This document shows, in pieces, positions 1-43,139 of a DNA stretch of 43,139 nt. The DNA comes from Specibacter cremeus (GTDB lineage: Bacteria > Actinomycetota > Actinomycetes > Actinomycetales > Micrococcaceae). The position numbers were made by a program, and so were the translations under genes. The notes beneath the pieces were generated by a model, which did not search any database, was not told the DNA's origin, and was given only the letters and a program-made list of their open reading frames with translations. The stretch spans positions 22,034 to 65,172 of the forward strand of contig NZ_RWKQ01000024.1 in assembly GCF_003946885.1 (NCBI RefSeq). The letters run 5' to 3'. How positions within the stretch are numbered: position 1 is the stretch's first letter; each line of letters begins with the position of its first letter.

Positions 1-7
1 AGGCCCG

Positions 8-60
8 GGTCTCGACAGGCTCGACCACCGGGTCACGGGGTCTCGACAAGCTCGACCACC
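8..60. repeat. Two palindromic-family half-sites
   Basis: Two copies of the half-site GGTCTCGACARGCTCGACC lie at 8-29 and 39-60, in the same orientation and separated by nine bases. They sit just downstream of the leftward DUF4233 gene that ends at 75. The same family recurs at 5577, 10409, 24410 and 26784 and inside ileS at 4354. The cluster may continue beyond the left edge of the window. Confidence 0.85.
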
Positions 61-74
61 GGGGCGCCGGAGGG

Positions 75-503
75 TCAGGCTTCTTCCGGGTGCGCGGCCT
101 CCCACGCGGCCTGTTCCCGCTCGCGGACCACGTTTTCCCGGTCGATGCGGCCGCCGGCGCGCAACCCGTACCACCACGTGATGGCGAACAGGAGGCCGAT
201 GACGAACATGGTCGGTTCCAGGAACCCGCTGGTGATGAGCAGCAGTTGCAGGATCCAGCCGAGCGCCGGCCCCCACTTCTTCGCCATGAAGGCGCAGGAC
301 ACGACGAACGCGACGGCAAGCGCGATCCCCACGGTCAGGAACACCACGTTCTTGTCGTGCAGCCCGAACAGCGCCAGCGCCGCGAAAAACACCACGAAGG
401 CCTCCAGGCCGAGCACGGTCGAGGCGAACATCACTTTCGTGGAACGACGCTTCTTCGGCATGCCCGGTTGCCACTCGCGTTGGGCGCGGGTCAGCTTGGC
501 CAT
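75..503 (-). CDS. DUF4233 family integral membrane protein
   Basis: This is a 142-residue membrane protein of unknown function. After a basic N-terminus (KKRRSTK) it has about four hydrophobic segments, roughly residues 27-47, 52-75, 80-95 and 98-115, and ends in a charged tail rich in Arg and Glu. Length, topology and position directly after folC match the DUF4233 family, which in actinobacteria is usually found beside folC. The ATG at 503 is preferred over the upstream in-frame TTG because GGGAGG lies about nine bases before it. It starts three bases after the folC stop, so it is probably co-transcribed and co-translated with ileS and folC. The function is not known. Confidence 0.8.
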   Translation of the reverse strand: MAKLTRAQREWQPGMPKKRRSTKVMFASTVLGLEAFVVFFAALALFGLHDKNVVFLTVGIALAVAFVVSCAFMAKKWGPALGWILQLLLITSGFLEPTMFVIGLLFAITWWYGLRAGGRIDRENVVREREQAAWEAAHPEEA

Positions 504-505
504 GG

Positions 506-1903
506 TCAATTGCCTCCCTTGTCCCCGGGTTCACCGGGCAACTCCGCCGACCGTCCCAGCAGGATCCGGGCCTCGGCCACGAGCGTGATCGATCCGGTGA
601 CCAGGACGGCCCCGGCCAGGTCGTTGTTGGCCTCGGCGCGTTCGATCGCCCACTCGAGGGCGTCGTCGAGCTTCTCGGCGACGTGCACGTCGTCCTCCTG
701 CCAGCCCAGCTCCACGGCCATCTCCGCGAGGTCGGCGGCCGGGATGGCGCGGGGGGATGTGGACCGGGTCAGGCACAGTTCCTCGGCGTCCTCGCCGTAC
801 GATTCACGGATCTGGCGCAGGATCTCCTCGGCATCCTTCTCGGCCAGGATGCCGAGGACGATCACAAGCTTGCTGATCGAGAACGCCTCCTGCAGCGCGG
901 CGGCGCTGGCGGCGATGCCGGCCGGGTTGTGGGCGGCATCCACGACGACGGTCGGAGCCGTGCGCAGCACCTCGAGCCGGCCCGGCGAGGACGCGTTGGC
1001 GAATCCCTCGCGGACCAGGTCGATGTTCAGTTCCTTCTCCCCGCCGCCGAGGAACGCCTCGAGCGCGGCCAGGGCGACGGCGGCGTTCTCCGCCTGGTGT
1101 TCGCCGTGCAGCGGCAGCTGGATGTCGGGGTACCGCCCGGCCAGCCCCCGCAGGGTGACAAGCTGGCCGCCGACGGCCACCCGGCGCGACTCGACGCCGA
1201 ACTCGACGCCCTCGAAACGGAACTCGGCGTGCTTGTCCCGCGCCGTCTCGAGCAGCACCTGGGCGGCGTCCACGGGCTGGGCGGCGCTGACCAGGAAGGC
1301 GCCCTCCTTGATGATGCCGGCCTTCTCCAGCGCGATGTCACCGGTCGTGTCGCCGAGCAGGTCGGTGTGGTCCAGGGAGATCGGCGTGACGACGGCGACC
1401 TGCCCGTCGCCGACGTTCGTGGCGTCGGTGATGCCGCCCAGGCCCACCTCCAGCACGGCCACGTCGACGGGCTCGTCCGCGAAGACGGCGAACGCCAGGA
1501 TGGTCAGGCACTCGAAGTAGGTGAGCCGCTGTTCGCCGGCGGCTTCCAGCTCCGCGTCGACGATCTGCAGGTACGGGCGGATCTCGTCCCAGTTGCGCAC
1601 GAACGTCTCGTCGGACACCGGCGCCCCGTCGATGCTGATGCGCTCGGTCACCTTGGTCAGGTGCGGGCTGGTGTACCGGCCGGTGCGCAGCCCGTGGGCG
1701 AGCAGGCCGGATTCGATCATGCGGGCCGTGGACGTCTTGCCGTTGGTGCCGGTGATGTGGATGATCGGGTACGCCTTGTTCGGCTCGCCGAGGATGTCCA
1801 TGGCCCGGAACAGCGGGGCCAGGCGCGGCTCCATCTTGTTCTCCGGCGCCCGGCCGAGCAGTTCGGCGTAGACGCTTGCCACGGAAAATTCGTCATGGCT
1901 CAT
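506..1903 (-). CDS. folC: Dihydrofolate synthase / folylpolyglutamate synthase
   Basis: The predicted enzyme joins dihydropteroate to L-glutamate and then extends the polyglutamate tail of folates, using ATP, in the cytoplasm. The 465-residue protein has the Mur-ligase ATP-binding loop ITGTNGKTS near residue 50, the motif [13 protein letters not shown] (family form LEVGLGGRLDATN) near 150, the [11 protein letters not shown] segment, and [10 protein letters not shown] in the C-terminal domain. Length is normal for the bifunctional enzyme. Its ATG overlaps the ileS stop (ATGA), so it is probably translationally coupled to ileS and comes under the same T-box leader. Partial readthrough of isoleucine control onto folate synthesis is an inference from this arrangement. 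Confidence 0.95.
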
Positions 1904-4900
1904 TTGGCTGCCATCCTTTCGACCGTGATGGTGGTCTCGACGTCACCGGGGAGCAGTTCCAGCACCACGGTAAGGGTCTCGGTCTTGACGAGTTCGGCGT
2001 TGGCGTGCAGCGCGTCCACCACGTCCTGCGGGGCCGAGATGATGGTCCGGATGCGGTCGGTGACGTTCAGCCCGGCGTCCTTGCGGGCCGACTGGACGGC
2101 GCGGACCAGGTCGCGTGCCGTGCCCTCGGCCTCCAGTTCGGGTGTCACCTCGGTGTTGAGCACCACGAAGCCGCCGCCGGGCAGCAGCGCCACCGCGGCA
2201 GCACCGCCGTCGTCCGTCGCCGCCACGACCGTCTCCAGCGTGTACTCGCCCTCCCGCAGCTCCAGGCCGCCGGCCGTGACGACGCCGTCGGTCTCGGACC
2301 AGTCGCCGGACTTGGCACCCTTGATGGCCTGCTGGACGTTCTTGCCCAGGCGCGGGCCGGCCGCACGGGCGTTGACGACGAGCTTCTGGGTGATGCCGAA
2401 CTCTTCCAGCGAGGCGTCCGCGGCGTCGACGAGCGTCACCGTGCGGATGTTCAGTTCGTCGGCGACGACGCCGGCGCCGCCGTCGAGCGCGGCGGCGTCG
2501 GCGGTCACGATGGTCAGTTCCTGCAGCGGCAGGCGCACGCGCAGCTTGGCCGCCTTGCGCAGGCTGGAGCCGGTGGAACAGATCTGCCGGATCCGGTCCA
2601 TCCGGGCCACGAGGGCGTCATTCGGCACGAACAGGTCGGCGTTCGGCCACTCCGTCAGGTGCACGGAGCGCCCCCCGGTCAGCCCGCGCCAGATCTCCTC
2701 GGAGACGAGGGGCAGCAGCGGGGCGGCCACCCGGGCCACCGTCTCCAGCGCCGTGTAGAGGGCGTCGAACGCGTCGGCGGACTCGTCGAAGAAACGCTGC
2801 CGGCTGCGGCGGACGTACCAGTTGGTGAGCATGTCCAGGTAGTTGCGCAGCGCGTCGCAGGCGCCGGAGACGTCGTACGCGTCCAACAGCCGTGTCACCG
2901 AGCGCACCAGCTCACCCGTGTTCGCCATCAGGTATTCGTCCAGCGGGTCGGTGTACCCGTCGAAGCGCAGAACTGCTTCATAGCCGGTGGCATGGCCGGT
3001 CCCGGCGTTGGCCGAGTTGGCGTACAGCGTGAAGAAGCTGTACACGTTCCACAGCGGCAGGATGACCTGGCGGACGCCGTCGCGGATGCCCTGCTCGGTG
3101 ACGATCAGGTTCCCGCCGCGCAGGATCGGGCTGGACATGAGGAACCAGCGCATGGCGTCGGAGCCGTCACGGTCCAGCACCTCGGAGACGTCCGGGTAGT
3201 TCTGCAGCGACTTGGACATCTTCTGCCCGTCGGAGCCGAGCACGACGCCGTGGCTGATGACGTTGCGGAACGCCGGGCGGTCGAACAGCGCCGTGGCCAG
3301 GATGTGCAGCGTGTAGAACCAGCCGCGCGTCTGGCCGATGTACTCGACGATGAAGTCGCCTGGGTTGTGGTGGTCGAACCAGTCCTGGGACTCGAACGGG
3401 TAGTGCACCTGGGCGTACGGCATCGAGCCGGAGTCGAACCAGACATCCAGCACGTCCTCGACCCGGCGCATGGTCGACTGGCCCTCCTCGGGCGTGCGCG
3501 GGTCGTCCGGGTTGGGCCGGATCAGCTCGTCGATGAAGGGCCGGTGCAGGTCCGGCTGGCCCGCATGGTTGAGCGGCAGCCGGCCGAAATCGGCCTCCAG
3601 CTCGGCCAGCGAACCGTACACGTCGGTCCGCGGGTATTCGGGATCGTCGGACTGCCATACCGGGATGGGGCTGCCCCAATACCGGTTGCGGCTGATTGAC
3701 CAGTCGCGGGCGTTCGCCAGCCATTTGCCGAACTGGCCGTCCTTGACGTTCTCCGGGATCCAGTTGATCTGCTGGTTCAGTTCGACCATGCGGTCCTTGA
3801 TCTTCGTGACCTCCACGTACCAGGACGAGATGGCGCGGTAGATCAGCGGCGTGCGGCACCGCCAGCAGTGCGGGTAGCTGTGCTCGTAGCTGGCCTGGCG
3901 CAGCAGCCGGCCGGCCGTGCGCAGCACACCGGTGATGGTCTTGTTCGCGTCGAACACGTGCACGCCGGCGATCGCGGCCAGCGGCGCGGCGCCGTCGACG
4001 GGCGTGGCGAACAGCGGCAGGAACTTCGCCCCCTCGTCCACGGACAGCACCACGGGGATGCCGTTGGCCTCGCAGATGGCCTGGTCCTCCTCGCCGTAGG
4101 CGGGGGCCTGGTGGACGATGCCGGTGCCGTCGGTCGTCGTGACGTAGTCGGCGACGAGGATCTGCCACGCGTTCTCCGTGCCGTACTTCTCGGCGTCGGC
4201 GAAGTAGTGCCACAGCGGCTCGTAGCGCAGGCCGGCCAGGTCGGCGCCCGCGTAGGTGGCGGTGACAGCCTCGGCGGCGGTGGCCGCGTCCTCATAGCCC
4301 AGGTCCTTCGCATGGGCGGCCAGCAGGTCGGAGGCGAGCAGGAACCGCGGAACGGTGGTTGAGCCGGCCGGACCCCCTGTGGTTTCGGCAGGCTCAACCA
4401 CCGAGGTCCCGTGGGGGCCGGCGGGTACGACGACGTAGCTCACCTCGGGCCCGACGGCGAGGGCTTGGTTGGTGGGCAGGGTCCACGGCGTGGTCGTCCA
4501 GGCCAGGGCGTTCACGCCGGCCAGTTCGGCGGCCAGCGGGTTGGCCTCCCGGCCGTCGAACGGTTCGGCGAGCAGCGGGAACGTGACCGTGACGGTCTGG
4601 TCCTGGCGCATCTTGTAGACGTCGTCGTCCATGCGCAGCTCGTGGTTGGACAGCGGCGTCTCATCCTTCCAGCAGTATGGCAGCACGCGGAAGCCCTGGT
4701 AGGTCAGGCCCTTCTCGTGCAGCTGCTTGAAGGCCCAGATGACCGATTCCATGTACTCGACGTTGAGCGTCTTGTAGTCGTTCTTGAAGTCGACCCACCG
4801 TGCTTGGCGGGTGACGTACTCCTGCCATTCGCCGGTGTATTTCATGACGGAGGCGCGGCAGGCGTCATTGAACTTGTCGATGCCCATGGCCTCGATCTGC

Positions 4901-5268
4901 TTCTTGTCCGTCATGCCCAGCTGTTTCATGGCCTCGAGTTCGGCCGGCAGCCCGTGCGTGTCCCAGCCGAAGCGGCGTTCCACCCGCTTGCCGCGCTGCG
5001 TCTGGTACCGGCCCACGATGTCCTTGACGTAGCCGGTGAGCAGGTGCCCGTAGTGGGGAAGGCCGTTGGCGAAGGGCGGGCCGTCGTAGAACACGAACTC
5101 GTTCGTGCCGTCGGCGCCGGCGTCGCGGCGGTCGATGCTCTCGGCGAAGGTGCCGTCCTCGGACCAGTACTTGAGGACGCGTTCCTCGATCTCGGGGAAG
5201 CGCACGGACGCGGGAACGTGGCTGGAGCCGGCGTGGTGGGCGGCGGACGCCTTCGGGTACTGGGTCAT
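1900..5268 (-). CDS. ileS: Isoleucyl-tRNA synthetase
   Basis: This class I synthetase charges tRNA-Ile. The 1122-residue protein shows the HIGH-type motif HYGH at about 72-75, the editing-domain signature [10 protein letters not shown] near 270, the editing segment [15 protein letters not shown] near 385, and KMSKS near 682. The start of the catalytic domain ([16 protein letters not shown]) is the eukaryote-like 'type 2' form, which is generally associated with mupirocin tolerance. The chosen ATG has AGGATGATGAG just upstream; an in-frame ATG 22 codons earlier lies inside the T-box leader and is rejected. A palindromic repeat is embedded in frame in the editing domain (residues about 289-305). 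Its stop overlaps the folC start. Confidence 0.96.
4354..4402. repeat. Palindromic repeat embedded in frame in ileS
   Basis: Outer arms GGTGGTTGAGCC (4354-4365) and GGCTCAACCACC (4391-4402) are perfect reverse complements. The inner parts resemble the half-sites of the intergenic repeat family, for example GGTTTCGGCAGGCTCAACC beside GGTCTCGACAGGCTCGACC. The element keeps the reading frame and encodes IleS residues about 289-305 (including [13 protein letters not shown]), between the strand ending YVVVP and the helix starting LLASDLL in the editing domain. An in-frame insertion is inferred; the exact insertion ends cannot be set from one genome. Confidence 0.8.
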
Positions 5269-5472
5269 CTCATCATCCTGGTCGTTCGTTGCATAGGACA
5301 CGGATGCAAGGACGGCCTGCGGCCGCGGTACCACCTCGCTTGCCGCACCCGTCGCCGGGGCGGCCGCTTATTGACTGCTGTGACGGGCTTACCCGTCCGG
5401 TTCTACCGGCGCCTGATTCGCTGGCGCGTTCTTCCGGAAGCTCGCCGGTGATGGCCGGGTCGGTGCTTGTGC
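5269..5472 (-). promoter_or_regulatory. T-box leader of ileS (AUC specifier, translational type)
   Basis: On the minus strand the leader reads through a short stem I with specifier AUC (bases 5452 to 5450) followed by ACCGGCGAGC, then a stem II region, then the T-box core AGGTGGTACCGCGG (5336 to 5323), whose bulge would bind the uncharged tRNA-Ile 3' end. There is no terminator with a U-run before the ATG. Instead GCATCC (5307 to 5302) can pair with the GGATG of the ribosome binding site (5278 to 5274). This fits the actinobacterial translational, short stem I class of T-box. A possible -10 box TAGAAT lies at 5482 to 5477, but no good -35 is visible. Confidence 0.88.
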
Positions 5473-5576
5473 TCCCATTCTACGGGATCCGGGCCCGGAC
5501 ATTACTCCCAGACGGAGTCCTTCGCCGGCGCCTGCTCGATGACGTGCTGGATGCGCTCGAGGGTTGGCCACATGTC

Positions 5577-5688
5577 GGTGGTCGAGCCCCGTCGAGACCC
5601 CGGATTTCGACGGTGCTCAATCACCGGCCCCGGATTTCGACGGCGCTCAATCACCGGCCCCGGATTTCGACGGGGCTCAATCACCGGC
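5577..5688. repeat. Palindromic half-site plus three 30-bp tandem units
   Basis: One half-site GGTGGTCGAGCCCCGTCGAG starts at 5577. It is followed by three tandem units of exactly 30 bp (5601-5630, 5631-5660, and 5661 on). Through the first 28 bases the three units differ at a single position, the fourteenth base being T, C and G respectively. The third unit overlaps the end of the leftward SDR gene and supplies its last codons and stop. The array lies between the ileS leader promoter and the SDR gene. Confidence 0.9.
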
Positions 5689-6459
5689 GGATGCGCGGAT
5701 GATCTTGTGCGCGGCCGCCTGGGCGACCGGCCGGACGACGATCTCGTCAAGGTTCACGTGGTGCGGGGCGTTCACGGCGTAGGCGATGATGTCGGCCACG
5801 TCCGCGGCCGTGAGCGGTTCGGCCACGCCGGAATACACGGCGTCGGCCGACGCCCGGTCGCCGCCGAGCCGGTGCAGCGAGAATTCCTCGGTGCGCACCA
5901 ACCCGGGCAGCACCTCGATGACGCGCAGGTTGTTGCCGACCTCCTCCAGGCGCAGCGCCTGGGTCATGGCCCGCTGCGCTGCCTTGGCGGCGTTGTAGCC
6001 GGCGCCGCCCTCGTAGCTGACCAGCGCGGCGAAGCTGGTCAGGTTCAGCACGGTGCCGTTGCGCCCGGCCCGCAGCATGGGCAGGAACGCCTTGGTGAGC
6101 TTCATGGTGCCCAGGACGTTCACCCGGTACATCCAGTCCCAGTCGTCGGCGTCCGCCTCGGCCACAGGGTCCACGCCGCGCGCGCCACCGGAAATGTTGA
6201 CCAGCGTATCGATGCCGCCGCCGGCGGTGACGGCCGCGACCAGGGCGGCGACGTCGTCGTCGTTCGTGATGTCCGCGGGGACGGCGAGCGCGCCGGTCTC
6301 CGCTGCCAGTGCGGCGAGCCGGTCGGCGCGGCGGGCGACGGCGTACACCGTCCAGCCCGTGGCGGCCAGGGCGCGCACGGTGGCGTCGCCGATGCCGGTG
6401 GAGGCTCCGGTGACGACGGCACGCTTCGCGGGGACGGGGGTGGTGGAACTATCAGCCAT
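5677..6459 (-). CDS. Short-chain dehydrogenase/reductase (SDR)
   Basis: This is a 260-residue classical SDR, a cytoplasmic NAD(P)-dependent oxidoreductase of unknown substrate. Visible features are the cofactor loop TGASTGIG near residues 18-25, the acidic position in PADITNDDD near 60, a variant NNAG region (NISGG) near 88, a catalytic serine in NLTSFAAL near 138, and YNAAK near 152-156. It resembles the YdfG-like 3-hydroxy acid or sepiapterin-type reductases, but the substrate cannot be assigned. The final residues GD and the stop codon come from a copy of the 30-bp repeat, so the original C-terminus may have been altered. The neighbouring DUF488 gene ends four bases before its start, suggesting a shared transcript. 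Confidence 0.88.
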   Translation of the reverse strand: MADSSTTPVPAKRAVVTGASTGIGDATVRALAATGWTVYAVARRADRLAALAAETGALAVPADITNDDDVAALVAAVTAGGGIDTLVNISGGARGVDPVAEADADDWDWMYRVNVLGTMKLTKAFLPMLRAGRNGTVLNLTSFAALVSYEGGAGYNAAKAAQRAMTQALRLEEVGNNLRVIEVLPGLVRTEEFSLHRLGGDRASADAVYSGVAEPLTAADVADIIAYAVNAPHHVNLDEIVVRPVAQAAAHKIIRASAGD

Positions 6460-6463
6460 GCCC

Positions 6464-6820
6464 TTAATCTAGCGCGGGATTGGTGCCATTGATGAAGTCG
6501 AGCAACACGGCGGCCTGGTTCAGATGCGGGTCCTTGGCCCCGTAGAGGAGGACCACCGCCTCGTGCTCGGCGGCGAGCGTCCTGATCTCGGCCACGGCCG
6601 GGTTGTCCGCCAGTTCGGCACGGTAATCCCGTTGGAACACGGCAAACCGCTCGGCCCGGTGGTCAAACGCGTTGCGCACCCCGGCACTCGGCCCGGCCTC
6701 CTTGAGCCACACGTCCACGCGGTCCCTGGCAATGCCCCTGGGCCACAGCCTGTCCACCAGGACCCGCAACTCACCGGGTTCGGTCTCCTCATACACACGG
6801 GCAATTCGTAGACGTCCCAT
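6464..6820 (-). CDS. DUF488 family protein
   Basis: This 118-residue protein of the DUF488 family carries the family signature VDRLWPRGI near residues 22-30 and the segment WLKEAGPS near 38. A second conserved block, TLAAEHEAVVLLYGAKD, lies near residue 80. Members are small cytoplasmic proteins whose biochemical role is not settled. Length is typical of the short form. It lies upstream of and close to the SDR gene, in the same direction. It is divergent from gluQRS, with only about 30 bases between the two starts, so their promoters must overlap. Confidence 0.85.
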   Translation of the reverse strand: MGRLRIARVYEETEPGELRVLVDRLWPRGIARDRVDVWLKEAGPSAGVRNAFDHRAERFAVFQRDYRAELADNPAVAEIRTLAAEHEAVVLLYGAKDPHLNQAAVLLDFINGTNPALD

Positions 6821-6851
6821 GGCCGCATCCTAGCCCCGAACTTGTTAACAT

Positions 6852-7769
6852 GTGCGGGTGCAGCTCACTCCCGGCGCCGGCCGCTTCGCGCCCTCCCCCA
6901 GCGGCGACCTCCACGTGGGCAACCTGCGCACGGCCGTCCTCGCCTGGTTGTTCGCGCGCAGCACCGGACGGGCCTTCCTGCTGCGCGTGGAGGACCTGGA
7001 CCGGGTCCGGGCCCGCGCCGAGCAGCGGCAACTGGCGGACCTTGCCGCCCTGGGCCTGGATTGGGACGGCCCGGTCGAGCGGCAGTCCGAACGCGGGCCG
7101 CTGTACCTGGACGCGCTGGCCCGGCTGCAGGCGGCGGGACTCGTGTTCGAATGCTTCTGCACCCGTCGCGACATCGCGGGGGCCGCCTCCGCACCGCACG
7201 GGTCCGTCGCCACCTACCCGGGCACGTGCCGTCACCTCACGGACGCCGAACGCGACGACAGGCGCCGGCAGCGGCCACCGGCCCTGCGGCTGCGTGCCGG
7301 GGGTGGCCCCGTCACAGTCCACGACGCGCTGAACGGCGACTACACGGGGCCGGCCGACGACGTTGTGCTACGCCGCAACGACGGCGCCGTCGCGTACAAC
7401 CTGGCCGTCGTCGTCGACGACGCCGCCCAGGGCATCGACCAGGTGGTGCGCGGCGACGACCTGCTGCCGTCCAGTCCCGCCCAGGCGCGGCTGGCCCGGC
7501 TGCTGGGCCTGCCCCCGGTCGGTTATGCGCACGTGCCGCTGGCCCTGGGCCGCGCGGGCCGCCGCCTGGCCAAGCGCGACGGCGCGGTGACGCTGACGGA
7601 CCTGGCCGCGACCGGCGTCGTGCCTGCTACCGTGCGCGACGTGATCCTCGATTCACTCGGGCTGCCCGCCGGGCCGCTGACCCACGCCCTGGCCGCATTC
7701 GACCCGGGCGCGCTGCCGCGGGCGCCATGGACGGTGACGGCGGAAACGTTCGCCGCGCGCATCTCATGA
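6852..7769 (+). CDS. gluQ: Glutamyl-Q tRNA(Asp) synthetase
   Basis: The predicted enzyme attaches glutamate to queuosine at position 34 of tRNA-Asp. It is a truncated GluRS paralogue without an anticodon-binding domain. The 305-residue protein has the HIGH-type segment APSPSGDLHVGN near residues 14-25, a zinc site built from CFC, a Tyr and a further Cys (FCTRRD to YPGTC, about 100-127), and a KMSKS-equivalent KRDGA near 240. Length agrees with the family (about 300). The GTG at 6852 is used; a second GTG two codons later is possible. It runs into valS, whose ATG lies twelve bases after the stop, so the two are probably co-transcribed. Confidence 0.92.
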   Translation: MRVQLTPGAGRFAPSPSGDLHVGNLRTAVLAWLFARSTGRAFLLRVEDLDRVRARAEQRQLADLAALGLDWDGPVERQSERGPLYLDALARLQAAGLVFECFCTRRDIAGAASAPHGSVATYPGTCRHLTDAERDDRRRQRPPALRLRAGGGPVTVHDALNGDYTGPADDVVLRRNDGAVAYNLAVVVDDAAQGIDQVVRGDDLLPSSPAQARLARLLGLPPVGYAHVPLALGRAGRRLAKRDGAVTLTDLAATGVVPATVRDVILDSLGLPAGPLTHALAAFDPGALPRAPWTVTAETFAARIS

Positions 7770-7781
7770 AAGAATTGGGCC

Positions 7782-10400
7782 ATGGCTGAACATTTCCCGG
7801 GTACAGACACGCCCGCCCCCACCCCGACCACCGTTCCCGACAAGCCGGCCCTGGAGGGCCTGGAATCGTCGCTGACGCGCCGCTGGCTCGCCGAAGGCAC
7901 GTACAAGTTCGACCACGAGACGACCCGCGAGGCCGTCTACTCGATCGACACTCCCCCGCCCACGGCCTCCGGTTCGCTGCATGTGGGGCACATGTTCTCC
8001 TACACCCAGACCGACGTGCTGGCCCGCTTCCAGCGCATGAACGGCAAGAACGTGTTCTACCCGATGGGTTGGGACGACAACGGCCTGCCCACCGAGCGCC
8101 GCGTGCAGAACTACTTCGGCGTGCGCTGCGACCCGACGGTCCCCTACGACGCCGACTACCGCCCGCCGGGCACGCCCGCCAAGAACCAGCGCGACTGGGA
8201 CGCCGTCTCGCGCCGCAACTTCATCGAGCTGTGCGAGGAACTGGCCGTCGAGGACGAGTTGGTCTTCGAGCACCTGTTCCAGACCCTGGGCCTGTCCGTC
8301 GACTGGCAGCTGACCTACCGCACCATCGACCACGCGTCCCGCGCCGCCTCGCAGCGCGGCTTCCTGGACAACCTGGCCGCCGGGAACGCGTACATGGCCG
8401 AGGCGCCCACGCTGTGGGATGTCACGTTCCGCACGGCCGTGGCGCAGGCCGAGCTCGAGGACCGGGAGATGCCCGGCGCCTACTACCGGTACCCGTTGTT
8501 CGCCGAGGACGGCACGAAGGTGTACATCGAGACGACCCGCCCGGAACTGCTCGCCGCCTGTGCCGCGCTCGTGGCCAACCCGGACGACGAACGCTACCGG
8601 CCGCTGTTCGGCAAGAAGGTCACCTCCCCGCTGTTCGGCGTCGAGGTGGAGGTGAAGGCGCACCCGCTGGCCAAGGCGGACAAGGGCTCCGGCATCGCCA
8701 TGGTGTGCACGTTCGGCGACCTGACCGACGTCACCTGGTGGCGGGAGCTGCAACTGCCCACGCGCGCCATCATCGGCCGTGACGGCCGTGTCCTGGCCGA
8801 CACCCCCGACTGGATCACGACCGAGGCGGGCCGGGCCAACTACGCCCTCATCGCCGGCAAGACCGTGTTCAGCGCCAAGGAGGGCGTGGCCGCGATGCTC
8901 GCCGAGGCCGGCCTGCTCGACGGCGAGCCCAAGAAGATCATGCACCCCGTGAACTTCTACGAGAAGGGCGACAAGCCGCTCGAGGTCGTCACGTCCCGCC
9001 AGTGGTACATCCGCAACGGCGGCCGCGACGAGGACCGCCGGGAACGGCTGATCGGCCGGGGCCGGGAGATCGACTTCCACCCCGCGTTCATGCGCTCGCG
9101 CTACGAAAACTGGATCGCCGGGCTGAACGGTGACTGGCTGGTCTCCCGGCAGCGTTTCTTCGGTGTGCCGATCCCCGTCTGGTACCCGCTGGACGCCGCC
9201 GGCGAACCCGACCACGACCACCCGATCCTGCCCACCCACGACCTGCTGCCCGTCGACCCGGCCGCCGACCCGGCCCCCGGCTACACGGAGGAGCAGCGCA
9301 ACCAGCCGGGCGGCTTCGTCGGCGACGCCGACGTGCTCGACACGTGGGCGACGTCGTCGCTGACCCCGCAGATCGTGGGCGGCTGGGGCCGCGACACCGA
9401 CCTGTTCGCGAAGGTCTACCCGTTCGACCTGCGCCCGCAGGGGCACGACATCATCCGGACGTGGCTGTTCTCCTCGGTGGTGCGGGCCGACGCCCTGCAG
9501 GGCTCCGCCCCGTGGCGGCATGCCGCCCTGTCCGGCTGGATCCTGGACCCGGACCGGAAGAAAATGTCCAAGTCGAAGGGCAACGTCGTGGTCCCCACGG
9601 ACGTGCTCGACGAGTTCGGCGCCGACGCCGTGCGCTACTGGGCGGCCTCCGCCAAGCTGGGAGCGGACACCGCGTACGAGGTGGCGCAGATGAAGATCGG
9701 CCGCCGCCTGGCCATCAAGCTGCTGAACGCGTCGAAGTTCGTGCTCAACCTGGGCGCCACGGACGCGAACGTGCTCGCCGGTTCTTCGTCGGCCGCGACC
9801 AACCCCTTGGACCGTGCGTTGCTGGCGCAACTGGCCGACGTCGTCGACCAAGCCACCGCCGCCTTTGAAAACTATGACTACGCCCGCGCCCTGCAGGTCA
9901 CCGAGAGCTTCTTCTGGCAGTTCACGGACGACTACGTCGAGCTGATCAAGGACCGTGCCTACGGTGCCGCCGGCGACGACGAACAGGCCTCCGTGCTGGC
10001 CACGCTGGCCACGACACTGGATTCGCTGCTGCGCCTGTTCGCCCCGTTCCTGCCGTTCGCCACCGAAGAGGTGTGGAGCTGGTGGCGGACCGGTTCGGTG
10101 CACCGTGCCGCATGGCCGGTCGCCCTGGCGTCCGACGGGGACACGGCCCTGTTGCCGACCGTGGGCACCGCCCTCAGCGGCATCCGCAAGGCCAAGTCCG
10201 AGGCGAAGGTGAAGCAGCGCACCCGGGTGATCTCCGCCGTCGTGACCGCCCCCGAGGCGCAGGCCGGGCAGCTGGCCGCCGGGCTGGGCGACCTGAAGGC
10301 CGCCGCGAACGCCGTGGACATCACCGTGGTGGTGGGCGGTTCCGACATCGTCGTCAGCGATGTGGAGCTGGCACCGGCGGAGGAACCCGCCCAAGCGTAG
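7782..10400 (+). CDS. valS: Valyl-tRNA synthetase
   Basis: This class I synthetase charges tRNA-Val. The 872-residue protein has HVGH at 67-70, the WDDNGLPTERR block near 94-104, editing-domain segments such as YIETTRPELLAACAALV near 250, and KKMSKSKGN near 592-600. It is shorter than the E. coli enzyme (about 950). The tail is a short alanine-rich segment ending AEEPAQA, with no long C-terminal coiled coil visible. It lies directly after gluQRS in the same direction and is followed by a palindromic repeat and a likely terminator. In M. tuberculosis, from memory, valS is beside folC; here the two are about 6 kb apart with ileS and others between. Confidence 0.96.
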   Translation: MAEHFPGTDTPAPTPTTVPDKPALEGLESSLTRRWLAEGTYKFDHETTREAVYSIDTPPPTASGSLHVGHMFSYTQTDVLARFQRMNGKNVFYPMGWDDNGLPTERRVQNYFGVRCDPTVPYDADYRPPGTPAKNQRDWDAVSRRNFIELCEELAVEDELVFEHLFQTLGLSVDWQLTYRTIDHASRAASQRGFLDNLAAGNAYMAEAPTLWDVTFRTAVAQAELEDREMPGAYYRYPLFAEDGTKVYIETTRPELLAACAALVANPDDERYRPLFGKKVTSPLFGVEVEVKAHPLAKADKGSGIAMVCTFGDLTDVTWWRELQLPTRAIIGRDGRVLADTPDWITTEAGRANYALIAGKTVFSAKEGVAAMLAEAGLLDGEPKKIMHPVNFYEKGDKPLEVVTSRQWYIRNGGRDEDRRERLIGRGREIDFHPAFMRSRYENWIAGLNGDWLVSRQRFFGVPIPVWYPLDAAGEPDHDHPILPTHDLLPVDPAADPAPGYTEEQRNQPGGFVGDADVLDTWATSSLTPQIVGGWGRDTDLFAKVYPFDLRPQGHDIIRTWLFSSVVRADALQGSAPWRHAALSGWILDPDRKKMSKSKGNVVVPTDVLDEFGADAVRYWAASAKLGADTAYEVAQMKIGRRLAIKLLNASKFVLNLGATDANVLAGSSSAATNPLDRALLAQLADVVDQATAAFENYDYARALQVTESFFWQFTDDYVELIKDRAYGAAGDDEQASVLATLATTLDSLLRLFAPFLPFATEEVWSWWRTGSVHRAAWPVALASDGDTALLPTVGTALSGIRKAKSEAKVKQRTRVISAVVTAPEAQAGQLAAGLGDLKAAANAVDITVVVGGSDIVVSDVELAPAEEPAQA

Positions 10401-10408
10401 CCGGGCGC

Positions 10409-10446
10409 TGGTCGAGCCCGTGCCGGTGGTCGAGCCCGTCGAGACC
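10409..10446. repeat. Palindromic-family half-sites downstream of valS
   Basis: A truncated copy (TGGTCGAGCCCG, 10409-10420) is followed by a full half-site (GGTGGTCGAGCCCGTCGAG from 10425). It sits immediately after the valS stop, between convergent genes, as do the larger clusters at 24410 and 26784. Confidence 0.8.
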
Positions 10447-10457
10447 CGGGCAAAGGG

Positions 10458-10493
10458 GAAGCCCCATCAGCGTTTCGCCGTTGGTGGGGCTTC
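10458..10493 (+). terminator. Probable rho-independent terminator of valS
   Basis: Inverted repeat GAAGCCCCA (10458-10466) and TGGGGCTTC (10485-10493) around an 18-base loop is followed by GACTTTC. The U-run is poor, as is common in high-GC actinobacteria. Position about 60 bases after the valS stop supports the call. Confidence 0.6.
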
Positions 10494-10720
10494 GACTTTC
10501 GGCCGCTGGGTGACACTTCGCGGTCTAGCGGACTCCGCCGACGTTCAGGTCGTCCTGCCGTGTCACCGGCAGCCAGTTCCGCTTGCTCCGAGTTCCTGCC
10601 AATGGCAGCGTCTCAATCAGTCACTGCATGCGGTTCTGTCACTGAATCTTTGGTGTCCCTATGCCCTTTCCCGAAGGATTGGGTAAGAACAATTCTCGCG
10701 CTGCCGGCCATCACAAACAA
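10494..10720. other. Intergenic stretch with no gene seen
   Basis: These 227 bases separate the two facing terminators of valS and the DsbA-like gene. Base composition is lower in GC than the flanks around 10600-10720. No convincing open frame, RNA gene or further repeat copy was found. Confidence 0.5.
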
Positions 10721-10762
10721 GGGGCTGCGCCGAACTACATGGGAGTAATTCGGTGCAGCCCC
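10721..10762 (-). terminator. Terminator of the DsbA-like reductase gene
   Basis: Arms GGGGCTGCGCCGAA (10721-10734) and TTCGGTGCAGCCCC (10749-10762) pair over 14 positions with one mismatch. On the minus strand the hairpin is followed by TTGTTTGTG, a moderately T-rich tail. It lies 34 bases after the stop of the leftward gene ending at 10797. Confidence 0.75.
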
Positions 10763-10796
10763 GTGCCTGGTGGCCGGTCTCGTCAGCCGAACCGTC

Positions 10797-11426
10797 TCAG
10801 TCGAATCGCGGGGACTCCGTGCGGCTGCGCTTGATCTCGAAGAAGTAGGGGAATCCGGCCAGCGTGGTGGTGGCGTCCCACAGCTTGCCGGCCTCCTCGC
10901 CTCGCGGGATGCGCGTGATCACTGGTCCGAAGAACGCGGTGCCGTTGAATGCGACGACGGGGGTGCCGACGTCCTGGCCCACCTTGCTGATGCCCTCGTC
11001 GTGGCTGGCACGGAGCACGTCGTCGTACGCATCGGTGTCGGCGGCCCGGGCCAGCGAGGCCGGCAGGCCCACGGCGGCCAGGGCCTTGTCGATGACCACG
11101 GGGTAGTCCTTGATGCCCTCGTGGTGGATCAGTGTGCCCATGGCGTCGTAGAGCGGCTTGATGACCGCATTGCCATGCTCCTGGGCGGCCGCGATGATCA
11201 CGCGCACGGGGCCCCACGCCCGGTCATTGAACGCCCGGTAATCCTCGGGCAGGTCCCTGCCCTCGTTGAGGACGGAAAGGCTCATGACGTGCCAGTCGAC
11301 GCTGATGTTGCGGACGGTCTCCACCTCCCCGATCCAGCGGGACGTGGCCCAGGCGAACGGGCAGGCGGGGTCGAACCAGAAGTCGGCCTTGGCGGGGGCC
11401 GTTGAAACGTGTGCAGTTGAGGACAT
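10797..11426 (-). CDS. Mycothiol-dependent nitroreductase family (Rv2466c-like), DsbA fold
   Basis: This 209-residue cytoplasmic protein of the DsbA/thioredoxin superfamily matches M. tuberculosis Rv2466c in size and neighbourhood; that protein is a mycothiol-dependent reductase linked to oxidative stress. The active-site region FWFDPACPFAWATSRW lies near residues 16-31. The motif is CPFA rather than the CPWC of Rv2466c, so only one active-site cysteine remains, which suggests a monothiol mechanism with mycothiol as partner (inference). The cis-proline loop is VGTPVVAF near 156. AAAGGAGA lies just before the ATG. The gene is about 70 bases downstream of clpX in the same direction and has its own terminator. 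Confidence 0.88.
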   Translation of the reverse strand: MSSTAHVSTAPAKADFWFDPACPFAWATSRWIGEVETVRNISVDWHVMSLSVLNEGRDLPEDYRAFNDRAWGPVRVIIAAAQEHGNAVIKPLYDAMGTLIHHEGIKDYPVVIDKALAAVGLPASLARAADTDAYDDVLRASHDEGISKVGQDVGTPVVAFNGTAFFGPVITRIPRGEEAGKLWDATTTLAGFPYFFEIKRSRTESPRFD

Positions 11427-11495
11427 TGAAGTCTCCTTTCAAATGGCACAACGACGACCGGTGTGCCGGGCATTCCCGGCGGCACGGGGATCTTG

Positions 11496-12782
11496 CTAGG
11501 CGGACTTGTTGCGTCGCTTGGCCACCACGTCGTGCGGGATCAGCGTGGGCGCGGCGACCCGGTTGACGACGTCGGCCGTGACCACGACCGTGGCGATGTC
11601 CTCGCGGCTGGGCAGGTCGAACATGACCGGCAGCAGCACTTCCTCCATGATGGCCCGCAGTCCGCGGGCGCCGGTCCCGCGCGCCAGGGCGAGGTCGGCG
11701 ATGGCGTCCAGCGCGTCATCCTCGAAGACCAGCTCCACGCCGTCCAGGTGGAACATCTTCTGGTATTGCTTGACCAGCGCGTTCTTCGGCTCGTTGAGGA
11801 TTTGGATCAGGGCCGGGCGGTCCAACTGCGTGACGGTCGTGATGACGGGCAGCCGGCCAATGAATTCCGGGATGAGCCCGAACTTCAGCAGGTCCTCCGG
11901 CATGACGTCGGCGTAGCTGGCCTCCTCCTGCTTGAGCGCGCTGAGCGGCGCCCCGAACCCGATGCCTTTCTTCCCCGCGCGGGAACCGATGATCTCCTCC
12001 AGCCCGGCAAACGCCCCGGCCACGATGAACAGCACGTTGGTCGTGTCGATCTGGATGAATTCCTGATGCGGGTGCTTGCGCCCGCCCTGCGGCGGCACGG
12101 ATGCCACGGTGCCCTCGAGGATCTTCAGCAGGGCCTGTTGCACGCCCTCACCCGACACGTCGCGGGTGATGGACGGGTTCTCGCTCTTGCGCGAGATCTT
12201 GTCGATCTCGTCGATGTAGATGATGCCCTGTTCGGCCTTCTTGACGTCGTAGTCGGCGGCCTGGATGAGCTTGAGCAGGATGTTCTCGACGTCCTCGCCC
12301 ACGTAGCCGGCCTCCGTCAGGGCGGTCGCATCGGCCGCGGCAAACGGGACGTTCAGGCGCCGGGCCAGTGTCTGCGCCAGGTACGTCTTGCCGCAGCCGG
12401 TGGGCCCGATCAGCAAGATGTTGGACTTGGCGATCTCAACATCCTCATGGATGCCGCCGGCGACCTTGGCGCTCTTGACCCCGTGCCCCGACTGGATGCG
12501 CTTGTAATGGTTGTACACGGCGACGGCGAGGGAACGCTTGGCCGGTTCCTGCCCGATGACGTATTCCTGCAGGAAATCGAAGATCTCACGGGGCTTGGGC
12601 AGCTCGAAACCGTCGATCTCGGCGACCTCGGCGAGCTCCTCGTCGATGATCTCGTTGCACAGCTCGATGCACTCGTCGCAGATGTAGACCCCGGGTCCGG
12701 CGATCAATTTGCGGACCTGTTTTTGGCTTTTGCCGCAAAAGGAACACTTCAACAAGTCGGTGCTTTCGCCCATTCGAGCCAT
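11496..12782 (-). CDS. clpX: ATP-dependent Clp protease unfoldase ClpX
   Basis: ClpX is the AAA+ unfoldase that recognises substrates and feeds them into ClpP1P2. The 428-residue protein has an N-terminal C4 zinc-binding domain (Cys13, Cys16, Cys35, Cys38), Walker A GPTGCGKT at about 126-133, Walker [10 protein letters not shown] near 190, and the IGF-type ClpP-docking loop GIGFGAP. The ATG at 12782 (MARMGES) has GGAAGG about seven bases upstream; an in-frame ATG eleven codons earlier has no such site. It follows clpP1 and clpP2 in the same direction after a 220-base gap that holds the stem-loop element at 12911. The partner protease and trigger factor are encoded next door. Confidence 0.96.
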
Positions 12783-12910
12783 GTGTGCATCCTTCCATAG
12801 CCAACCGCCGTGCACGTGCGTCCTGTTTCAACTCTAGGGCACAAGTGCGACAACATCGGGAACCCGGGCGCCGGGACGGGAAACTTTTCGTTCCCCGCCC
12901 CGACCGGCAA

Positions 12911-13004
12911 GTGGGTGGGCCCACAGCTCCGAGGGAGGGCGTGGGTGGGCCCACGCCGGCGAGGGACCCGCTGCGAGCTTGCGAGCAGTGGGAGCCGGTG
13001 GGGA
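12911..13004 (-). other. Stem-loop plus GTGGGCCCAC element after clpP2 (copy A)
   Basis: Reading leftward from the clpP2 stop: CTCCC, an 8-bp stem CCCACTGC/GCAGCGGG (one G-T pair on the plus strand; bases 12985-12992 and 12967-12974) with a 10-base loop, then CCCTCGC, then GTGGGCCCACCCAC, and a second partial tail copy ending at 12911. Copy B after tig (14535-14600) has the same order and spacing with a different stem sequence. It may act as a terminator or processing site for clpP2 before clpX (inference). Confidence 0.7.
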
Positions 13005-13676
13005 CTAGCGGCTGATTGCCTGCGGTTTGATCTTGCGGGAATCCAGGACCTCGTCGACCAGGCCGTAGGCCAGCGCCTCGTCCGCGGTCAGGAACTTGTC
13101 GCGCTCGATGTCGGCGCGCACCTCCTCGACGGAGCGGTTGGAGTGCTTGGACCAGGTCTGCTCCAGCCATTCGCGCATGCGCAGCACCTCGCGTGCCTGG
13201 ATCTCCAGGTCGGAGGCCTGCCCGCCCTGGCCGCCGGAGAGGGCCGGCTGGTGGATCATGACCGTGCTGTTCGGCAGTGCCAGCCGCTTGCCCGGGGCGC
13301 CGGCCGCCAGCAGCACGGCGGCCGCGGACGCCGCCATGCCCAGGCACACGGTCTGGATCTCGGGGCGGATGAACTGCATGGTGTCATAGATGGCCGTCAT
13401 GGCCGTGAACGAACCACCCGGCGAGTTGATGTACATGGTGATGTCGCGGTCCGGGTCGGTCGCCTCGAGGACCAGCAGCTGGGCCATGACGTCGTCGGCG
13501 GACGCGTCGTCAACCTGCACGCCGAGGAAGATGATGCGGTCCTCGAACAGCTTCGTGTACGGGTCCTGGCGCTTGAAGCCGTAGGGCGTGCGCTCCTCGA
13601 ACTGGGGAAGGACGTAGCGGCTGGTCGGAACGTGCGCGGCCTGGCCCTGGGGGTGCAATCCTTGGGGGTAAAACAT
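13005..13676 (-). CDS. clpP2: ClpP protease subunit (ClpP2)
   Basis: This 223-residue serine protease subunit forms, in actinobacteria, a mixed two-ring ClpP1P2 barrel. The catalytic residues are visible: Ser117 in GMAASAAAV, His142 in MIHQP, and Asp193 in ERDKF. The ATG at 13676 is chosen because GGAG precedes it at good spacing; an in-frame TTG nine codons earlier begins inside the gap after clpP1. The N-terminal stretch before RYVLP is about 20 residues and may be a removable propeptide, as is known for ClpP (inference). It lies directly downstream of clpP1 and is followed by stem-loop element copy A. Confidence 0.94.
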
Positions 13677-13709
13677 TCTCGTTGCTCCAAACTTCGTCGT
13701 CAAAGACCG

Positions 13710-14330
13710 TTACTTGGCGTTCGTTCCGCCGCCGCCGGACACCGATCCGGCGTGCGCGCTGATCTTGTCGAAGAACCCGTATTCGAGGGCCTCCTCCGCC
13801 GTGAACCACTTGTCACGGTCGTTGTCCTTCAGGATCGTCTCCACGGACTGGCCGGTTTGGTCGGCCGTGAGTTCGGCCATGACCTTCTTCATGTGCAGGA
13901 TCAGCTCGGCCTGGATCTTGATGTCGGAGGCCGTGCCGCCGATGCCGCCGGAGGGCTGGTGCATCAGGATGCGGGCGTTGGGCGTCGCGTAGCGCTTGCC
14001 CTTCGTGCCGGAGGAGAGCAGGAACTGGCCCATGGAGGCGGCCAGCCCGGTGGCGACGGTGACGACGTCGTTCGGGATGAACTGGATCGTGTCGTAGATG
14101 GCCATGCCCGCGGTGACGGAGCCGCCCGGGGAGTTGATGTAAAGGTAGATGTCCTTTTCCGGGTCCTCCGCCGACAGGAGCAGCAGCTGGGAGCAGATCG
14201 CGTTGGCGTTCTCGTCCCGCACCTCCGAGCCAAGCCAGATGATGCGTTCCTTGAGGAGCCGGTTGTAGATGTAGTCGTCCCTGCCGGCCGGGTCGACACT
14301 GGCCATCGTCGGGGTCGTATGCTGTGCCAT
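13710..14330 (-). CDS. clpP1: ClpP protease subunit (ClpP1)
   Basis: This is a 206-residue Clp protease subunit, partner of the next gene. Catalytic Ser99 lies in GLAASM, His124 in MHQP, and Asp173 in DRDKW. The C-terminal tail [12 protein letters not shown] is glycine-rich and probably disordered. AAGGAGAGG lies 8-9 bases before the ATG. The 270-base upstream region holds a candidate ClgR site (14408) and an inverted repeat GCTACT/AGTAGC (14352-14368), so the clpP1-clpP2 promoter is most likely there rather than upstream of tig. Naming as ClpP1 rests on gene order (tig, clpP1, clpP2, clpX), as in M. tuberculosis. Confidence 0.94.
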
Positions 14331-14407
14331 GGTGCTTGCCTCTCCTTGTTCGCTACTTGGACAGTAGCCGTTTTCGCGCCCGATTTACTCCCGGAAACGC
14401 TGCTGTT

Positions 14408-14418
14408 CGCTTTAGGCG
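14408..14418 (-). promoter_or_regulatory. Candidate ClgR activator site upstream of clpP1P2
   Basis: On the minus strand the sequence CGCCTAAAGCG followed by AAC fits the core CGCYNANRGCG that I recall for the actinobacterial Clp gene regulator ClgR. It lies about 78 bases before the clpP1 ATG, a plausible distance for an activator. The 5' flank of the consensus is not matched, and no clear -10/-35 pair was found. Confidence 0.4.
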
Positions 14419-14464
14419 CACCGGCACCGGGTCGCCTGCATCGTCGTCGGTTCCGGACATGCGG

Positions 14465-14508
14465 AAGGCCGCCGCCGTCCCCTCCGGTGAGGGGTCGGCG
14501 GCGGCCTT
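14465..14508 (-). terminator. Terminator downstream of tig
   Basis: A perfect 13-bp inverted repeat, AAGGCCGCCGCCG (14465-14477) and CGGCGGCGGCCTT (14496-14508), lies about 95 bases after the tig stop and beyond stem-loop copy B. There is little U-run, but the stem is very stable and separates tig from the clpP1 promoter region. Confidence 0.7.
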
Positions 14509-14534
14509 GGCAGGAACGACGGCGGCACGCGGCC

Positions 14535-14600
14535 GGCGTGGGTGGGCCCACAGGCGCGAGGGCCCCTGGCCGAGGTACGAGGCCAGGGAGCGCCTAGGGA
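14535..14600 (-). other. Stem-loop plus GTGGGCCCAC element after tig (copy B)
   Basis: Starting at the tig stop and reading leftward: GCTCCCTGGCC, a 9-base loop TCGTACCTC, GGCCAGGGGCCCTCGC, then GTGGGCCCACCCACGCC. The 8-bp stem (14564-14571 with 14581-14588) is perfect. The layout equals copy A after clpP2 (12911-13004), where the stem bases differ but still pair and the loop keeps TCG-A-CTC-like bases. Confidence 0.7.
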
Positions 14601-15989
14601 TTAGAAGCGGACGGCGGCCGGATCGTCGGAGGCCGGGGCGGCGGTCTCCTCGGCTTCAACGCTCGCCTCGGTCTCGGCGGCCTCTCCGGCCTCCTCACCC
14701 TGGTCCACGGAGACGAAGTCCGTCAGGTCGACGGCCTCACCCTTCGAGTCGGTGACGACGGCCTTGCCCAGCACGACGGCCAGGGCCTTGCGGCGGCGCA
14801 CCTCGCCGACGATCATCGAGACCTGGTTGGAGGAATCGAGCATCTGGGCGAACTGGTTGGGGTCCATGCCGTACTGGCCGGCGGTGGAGACGATGTAGTC
14901 GATCAGTTCGGCCTGGCTGACGCCGACCTCTTCCTTGTCGGCGATGGCGTCGAGGATCAGCTCGTTGCGGAAGGCCCGCTCGGTGTTCTCCTTGACCTCG
15001 GCCCGGTGTTCGTCGGTGTCGTGGTCCTCACCGTGGGCGTTCTCCGGGCGGAAGTGCTGCTCGAGCTGCTCTTCGATGACGGATGCGGGAACCGGGACCT
15101 CGACCAGCTCGACGAGCTTGTCCAGGACCAGGTCGCGGGCCTCGACGCCCTGCTCGACGTTCTTGGCGTTGGCGGCCTGCTTGGCCAGGTCCGCGCGCAG
15201 TTCCTCGATGGTGTCGAATTCGCTGGCCAGCTGGGCGAAGTCGTCGTTGGCCTCGGGCAGCTCGCGCTCCTTGACGGCCTTGACCTTGACGGTGACCTGG
15301 GCGTTCTCGCCGGCGTGCTCGCCGCCGGCCAGCTTCGTCTCGAAGATGGCCTCCTCGTCGGCGGACAGGCCGGTGGCGGCCTCGTCCAGGCCGTCGAGCA
15401 TGTTGCCGGAGCCGATCTGGTAGGACAGGTCGGCGGCGGTGTCGACCTCCTCGCCGTCGATCTTGGCGGCGATGTCGAGTGTGATGAAGTCACCGTCGGC
15501 GGCGGGGCGCTCGACGGCCTTCAGCGTGCCGAAGCGGCCGCGCAGCTCGTCGAGGGCCTTCTGGGTGTCCTCGTCGGCAACCTCGACGGCGGCGACCTCG
15601 ACGGCGATGCCGGCGTAGTCGGGCAGTTCGATGGTCGGGCGGATGTCGACCTCGACCTGGAACTTCAGCTCGCCCTCGGCGGCGTCCGGGGCCGGGGCCT
15701 CGGTGATCTCGACCTCGGGGCGGCTCAGCGGGAAGATGCCGGCCTCGGCGACCGCCCGCTGGTACCAGCCGTTCAGGCCCTCGTTGATGGCGGTCTCCAG
15801 GACGTAGCCACGGCCGACGCGCTGGTCGATCAGGCGGTTCGGGACCTTGCCCTTGCGGAAGCCAGGCACCTGGACCTGCGCGGAAATCGTCTTGTAAGCC
15901 TCGTCAATGCTGGGCTTCAATTCCTCATGGGATACCTCAACGTTGAGCTTCACCCGGGTGGGCGTGAGGTTTTCGACGGCGCTCTTCAC
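14601..15989 (-). CDS. tig: Trigger factor, ribosome-associated chaperone
   Basis: Trigger factor binds the ribosomal exit tunnel and shields nascent chains; it is also a peptidyl-prolyl isomerase. The 462-residue protein has an N-terminal ribosome-binding domain with the signature [12 protein letters not shown] near residues 43-54, a central FKBP-type domain (about 155-245), and a long helical C-terminal chaperone domain. The tail after about 430 is acidic and alanine-rich ([12 protein letters not shown]), as in many actinobacterial homologues. The start is GTG with AGGAG nine bases upstream. It lies upstream of clpP1P2-clpX but is separated by a terminator and a long gap, so it is probably its own unit. 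Confidence 0.95.
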
Positions 15990-16078
15990 AGCGTGGTACT
16001 CCTGATGGTCTGGTTAGCGGATATTCGACACCAGCACATGGGCAGTCACTGACCAAACGTGAACCGGATAATGCTGCG

Positions 16079-16151
16079 TCGGGGCGACAGGACTCGAACC
16101 TGCGGTCTCCTGCTCCCAAAGCAGGCGCGCTAGCCACTACGCTACGCCCCG
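16079..16151 (-). tRNA. tRNA-Pro (UGG)
   Basis: The minus strand folds as a cloverleaf: acceptor CGGGGCG/CGCCCCG with discriminator A, anticodon stem CTGCT/AGCAG around loop TTGGG with anticodon TGG, and T-arm GCAGG TTCGAGT CCTGT. CCA is not encoded (the next bases are CGC). It lies about 90 bases upstream of tig, in the same direction. Confidence 0.95.
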
Positions 16152-16237
16152 TAGTGCCCGCAATAGTCTATGGCCTTGGGTCGGCAGTTGCACAATTGCG
16201 GCCATTGTCACACGCGTGCCCGCGGGTCGCAGGTGAT

Positions 16238-16266
16238 TTGCCGGCGACTGGGCCGGTTGCTAGTAT
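16238..16266 (+). promoter_or_regulatory. Promoter of tRNA-Gly
   Basis: A -35 box TTGCCG (16238-16243) and a -10 box TAGTAT (16261-16266) are separated by exactly 17 bases. The expected start point, about 16273, leaves a leader of roughly 40 bases before the tRNA. This is the best sigma-70-type promoter seen in the window. Confidence 0.7.
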
Positions 16267-16313
16267 CGAGGAGTTGTCCGGCCTGTGGTTGCTCAAATCA
16301 GTGCCGGAAATCC

Positions 16314-16387
16314 GGGGGCGTAGCTTAATGGCAAAGCCTCAGTCTTCCAAACTGATTACGCGGGTTCGATTCCCGTCGCCCCCTCCA
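16314..16387 (+). tRNA. tRNA-Gly (UCC), CCA encoded
   Basis: Acceptor GGGGGCG/CGCCCCC with discriminator T at 16384 and an encoded CCA at 16385-16387. The anticodon arm is TCAGT-CTTCCAA-ACTGA with anticodon TCC, and the T-arm is CGGG TTCGATT CCCG. It reads glycine GGA/GGG codons. Confidence 0.95.
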
Positions 16388-16475
16388 CGTTCGGCCCCAT
16401 CCAATGATCAATAGATATGGGTGCGGCGATGGCGCACCCCGACCTATCGATCACTCGATCCGCTGGCCCCGCCGA

Positions 16476-17357
16476 TCAACCGCCTTGGCAGCCCGGGCAC
16501 CAGTACAGTTTCCGCGCCGCCAGTTCGGTCATGGCGATGGGGGTGCCGCAGCGCCGGCAGGGCAGCCCGGCTCGCTTGTACACATAGTGGGCATCCTCCA
16601 CCGGGACCGGCGTGGCGCTCCACCGCCCGGGCAGCGTCGTGATGATGCGCCCGTCCCGCACGCCGTCCGCCATGACGGTGGCGATGTCGGCCCAGAGCGC
16701 GGCCGCCGCCTCGACGGACAGCCGGCGCCCGGCCAGCCACGGGTCCAGGGCCTGCCGGAACAGCACCTCGGCCCGGTACACGTTCCCGACGCCGGCCAGC
16801 ACCTCCTGCTTCATCAGCTGGACGCCGATCCCCGTGCCGGAGACACGGATGCGCCGGGTGAACTCCGCCGCATCGCCGGGGGCGTTGTGCAACGGGTCGG
16901 GCCCCAACTTCGCCCGGACGGCCCGGGCCTCCGGCACGGTCAGCACCTCACAGGCCGTCGGCCCGCGCAGGTCGGCCCAGCCATGCTCGGAGACGAGCCG
17001 GACGCGCACGGCGCCCTTGGGCTCCGGCGGACCGGCGTAATCCCCGTCACCGACGCCGCCGAGCTCCTGCTCGCCGATGCGGCGGGGCGCGCCGATGCTC
17101 GAGGCCCCGGTGAACGTTTCATCGCCGCCGAAATCCCACGCCCCGTACAGGCCCAGGTGCACGCGCAGGACCAGGTCGTTGGCGAAGTGCAGGAACAGTT
17201 GCTTGCCGTGGGCCTCGGCACGCTCCAGCACGTACCCGTCCAGGCGGGCGGCGCCGGCGGTGAACTTTCCCTGGGGGCTGGTCACGGCCAGCCGGCTGCC
17301 GGCGAACACGTCGCCGAACTGCCGGGCCAGCCGGTGGACGGAATGACCTTCGGGCAT
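16476..17357 (-). CDS. nei: Fpg/Nei-family DNA glycosylase (Nei-like)
   Basis: This base-excision repair glycosylase and AP lyase removes oxidised bases. The 293-residue protein begins MPEGHS: after Met removal the N-terminal Pro is the nucleophile and the following Glu is catalytic, and PEGH is typical of Nei-type rather than Fpg (PELP). Further signs are the helix-two-turn-helix segment QEVLAGVGNVYRAEVLF near 195-212 and a C-terminal C4 zinc finger (CRRCGTP to WCPGC) near 267-290. The order nei-rpiB matches M. tuberculosis Rv2464c-Rv2465c (from memory). It begins three bases after the rpiB stop, so the two are probably coupled. Confidence 0.92.
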   Translation of the reverse strand: MPEGHSVHRLARQFGDVFAGSRLAVTSPQGKFTAGAARLDGYVLERAEAHGKQLFLHFANDLVLRVHLGLYGAWDFGGDETFTGASSIGAPRRIGEQELGGVGDGDYAGPPEPKGAVRVRLVSEHGWADLRGPTACEVLTVPEARAVRAKLGPDPLHNAPGDAAEFTRRIRVSGTGIGVQLMKQEVLAGVGNVYRAEVLFRQALDPWLAGRRLSVEAAAALWADIATVMADGVRDGRIITTLPGRWSATPVPVEDAHYVYKRAGLPCRRCGTPIAMTELAARKLYWCPGCQGG

Positions 17358-17360
17358 GCG

Positions 17361-17840
17361 CTACGCGACGACCTCGCCGCTGGTCTCGTACGCGGCGATC
17401 TTGCCGATGCGGCGCACATGCCGTTCGGCGTTGCTGAACGGTTCGGCCAGGAACGCCTCGATGATCCCGGTGGCCTCCTCGAGGGAGTGCTGCCGGCCGC
17501 CGACGGCCACCACGTTCGCGTCATTGTGCTCGCGGGCCAGCCTGGCGGTCTCCAGGTTCCAGGCCAGGGCCGCGCGCACCCCCTTGACCTTGTTCGCGGC
17601 AATCTGCTCGCCGTTGCCGGACCCACCCAGCACGATGCCCAGCGCGTCCACGCCGGCGGCCCGGTCGGCGACGACGGCGAGCGCGGCGTTGATGCAGAAC
17701 GACGGGTAGTCGTCCTCGGCGTCGTATTCCTGCGGCCCGTGGTCGATCATCTCGTACCCCTTGGCGGCGAGCGCGGTGATCAGGTGGGCGCTGAGCTCCA
17801 TGCCGGCGTGGTCGGTGGCAATGTGGACGCGGATGGTCAT
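17361..17840 (-). CDS. rpiB: Ribose-5-phosphate isomerase B
   Basis: The predicted enzyme interconverts ribose 5-phosphate and ribulose 5-phosphate in the pentose phosphate pathway. The 159-residue protein has the N-terminal substrate motif ATDHAGMEL near 7-15 and GGSGNGEQIAANKV near 74-87. The Glu of SGNGE stands where E. coli RpiB uses a cysteine, as in the M. tuberculosis enzyme, so the actinobacterial catalytic variant is expected. The ATG at 17840 is chosen because family members start with a short MxxxxHIATDHAG segment; an ATG twelve codons earlier would add an unusual tail. It is the first gene of a pair with nei. Confidence 0.93.
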   Translation of the reverse strand: MTIRVHIATDHAGMELSAHLITALAAKGYEMIDHGPQEYDAEDDYPSFCINAALAVVADRAAGVDALGIVLGGSGNGEQIAANKVKGVRAALAWNLETARLAREHNDANVVAVGGRQHSLEEATGIIEAFLAEPFSNAERHVRRIGKIAAYETSGEVVA

Positions 17841-17909
17841 GGCTAGTCCAATCGGGTGAGGGAGAAGTGCTTTCAAGCCTACAAGCTCCGGCGCACGGGC
17901 ACCGAGCCG

Positions 17910-18890
17910 CTACTTCTCCTGCGGCGCCTTCCCGGCCCGCCGGTTGAGGATCGCCGCGGCCGCGTCGGCGACGTCGAGGTCCGGGGCGCCGATGGCAAGG
18001 GAGCGCCCGCCGTCGAGTCGCAGGACGACGGCGGCGCCCGAGGACGCGAGGAACGTCGCCGACCCGTCGTGCTTGCGCAGGCCCCAGCCGCCATAGTCGC
18101 GGGCGGCGACGTCCAGTGAGACGGCAGCGACGACGTCGGTGCTGGGCACGGTGATGACGGGGACCACCCCGGCCAGCTTCACGGACACCCCCTCACGGTC
18201 GACGCCCACCAGGGCGCTCAGGAACCCGACCACGAAGACGGCCGCGACCGTCGCGGCGAGCAGCAGCCATGGGGTCAGGACGGACAACAGGGCGCCCGGG
18301 AACACGCCGCACAGCAGGATCATCGTGATCACGGTGCCGCGGGGGCGGGTCCAGTACTCCAGCCGGTCGGCGGCCGCCTGGGGGTTGTGGTCGGATTCCA
18401 GTGCACGTTCGAACGCGGCGTCGTCGGCCGGCGTCCACTGCTCGTCCGGCTTGAAGGTCATGGCCAGCACCACACCCAGGGCGACGGCCGCGCCGCAGCC
18501 GGTGGCAAGCACCTGCAGGTCGACGCGTTGGGGTGGCAGCCCCGGGCCCCCGGTCTGCCCGACCATGGCGGCGCCGAACAAGGAGCACAGGGCCAGCTGG
18601 ACCGTCATGGACAGGCCCAGCAGGATGCGGCGCAGCTGCCGGGGAAGCACGGTGCGCGCCGCCTGGGTGCCGATGCCGGCACCAACCCCGGCCACGACGA
18701 TCCCGCCGACCGGCAGGTACACGCCGACCGGCAGCGGATTGCCGCCCACGGGCAGCACGACGCCGTGCGGCAGCCCGCCGGCCAGGAACAGGCCGGAAAT
18801 GACGAACGCGATGGCCAGCGCCACCGGGAACCCGATGGCGAACGCCAGCGCCCGCCTGTCGACCCTGCGGTAGAGCCGTTCCCCGGTCAT
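17910..18890 (-). CDS. Multi-pass membrane protein of unknown function
   Basis: This protein of about 326 residues is not assigned to a family. Hydrophobic segments are visible at roughly residues 14-36, 48-72, 83-105, 115-140 and 195-235. The cytoplasmic-like C-terminal part has a compact soluble domain (VSVKLAGVVPVITVP, YGGWGLR, GAAVVLRLDGGRSLAIGAPD) resembling the C-terminal domain of actinobacterial DUF1648-type membrane proteins; this is a weak resemblance. The ATG at 18890 is chosen because it lies just before the basic segment and first helix. The open frame continues upstream to about 19043, toward the divergent pepN, and a GTG in that stretch cannot be ruled out. Confidence 0.65.
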   Translation of the reverse strand: MTGERLYRRVDRRALAFAIGFPVALAIAFVISGLFLAGGLPHGVVLPVGGNPLPVGVYLPVGGIVVAGVGAGIGTQAARTVLPRQLRRILLGLSMTVQLALCSLFGAAMVGQTGGPGLPPQRVDLQVLATGCGAAVALGVVLAMTFKPDEQWTPADDAAFERALESDHNPQAAADRLEYWTRPRGTVITMILLCGVFPGALLSVLTPWLLLAATVAAVFVVGFLSALVGVDREGVSVKLAGVVPVITVPSTDVVAAVSLDVAARDYGGWGLRKHDGSATFLASSGAAVVLRLDGGRSLAIGAPDLDVADAAAAILNRRAGKAPQEK

Positions 18891-19133
18891 CCGCGCCCGC
18901 GGTCCCGTGGCCGCCCCCGGTCCCCCATGCTCGCCCCCTGTGATGTTGTGTCCCGTGCTTGCTTCCACCCTCCCGCATCGCATCGCCCAGTTCAACTGCC
19001 GCGGGCCGCTTCGACCGGTCGCCTCCCCCGGCCACCCGGCCAACCGAATGGTGCAAGAATGTCAGCAACAGGGGCGGCGCCAGTGCATCTGGGGGCGGCG
19101 CCCCACCCCCGAAACCAAAAGGAAGGTACCACA

Positions 19134-21704
19134 GTGCCAGGCATCAACCTGACCCGCGCCGAAGCCATCGATCGAAGCGCCGTCCTGGACGTCCAAAGCT
19201 ACGACGTCACCCTCGACCTGACCCGGTCGGAAGCCACCTTTGCCTCCACCACGACGGTGACGTTCAGCGCGACGGAGGGTTCGTCGTCGTTCATTGACGC
19301 GATCACCGCCGCGGTCCACACGGTGACGCTCAACGGCGTCGTGCTGGACCCGGCGCAGGTGTCCGACGGTGTGCGCATCCAGCTGCCGAACCTGGCCGCG
19401 CACAACGTCCTCACCGTCGAGGCCGACGCGCTGTTCATGAACACCGGCGAGGGGTTGCACCGCTTCGTGGACCCGGTGGACGGGGAGGTCTACCTGTACT
19501 CGCAGTTCGAGGTCCCGGACAGTCGGCGCATGTTCGCCGTGTTCGAACAGCCCGACCAGAAGGCCACGTTCACGTTCCACGTCACGGCCCCGTCGCACTG
19601 GGACGTCATCTCCAACTCCCCCACCCCGTCCCCGGTTCCCGCCGGTGGTGACAACGGGGAGGGGAAGTCCACCTGGCATTTCGAGCCGACGGCCCGCATC
19701 TCCTCCTATGTCACCGCGCTGGTGGCCGGACCCTATGAATCGGTACGCGGCGAGCTGACCAGTTCGGACGGGCGGACCATCCCGCTGGGCGTGTTCGCGC
19801 GCAAGTCGCTCATGCAGTACATGGACGCGGAGAACGTGTTCGAGCTGACCCGGCAGGGCTTCGAGTTCTTCGAGGCGCAGTTCGGCACCCCCTACCCGTT
19901 CGCGAAGTACGACCAGCTGTTCGTGCCCGAGTTCAACGCCGGCGCCATGGAGAACGCCGGCGCCGTGACGTTCCTGGAGTCGTACGTGTTCCGCTCCAAG
20001 GTGCCCGACGCCATGGTGGAGCGGCGCGCCATCACCATCCTGCACGAGCTGGCGCACATGTGGTTCGGCGACCTCGTCACGATGCGCTGGTGGAACGACC
20101 TGTGGCTTAACGAGTCGTTCGCCGAGTTCATGTCCACGCTGGCGGCGGCCGAGAACACGAAGTACGTGGACTCGTGGACCACGTTCTCCTCACTCGAGAA
20201 GAGCTGGGCGTACCGGCAGGACCAGTTGCCGTCCACGCACCCGATCAAGGCCGAGATCACGGACCTGGAGGACGTGCTCGTCAACTTCGACGGCATCACG
20301 TACGCCAAGGGCGCCTCCGTGCTGCGCCAGCTCGTGGCCTGGGTGGGCCAGGAGCAGTTCATGGCCGGCGTGCGCAGCTACTTCGCCAAGCACGCCTGGG
20401 GCAACACGGAGCTCACCGACCTCATGGTGGAACTGGAGAAGGCCAGCGGGCGGGACCTGGCCGACTGGTCGGAGAAATGGCTGGAAACGGCCGGCGTCAA
20501 CGCGTTCGCCCCCGAGCTGTCCGTGGACGACGACGGCGTCATCACCTCGTTCGCCATCCTCCAGACGGCGGTGGCCGAGCACCCGACGCTGCGCCCGCAC
20601 CGTGCGGCCGTGGGCTTCTACGACCCCGCCGCCGACGGGCCGGACGCCGGCAAGCTGGTGCGCACCCACCGCGTGGAACTCGACGTGGACGGCGCCCGCA
20701 CCGACGTGCCCGAGCTGGTGGGCCTGGCCCGTCCGGCGCTGATCCTGGTCAATGACGACGACCTCGCCTACGCGAAGATCCGGCTGGATGAGGTGTCCCT
20801 GGCCACGGCCACGGCGCACCTGAAGGACTTCCGCGACTCGCTGCCGCGCACGCTGGTCTCCGCCTCGGCCTGGGATGCCGCCCGCGACGGCGAGACGCCG
20901 GCCCGCGCCTACGTCGGGCTGGTGTTGGCGAACATCGCCTACGAGACGGACTCCACGGTCATCACGGTGCTGCTGCGCCAGCTGGCCACGGCGCTGCAGT
21001 TCTATGTGGCACCCGAGTACCGCCAGGCGGTGTCGGTCGAGGCCGCGGACACGCTGTGGACGCTGGCCAGCGGCGCGGCGGCCGGCTCCGACGCCCAGTT
21101 GCAGTTCCTGAAGGCGTTCGCGCTGCACGCGCAGACGGCGGCCCAGCTGGACACGGTCGCATCCGTGTTCGACCGCTCGGCCGCGCTCGACGGGCTGGAC
21201 ATCGACCAGGACCTGCGCTGGGAGCTGCTGACCTCGCTCGTGGCCGGCGGCCGGCTCGATGCGGCCGGGATCGACGCCGAACTGGCCGCCGACAACACGC
21301 AGACCGGGCAGCTGGCGGCCGCCGCCGCCCGGGCGGCCATCCCCACACCGGCGGCCAAGGCGGCGACCTGGGCGGCCGTCGTCGTCCGCGGCGAGATGCC
21401 CAACGCGGCCCAGCGGGCGGCCATCACCGGTTTCATGCGGGTGTGGGACACGGCGCTGATCGAACCGTACGTGGGCAAGTACTTCGGCGAGATCCGCCGC
21501 GTCTGGGCGGAGAAGTCGCACGAGATCAGCTCGACGATCGTGACCGGGCTGTTCCCGTCGCTGCTCGTGTCGCAAGAGACGCTCGCCGCCACGGACGCGT
21601 TCCTGGCCGAGCTCGGCGAGGAGACCCCCGCGCTGCGCCGGCTCGTCGTCGAGAGCCGTGACGGCGTGGTGCGGGCGCTGAAGGCCCAGGCCGCCGACAA
21701 GTAG
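19134..21704 (+). CDS. pepN: Aminopeptidase N (M1 family)
   Basis: This zinc metallopeptidase removes N-terminal residues from peptides in the cytoplasm and likely finishes degradation of Clp products. The 856-residue protein has the substrate motif GAMEN near 270-274, the zinc site HELAH near 304-308 with the third ligand in NESFAEF near 326, and a long helical ERAP1-like C-terminal domain with WAEKSHEIS near the end. The GTG at 19134 has GGAAGG eight bases upstream; the open frame runs further 5' but that part is high-GC shadow over the divergent membrane gene. Position near rpiB and glbO matches M. tuberculosis Rv2467 (from memory). A strong terminator follows. Confidence 0.95.
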   Translation: MPGINLTRAEAIDRSAVLDVQSYDVTLDLTRSEATFASTTTVTFSATEGSSSFIDAITAAVHTVTLNGVVLDPAQVSDGVRIQLPNLAAHNVLTVEADALFMNTGEGLHRFVDPVDGEVYLYSQFEVPDSRRMFAVFEQPDQKATFTFHVTAPSHWDVISNSPTPSPVPAGGDNGEGKSTWHFEPTARISSYVTALVAGPYESVRGELTSSDGRTIPLGVFARKSLMQYMDAENVFELTRQGFEFFEAQFGTPYPFAKYDQLFVPEFNAGAMENAGAVTFLESYVFRSKVPDAMVERRAITILHELAHMWFGDLVTMRWWNDLWLNESFAEFMSTLAAAENTKYVDSWTTFSSLEKSWAYRQDQLPSTHPIKAEITDLEDVLVNFDGITYAKGASVLRQLVAWVGQEQFMAGVRSYFAKHAWGNTELTDLMVELEKASGRDLADWSEKWLETAGVNAFAPELSVDDDGVITSFAILQTAVAEHPTLRPHRAAVGFYDPAADGPDAGKLVRTHRVELDVDGARTDVPELVGLARPALILVNDDDLAYAKIRLDEVSLATATAHLKDFRDSLPRTLVSASAWDAARDGETPARAYVGLVLANIAYETDSTVITVLLRQLATALQFYVAPEYRQAVSVEAADTLWTLASGAAAGSDAQLQFLKAFALHAQTAAQLDTVASVFDRSAALDGLDIDQDLRWELLTSLVAGGRLDAAGIDAELAADNTQTGQLAAAAARAAIPTPAAKAATWAAVVVRGEMPNAAQRAAITGFMRVWDTALIEPYVGKYFGEIRRVWAEKSHEISSTIVTGLFPSLLVSQETLAATDAFLAELGEETPALRRLVVESRDGVVRALKAQAADK

Positions 21705-21719
21705 ACCGACAAGTAAGGC

Positions 21720-21761
21720 GCAGAAGCGCACCGAATTCCCCGGAAATCGGTGCGCTTCTGC
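21720..21761 (+). terminator. Terminator of pepN
   Basis: GCAGAAGCGCACCGA (21720-21734) pairs with TCGGTGCGCTTCTGC (21747-21761): a perfect 15-bp stem with a 12-base loop. It starts 15 bases after the pepN stop and is followed by ACCCTGGTTTCG. Confidence 0.85.
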
Positions 21762-21817
21762 ACCCTGGTTTCGCCGGAAGCCTTTTGTACCAATGCGTTC
21801 CGGAGTACCTTCAAGGC

Positions 21818-22636
21818 ATGAAACGGCACCAATACAAGGTTTTCGCTGCCCGCACCGGTGCAGCCGCGCTCGTGTCACTGGGACTTGTCGCCGGCTTCGC
21901 CGGGGCCCCCGCGATGGCCGAATCGGCCACCCAGACCCTCACCTACACGGTGTTGGGCGACTCCTACTCCGCGGGCTCCGGCGGCGGCGGCGAGTCCGGC
22001 CCCTGCCGGCAAAGCCCGCACGGCTACGGCAACGACGTCGCGGCAGACACCGGTGCGGCCCTGACGGTCCTGGCCTGCTACGGCGCCACCACGGACCAGG
22101 TGCGGACCAGCCAGGTCCCGAACATGCCGGCCGGGACGAAGCTGGTCACCCTCACCGTGGGCGGCAACGACGTCGGCACCGGCACCGTTGCCGCCGCCTG
22201 TGTCAGCGCCCCGAAGTCGTCCGCGTGCACGGCGGCGGTGGCCAACGCCCTGTACCAGATGACGCGGCTGCCCACGAAAATCTCGGCCCTGGTGAAGGCC
22301 GTCAAGGCGAAGGCGCCGCGGGCCAGGGTGGTGTTCCTCGGGTACCCGCACCTGTTTGAGCCCTCGAACATGGTGGCCGCCGGGTATCCGGCCGACCAGG
22401 TGGCGGCAGCCAGGACCATCAACACCGCCACCGACCTGCTGGACGGCGTGATCGGCGTCGGCGCCTTGACCAACGGTGCGTCATTCGTCTCCGTCACGCG
22501 GGCGTTTGCCGGCCACGGCATCCCGTCGGCCAGTCCGTGGCTGATCTCGCCGCTCCAACCCAGCCCGTTCCCGTTCCACCCGAACGCGACCGGCTACCGC
22601 CACGGCTACGCGGCGACACTTGAGGCCGCCCTGTAG
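21818..22636 (+). CDS. Secreted SGNH-family esterase/lipase
   Basis: This 272-residue exported hydrolase has a signal peptide: basic MKRHQYK, a hydrophobic core around residues 15-33, and a likely cleavage after APAMA. SGNH blocks are visible: GDSYSAG near 47-53 with the nucleophile Ser, the glycine position in block II, VGGND near 108-112, and HPNATGY near 253 with the catalytic His. The residue normally Asp two or three positions before that His is not present (sequence SPFPFHPN), as in the Ser-His dyad esterases of Streptomyces. Four cysteines could form two disulfides. The substrate is probably a lipid or short-chain ester. The Shine-Dalgarno signal is weak. Confidence 0.85.
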   Translation: MKRHQYKVFAARTGAAALVSLGLVAGFAGAPAMAESATQTLTYTVLGDSYSAGSGGGGESGPCRQSPHGYGNDVAADTGAALTVLACYGATTDQVRTSQVPNMPAGTKLVTLTVGGNDVGTGTVAAACVSAPKSSACTAAVANALYQMTRLPTKISALVKAVKAKAPRARVVFLGYPHLFEPSNMVAAGYPADQVAAARTINTATDLLDGVIGVGALTNGASFVSVTRAFAGHGIPSASPWLISPLQPSPFPFHPNATGYRHGYAATLEAAL

Positions 22637-22659
22637 CCCCCGTTGGCTACACTGGCCCC

Positions 22660-23130
22660 ATGACGGGCAACGAGCACCACTACCAGGTCGGCGTCTTCTG
22701 GACGGGCAACCGCGGCACCGGGACATCCGGCTACAAGGAGTACGGCCGTGACCACTCGGTCACGGCCGAGGGCCTGCCGGTGCTGCTCGGCTCCGCCGAC
22801 CGGACGTTCCACGGCGACCGGGAACGGTGGAACCCCGAACTGCTGCTCGTGACCGCGCTGTCGCAGTGTCACATGCTCTCCTACCTGCACGTTGCCGTGA
22901 ACCATGGGGTCGTCGTCACGGACTATGAGGACACCGCCACGGGCACCATGGTGCTGAACGCCGACGGCAGCGGCCAGTTCGTCTCCGTCACGCTGCACCC
23001 GCAGATCACGGTGGCCGACCCCGCCCAGGGCGAGCTCGCGCTGGGGCTGCATGCGGAGGCGGCCCGGAAGTGCTTCATCGCCCGCAGCGTCAACTTCCCG
23101 GTCCACCACGAACCGGGCCTGCGCGGCTAG
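22660..23130 (+). CDS. OsmC-family peroxiredoxin-like protein
   Basis: This 156-residue protein of the OsmC/Ohr superfamily reduces organic hydroperoxides through two cysteines. They are visible as Cys68-region SQCHMLSYL and the later KCFIARSVN near 137-144, and the N-terminal GTSGYKEYGRDH is characteristic of the OsmC-like subgroup called 'OsmC family protein, YhfA/Rv-type'. Length is normal. It follows the SGNH gene by about 20 bases and precedes mscS by about 30, all in one direction, so a shared transcript is possible. The natural substrate and reducing partner are not evident. Confidence 0.85.
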   Translation: MTGNEHHYQVGVFWTGNRGTGTSGYKEYGRDHSVTAEGLPVLLGSADRTFHGDRERWNPELLLVTALSQCHMLSYLHVAVNHGVVVTDYEDTATGTMVLNADGSGQFVSVTLHPQITVADPAQGELALGLHAEAARKCFIARSVNFPVHHEPGLRG

Positions 23131-23159
23131 GACCCTGCTCGCCACGCTACGGTTAATGC

Positions 23160-23762
23160 ATGGAGTCCGTCCCGAACCCGTTCCTTGATCACCTGCTGGA
23201 TGCCGGCATCCGCGTCGGCATCGGTGTCGTCGTCTGGCTGGTCGGCCACTACGCCATTCGCATCCTGGTGAGCCGCGCCGGCGTGGAACACGGGTTCCTG
23301 CGGCACAAGCGGCTGCAGTGGGCCATGCCGGTGCTGCGCAAGCTCGACAACGAACGCCGCGTCCAACGCGCCGAGACCATCGGGTCGCTGCTGAACTCCG
23401 TGTTGACCGTGGTGATCGTCATCGTGGTCGGGTCCTACGTGCTGCTGGCGTTCAACGTGAACATCGCGCCGCTGCTGACCAGCATCGGCGTGCTCGGCAT
23501 TGCCATCGGCTTCGGCTGCCAGCAGCTGGTCCGCGACTTCCTGGCCGGCATCTTCATCACCCTGGAGGACCAGTACGGGATAGGCGACGTCATCGTCACC
23601 AGCGAGGTCGTCGGTGAGGTCGAGTCCGTGGGACTGCGCATCACCCGGGTCCGCGGCGAGGACGGCACCATCTGGTACCTGCGCAACGGGGAGATCCTAC
23701 GGCTCGGGAACAGGTCGCAGGGCGATTACGTTCCCCCGGAAGGGGAACCCGCCGAATCCTGA
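23160..23762 (+). CDS. Small mechanosensitive ion channel (MscS family)
   Basis: This 200-residue inner-membrane channel protein of the MscS family probably releases solutes under hypo-osmotic stress. Hydrophobic segments lie near residues 17-38 and 79-103, and the pore-lining helix with the motif SIGVLGIAIGFGCQQLVRDF near 108-127, followed by the beta-domain segment YGIGDVIV, is the family signature. The cytoplasmic part stops soon after the beta domain, so the usual C-terminal alpha/beta vestibule is missing and the protein is shorter than E. coli MscS (about 286). The tail is acidic and proline-containing. It is followed by glbO. Confidence 0.88.
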   Translation: MESVPNPFLDHLLDAGIRVGIGVVVWLVGHYAIRILVSRAGVEHGFLRHKRLQWAMPVLRKLDNERRVQRAETIGSLLNSVLTVVIVIVVGSYVLLAFNVNIAPLLTSIGVLGIAIGFGCQQLVRDFLAGIFITLEDQYGIGDVIVTSEVVGEVESVGLRITRVRGEDGTIWYLRNGEILRLGNRSQGDYVPPEGEPAES

Positions 23763-23812
23763 ACCCGGCCCCAAGTCCGCCGGCCGCACACCGCCACGAA
23801 TGAAAGCAGTCA

Positions 23813-24394
23813 ATGACCGCCACCGACCAGCCCACCCCCGGACGCGCCGAGGGGTTTGACCCGACACCCTCGGCCATCAACGCCAGCGGGCGCATCCCGA
23901 TCCCGTCCCGGTTCGGCGAGCCCCTGGCGCACATCCTGCCGATCCCCGTCCGCCAGGGCCGGCCGGTCGACGCGCCGCCGGCCGAGGAACCTTCCGGGCC
24001 CGTGCCGGCCGACGATTTCGAGGGCTCGTTCTACGGGCAGGTCGGCGGCCACGAGACGTTCCGGAAGATCGTGCACGTTTTCTACCAAGGCGTGGCCGCC
24101 GACCCGCTGCTGCGCGCCATGTATCCGGAAGAGGACCTGGCCCCGGCCGAGCGCCGTATGCTCATGTTCCTCGAACAGTACTGGGGCGGCCCGCGCACGT
24201 ATCTGGAGGAACGCGGCCACCCGCGGCTGCGCATGCGCCACATCCCGTTCGCCGTGACCCCCGAGGCGCGCGACCACTGGCTGGCGGCCATGCGTGCCGG
24301 GGTGGAGGCGGCCGGACTGTCCCCGCTGCACGAGGCCACGCTGTGGGACTATCTGGAACGGGCGGCGCACTCGCTGGTCAACACGGGCGACTGA
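23813..24394 (+). CDS. glbO: Group II truncated hemoglobin with N-terminal extension
   Basis: This oxygen-binding truncated hemoglobin is predicted to act in oxygen or nitric oxide chemistry. The globin core begins near residue 67 ([20 protein letters not shown]) and includes the [10 protein letters not shown] segment, the QYWGGPRTY block, the proximal-histidine region [10 protein letters not shown] near 143-146, and DHWLAAM with the conserved Trp. The 193-residue protein is about 65 residues longer than typical GlbO; the extension is proline-rich and probably flexible, with [20 protein letters not shown] in it. M. tuberculosis glbO (Rv2470) lies in the equivalent place downstream of pepN. 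The gene is followed by a large repeat cluster. Confidence 0.9.
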
Positions 24395-24409
24395 GGGGTG
24401 AGACCCGCG

Positions 24410-24542
24410 GGTCTCGACAAGCTCGACCACCGGTGATTGAGCCTGTCCTTCGGTGATTGAGCCTGTCGAAATCGGGGTCTCGACAAGCTCGACCACCGGT
24501 GATTGAGCCTGTCGAAATCGGGTCTCGACAAGCTCGACCACC
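24410..24542. repeat. Cluster of palindromic-family repeats (about five half-sites)
   Basis: Alternating half-sites GGTCTCGACAAGCTCGACC and GGTGATTGAGCCTGTCGAA are joined with almost no spacing, so neighbouring pairs can form hairpins with arms of about 22 bases. The arms differ only by transitions, giving several G-T pairs. One unit is cut short (CCTGTCCTTC near 24450). The cluster fills the gap between the convergent glbO and the leftward gene ending at 24557. Confidence 0.9.
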
Positions 24543-24556
24543 GTCTGGGTGGCGGA

Positions 24557-25237
24557 TTACAGGACGGCGGTGGGGCGCACCAGCACGTGGCCGCGCGGCG
24601 TGGACAGCCGCAGCCAGCGGTTCGAGCGGAACACGGCCCCGGTCTCGCCCGGCGCCACGAAGCCGAGCGCGTAGGCCGCGAAGGCCGCACCGGCCGGCAC
24701 GGCAGTAGTGGCCACATCCCCGTCGAGCCCGTCCAGTGGCCGCCCCCACACCGCCGCGCGCACATTGTTGACCAGCAGCTGCCCCGGATTCACCGGGATG
24801 GTCTGGCCGATCTGCCGCACACCGTCGCGGGCCGCCTTGATGAGCACATCGGCCCCGACGGTGGCGACCTCTTCCCACCCGCCGCGCGGGGCGCTGACGG
24901 CCGCCCAGGACTCGTTGAGCGTCATCGGCGGAACCGGCAGCGCCGTCTCGTCCTCGCCCATGCGTGCCAGCCGGTCGGCCACCGAGGCCAGGCTGACGGT
25001 AACGTCTATGTCCGCCGGCGCCGCCAACGCCATGGTGCGCAACCCCAGGATCGTGGGTGTGCCCTCGCCGAGCAGCTTCGCCCGCATCACGCACACGTAC
25101 GCGGCGAGAACGGGACCGGCCCCCTGGAGCCGGATGCCGCCGTCGTCCGCGGTCCGCGCGCGCGTGACGAAGGTGCGCAGGTCGGCGACGGTCCCCGCAT
25201 CGGCGAGGACCAGTTCCCCGGTGGTCGTGATCGCCAT
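24557..25237 (-). CDS. Conserved actinobacterial protein of unknown function
   Basis: This 226-residue soluble protein is not recognised. It begins MAITTTGELVLAD and contains LNESWAAVSAPRGGW near 110 and an alanine-rich C-terminal region ending LVRPTAVL. No signal peptide, membrane helix, metal-binding cluster or nucleotide-binding loop is visible. The start ATG overlaps the stop of the upstream thioesterase gene (TGATG), which points to coupled translation and a related job, perhaps in acyl-CoA or lipid handling (inference). It faces glbO across a repeat cluster. Confidence 0.7.
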   Translation of the reverse strand: MAITTTGELVLADAGTVADLRTFVTRARTADDGGIRLQGAGPVLAAYVCVMRAKLLGEGTPTILGLRTMALAAPADIDVTVSLASVADRLARMGEDETALPVPPMTLNESWAAVSAPRGGWEEVATVGADVLIKAARDGVRQIGQTIPVNPGQLLVNNVRAAVWGRPLDGLDGDVATTAVPAGAAFAAYALGFVAPGETGAVFRSNRWLRLSTPRGHVLVRPTAVL

Positions 25238-25755
25238 CAGCACACCCCTTCCAGGGCGGGCACGACGGCGGCTGCCGCGGCAGGGCGGCGACGGAACGGC
25301 ACGTCGTCGCCGAGCCAGGTCGCCAGGGCGTGCCGTTGGGCGTCGGTGAGCCGGACCGGGCGGCCCGTGCTGCGCGAGACAAGCACCATGGCGGTGGAGG
25401 CCTGTGCGTAGACCGTGGCGCCGTCCCGCTCGGCCACCGTGCAGCCGAAGTCAAAGCTGGAGCCGCCGATCCGGGTGACCCAGATGTTCGCGAACACGGG
25501 GGCGGGACGGAATTCGATGGGATGCAGGTACTCGATCTCATGACGGGCCACCAGCGTGAACGTGTCCGCGTCCAGGAGCCGCTGGAATGTGCCGGTCGCG
25601 TCGGTGCCTGGGCCGGCCGAATCCCCGAGCGGCGTGTGCGTGAGCTGGACGCGCGCGTCCTCCAGGTACTGCAGGAAGACCACGTTGTTCACGTGCCCGT
25701 AGGCGTCGATGTCGCCGAAGCGCACCTGGAGGGGGATCTGGATAGCCGTTGCCAT
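25237..25755 (-). CDS. Hotdog-fold acyl-CoA thioesterase
   Basis: This 172-residue single-hotdog thioesterase of the 4-hydroxybenzoyl-CoA thioesterase/YbgC type would hydrolyse an acyl-CoA in the cytoplasm. The signature RFGDIDAYGHVNNVVF near residues 12-27 includes the catalytic Asp and the helix-start His-Val-Asn-Asn. GGSSFDFG near 97 is also family-typical. The ATG at 25755 is preceded by GGGGG. It corresponds in position to M. tuberculosis Rv2475c (from memory). It is divergent from tesB, a second, unrelated thioesterase, with about 115 bases between the starts, and overlaps the next gene's start. Confidence 0.88.
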   Translation of the reverse strand: MATAIQIPLQVRFGDIDAYGHVNNVVFLQYLEDARVQLTHTPLGDSAGPGTDATGTFQRLLDADTFTLVARHEIEYLHPIEFRPAPVFANIWVTRIGGSSFDFGCTVAERDGATVYAQASTAMVLVSRSTGRPVRLTDAQRHALATWLGDDVPFRRRPAAAAAVVPALEGVC

Positions 25756-25869
25756 GCCCCCATCTTCGCAAACCCGGGAAACAGCCACCAATCGGCGCGG
25801 CCGCCGCCGGCCGGGTGGGCCGCCGGCCCCCGGTTGTAGCGGCGACCGGCGGACACATAGAGTCACACC

Positions 25870-26778
25870 ATGACATCGAATTCCGCCGACGCCACGCCGA
25901 TGGAGACCCTGTTGGGACTCCTTGACCTCTCCGCCGCCGACGGCGCGAAGACCGGCGAGGACATCTTCGTGGGGCTGGGCCAGGAGGGCTCGTCCCGCGC
26001 ACGGCTGTTCGGCGGGCAGGTGCTGGCCCAGTCCGTGATCGCCGCGGGCCGCACGGTCGACCCGGAGCGCCCGATCCACTCGATGCACGGGTACTTCCTG
26101 CGTCCCGGCGACGCGGGGGCACCGATCACGTTCGGAGTCGAACGGCTGCGTGACGGGCGGTCGTTCTCGGCCCGGCGCGTGCACGCCTACCAGGACGGGA
26201 CACCGATCCTGTCCATGATCGCCTCCTTCCAGACACCGGATGTGGGTCTGGAGCACCAGGCGCAGATGCCGGAGGGCGTGCCCGGGCCCGACGACGTGCC
26301 GACGGCCGCCGACATTCTCGGCGGCATCGACCATCCCGTGGCCCGGGAATGGGCGTACGGCCGCCCGTTCGACGTCCGGCACGTGGGCGAGAGCATCTAC
26401 CTGTCCGTCGACGGGGAGCGCGTGGCGCACCAGGCCGTGTGGGTGAAGACGCTCACGGCCATGCCGGACGACCCGGCCGTGCACTGTGCCGCGCTCGCGT
26501 ATGTCAGTGACTACACGCTGCTGGAGCCGTCGCTGCGCCGGCACGGCGTCAACTGGATCACGCCGGGGTTGAGCATCGCCAGTCTGGACCACGCCATGTG
26601 GTGGCACCGCCCGGTCCGGGTCGACGAGTGGCTGCTGTACGTGGCCGTCTCCCCCAGCGCGTCCGGTGCGCGGGGGCTGAACATGGGCCGCTTCTTCAGC
26701 CGGGACGGCGTCCTGGTGGCCTCGACGGCGCAGGAGGGCATGATCCGGTTGCCGGCGGGGACGGTCGGGGTTTCCTAG
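25870..26778 (+). CDS. tesB: Acyl-CoA thioesterase II
   Basis: This 302-residue double-hotdog thioesterase hydrolyses medium- to long-chain acyl-CoA. Family blocks are visible: the N-terminal hotdog with LFGGQVLAQSVIAA near 50-63 and HSMHGYFLRPGD near 72-83, and the C-terminal hotdog with YVSDYTLLEPSL near 215, SLDHAMWWHRP near 238-248 (catalytic Asp), and the terminal AQEGMIR near 287-293 (catalytic Gln). Length is close to the E. coli enzyme (286). No strong Shine-Dalgarno sequence precedes the ATG. It is convergent with ettA across a 56-bp tandem repeat. Confidence 0.92.
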   Translation: MTSNSADATPMETLLGLLDLSAADGAKTGEDIFVGLGQEGSSRARLFGGQVLAQSVIAAGRTVDPERPIHSMHGYFLRPGDAGAPITFGVERLRDGRSFSARRVHAYQDGTPILSMIASFQTPDVGLEHQAQMPEGVPGPDDVPTAADILGGIDHPVAREWAYGRPFDVRHVGESIYLSVDGERVAHQAVWVKTLTAMPDDPAVHCAALAYVSDYTLLEPSLRRHGVNWITPGLSIASLDHAMWWHRPVRVDEWLLYVAVSPSASGARGLNMGRFFSRDGVLVASTAQEGMIRLPAGTVGVS

Positions 26779-26783
26779 CCCAC

Positions 26784-26945
26784 GGTGATCGAGCCTGTCG
26801 AGATCGCCCCCGGGTCTCGACAAGCTCGACCACCGGACGCGGTGATTGAGCCTGTCGAAATCAACCCCGGTCTCGACAAGCTCGACCACCGGACGCGGTG
26901 ATTGAGCCTGTCGAAATCAACCCCGGTCTCGACAAGCTCGACCAG
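26784..26945. repeat. Palindromic repeats in a 56-bp tandem array
   Basis: After a half-site at 26784-26805, a 56-bp unit repeats from 26813, 26869 and 26925 (the last partial). Each unit is GGTCTCGACAAGCTCGACC-type half-site, a GGACGC spacer, GGTGATTGAGCCTGTCGAA-type half-site, and an AACCCC spacer. The two complete units look almost identical. The array occupies the whole gap between the convergent tesB and ettA stops and ends with degenerate fragments (GCTCGACCAGCG twice). Confidence 0.92.
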
Positions 26946-26970
26946 CGAAGCTCGACCAGCGCGGCTGGGG

Positions 26971-28653
26971 TCAGCCGCGGGTCAGGCGGCGGTGCGTGAC
27001 GCGGTGCGGACGGGCCGCCTCCACGCCGAGACGTTCGACCTTGTTGGCTTCGTAGGAATCGAAGTTGCCCTCGAACCAGTACCAGTTCGCCGGATTCTCC
27101 TCGGTGCCCTCGTAGGCGAGGATGTGGGTGGCGACGCGGTCCAGGAACCAACGGTCGTGGGAGACGACGACGGCGCAGCCGGGGAACTCGAGCAGTGCGT
27201 TCTCCAAGCTGCCGAGCGTTTCGACGTCCAGGTCGTTGGTGGGCTCGTCAAGGAGCAGCAGGTTGCCGCCCTGTTTGAGCGTGAGGGCCAGGTTCAGCCG
27301 GTTCCGCTCACCGCCGGAGAGCACCCCGGCCTTCTTCTGCTGGTCCGGCCCCTTGAAGCCGAACGCGGCGACGTAGGCGCGTGAGGGCATCTCGACGTGG
27401 CCGACCTGGATGTAGTCGAGCCCGTCGGAGACGACCTCCCACAGCGTCTTCTCCGGGTCGATGCCGCCGCGGCTCTGGTCGGCGTAGGAGATCTTGACCG
27501 ATTCGCCGATCTTCAGCTCTCCACCGTCGAGCGGTTCGATGCCCACGATCGTCTTGAACAACGTGGTCTTGCCGACGCCGTTCGGGCCGATGACCCCGAC
27601 GATGCCGTTGCGCGGCAACGTGAACGACAGCCCGTCGATGAGGGTGCGGTCCTCGAAGCTCTTCTGCAGGTTCGAGGCCTCCAAGACCACGCCGCCGAGC
27701 CGCGGTCCCGGCGGGATCTGGATCTCTTCGAAATCGAGCTTGCGGGTGCGGTCCGCCTCGGCGGCCATCTCCTCGTAACGGGCCAGACGGGCCTTGGACT
27801 TGGTCTGGCGGCCCTTGGCGTTGGAGCGCACCCACTCCAGTTCCTCGGTCAGGCGCTTGGCCATCTTGGCGTCCTTCTTGCCCTGGACCTCCAAGCGGGC
27901 GCGCTTCTTCTCCAGGTAGGTGGAGTAGTTGCCCTCATACGGGTACAGGTGCCCGCGGTCCACTTCGGCGATCCACTGGGCCACGTGGTCCAGGAAGTAC
28001 CGGTCGTGGGTGACAGCCAATACGGCGCCCGGGTAGTTGGTCAGGTGCTGTTCGAGCCACAGGACGCTTTCGGCGTCGAGATGGTTGGTGGGCTCGTCGA
28101 GCAGCAACAGGTCCGGCTTCTGCAGCAGCAGCTTGCACAGGGCCACGCGGCGGCGCTCACCGCCCGAGAGCACTGTGACGTCCGCATCACCCGGGGGGCA
28201 GCGCAACGCGTCCATGGCCTGCTCGAGCTGGGAGTCCAGGTCCCAGGCGTCGGCGGCGTCGATGGCCTCCTGCAGCTTGCCCATTTCCTCGAGCAGCGCG
28301 TCGTAGTCCGCGTCCGGGTTGGCCATCTCCTCGGAGATCGCATTGAAGCGTTCGATCTTGCCGTGGATCTCGGCGACGCCCTCCTGGACGTTGCCCAGGA
28401 CCGTCTTCTCCTCGTTCAGCGGCGGCTCCTGCAGCAGGATGCCGACCGTGTAGCCGGGGCTCAGGCGCGCCTCGCCGTTGGAGGGGGTGTCGAGCCCGGC
28501 CATGATCTTCAAGATGGTGGACTTACCGGCGCCGTTGGGACCCACGACGCCGATCTTCGCGCCCGGGTAGAACGACATGCTTACGTCGTCAAGGATGAGT
28601 TTGTCGCCAACGGCCTTGCGGGCCTTGGACATCGTGTAGATAAATTCCGCCAT
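26971..28653 (-). CDS. ettA: ABC-F translation factor EttA
   Basis: This energy-dependent translational throttle protein is a ribosome-binding ABC-F ATPase that acts at the E site. The 560-residue protein has two ATPase domains: Walker A GPNGAGKST at 39-46, signature LSGGERRRVAL near 165 and DEPTNHLD near 190; then GPNGVGKTT near 358, LSGGERNRLNL near 445 and DEPTNDLD near 475. The arm and linker region between them contains the charged EKKRARLEVQGKKDAKMAKR-type helix. No membrane segments are present. It lies upstream of the tesB repeat cluster; M. tuberculosis places ettA (Rv2477c) beside ssb (Rv2478c), and here ssb is 1.2 kb away. Confidence 0.95.
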   Translation of the reverse strand: MAEFIYTMSKARKAVGDKLILDDVSMSFYPGAKIGVVGPNGAGKSTILKIMAGLDTPSNGEARLSPGYTVGILLQEPPLNEEKTVLGNVQEGVAEIHGKIERFNAISEEMANPDADYDALLEEMGKLQEAIDAADAWDLDSQLEQAMDALRCPPGDADVTVLSGGERRRVALCKLLLQKPDLLLLDEPTNHLDAESVLWLEQHLTNYPGAVLAVTHDRYFLDHVAQWIAEVDRGHLYPYEGNYSTYLEKKRARLEVQGKKDAKMAKRLTEELEWVRSNAKGRQTKSKARLARYEEMAAEADRTRKLDFEEIQIPPGPRLGGVVLEASNLQKSFEDRTLIDGLSFTLPRNGIVGVIGPNGVGKTTLFKTIVGIEPLDGGELKIGESVKISYADQSRGGIDPEKTLWEVVSDGLDYIQVGHVEMPSRAYVAAFGFKGPDQQKKAGVLSGGERNRLNLALTLKQGGNLLLLDEPTNDLDVETLGSLENALLEFPGCAVVVSHDRWFLDRVATHILAYEGTEENPANWYWFEGNFDSYEANKVERLGVEAARPHRVTHRRLTRG

Positions 28654-28700
28654 GCTCCAAGGCTAGTGGGTTGCGGCCCATATCTCATATTTGTCAGGGG

Positions 28701-28725
28701 TGGGGCCCCGCGCCCGAGGGCCCCA
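28701..28725 (-). terminator. Terminator of the lipoprotein gene
   Basis: TGGGGCCC (28701-28708) and GGGCCCCA (28718-28725) form a perfect 8-bp stem with a 9-base loop directly after the stop of the leftward lipoprotein gene at 28727, insulating ettA. Confidence 0.65.
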
Positions 28726-28726
28726 T

Positions 28727-29233
28727 TCAGCGCTGGTCTCCGACGAAGCAGCGCCCGGAGTCGAGCACCGGCAGCGTCGTCACGTGCACGGCCCCGGCGC
28801 GCACCTGCCCGATGACGCAGACGCGGTCGACGACGGCGGCCCCCTCGACCGCGTCGACGGCCAGTCCCGTCGGAGTCTTGTCGATGGACACCTCGACCGT
28901 GTTCGCGTCGGCGCCCGCGCCGGCGAAGGCGCTCCGCAGTTGGTCCCGGCTGGGTGCGGCGACCTGCTTGCCGAGGGCGGTCAACGCGGTCGTCAACTTT
29001 GCGGCGTAGGCCTGCGCCGGCGTCGTCGGCTTTGCCGCCTGGTTGGCGGAGGCTGCGGCCGACGCCAGCGGGCCTCCGACCGGATTTTCGGCCGGGTTTT
29101 CAGTCGGGTTTTCGGCGCGGATGGCTGGCGGCGCCAGCGCGGAGCAGCCGGTGAACGCCAGCGAAGCGGTCAGCACGGCGGCAGCCACCGCGGCCCGTGC
29201 GGGGCCGGGTGCGGCACGTCGAAGCGGGATCAC
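28727..29233 (-). CDS. Small lipoprotein, DUF6993-like
   Basis: A 168-residue exported lipoprotein of unknown function. From the GTG at 29233 the protein starts VIPLRRAAPGPAR, continues with a hydrophobic segment, and reaches the lipobox FTGCSA near residue 29. A low-complexity linker follows (AENPTENPAENP, then Ala-rich), then a compact domain of about 110 residues with two cysteines near the end (VDRVCVIG and DSGRCFVG) that could be disulfide-bonded. The overall form matches the DUF6993 lipoproteins of Micrococcaceae, recalled without a search. No strong ribosome site is seen; an in-frame ATG further upstream would put basic, non-signal residues first. Confidence 0.7.
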   Translation of the reverse strand: MIPLRRAAPGPARAAVAAAVLTASLAFTGCSALAPPAIRAENPTENPAENPVGGPLASAAASANQAAKPTTPAQAYAAKLTTALTALGKQVAAPSRDQLRSAFAGAGADANTVEVSIDKTPTGLAVDAVEGAAVVDRVCVIGQVRAGAVHVTTLPVLDSGRCFVGDQR

Positions 29234-29360
29234 GACTTCATTCTGCCATGGCAGCCCCCTCCACTTCGGCCCGCACGAACCGGCCTGCGGCGTGTACAGA
29301 TGCCCGCGCAACTGGGAAAATTGGGCAACAGCAGCTCACGGACAGCGGTGGGAGCAGATC

Positions 29361-29828
29361 ATGAGCCAGGAACCGACAACCCGTCAACAGCTCTCCGACC
29401 TCATCGCCTCCCGCCGTGCCGACCTGAAGGCGTTCCTGGCCCGCACCAGGCCGCGGCGGAACCGGCTGGCCGGCCTGAGCATAGTCGGCAGCACGCTCGC
29501 GGCTGCGTTTACGGTTGGGCCGGGGGTCGGCGGCACCCGCTTCACTGAAGGCGTTCAGAACGTGTTCTCGCTGGGCAGCGACTCGATCGTCTGGCGGGTC
29601 CTGTGCCTGGCCGCCGTGGTCCTCTCGGTGGTTGCCGCCCTGGCCACGAGTTTCGCCAACTCGCGCGGCATCGCGGCCCAGGTGACCGCCGCGGAGGCCT
29701 GCAATGCCGAGCTGGACGGGTTGGAGACGGCGCTGGCTTTCGGGCACATGCGCATCGACGACGCCGTGGGACTGTACCGGCAATACGTGGCCAAGGTACC
29801 GTTCGTCGACGAGGCCGGCGGGCGCTGA
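29361..29828 (+). CDS. Two-helix membrane protein, SLATT-like
   Basis: This 155-residue protein has a basic N-terminal helix (SRRADLKAFLARTRPRRNR), two membrane segments (about residues 36-55 and 78-98), and a C-terminal cytoplasmic helix pair (AAEACNAELDGLETAL and DDAVGLYRQYVAKVPF). The plan of two helices with a C-terminal amphipathic segment resembles SLATT-type predicted pore-forming proteins. This rests on topology only; no SMODS, SLOG or nuclease partner is encoded nearby. GGGAG precedes the ATG at 29361 with good spacing. It is convergent with ssb, 33 bases away. Confidence 0.7.
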   Translation: MSQEPTTRQQLSDLIASRRADLKAFLARTRPRRNRLAGLSIVGSTLAAAFTVGPGVGGTRFTEGVQNVFSLGSDSIVWRVLCLAAVVLSVVAALATSFANSRGIAAQVTAAEACNAELDGLETALAFGHMRIDDAVGLYRQYVAKVPFVDEAGGR

Positions 29829-29861
29829 GCGGCCGCCGGCGCCTCCCCGGTTGTCGCACCC

Positions 29862-30482
29862 CTAGAATGGGGCCCCCTCCGTCATCAGTTCGCCCGTTTC
29901 CCTGTCGACCTTTTCCTCGTCGTTCGTTGCGCCGTCCGTTGCGTCGTCCGCGTCATCGTCGACCTCATCATTGGCGTCCACTCCGGCCCCGGCGGACGCA
30001 CCCATCCCCACCGGGCCGCCAACGGGGACATGCCCGGGAGCCGGGGCGCCCGTGGTGACGCCGACGTGTCCGTTCGTGCCGCCGTCGTTCGCGTTGGTGG
30101 CGTTGGCACCATCCTGGCGCTGCGCCGTGTTGCGCAGGTAGTGCGCCGTGCCGAAGAGCAGGTCGGGTCCGACCGACTCGGCCTCGATGTCGACGCTGGT
30201 GCCGGTGCGGCCATCCTCCTTGGCCCAGTTGTTCACGCGCAGCCGGCCGACCAAGACGATCCGGTCACCCCTGTGGATGCTCGACGCGGCGTTCTGGGCG
30301 AGGATCCGGAACATCGAGACGCTGAACCAGTTCGTGGCCCCGTCCACCCATTGGTTGGTGGTGCGGTCCAGCCGGCGTTCCGTCGAGCCCATGCGGAACG
30401 TGCCCATGGGGATGCCGTTTTGGGTGTTGCGCAGTTCCACGTTGGTGCTGGCGAATCCGCGAATGGTGATCGTGTCGGTCAT
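29862..30482 (-). CDS. ssb: Single-stranded DNA-binding protein
   Basis: This 206-residue OB-fold protein binds single-stranded DNA. The N-terminal domain (residues about 3-115) shows TITIRGFASTNVELR, RMGSTERR, TNWFSVSMFRILAQNAASSI and GDRIVLVGRLRVNNW, all family-typical. The C-terminal half is a Gly/Ala/Asn-rich linker, then a strongly acidic stretch (DANDEVDDDADDATD), and the end TEGAPF rather than the common DDDIPF, so only the last Pro-Phe of the partner-binding tip is kept. GGAAGG lies before the ATG. Position near ettA suggests it is the second actinobacterial SSB (Rv2478c type) rather than the replication SSB encoded with rpsF. Confidence 0.9.
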   Translation of the reverse strand: MTDTITIRGFASTNVELRNTQNGIPMGTFRMGSTERRLDRTTNQWVDGATNWFSVSMFRILAQNAASSIHRGDRIVLVGRLRVNNWAKEDGRTGTSVDIEAESVGPDLLFGTAHYLRNTAQRQDGANATNANDGGTNGHVGVTTGAPAPGHVPVGGPVGMGASAGAGVDANDEVDDDADDATDGATNDEEKVDRETGELMTEGAPF

Positions 30483-30893
30483 CTGTCTGCCTTCCTTGGG
30501 CGCCTTGCGGCGGGAGTCGATTGACTCAAGGAAACGGCACGCGGGCTGGTTCGGCCAGTGGCCTTGCGCCGCCTGTGGACGGCGCCTGTGGCGGCACCCG
30601 ATGTGGAGGAGTGGACGGCCTGCCATCGGCTGTGGGTGGCCCGGTGCTTCGCGCCTGCCCTTGCCGGCATGGCGCTGGCTTGGAACCAGGGCGACTGCAC
30701 CGTGGTGCGAGACTCTGGCGTCACAAACGGTGAGACGATCCACGGGGCCAGTCTGCTCCAAGACGGGGCGCCTTGCCCCGAGTAGGCAGCGGAAATCTGG
30801 GGCGAAAAACAGGACCTCCGCCCCATGCCGCTCGCCCGGTTGCGGCCGTACGATCCCTGTATTACGCAAAGGCAGGGCGCCATTGCTGGATCA
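30483..30893. other. Region with no intact gene
   Basis: Between ssb and the AhpD-like remnant. All frames are open for long stretches because of the high GC content, but none shows a recognisable domain. The frame that leads into the AhpD-like remnant has a stop at 30783 and no clear AhpD N-terminus, so a 5' part of that gene may have decayed here. Confidence 0.4.
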
Positions 30894-31315
30894 ATGGGCA
30901 TGCGCCGCTTCGAGCTGGTGACTCTCGCCGCGGCCCTGGGACTTGGATCAGGCACTGCCGGCTGGCCCACGGCAACAAGTCACTGAAATTCCTTGGCGAA
31001 GAGGAATTGGTGTGGATTGCATGGGACTACCACGATGCCGGTCTTTCCGAGGCCGACGTGGCGATGATGGAATTCGCCCAGAAGCTCAGCACCAATGCCG
31101 CCGCCATGACCGACGCCGATGGCCTGCGCCTGCGCGACGTCGGCTTCGGAGACAGGGAGATCGTCGATATCGCCCTGGCCGCCGCGGCACGCAACTACCT
31201 CAGCCGGGTACTGCAGGCACTGGACGTTGACGTCGACGTTCCGCCCGGTCTCAGCGGGGTCCTTCGCCAGGCCTTGTTCGAACCTCTCGGAGCCCAGGAA
31301 ACCGTTGCCGGCTGA
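30894..31315 (+). pseudogene. Frameshifted, 5'-truncated AhpD-like (carboxymuconolactone decarboxylase family) gene
   Basis: One frame gives MRRFELVTLAAALGLGSG (from 30900); a second gives CRLAHGNKSLKFLGEEEL to the stop at 31315. Together they form the typical AhpD-like core in which SxYCxxAHG holds the active cysteine and histidine. Adding one T after GGATCAGGC (near 30951) would join the frames as GSGYCRLAHG. The rest (GLSEADVAMMEFAQKL, DREIVDIALAAAARNYLSRV) is family-like. The N-terminal third expected of this family is not found upstream. It is either a decayed gene or a single-base sequencing error on top of a truncation. Confidence 0.75.
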
Positions 31316-31334
31316 TCACCGACTGGCAATGCAT

Positions 31335-31378
31335 GGGGCGACAGGACGGCATATCCGCCGGGCGGGAATCGAACCCGC
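31335..31378 (-). pseudogene. tRNA-derived 3' fragments
   Basis: On the minus strand, bases 31378 to 31354 read as a perfect T-arm GCGGG-TTCGATT-CCCGC followed by CCGGCGG and A, like the 3' half of a tRNA. No matching D-arm or anticodon arm can be folded upstream. Directly after it, GTCCTGTCGCCCC (31347 to 31335) is identical to 13 bases of the 3' end of tRNA-Pro at 16079. Such scraps are typical of old attachment sites. Confidence 0.55.
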
Positions 31379-31447
31379 GACCACGTGAATCGCCGGTGCC
31401 GCAGGTCATCGGTTGACGCGAGATGCACGTTGTCCTGCCCAGCGCGG

Positions 31448-32170
31448 CTACCGACGCCGGCGAGCCAGCCAGACGACAAGGGCCAGCACGGCGGCGCCGA
31501 GGATCGCGGGCCCGAAACGGCGCACCAGCACGGGCCACATGGTCGAGCCGAGGTCCAATGCGGCCGCCGGGACCGCCTGGGCTGCGGGTTTGGCCGCCGG
31601 CGCGGAAGACGCCGCAGCGGCCGGGCCCGTGGTTGCGGGCCCGGCGTCGCCCGGCGCTTCGGCCGAGCCCGGCACTTCGGCGTCGCGCGGCGCTTCGTGG
31701 GACATGCCGGTGTCCTGCTGGGCCTCCCCGCCGGCGGCCTTGCCGATCACGCACTGGACAAATTGGGCCAGCAATTTGTCGGAGATGTCCTGGATGACGC
31801 CGCGGCCGAATTGCGCCGGCTTGCCGGTGACGTTCATGTCGGTGGTCACGTCGACGGAGGTACCCTCGCCGTCGGGTGCCAGCACGGCGGTCACTGTGGC
31901 GCCCGCCGTGCCATTGCCGCGCTTGTCCTTCCCCGTCGCCGCAATGACCACGGTGTGCGAGTCCTCGTTGCGTTCAAGGAATTCTCCGGTGCCGGTGTAG
32001 ATCATGGCGATCGGCCCGAGCTTGACCTTGACCGTTCCGGTGAACTGGTCGCCACTGACGGACGTCAGGGTCGCGCCCGGGAAACAGGGGGCGATGTCTT
32101 CCAACTGGTTGAAGGAATGCCAGGTGTCCTCCAGCGAACTGGGGACCACGAAGTGATGTTTGAGTTCCAC
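31448..32170 (-). CDS. coxG: CoxG-like SRPBCC protein with C-terminal membrane anchor
   Basis: Carbon monoxide dehydrogenase subunit G family; in Oligotropha CoxG is thought to recruit the enzyme to the membrane. The 240-residue protein has an SRPBCC lipid/ligand-binding domain (about 1-145: LKHHFVVPSSLEDTW, CFPGATL, FTGTVKVKLGPI, DMNVTGKPAQFGRGVI), an Ala/Pro-rich linker (about 150-210), and a C-terminal membrane helix GPAILGAAVLALVVWLA followed by RRRR. The start is GTG with GGAGGAAG upstream. It is the last gene of the cox operon, 22 bases after coxM. Confidence 0.9.
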   Translation of the reverse strand: MELKHHFVVPSSLEDTWHSFNQLEDIAPCFPGATLTSVSGDQFTGTVKVKLGPIAMIYTGTGEFLERNEDSHTVVIAATGKDKRGNGTAGATVTAVLAPDGEGTSVDVTTDMNVTGKPAQFGRGVIQDISDKLLAQFVQCVIGKAAGGEAQQDTGMSHEAPRDAEVPGSAEAPGDAGPATTGPAAAASSAPAAKPAAQAVPAAALDLGSTMWPVLVRRFGPAILGAAVLALVVWLARRRR

Positions 32171-32192
32171 GTCTTCCTCCCGCCGCGTTCCG

Positions 32193-33047
32193 CTAGAGCC
32201 CCGCGGCCGCGATGACCGCCCGCCTGGTCAAAACCTCGGCCAGATGGCGCCGGTAGGCCGCGTCGCCGTTGAGGTCGCTGGCCGGATCGGTTCCCTCGGC
32301 CGCATGCACGCTGGCGGCGGCGATCGCGTCCCGGGTCATCGGAGCCCCCGCCAGCGCCTGTTCGACGGCCGTGGCGCGCACGGGCGTGCTGGCCATATTG
32401 GTCAACCCGATCCGGGCCTCGGCGATGGTCCCGCCCTCCACCCGGACCATCGCGGCCACCGCGACGATGGACCATTGCTGGGCCACCCGGGTGAACTTCT
32501 CGTAGTGGGCGCCCCAGCCGGTGTACTTCGGCACCCGTATATGGGTCAGGATCTCGCCATCGGCGACGGCGGTGGTGAAGTAGCCCTGGAAGAAGTCCGC
32601 TGCGCCCACCCGGCGTTCCCCGGCCGGGCCGGCCAGGATGAACGTCGCGTCCGCGGCCAGCACCGGCGCGGGCAGGTCGCCCGCGGGGTCGGCGTGCACC
32701 AGGGCGCCGCCGAATGTGCCGCGGTGGCGGACCTGCGGATCAGCCACCGTCGCCGCGGCCTTGGCCAGCAACGGCAGGTGGGTGGCAATCAGCGAGTCGG
32801 TGGCCACCTGGTGGTGCGGCGTCATGGCGCCGATCAGCAGGGCATCGCCGTCGTCGCGCACCCCGGACAGCTCGCCGATCCGGCCCAGGTCGATCACCAT
32901 CGCCGGGTCGGCCAGGCGCAGCTTCATCACAGGGATGAGGCTTTGGCCCCCGGCCAGCAACTTCACGTCGTCGCCGGCGGCGGCCAGCAGGTCCAGCGCC
33001 TCCGCCACGGTGGCGGGCGCGGCGTAGTCGAATGCGCTCGGGATCAT
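32193..33047 (-). CDS. coxM: Molybdenum hydroxylase FAD-binding (medium) subunit
   Basis: This medium subunit transfers electrons from the iron-sulfur clusters through FAD to the acceptor. The 284-residue protein has the FAD-binding motifs AGGQSLIP near 32-39 and TFGGALVHADPAGD near 111-124, and a C-terminal CO-dehydrogenase flavoprotein domain. The start overlaps the coxL stop (ATGA) with GGAGG six bases upstream, giving tight coupling with the large subunit. Length is typical of CoxM (about 288). Confidence 0.94.
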   Translation of the reverse strand: MIPSAFDYAAPATVAEALDLLAAAGDDVKLLAGGQSLIPVMKLRLADPAMVIDLGRIGELSGVRDDGDALLIGAMTPHHQVATDSLIATHLPLLAKAAATVADPQVRHRGTFGGALVHADPAGDLPAPVLAADATFILAGPAGERRVGAADFFQGYFTTAVADGEILTHIRVPKYTGWGAHYEKFTRVAQQWSIVAVAAMVRVEGGTIAEARIGLTNMASTPVRATAVEQALAGAPMTRDAIAAASVHAAEGTDPASDLNGDAAYRRHLAEVLTRRAVIAAAGL

Positions 33048-35413
33048 TGCACACCTCCGGTCGTTTTGGCTTCTTCAAGGGCGGCCCACACACGGGACGG
33101 CGAACAGGGCATCTTGATGTCCTTCACGCCCAGGTGCCGCACCGCGTCCAGCACGCCGTTGACAATGGCGGGCGTCGAGGCGATGGTTCCCGCCTCCCCG
33201 ACCCCCTTGACACCGAGCTGGTTGGTGGTCGACGGCGTCTGCGTGCGCCCCGTCGTGTAGTGCGGCAGATCCGGTGCACTGGGCACCAGGTAGTCCACAA
33301 ATGAGCCCGTGACGAGGGTGCCGGCCTCGTCGTAGACGGCTTCCTCGTAAAGCGCCTGCGCGATTCCCTGGGCCAAGCCGCCGTGCACCTGGCCCTCCAC
33401 GATCAGCGGATTGACCACGACTCCGACGTCGTCCACGCAGACATACTTGCGGATCGAGACCCGTCCGGTCTCGGTGTCCACCTCGATGGCGGCCAGATGG
33501 GTGCCGTGCGGGTAGGAGAAATTCTGCGGGTCGAAGGTGGCGTCCGAATCCAGGTTGGGTTCGAACCCGTCCGGCAGGTTGTGCGCCGCAAAGGTCGCCA
33601 GGGCGATCTCGCCGAGCGAGGTCGACTGGTCGGTGCCCTTGACGCTGAACTTGCCGTCCGTGAATTCGAGGTCCTCCTCGCTGGCCTCCATGAGATGGGC
33701 GGCCACCACCTTGGCCTTCTCGATCACCTTGTCCGCAGCGGCGAGCACCGCCATGCCCCCGACGACAAGGGATCGTGAGCCGTAGGTGTCCATGCCCCGT
33801 TGGGAAACCTGGGTGTCCCCGTGCAGCACCTCGACGTTTTCGAACGGCACGCCCAGCTTGTCCGCCACAAGCTGGCTCCAGGCCGTCTCGTGGCCCTGGC
33901 CGTGGGGGGAAACCCCGGTGACCACCTCGACGTTGCCGGAGGGAAGCACCCGCACCTGGGCGTGTTCCCAGCCGCCGGCGCCGTAGCTGAGCGCACCGAG
34001 CACACGGGACGGCGCCAAGCCACACATTTCGGTGAAGGTGGAGATGCCGATGCCCAGCTGGACGGTGTCGTTCGTTTCGCGGCGCCGGGCCTGCTCGGCC
34101 CGGAGCGCATCGTAGTCGAAGAGTTCCAGCGCCTTCGCCGTCGCCGCCTCGTAGTTGCCGCTGTCGTACTCGAGCCCGGCCACCGTGGTGAACGGGAATT
34201 CGTCGTGCTTGATCCAGTTCTTCTCCCGCAGCTCCAGCGGGTCCATGCCGAGTTCGACGGCGAGTTCGTCCATCATCCGCTCGATCGCGAAGGTGGCCTC
34301 GGGCCGGCCTGCGCCGCGGTAGGCGCCGGTCCACGCCTTGTTGGTGAAGATGTTGTTGCATTCCAGGCGGTATGCCGGGAACTTGTAGATGGCGTTGTAC
34401 ATGAACGCGCCCAGGATCGGGATGCCCGAGCCGATCAGGCCCAGGTAGGCGCCCATGTCCGCCAGCAGGTTGACGTCCAGCCCGGTGACGATCCCCTCCT
34501 TCGTGGCCGAGAGCTTCAGCCGCTGCACCTGGGCCCGGCCGTGGTGGCCCGCCTGCAGGGATTCGCTGCGGGTCTCGGTGTACTTGCACGGCTTGCCGAC
34601 CCGGCGGGCCGCCATGAGCGTGATGAACTCCTCCGGGGTCACCGTCAGCTTGCCGCCAAAACCGCCGCCCACATCGGGGGCGATCACGCGCACCTTGCTT
34701 TCCGGGATACCCAGCGTCAACGCCAGCATCAGCCGTACGATGTGCGGGACCTGGGTGGACGTCCACATGGTGATTTGCTCGCTCGTGGGGTCGACGACGA
34801 TTGAGCGCGGCTCCATGAACGCCGGGATGAGGCGCTGCTGGTAGAAGGTGCGCTCGATGAGCACCTCGGCGTTGTCCAGCGCCTCACGGATCGGCTTGCC
34901 CGTGCCGGCCTCGCCAGAGTCAAACACCCACGTCGCAGAGAGGTTGGAGTCCAGGCTGGAATGGGCCAGCACCGTGTCCGTGAACGCTTCCTCCAGGTCC
35001 ATGACCACCGGCAGTTCGTCGTAGCTGACGTCCACGAGTTCGACGGCGTCGCGCGCCGCCGCGGCGCTGCGGGCGACGATGCAGGCCACCACCTCGCCGG
35101 CGAAGGCCACCTCGTCGACGGCGATCGACGGGAAGGCGGGAGCCTTCTGGTCGGCGGTGACGGGCCAGACGTTGGGCACGTTGCCTTGCTCGTCGGCCAC
35201 GTCGGCGCCGGTGAGCACGGCAACGACGCCGGGGGACGCCTTCGCGGCCGAGACGTCCACCGCTGTGATCTTCGCGTGGGCGAAGGGGCTGCGCACCATG
35301 GCCAGGTGCAGCATGCCGGGCAGCGTGATGTTGTCCGTGTACCGGGAGCGGCCCGTGATGAGGTGGGCATCTTCCTTGCGGAGCCGGGCCCGGCCTATTT
35401 CTGCGGTGGTCAT
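33044..35413 (-). CDS. coxL: Molybdenum hydroxylase large subunit, form II CoxL-like
   Basis: Large subunit of an aerobic carbon monoxide dehydrogenase-type enzyme that binds the molybdopterin cytosine dinucleotide cofactor. The 789-residue protein has GGGFGGK near 254-260, [11 protein letters not shown] near 362-372, and the C-terminal [14 protein letters not shown] and GVKGVGEAG motifs with the base Glu. The active-site loop is AYRGAGR (form II), not the AYXCSFR of proven CO dehydrogenases (form I), so the selenium-like Cys-Cu-Mo site is not predicted. The substrate could be CO at low activity or another small compound. Starts and stops overlap those of coxS and coxM. Confidence 0.93.
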
Positions 35414-35922
35414 GCCACACCCGCCGTTTCAGCCTCGCCGGCATTCGAAGATACTGTTCCGTCGGCCACGGACCGGACCGCGGCAACGATGTTCTGGTAC
35501 CCGGTGCACCGGCACAGGTTGCCTTCCAGACCGTCCCGGATTTCCTGTTCGGACGGGTGCGGGTTTTCCGCCAGCAGGGATGCGGACTGCATGATCATGC
35601 CCGGCGTGCAGTATCCGCATTGCAGTGCGTGGCATTCGTGGAAGGCCTGTTGCAGCGGGGCGAGCTTGCCGTCCTCGGCCAGGCCCTCGATGGTGGTGAC
35701 GCGGTGGCCGTCGGCCTGGACCGCGAACATGGTGCAGGATTTGACGCTGACCCCGTCCAGATGCACGGTGCAGGCGCCGCAGTTGGTGGTGTCGCAGCCA
35801 ATCAATGTGCCGGTCTTGCCGAGCCGTTCGCGCAGGTATTGGACCAGCAGCAGCCGCGGTTCGACGTCGTCGGTGTAGCTCACATCATCGACTTCGACGG
35901 TGATCGTTGTGGAACTCGCCAT
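35410..35922 (-). CDS. coxS: Molybdenum hydroxylase [2Fe-2S] (small) subunit
   Basis: This 170-residue electron-transfer subunit carries two [2Fe-2S] clusters. The plant-type cluster uses Cys43, Cys48, Cys51 and Cys63; the second, helical domain uses Cys102, Cys105, Cys137 and Cys139 (QCGYC to CRC). All eight ligands are present. The ATG at 35922 has GAGGAGA seven bases upstream; an earlier in-frame ATG is not supported by a ribosome site. It is the first structural subunit in the operon order S-L-M, 91 bases after xdhC. Confidence 0.95.
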
Positions 35923-36013
35923 TGAGATCTCCTCTCGCCTTGGAGGACGAGCACGACTGCCCGGCTTCCAGTCTTGATGTGTCACACGCTACATCAAGCC
36001 GGAGGATTGCGGG

Positions 36014-37180
36014 TCAGGGAATCCCAAGTTCGTTTCCCGCATCCACGTGGTCCGCGTCGGCCATGGGCTCGTGGTGGATCCGGGCGTCCATGCCGCTCAA
36101 CCGTCCACCGTGTCCACCCCAGTGCAGTGCGATGATTTCGGCGGCGATCGAGACCGCCGTTTCCTCGGGCGTCCGGGAGCCCAGGTCCAGGCCGATGGGG
36201 CTGGCGAGCCTGGCCAGTTCGGCCTCGGTCAGCCCCGCCTCCCGCAGCCGGTCCATCCGGTCATGGTGCGTGCGCCGGGACCCCATCGCCCCCACATAGG
36301 CGACGTCGTGGCGCAGCGCCACCTCCAGCAGTGGCACGTCGAACTTCGGGTCGTGGGTGAGCACGCAGATCACCGTGCGATGGTCAACCTGGCCGGCGCC
36401 GATCTGCGCCTGCAGGTAGCGGTGCGGCCATTCCACCACCACCTCGTCGGCCTGGGGGAACCGCGCCGCGGTGGCAAAGACGGCACGGGCGTCGCAGACG
36501 GTGACCCGGTAGCCCAGGAAGCTGCCCTGCTTGGCGACGGCGGCGGCAAAGTCGATCGCGCCGAACACCAGCATCCGCGGCTGCGGGGCGAAACTGATCG
36601 CGAACACGCGCATCCCCTCGCCGCGCCGTTGCCCGTCGGGCCCGTACATGAGGGTGGCGTTGCGGCCGGCGGCCAGCAGGCCCTGGACGTCGTCGCTGAC
36701 CGCATGGTCGGCACGGTCGCTGCCCAGGGAGCCGGCGAATCCGTCCGGGCGGACCACCAGGTGGCGGCCCAGCCAGGCCGGGTCGGGGTGTTCGATCACG
36801 GTGACCACGGCCACCGGCCGCCCGGCGCCGACGTCGTCGGCCACCTGCGGCAATTGCGGGAAGGTCTTGGTGGAGACCGGCTCGACGAAGATGTCCAGGA
36901 TCCCGCCGCAGGTCAGGCCGACCTCGAACGCGGCGTCGTCGCTGATGCCGTACCGCTTCAGCACCGGCCGCCCGTCCCGGACGACCTCGGTGGCCAGCTC
37001 GTAGAGTGCACCCTCGACGCACCCGCCGGACACCGAGCCTACCGCGCGGCCGTCGGCGTCGACCATCATGGCCGCACCGGCCGGCCGGGGCGCGGACCGG
37101 AAGGTGCGCACCACGGTACCCAGCCCGACGGTGTGGCCGGCCACGATGGCGGCCACCAGGTCGTCCAGCACCTCACGCAT
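36014..37180 (-). CDS. XdhC/CoxI-family molybdenum cofactor maturation factor
   Basis: This 388-residue accessory protein of the XdhC/CoxI family binds the molybdenum cofactor and helps its sulfuration or insertion into the partner hydroxylase. Visible parts are an N-terminal domain with SVSGGCVEGALYEL near 48-61 and a conserved LTCGGILDIFVEP near 87-99, and a C-terminal Rossmann domain (MLVFGAIDFAAAVA near 200, VCVLTHDPKFDVPLL near 263, YVGAMGSRRTHHDR near 287). The ATG at 37180 overlaps the end of coxE by eight bases; a TTG two codons earlier is possible. The gene belongs to the cox operon. Confidence 0.9.
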   Translation of the reverse strand: MREVLDDLVAAIVAGHTVGLGTVVRTFRSAPRPAGAAMMVDADGRAVGSVSGGCVEGALYELATEVVRDGRPVLKRYGISDDAAFEVGLTCGGILDIFVEPVSTKTFPQLPQVADDVGAGRPVAVVTVIEHPDPAWLGRHLVVRPDGFAGSLGSDRADHAVSDDVQGLLAAGRNATLMYGPDGQRRGEGMRVFAISFAPQPRMLVFGAIDFAAAVAKQGSFLGYRVTVCDARAVFATAARFPQADEVVVEWPHRYLQAQIGAGQVDHRTVICVLTHDPKFDVPLLEVALRHDVAYVGAMGSRRTHHDRMDRLREAGLTEAELARLASPIGLDLGSRTPEETAVSIAAEIIALHWGGHGGRLSGMDARIHHEPMADADHVDAGNELGIP

Positions 37181-38273
37181 TGGCAACCACGTCCAACAAC
37201 TCCTCGAAACTCTGCATTGAGTGCCCCCCTATGAAGTGGTCAACGTGCGGCAGCACCGCCCTGATTCCCCGCTGTATGGGCTCATAGCCCGGCTTGCCCC
37301 GGTGCGGGTTGGCCCAGACGACGCGCCGGGCCAGATGGTGCAGCCGTTCGGCCTGGCGTCCCAGCAGGGCCGGGTCTGCACGCTCCCAGCCGTCGCTGGC
37401 AATGACGACGACGGCGCCGCGTGCCACGACGCGCTGTCCCCAGCGGTCGTTGAAGGCGCGCAGCACCTCCCCGAGCCGGGTTCCGCCGGACCAGTCGGGG
37501 ACGGCGCGCCCGGCCAAGGCCAGGGCGTTGTCGGGGTCCGGCACCCGCAAGGCGCCGGTCACCCGGGTCAGCCGCGTGCCCAGCGTGAACACCTCCACCT
37601 GGCGCGGCGCGGCTTCCAGCACGCGGTGGGCCAGCCGGAGCAGGCTGTCCGCGTAGGGCGCCATCGAGCCCGAAACGTCGATCAGCCAGACCAGCCGGCG
37701 CGGTTTGCGCGGCGCCCGGGCACGGCGCAGCGGCCCCGGTTCCCCACCGCGGCGCAGCTGGTCGCGCAAGGTCCGCACCCGGTCCACGTCGCCGTGCCGG
37801 TCCAGGCGTTTGCGCCGGGTCGCCCGGGTGGGCAATCGCACCGGCAGTTCCTCGAACATCCGGTGCAGCAGCGCCCGCTCTTCCGCCTCGAGGGTGGCCA
37901 CGTCCCGGTGCCGCAGCCGTTCCCGGCGGCTGGCGAGCGCCCGCAGCTGGTTGGGGCCGTCCTCCCGGCCGCCGCCGTCGTCCAAGGCGGCCGCGCTGAC
38001 GGAGGTTGCGGCCGCTTCCAGGCGCGTGGCGGCCGAATGCTCCACCGCGAACCAGGCCTCGAAGGTCCGCTGGTAGGTGGGCAAGTCCTCCCGCGCGGCG
38101 CAGAGAGTGGCCCGGCCGGCCCAGAACACGTCCGTGCGGCGGTCCAGGGCGAGCCGGCCGACGGCGGCGACGAAGGTGCGCGCCCGGTCCGCGGTCACCT
38201 TCACGCCGGCCGCGCGCACCGCCGCGGCAAAGGCGAGGAGGATCTCCTCCGCGCTGTGTTCTGCCGCTGGCAT
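37173..38273 (-). CDS. coxE: CoxE-like von Willebrand factor A protein
   Basis: This 366-residue VWA-domain protein partners the MoxR-type ATPase encoded just before it; in Oligotropha the CoxD-CoxE pair helps build the copper-molybdenum site. The metal-ion-dependent adhesion site DVSGSM lies near 199-204, with a conserved Thr position in SGGTRLGEVL near 278 and a SDGWERADP segment near 307. The N-terminal half is Arg-rich and helical. It begins three bases after the coxD stop and overlaps xdhC, so the genes are translated as a chain. Confidence 0.9.
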   Translation of the reverse strand: MPAAEHSAEEILLAFAAAVRAAGVKVTADRARTFVAAVGRLALDRRTDVFWAGRATLCAAREDLPTYQRTFEAWFAVEHSAATRLEAAATSVSAAALDDGGGREDGPNQLRALASRRERLRHRDVATLEAEERALLHRMFEELPVRLPTRATRRKRLDRHGDVDRVRTLRDQLRRGGEPGPLRRARAPRKPRRLVWLIDVSGSMAPYADSLLRLAHRVLEAAPRQVEVFTLGTRLTRVTGALRVPDPDNALALAGRAVPDWSGGTRLGEVLRAFNDRWGQRVVARGAVVVIASDGWERADPALLGRQAERLHHLARRVVWANPHRGKPGYEPIQRGIRAVLPHVDHFIGGHSMQSFEELLDVVANA

Positions 38274-38276
38274 GGC

Positions 38277-39158
38277 TCAGCCGAGCATCCGGGACAGGGC
38301 CGCGGAGACCCGCTGGGTGTCTTCGCGGTATTTGCACAGCGCGCCAATGCTGGCGGCCGCCGAGGCCAGGTCGAGCTCGGCCCGGCCCAATTGGTGCAGC
38401 GCCCGGGCCCAGTCCAGGGTTTCGGCCACGCCCGGAGGCTTGAGTACGTCGTCGGAGGCCCGGATCTGCTGGACCACACGCACCACCTGCTCGGCCAGCC
38501 GTGCGGGCACCTCGGGAAGCCGGGTGCGCACGATCTCCACCTCGCGGGCCAGCCCCGGGTGGTCGATCCAGTGGTAGAGGCAGCGCCGTTTGAGCGCATC
38601 GTGCAGGTCGCGGGTCCGGTTGGAGGTGAGCACCACGATCGGCGCCACGTCTGCCTTGACCGTGCCGAACTCGGGGATGGAAACCTGGTAGGTGGAGAGG
38701 ACCTCCAAGAGGAACGCCTCGAACTCGTCGTCGGCGCGGTCGACCTCATCGATCAGCAGGACGGCCGGGCTCTGCTGCAGCGCCTTCAGGATGGGCCGGG
38801 CCAGCAGGAACCGCTCGTCATAGAGGGAGCGCTCCAGCTCGGCCACACTTACGCCCCCACCGCCGGCCTCGACGCTGCGCAGATGCAGGATCTGGGCGGT
38901 GAAATCCCAGTCGTACAAGGCCTGCGCGGCATCGATTCCCTCGTAGCATTGCAGCCGGATCAGGGGCAGCCCGAAGGCCTGCGCCAGCGCCTCGGCCAGG
39001 GACGTCTTCCCGGTGCCCGGCTCGCCCTCCAGCAGCAGCGGGCGTTCCATGCCCAAGGCGAGGTAGCCGATGGTCGCCAGGCCGTCGTCGGCCAGGTAGC
39101 CGGTGGCGGCCAGCATGTCGGCGAGCGCTGCGGCGGACACGATGGACGTCTGCGTCAT
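38277..39158 (-). CDS. coxD: MoxR-family AAA+ ATPase (CoxD-like)
   Basis: This 293-residue AAA+ ATPase works with CoxE as a chaperone for the hydroxylase active site. Walker A GEPGTGKTS lies at about 45-53, Walker B VLLIDEVDRAD near 121-131, and sensor 1 VLTSNRTRDLHDAL near 168-181, followed by the MoxR-type lid (HPGLAREVEIV). The ATG at 39158 (MTQTSIVS) is chosen because the Walker motif then sits at normal distance; no strong ribosome site is seen. It is the first gene of the seven-gene cox operon. No clear promoter could be found upstream. Confidence 0.9.
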   Translation of the reverse strand: MTQTSIVSAAALADMLAATGYLADDGLATIGYLALGMERPLLLEGEPGTGKTSLAEALAQAFGLPLIRLQCYEGIDAAQALYDWDFTAQILHLRSVEAGGGGVSVAELERSLYDERFLLARPILKALQQSPAVLLIDEVDRADDEFEAFLLEVLSTYQVSIPEFGTVKADVAPIVVLTSNRTRDLHDALKRRCLYHWIDHPGLAREVEIVRTRLPEVPARLAEQVVRVVQQIRASDDVLKPPGVAETLDWARALHQLGRAELDLASAAASIGALCKYREDTQRVSAALSRMLG

Positions 39159-39529
39159 GGCACCAGCATAGGACCACGGTTCAAACGGACGACGGCGGCA
39201 GGCCAGACCCGCCGACGCTGCCGGTGCGCTGGGGTCATGTACTTGTGCACCTGGTCGAGCGCTGCTCGAACCGGCAACGCCCCGTGCAGAGGCTGGTTCA
39301 TGCGCGGGAGCACGGGATTCCAGGGGACACGGACCACGGCGCCGAAGCCGATGACCCGTTGATCGGGCGTCTCCACGGTCGAGTTGGCCCGCCAGTATGG
39401 GGTGCATCGCACGACGATCTGGCGCAAGGTCATGGACGCGACCGGCGCGACCGGGGGTCCTCGGCGGGGCAGTGAGGATGACCGATCCGCAGGCCACGGC
39501 CGGCGCCGGCACCCCCGCTCGACGCTCTA
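39159..39529. other. Intergenic region before the cox operon
   Basis: This 371-base stretch must contain the promoter of coxD and the end of the ABC permease transcript. A minus-strand frame of 92 codons (39433 to 39155) is open but resembles nothing I recognise. TTGAAC and TATGCT boxes occur near the coxD start but are only eight bases apart, so they do not form a promoter. Confidence 0.4.
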
Positions 39530-40291
39530 TTAGGAGATCTTGCGGCGGTAGGCGGCCATGGCGAAGATGTACGCGACGATGAGGATGCCGACACACCAGG
39601 CGAGGGCGATCCAGATGGTGCTGCCCACCGGCTGCTGTGTGAACAGGTCGCGGATCGCGTTGACGATGGAGGTGACCGGCTGGTTCTCGGCGAAGGCGCG
39701 CACCGGGCCGGGCATGGTGGCGGTGGGAACGAACGCCGAGCTGATGAACGGCAGGAAGATGATCGGGTAGGAGAACGCGCTCGCGCCGTCCGCCGACGTC
39801 GCGGAGAGCCCGGGGATGACGGCAATCCACGTCAGCGCCAGGGTGAACAGCATCAGGATGCCGGCCACCGCGAGCCACGCCAGCACTCCCGCCCCCGTGC
39901 GGAAGCCCATGAGGAGGGCGACGAGCACGACGACGACGATCGAGATCAGGTTGGCCACCAGCGAGGTCAGCACGTGCGCCCACAGCACGGACGACCGTGC
40001 AATCGGCATGGACTGGAACCGCTCGAAGATGCCGCCCTTCATGTCCAGGAAAAGCCGGAACGCCGTGTAGGAGATGCCCGAGGCAATCGTGATCAACAGA
40101 ATGCCGGGCAGCAGGTAGTTGACGTAGTTGCCGGTGCCGGTCGTGATGGCGCCGCCGAACACGTAGACAAACAGCAGCATGAAGGCGATCGGCATGATGG
40201 TGGTCGTGATGATCGTGTCCAGGCTGCGCGTGATGTGGCGCAGGGACCGTCCCAGCAGGACGGCGGTGTCACCGAAGAAATGCTTGTTCAT
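39530..40291 (-). CDS. ABC-2 type transporter permease (DrrB-like)
   Basis: This 253-residue integral membrane protein of the ABC-2 family has six hydrophobic segments, roughly residues 28-48, 58-78, 105-130, 138-160, 168-188 and 222-245. The sequence GIFERFQSMPIARSS in the first cytoplasmic loop is characteristic of DrrB-like daunorubicin-type exporters. AAGGA precedes the ATG at 40291. It forms an exporter with the ATPase encoded ten bases upstream. Likely cargo is a drug, lipid or antibiotic; the sequence does not say which. Confidence 0.9.
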   Translation of the reverse strand: MNKHFFGDTAVLLGRSLRHITRSLDTIITTTIMPIAFMLLFVYVFGGAITTGTGNYVNYLLPGILLITIASGISYTAFRLFLDMKGGIFERFQSMPIARSSVLWAHVLTSLVANLISIVVVVLVALLMGFRTGAGVLAWLAVAGILMLFTLALTWIAVIPGLSATSADGASAFSYPIIFLPFISSAFVPTATMPGPVRAFAENQPVTSIVNAIRDLFTQQPVGSTIWIALAWCVGILIVAYIFAMAAYRRKIS

Positions 40292-40301
40292 CGAACGTTC
40301 C

Positions 40302-41114
40302 TTACTCTTTCGCGCCGACGCTGGTGTCTCCGGCGCCGCCGTCCTTGCTGGTGTCACCGACGAGGGCGAGGAAGACGTCCTCGAGGGTCGGCTGCTTCTC
40401 GACGTATTCAACCTTGGCGGGCGGAAGCAGCGCCTTGAGCTCGGCAAGGGTGCCGTTCACGATGATCCGGCCCCCGTGGAGGATCCCGATCCGGTCGGCG
40501 AGTTGTTCGGCCTCGTCCAGGTACTGCGTCGTGAGCAGCACCGTGGTGCCGTGCGCGGCGAGTTCCCTGACGGCCTGCCAGACCTCGAGGCGCGCCTGGG
40601 GGTCCAGCCCCGTGGTCGGCTCGTCGAGGAAGATCACCGGCGGATTCCCGATGAGGCTCATCGCAATGTCGAGGCGACGGCGCATGCCACCCGAGTACTC
40701 GGACACCTTCCGGCCGCCGGCGTCGGCCAGCGAGAACCGGTCGAGCAGGCCATCCGCGATGGCGCCCGGGTCCTTGACGTGCCGCAGCTTGGCCACCAGC
40801 ACGAGGTTCTCCCGTCCGGTGAGGATTTCGTCCACCGCCGCGAACTGTCCGGTGAGGCTGAAGGACTCCCGCACGTCCGCGGCCTGGGTGACCACGTCGA
40901 AGCCGTTGACAGTGGCCGTGCCGCCGTCTGCCTTCAGCAGCGTGGCCAGGATCCTCACGACAGTGGTCTTGCCCGCCCCGTTCGAGCCGAGCAGGGCGAA
41001 GACGCTGCCCCGTGCCACGTCGAAGTCCACGCCGCGCAGCACCTCAAGCTTCTTGTATGACTTCTCCAGACCCTGCACGCGGATCACGGGTGCCTGGCCG
41101 CTGGTAGTTTCCAT
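40302..41114 (-). CDS. ABC transporter ATP-binding protein (DrrA-like)
   Basis: This 270-residue ATPase subunit has Walker A GSNGAGKTT at 43-51, signature YSGGMRRRLDIA near 138, Walker B VIFLDEPTTGLD near 157, and the switch His region in LLTTQYLDEAEQLADRI near 195. The C-terminal extension after about 225 (LKALLPPAKVEYVEKQPTLEDVFLALVG) is the regulatory domain typical of DrrA-type ATPases. It lies 22 bases after the DUF1048 gene in the same operon. Confidence 0.93.
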   Translation of the reverse strand: METTSGQAPVIRVQGLEKSYKKLEVLRGVDFDVARGSVFALLGSNGAGKTTVVRILATLLKADGGTATVNGFDVVTQAADVRESFSLTGQFAAVDEILTGRENLVLVAKLRHVKDPGAIADGLLDRFSLADAGGRKVSEYSGGMRRRLDIAMSLIGNPPVIFLDEPTTGLDPQARLEVWQAVRELAAHGTTVLLTTQYLDEAEQLADRIGILHGGRIIVNGTLAELKALLPPAKVEYVEKQPTLEDVFLALVGDTSKDGGAGDTSVGAKE

Positions 41115-41136
41115 CTTGAATGCCTTTCCTTTTCCG

Positions 41137-41502
41137 TTACGGTTCGCTGTCCGCGACGGAGTCGATGGCGTCGGTCAGCCGCTTCCGCTCCTTGTTGATC
41201 CACTGCCCCTCCGAGTAGTTCTGGAGAAACGTCTCCACGAACTCCACGGGATCCTCCCCGACGATGTCGCGGACCGGGGTCCCGTTCGCGGCGCTCTGCT
41301 CGAAGAGATCGAGGAGATCCTCCAACATCGTCACCAAGGTGTCCCCTTTTGATATCAACCCGAAGTACATCAGGTACCGCTCCAGGGCCTCGACGGCCGT
41401 GCGGTAGTTCGCCGGAAGCGCCTTGACGCGCGCCTTGTACTGCTTGTACTGCTTCTTCTGCTCGAGCGAGCCGGTGACCTGCTCGATCCAATGTGCCGCC
41501 AT
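41137..41502 (-). CDS. DUF1048 family protein
   Basis: This 121-residue, highly charged helical protein matches the DUF1048 family, which is usually encoded beside PadR regulators and ABC exporters; its role is unknown. Visible blocks are QKKQYKQYKARVKALP near 15-30, ALERYLMYFG near 38-47, a long acidic middle helix (MLEDLLDLFEQ), and the C-terminal GQWINKERKRL near 99. No membrane segment is visible. The ATG at 41502 lies two bases after the padR stop, so the two are probably translated together. Acting as a modifier of PadR is an attractive guess but is not shown by the sequence. Confidence 0.85.
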   Translation of the reverse strand: MAAHWIEQVTGSLEQKKQYKQYKARVKALPANYRTAVEALERYLMYFGLISKGDTLVTMLEDLLDLFEQSAANGTPVRDIVGEDPVEFVETFLQNYSEGQWINKERKRLTDAIDSVADSEP

Positions 41503-41504
41503 GA

Positions 41505-41834
41505 CTATTTCCCTTCTTCCTTCAGCTGTCCCAGCCGCTCGGCCAGGAAGCCCCATGTCGTCCAAAACTCTTCGAGATATGCCTGCCCCAGGGTGTTGAG
41601 TGAATACACCTTGCGCGGTGGCCCCTTCTCGGAGGGAACTTTCTCCACTTCGACGAGACCATTGCGTTCAATCCTGACGAGCAGGGCGTAGACGGTGCCT
41701 TCGGCAATGTCCGCGAAGCCCTGCTCCCGCAACCGTGCCGTGATCTCGTAGCCGTACGCGGGCTGCGCGGACAGAATCGCGAGGACGATACCCTCCAGCG
41801 TGCCCTTGAGCATCTCCGTCATCTGCTTGCCCAC
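41505..41834 (-). CDS. PadR-family transcriptional regulator
   Basis: This 109-residue winged-helix repressor of the PadR subgroup 2 has the family sequence LKGTLEGIVLAILSAQPAYGYEI near the start, the recognition helix IAEGTVYALLVRIERNGLV near 42-60, and the wing VPSEKGPPRKVYSLNTLG near 65-82. The start is GTG with an excellent AAGGAGG site. It is the first gene of a PadR-DUF1048-ATPase-permease operon and probably represses it until an effector, perhaps the exported compound, binds. A dyad at 41868-41882 over the promoter is the likely operator. Confidence 0.93.
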   Translation of the reverse strand: MGKQMTEMLKGTLEGIVLAILSAQPAYGYEITARLREQGFADIAEGTVYALLVRIERNGLVEVEKVPSEKGPPRKVYSLNTLGQAYLEEFWTTWGFLAERLGQLKEEGK

Positions 41835-41867
41835 GGAACCCTCCTTGAACTACTCGGTGACACTGAC

Positions 41868-41904
41868 TACTAGTACATAGTAACACTGAATAGTGACGGC
41901 GCAA
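41868..41904 (-). promoter_or_regulatory. Promoter and putative PadR operator
   Basis: On the minus strand, -35 TTGCGC (41904 to 41899) and -10 TACTAT (41882 to 41877) are 16 bases apart. The -10 box lies inside the dyad TACTATGTACTAGTA (41882 to 41868), with arms TACTA and TAGTA. A direct repeat of ACACTGA flanks it (41860-41866 and 41883-41889). This AT-rich patch stands out from its GC-rich surroundings and would put a bound repressor directly on the promoter. Confidence 0.6.
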
Positions 41905-42274
41905 GCTCCACGTGTCGGCGGGAAGTGTCGGCTCTTGCCACCTGAAGGCGCGAACGGCGGGAACCGCTGACCATCAACGACGGTGTACCTGGAGACCTGC
42001 CTCGGCCTGCGCTCGAGAGTCCCCACGCCATCGCCAACGGCTTCGCCCGCGCCGCCTCGGCCTCCGTCGCCGTGATCGCACGCTGCCCTGATTCGCTCCC
42101 GAATCCCGTCTGGCTGGGGGTACACCCTTGCCGACCGTCAGCCTCCCGGAGAAGAAGCGTCAGAATGGGGTCACTTCCGTCATTTATTGACAGGCGTTGA
42201 GCAGGCTCTTGGCTTTCAATCTGACGAACGGGCAGGATGGCCGAGATACCGCTGCCGGGGCGCGCTCTGATCCT
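41905..42274. other. Intergenic region with no gene seen
   Basis: This stretch lies downstream of the NYN gene and upstream of padR. Short open frames exist on both strands, but none shows a recognisable domain, ribosome site or codon pattern like its neighbours. No hairpin with a T-run was found for the NYN gene. Confidence 0.4.
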
Positions 42275-43139
42275 TCAGATGAGCTCGTCCAGCTTCTCCC
42301 AGAAGGCTAGGCGAAGGGTGCGCCGCACCGCTTGTATGTCGGTCTTCCATTCCCCGATTCTTTGCGCACAGTCTTTCAGGAGGACACGGTCGATCTCCGG
42401 GGGCAGAATCGGCCGGTCGGCCAGCAACTCGTTGACGTCGTTCTGGGTCACGCTGCCGTACCAGTTCGTTGCCAGGCTCGCACCGACCTCGTAGGCGACG
42501 TCCATGGGGTTTCCTTCCGCACCGGAGCTTCCGGTCGCGCTGGAGGTGAAGACGACCTGCGACTCGGAGCGCTGGAACCGGCTGCCCGGGGTCAGGATCG
42601 GAGGCTTGGGCTTGCCCGGCGTCGGCACCGGGTGGGGCCGCGCGACGGTGACGGGGGCTTCGGGGAGAGGCACTGCAGGGGCGGGCGCAGCAGGGGCCGG
42701 GATTGGTTCCGCAGCAACCTGCTTGGTGATACATGATTCGATGAGGTCAGGGGGCAGTGTGATGATGCTATCCACCTGCAGGGCAAGGTGTTCGGCCACG
42801 GAGGCGACGCCGAGCCGGTGGTCGGGTTTTTCCAGGCCGATCAGGACCACCTTCACGCCCAGGTCCTGCGCGTCTTCGACCGCTTCGGCCAAGTCGTCAT
42901 CACCCGAAACCAGGAAGGCCACGGAAGCGGCCCGGTTGCGGGCAATCCCGACCATGTCCAGGCCGAGCTTGAGGTCGACGCCCTTCTGCTCGCCACTGAA
43001 CGCGATCCGCCCGAGCCTGACCTTCACGCCGGGGATGAGGCCGATTCGCTTGTGCCGGTCAGTCATGGTGTCGCTGGTGCGGCGCCGGTGTCGGCGTGAA
43101 AATGGTGGGGTGCGCGCCTGTGACGTCGTTTTCTCCTTG
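42275..43139 (-). CDS. NYN/PIN-like nuclease-fold protein with extra C-terminal domain (5' end outside window)
   Basis: The frame is open to the right edge, so the N-terminus is missing; the ATG at 43066 would omit the first strand of the fold. Visible NYN features are KGVDLKLGLDMVGIA near the start and SGDDDLAEAVEDAQDLG, giving several of the acidic residues that bind metal in the active site. NYN proteins are usually ribonucleases. After the domain comes a Pro/Ala-rich linker of about 50 residues (VPLPEAP, RPHPVPTPGKPKPP), then a separate helical domain of about 75 residues (YEVGASLATNWYGSVTQNDV to the C-terminus) that I do not recognise. Confidence 0.8.
   Translation of the reverse strand, partial: KEKTTSQARTPPFSRRHRRRTSDTMTDRHKRIGLIPGVKVRLGRIAFSGEQKGVDLKLGLDMVGIARNRAASVAFLVSGDDDLAEAVEDAQDLGVKVVLIGLEKPDHRLGVASVAEHLALQVDSIITLPPDLIESCITKQVAAEPIPAPAAPAPAVPLPEAPVTVARPHPVPTPGKPKPPILTPGSRFQRSESQVVFTSSATGSSGAEGNPMDVAYEVGASLATNWYGSVTQNDVNELLADRPILPPEIDRVLLKDCAQRIGEWKTDIQAVRRTLRLAFWEKLDELI

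Follow-up and report, generated by a model that had tools for sequence, protein, structure and literature searches.

A palindromic insert read in frame within ileS of Specibacter cremeus matches a dispersed REP-like repeat family that also lies in other genes

The window, a stretch of 43,139 nucleotides from Specibacter cremeus, contains the ileS gene as a minus-strand open reading frame (ORF) that by translation starts at 5268 and ends at 1900; its product is identified by PF00133 (1.6e-124) and by NCBIfam model TIGR00392 with 798 bits against a cut-off of 621. ileS is an essential gene, and this genome (G000 in the comparisons) has a single match to the ileS fragment. A T-box suspected by eye ahead of ileS was rejected, as Rfam has no match there at the gathering score. 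A palindromic insert lies within the gene, and further copies of the same repeat are found elsewhere in the window; the features are as follows.

1900..5268, minus strand: ileS, isoleucine--tRNA ligase, 1122 aa plus stop (translation, Pfam, NCBIfam)
4353..4403, minus strand: in-frame palindromic insert, an inverted pair of REP-like units, IleS residues 289-306 in a loop of the CP1 editing domain
4381..4402, plus strand: unit A, 0 mismatches to GRTYTCGRCNNGCTCRAYCACC; the gene strand reads VVEPAETT
4354..4375, minus strand: unit B, 2 mismatches to GRTYTCGRCNNGCTCRAYCACC; the gene strand reads GPAGSTT
8..60, plus strand: two direct units at the window edge, with no ORF of at least 25 codons on both sides
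5576..5686, no strand assigned: cluster upstream of ileS, one unit and three 30-nt direct repeats, 3-nt loop variant
10425..10446, minus strand: single unit directly behind the synthetase-like ORF 7782-10400
24410..24542, no strand assigned: array of five units in alternating orientation, between genes
26784..26946, no strand assigned: array of six units in alternating orientation, from the pattern search

On the ileS strand the insert reads CGGTGGTTGAGCCTGCCGAAACCACAGGGGGTCCGGCCGGCTCAACCACCG, with conserved flanks on either side, and its 51 bp form 17 codons in frame with ileS. The arms of the inverted repeat (4353-4375 and 4381-4403) are 23 nt each, 87% complementary and separated by a 5-nt spacer; they include the perfect inner arms GGTGGTTGAGCC at 4354-4365 and GGCTCAACCACC at 4391-4402, which the first-pass annotation had correctly described as a palindrome inside the gene. 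The same annotation spoke of about 17 extra residues in the editing domain; this holds for the inserted codons, but compared with the shortest relatives the protein is longer by a net 14 residues, VGP to FLL spanning 40 residues here and 26 in those relatives. The predicted fold of the RNA of region 4345-4411 is strong (-42.7 kcal/mol, z -4.5). A MITE would have terminal inverted repeats, a target-site duplication and a parent transposase; inspection by eye shows no such duplication at ileS, nor at mfd, a second gene that carries units. The other copies in the window had been placed between genes, and ORF and Pfam scans agree for those that were checked: two of the arrays have no ORF of at least 25 codons on both sides, the unit at 10425 stands behind ORF 7782-10400, and the long ORF covering 24410-24542 has no Pfam match. 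For 26784-26889 the agreement is less firm: a long ORF extends into it, though with a Pfam domain beginning only at residue 389. The 5576..5686 cluster extends into the last codons of a short-chain dehydrogenase gene (5677-6459); its direct repeats carry a unit variant with a 3-nt loop, GATTTCGACGGNGCTCAATCACC.

The insert belongs to a dispersed repeat family, as had been claimed. At up to 2 mismatches the pattern GRTYTCGRCNNGCTCRAYCACC has 885 matches in the 4.31 Mb of this genome against 3 for the reversed pattern, and within the window the pattern GGTTTCGRCNNGCTCAACCACC at up to 3 mismatches has 15 matches against 0.03 expected from dinucleotide shuffles. The unit, present in about 885 copies, is 22-23 nt long and, read from its tag, consists of CGGT followed by GRTYGAGCYYGTCGARAYC, a small hairpin with a covarying stem. 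Among 219 units measured in an 843 kb sample of this genome, 144 have GC and 65 have AT at pair 2-18, and 136 have CG and 74 have TA at pair 4-16; the two pairs are seen in every one of the four combinations, which the search pattern allowed and did not force. ACCG stands at unit positions 20-23 in 91, 95, 100 and 97% of units (CGGT as the start on the other strand), with positions 20-22 falling within the search pattern so that only the 97% for G at position 23 is independent of it. Opposite orientation is seen in 92 of 135 neighbouring pairs no more than 60 nt apart, and a unit on its own has a weak predicted fold (-0.1 to -2.2 kcal/mol, z -0.90 to +0.35). The 23 genomes of the genus have between 0 and 832 copies each at up to 1 mismatch. 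A search for a plasmid vehicle with a 67-base query had no match at E 0.01 among 72,556 plasmid records; as to a phage vehicle, an exact 23-mer that represents one of many unit variants is present in two viral contigs (L405 and L406).

The 843 kb sample combines the window with two sets of 400 kb each, one from five contigs and one from seven more that were selected from contigs known beforehand to contain units; it holds 83 unit clusters at up to 2 mismatches. Ten of these lie in frame within seven genes that have Pfam or NCBIfam support: ileS, menD, two E2 acyltransferase genes (one being sucB), a gene for a tricorn-like protease, mfd and hrpA, with two in-frame places each in sucB, mfd and hrpA. 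In the E2 acyltransferase gene other than sucB the units lie between the lipoyl and E3-binding domains; sucB contains assembly Ns, and its two ORF pieces were treated as one gene. A scan of 40 further ORFs over clusters added hrpA alone, and the figure of 10 is a lower bound, as not every ORF was scanned; it lies far below the coding share, assumed to be 85%. Single 2-mismatch units in FAD-binding, MFS and glycosyltransferase ORFs resemble chance matches and were excluded from this count, and ORFs over C2:38603, C4:64615 and C23:60681 were left uncounted, Pfam having no match that spans the units. At least six other genes of this genome carry units besides ileS; the reach of the family, some of whose in-gene loops are occupied in several species, is therefore wider than the first-pass annotation had it.

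The ileS loop was compared with 22 other genomes of the genus (23 including this one). The VGP-to-FLL stretch has 26-33 residues in the 20 relatives in which it was measured, against 40 here, and the remaining two, which have FLI for FLL, align as short. An alignment of relatives had been proposed as a check on insertion, and its outcome agrees: the full palindrome is found in none of the 22, and the full-form insert is on that count derived. Three relatives (G005, G008 and G011) carry one unit each, with 0-1 mismatches, in the same loop and frame; two (G022 and G007) have decayed look-alikes as judged by eye, and 17 have no unit trace there. In none of the relatives read do the 17 residues occur with unrelated DNA. 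At the level of the family an ileS search gave a match in 132 of 148 genomes, 125 of them outside the genus, and the loops of 83 of these 125 were read (25 loci and 58 stretches), the longest being deliberately included. One of the 83, G097, has two perfect direct units at the ileS loop, VVEPVETQPPVVEPVETQ; other long inserts are present there in G029, G056, G116 and G037. The longer insert of L064 (G029, genus g8) contains GGTGGTCGACCAAGCGAGCGCCAGCGAGCGCGTGGAGACC and resembles a long-loop relative of the unit; those of L093 (G116), L108 (G056) and L105 (G037) are without the repeat, one of them being a tandem of TAQEG. The best 80 named matches, more of which exist, include Arthrobacter sp. 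SO3 at 67%, two Rothia at 65-66% and a record titled Sporosarcina beigongshangi at 75%. Across 106 aligned sequences the loop varies freely, and on these alignments it is tolerant of length changes.

Thr/Ser- and Glu/Pro-rich loops in a GC-rich genome could resemble the repeat by chance. When codons are shuffled among identical residues with the IleS protein fixed, 4 of 300 shuffles likewise reach 0 mismatches, and the ileS palindrome, with 21 of 25 positions paired, lies inside the range of 1000 codon shuffles (mean 17.1, maximum 22). Because shuffles that preserve the peptide reproduce much of the palindrome, it is not extreme given the peptide, and the case therefore rests on the peptide itself, on the repeat family and on the relatives. 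The three single 2-mismatch matches in or beside the FAD-binding, MFS and glycosyltransferase Pfam domains also look random, about two chance matches being expected from the control. Against coincidence stands the reversed pattern, which, with up to 2 mismatches allowed, matches once in 443 kb where 94 kb of gene fragments, chosen because G000 carries units there, have 38 units at the same threshold; several in-gene units are perfect, and these occur in both orientations, while one of 83 IleS loops from other genera holds two perfect units. Coding coincidence is considered extremely improbable and was set aside on the family, the control and the relatives, with the codon-shuffle result as the stated limit of that judgement.

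A structural model of IleS residues 202-421 was built from 51 sequences and has a mean pLDDT of 86.3; Foldseek returned IleRS structures and editing domains, such as 1wk8 and 1ile, as its top matches. The insert (fragment residues 88-105) is modelled between strands 76-81 and 107-111, and its block 91-100 has a pLDDT of 51 with a short low-confidence helix at 93-96; residues 1-20 are also poor. In three sequence alignments with solved IleRS structures no residue aligned to IleS 284-328. In this model the insert thus occupies an editing-domain loop that is predicted with low confidence; a surface loop had been anticipated. It is possible to regard the insert as recruited, its peptide or mRNA hairpin having a function in IleS; the strong fold of its mRNA (-42.7 kcal/mol, z -4.5) and the occupation of the ileS loop in several species are compatible with this, yet 17 of the 22 relatives in the genus are without a unit trace and the loop varies freely in the 106 aligned sequences, and recruitment is considered very unlikely. 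The insert is probably about neutral for IleS. The first-pass annotation had suggested that an essential gene can tolerate such an insert, and this is borne out, the frame being kept; ileS probably survived because the insert keeps the frame and reads as a small peptide without bulky or reactive residues.

The in-gene units share a reading frame. Six genes, with G097 counted in, yield 40 such units at up to 2 mismatches, and 36 of them share one phase, which gives the peptide VVEPVET in one orientation and VSTSSTT in the other; these counts come from fragments picked for their G000 units, and units within a gene or in sister species are non-independent. Each of the four exceptions comes after a main-phase unit (menD of G022 and of G008, and twice in the E2 gene of G000). 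By peptide, two more units in sucB of G000 keep to the main frame; both hrpA units are off it. When only the first unit at each site is counted, the main phase accounts for 9 of 10 with the hrpA pair taken as one loop (p 0.0004 at one third), or for 9 of 11 with the hrpA units taken separately. In the main phase the changes at pair 4-16 are silent. It is thought that selection filters the frame of in-gene units, mainly retaining the mild frames VVEPVET and VSTSSTT.

Occupation of the same sites was compared across species at up to 2 mismatches, with hrpA outside the comparison. Units are present in menD in 9 of 23 genomes, at mfd site 1 in 3 of 23 (G000, G011 and G016) and at mfd site 2 in 5 of 23 (G000, G008, G022, G016 and G002); at mfd site 1, G002 additionally carries a unit with 3 mismatches and G013 a decayed array. 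In the latter (L353) the decayed unit has multiplied in frame as a tandem of GGGGCAGGCTCGACC, from which it appears that repeat DNA can keep growing within a gene. The E2 linker carries a unit in 1 of 19 genomes compared (without G010, G014, G018 and G019, whose best matches of about 40-46% are probable paralogues), the tricorn linker in 1 of 10 (without G001, which is partial at 34%, and with no match in 12 genomes), and sucB in 2 of 19 (without G005, G008 and G017, which are paralogue-like or partial, and G004, which has no match); the sucB comparison is less sure, with several rows running over a second lipoyl domain. The sites in ileS, menD and both places in mfd are occupied in several species. 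A unit at one of these four sites is found in 8 of 9 genomes with 20 copies or more and in 2 of 14 with fewer, these two being sisters of each other (Fisher p 0.0007, Spearman 0.76, with species non-independent and the cut of 20 set after the counts were known).

Shared sites may reflect one old insertion per loop that was inherited and then decayed or lost in most species, or repeated arrival. Between the sister species G015 and G020 the menD units resemble each other, and G011 and G016 share the unit of mfd site 1 together with the same two preceding codons, both of which suit an old insertion. On a tree of the 23 genomes, built from mfd, menD and ileS columns with the loops removed, the menD label shows some clustering, which also suits an old insertion (26 of 500 shuffles reach so low a count), and it requires 5 changes against a shuffled mean of 7.3; the labels of ileS (4-5 changes, shuffled mean 3.8-5.4), mfd site 1 (5 against 4.6, with the decayed G013 and 3-mismatch G002 rows included) and mfd site 2 (5 against 4.6) are no different from shuffled labels in clustering or scatter. 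These changes, which pool gains and losses, are forced by well-supported branches and speak against single old insertions. So do the units of G011 and G016 at mfd site 1 and of G016 and G022 at mfd site 2, which still match the consensus perfectly although third positions in three genes differ by 28% between G011 and G016 and by 32% between G016 and G022; moreover G009, the sister of G000 on the tree, is without units at the six genes compared. Inheritance from one old insertion per loop is considered unlikely, and copies are thought to arrive by insertion or copying.

The palindrome in ileS is very probably an inverted pair of units of a chromosomal REP-like family that entered a tolerant loop of IleS. 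A pair of REP-like units would have entered the editing-domain loop, which tolerates changes of length, and other housekeeping genes would have received units of this family in their loops and linkers, in some cases in several species. Points on the other side are net gains below the length of the inserted piece, the lack of a visible target-site duplication at ileS, the absence of PF01797 from this genome, the units outside the main frame, the ileS and mfd labels that behave like shuffled ones on the tree, and the codon-shuffle result. Candidates for the mover are a RAYT-type enzyme that is foreign or has been lost, some other enzyme, or recombination and template switching. The Y1 (RAYT-type) transposase domain PF01797, to which the transposase search was limited, has 0 matches in this genome; it is found in 2 of 23 genomes, one match each in G010 (3 copies) and G017 (9 copies). 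The two Y1 transposase loci, L234 (G010) and L233 (G017), both belong to unit-poor genomes.

Ectopic gene conversion or template switching between palindromes, with no transposase of the family's own, could also spread the units. The most copy-rich genome is without a Y1 transposase, arrays and partial copies occur inside genes (mfd site 1 of G013, and hrpA), and net changes of length fall short of the piece inserted: the gain at ileS is +42 nt for the 51 bp inserted, and the single units of mfd account for net gains of only +9 and +18 nt. A site distant from other copies, however, still requires a first copy, and the build of hairpin plus tag is like that of REPs, which may be mobilised by TnpA-REP enzymes according to the accessible part of PMC8266576. 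Such transposase-free spread is considered a serious possibility, at somewhat less than even chances.

By its size and its CGGT end the family is REP-like and is no Rickettsia palindromic element (RPE). In the broad sense of the term REP elements are recognised by a covarying palindromic stem, high copy number, opposite neighbours and a location mostly outside genes, all of which are found here, the last from the lower bound of 10 in 83 sampled clusters. The first-pass annotation had likened the insert to RPEs, and the likeness holds in that palindromic repeats lie in frame in unrelated genes (PMC10969869 and PMC3733652, as far as their accessible text goes). It fails on size: RPEs, described in the available portion of PMC10969869 as about 150 bp long and in frame in Rickettsia genes, have their own conserved peptide, whereas the unit here has 22-23 nt and 7-8 residues and the ileS insert 51 bp, by which membership is ruled out. 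PMC3733652 deals with REPs tagged GTAG or CGTC; in the sections available these are short palindromic units with many opposite pairs, mostly intergenic and in some cases in frame inside genes, including tRNA synthetases and DNA-repair genes, and the recB of two Xanthomonas species is occupied at about the same site. The present family differs from them in its CGGT tag, in having no Y1 transposase and in occupying several loops in several species. REPINs likewise consist of inverted pairs of REP units that form a genomic population (PMC3116915 and PMC8049555, in the parts consulted), but the RAYT (Y1_Tnp, PF01797) of that system is absent from G000. The model of REP persistence in PMC8049555 treats a gene, in the part available, as destroyed once a REPIN has landed in it; the core genes that bear units here have not been destroyed.

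The insert had also been presented as of a kind not known to be described for this actinobacterial family. In-gene REPs, with tRNA synthetases among their hosts, were already described in other bacteria (PMC3733652, available sections). The main text of PMC3733652 has no mention of Actinobacteria, Actinomyc-, Streptomyces, Mycobacteri- or Arthrobacter. Palindromic repeats of an Arthrobacter genome have already been counted in print, the RepRanger table of REP counts in PMC12306157 including Arthrobacter livingstonensis; the accessible portion of that paper gives no comparable sequence and nothing on in-gene copies in Actinomycetota. Six DNA and six peptide strings of the repeat had no match in the open literature that was searched, and titles and beginnings of abstracts in that literature, outside which most subscription journals fall, yielded no recognised in-gene REPs of Actinobacteria.

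It is suggested, as a tentative and rather doubtful extension, that an actinobacterial REP-like family, whose mover would be some novel enzyme or at any rate no RAYT, repeatedly adds in-frame linkers to the same loops of core proteins, so that in this genus the loops of IleS, MenD and Mfd would consist partly of repeat DNA. A large REP-like family without the expected transposase raises the question of its mover. With units in core genes of several species and copy numbers from 0 to 832, the cost of insertion, the filter on frame and the permissive loops become measurable, and the family serves as a natural experiment on the entry of new linker peptides into essential enzymes. Repeat DNA can become protein: units lie in flexible loops of important genes without breaking them.
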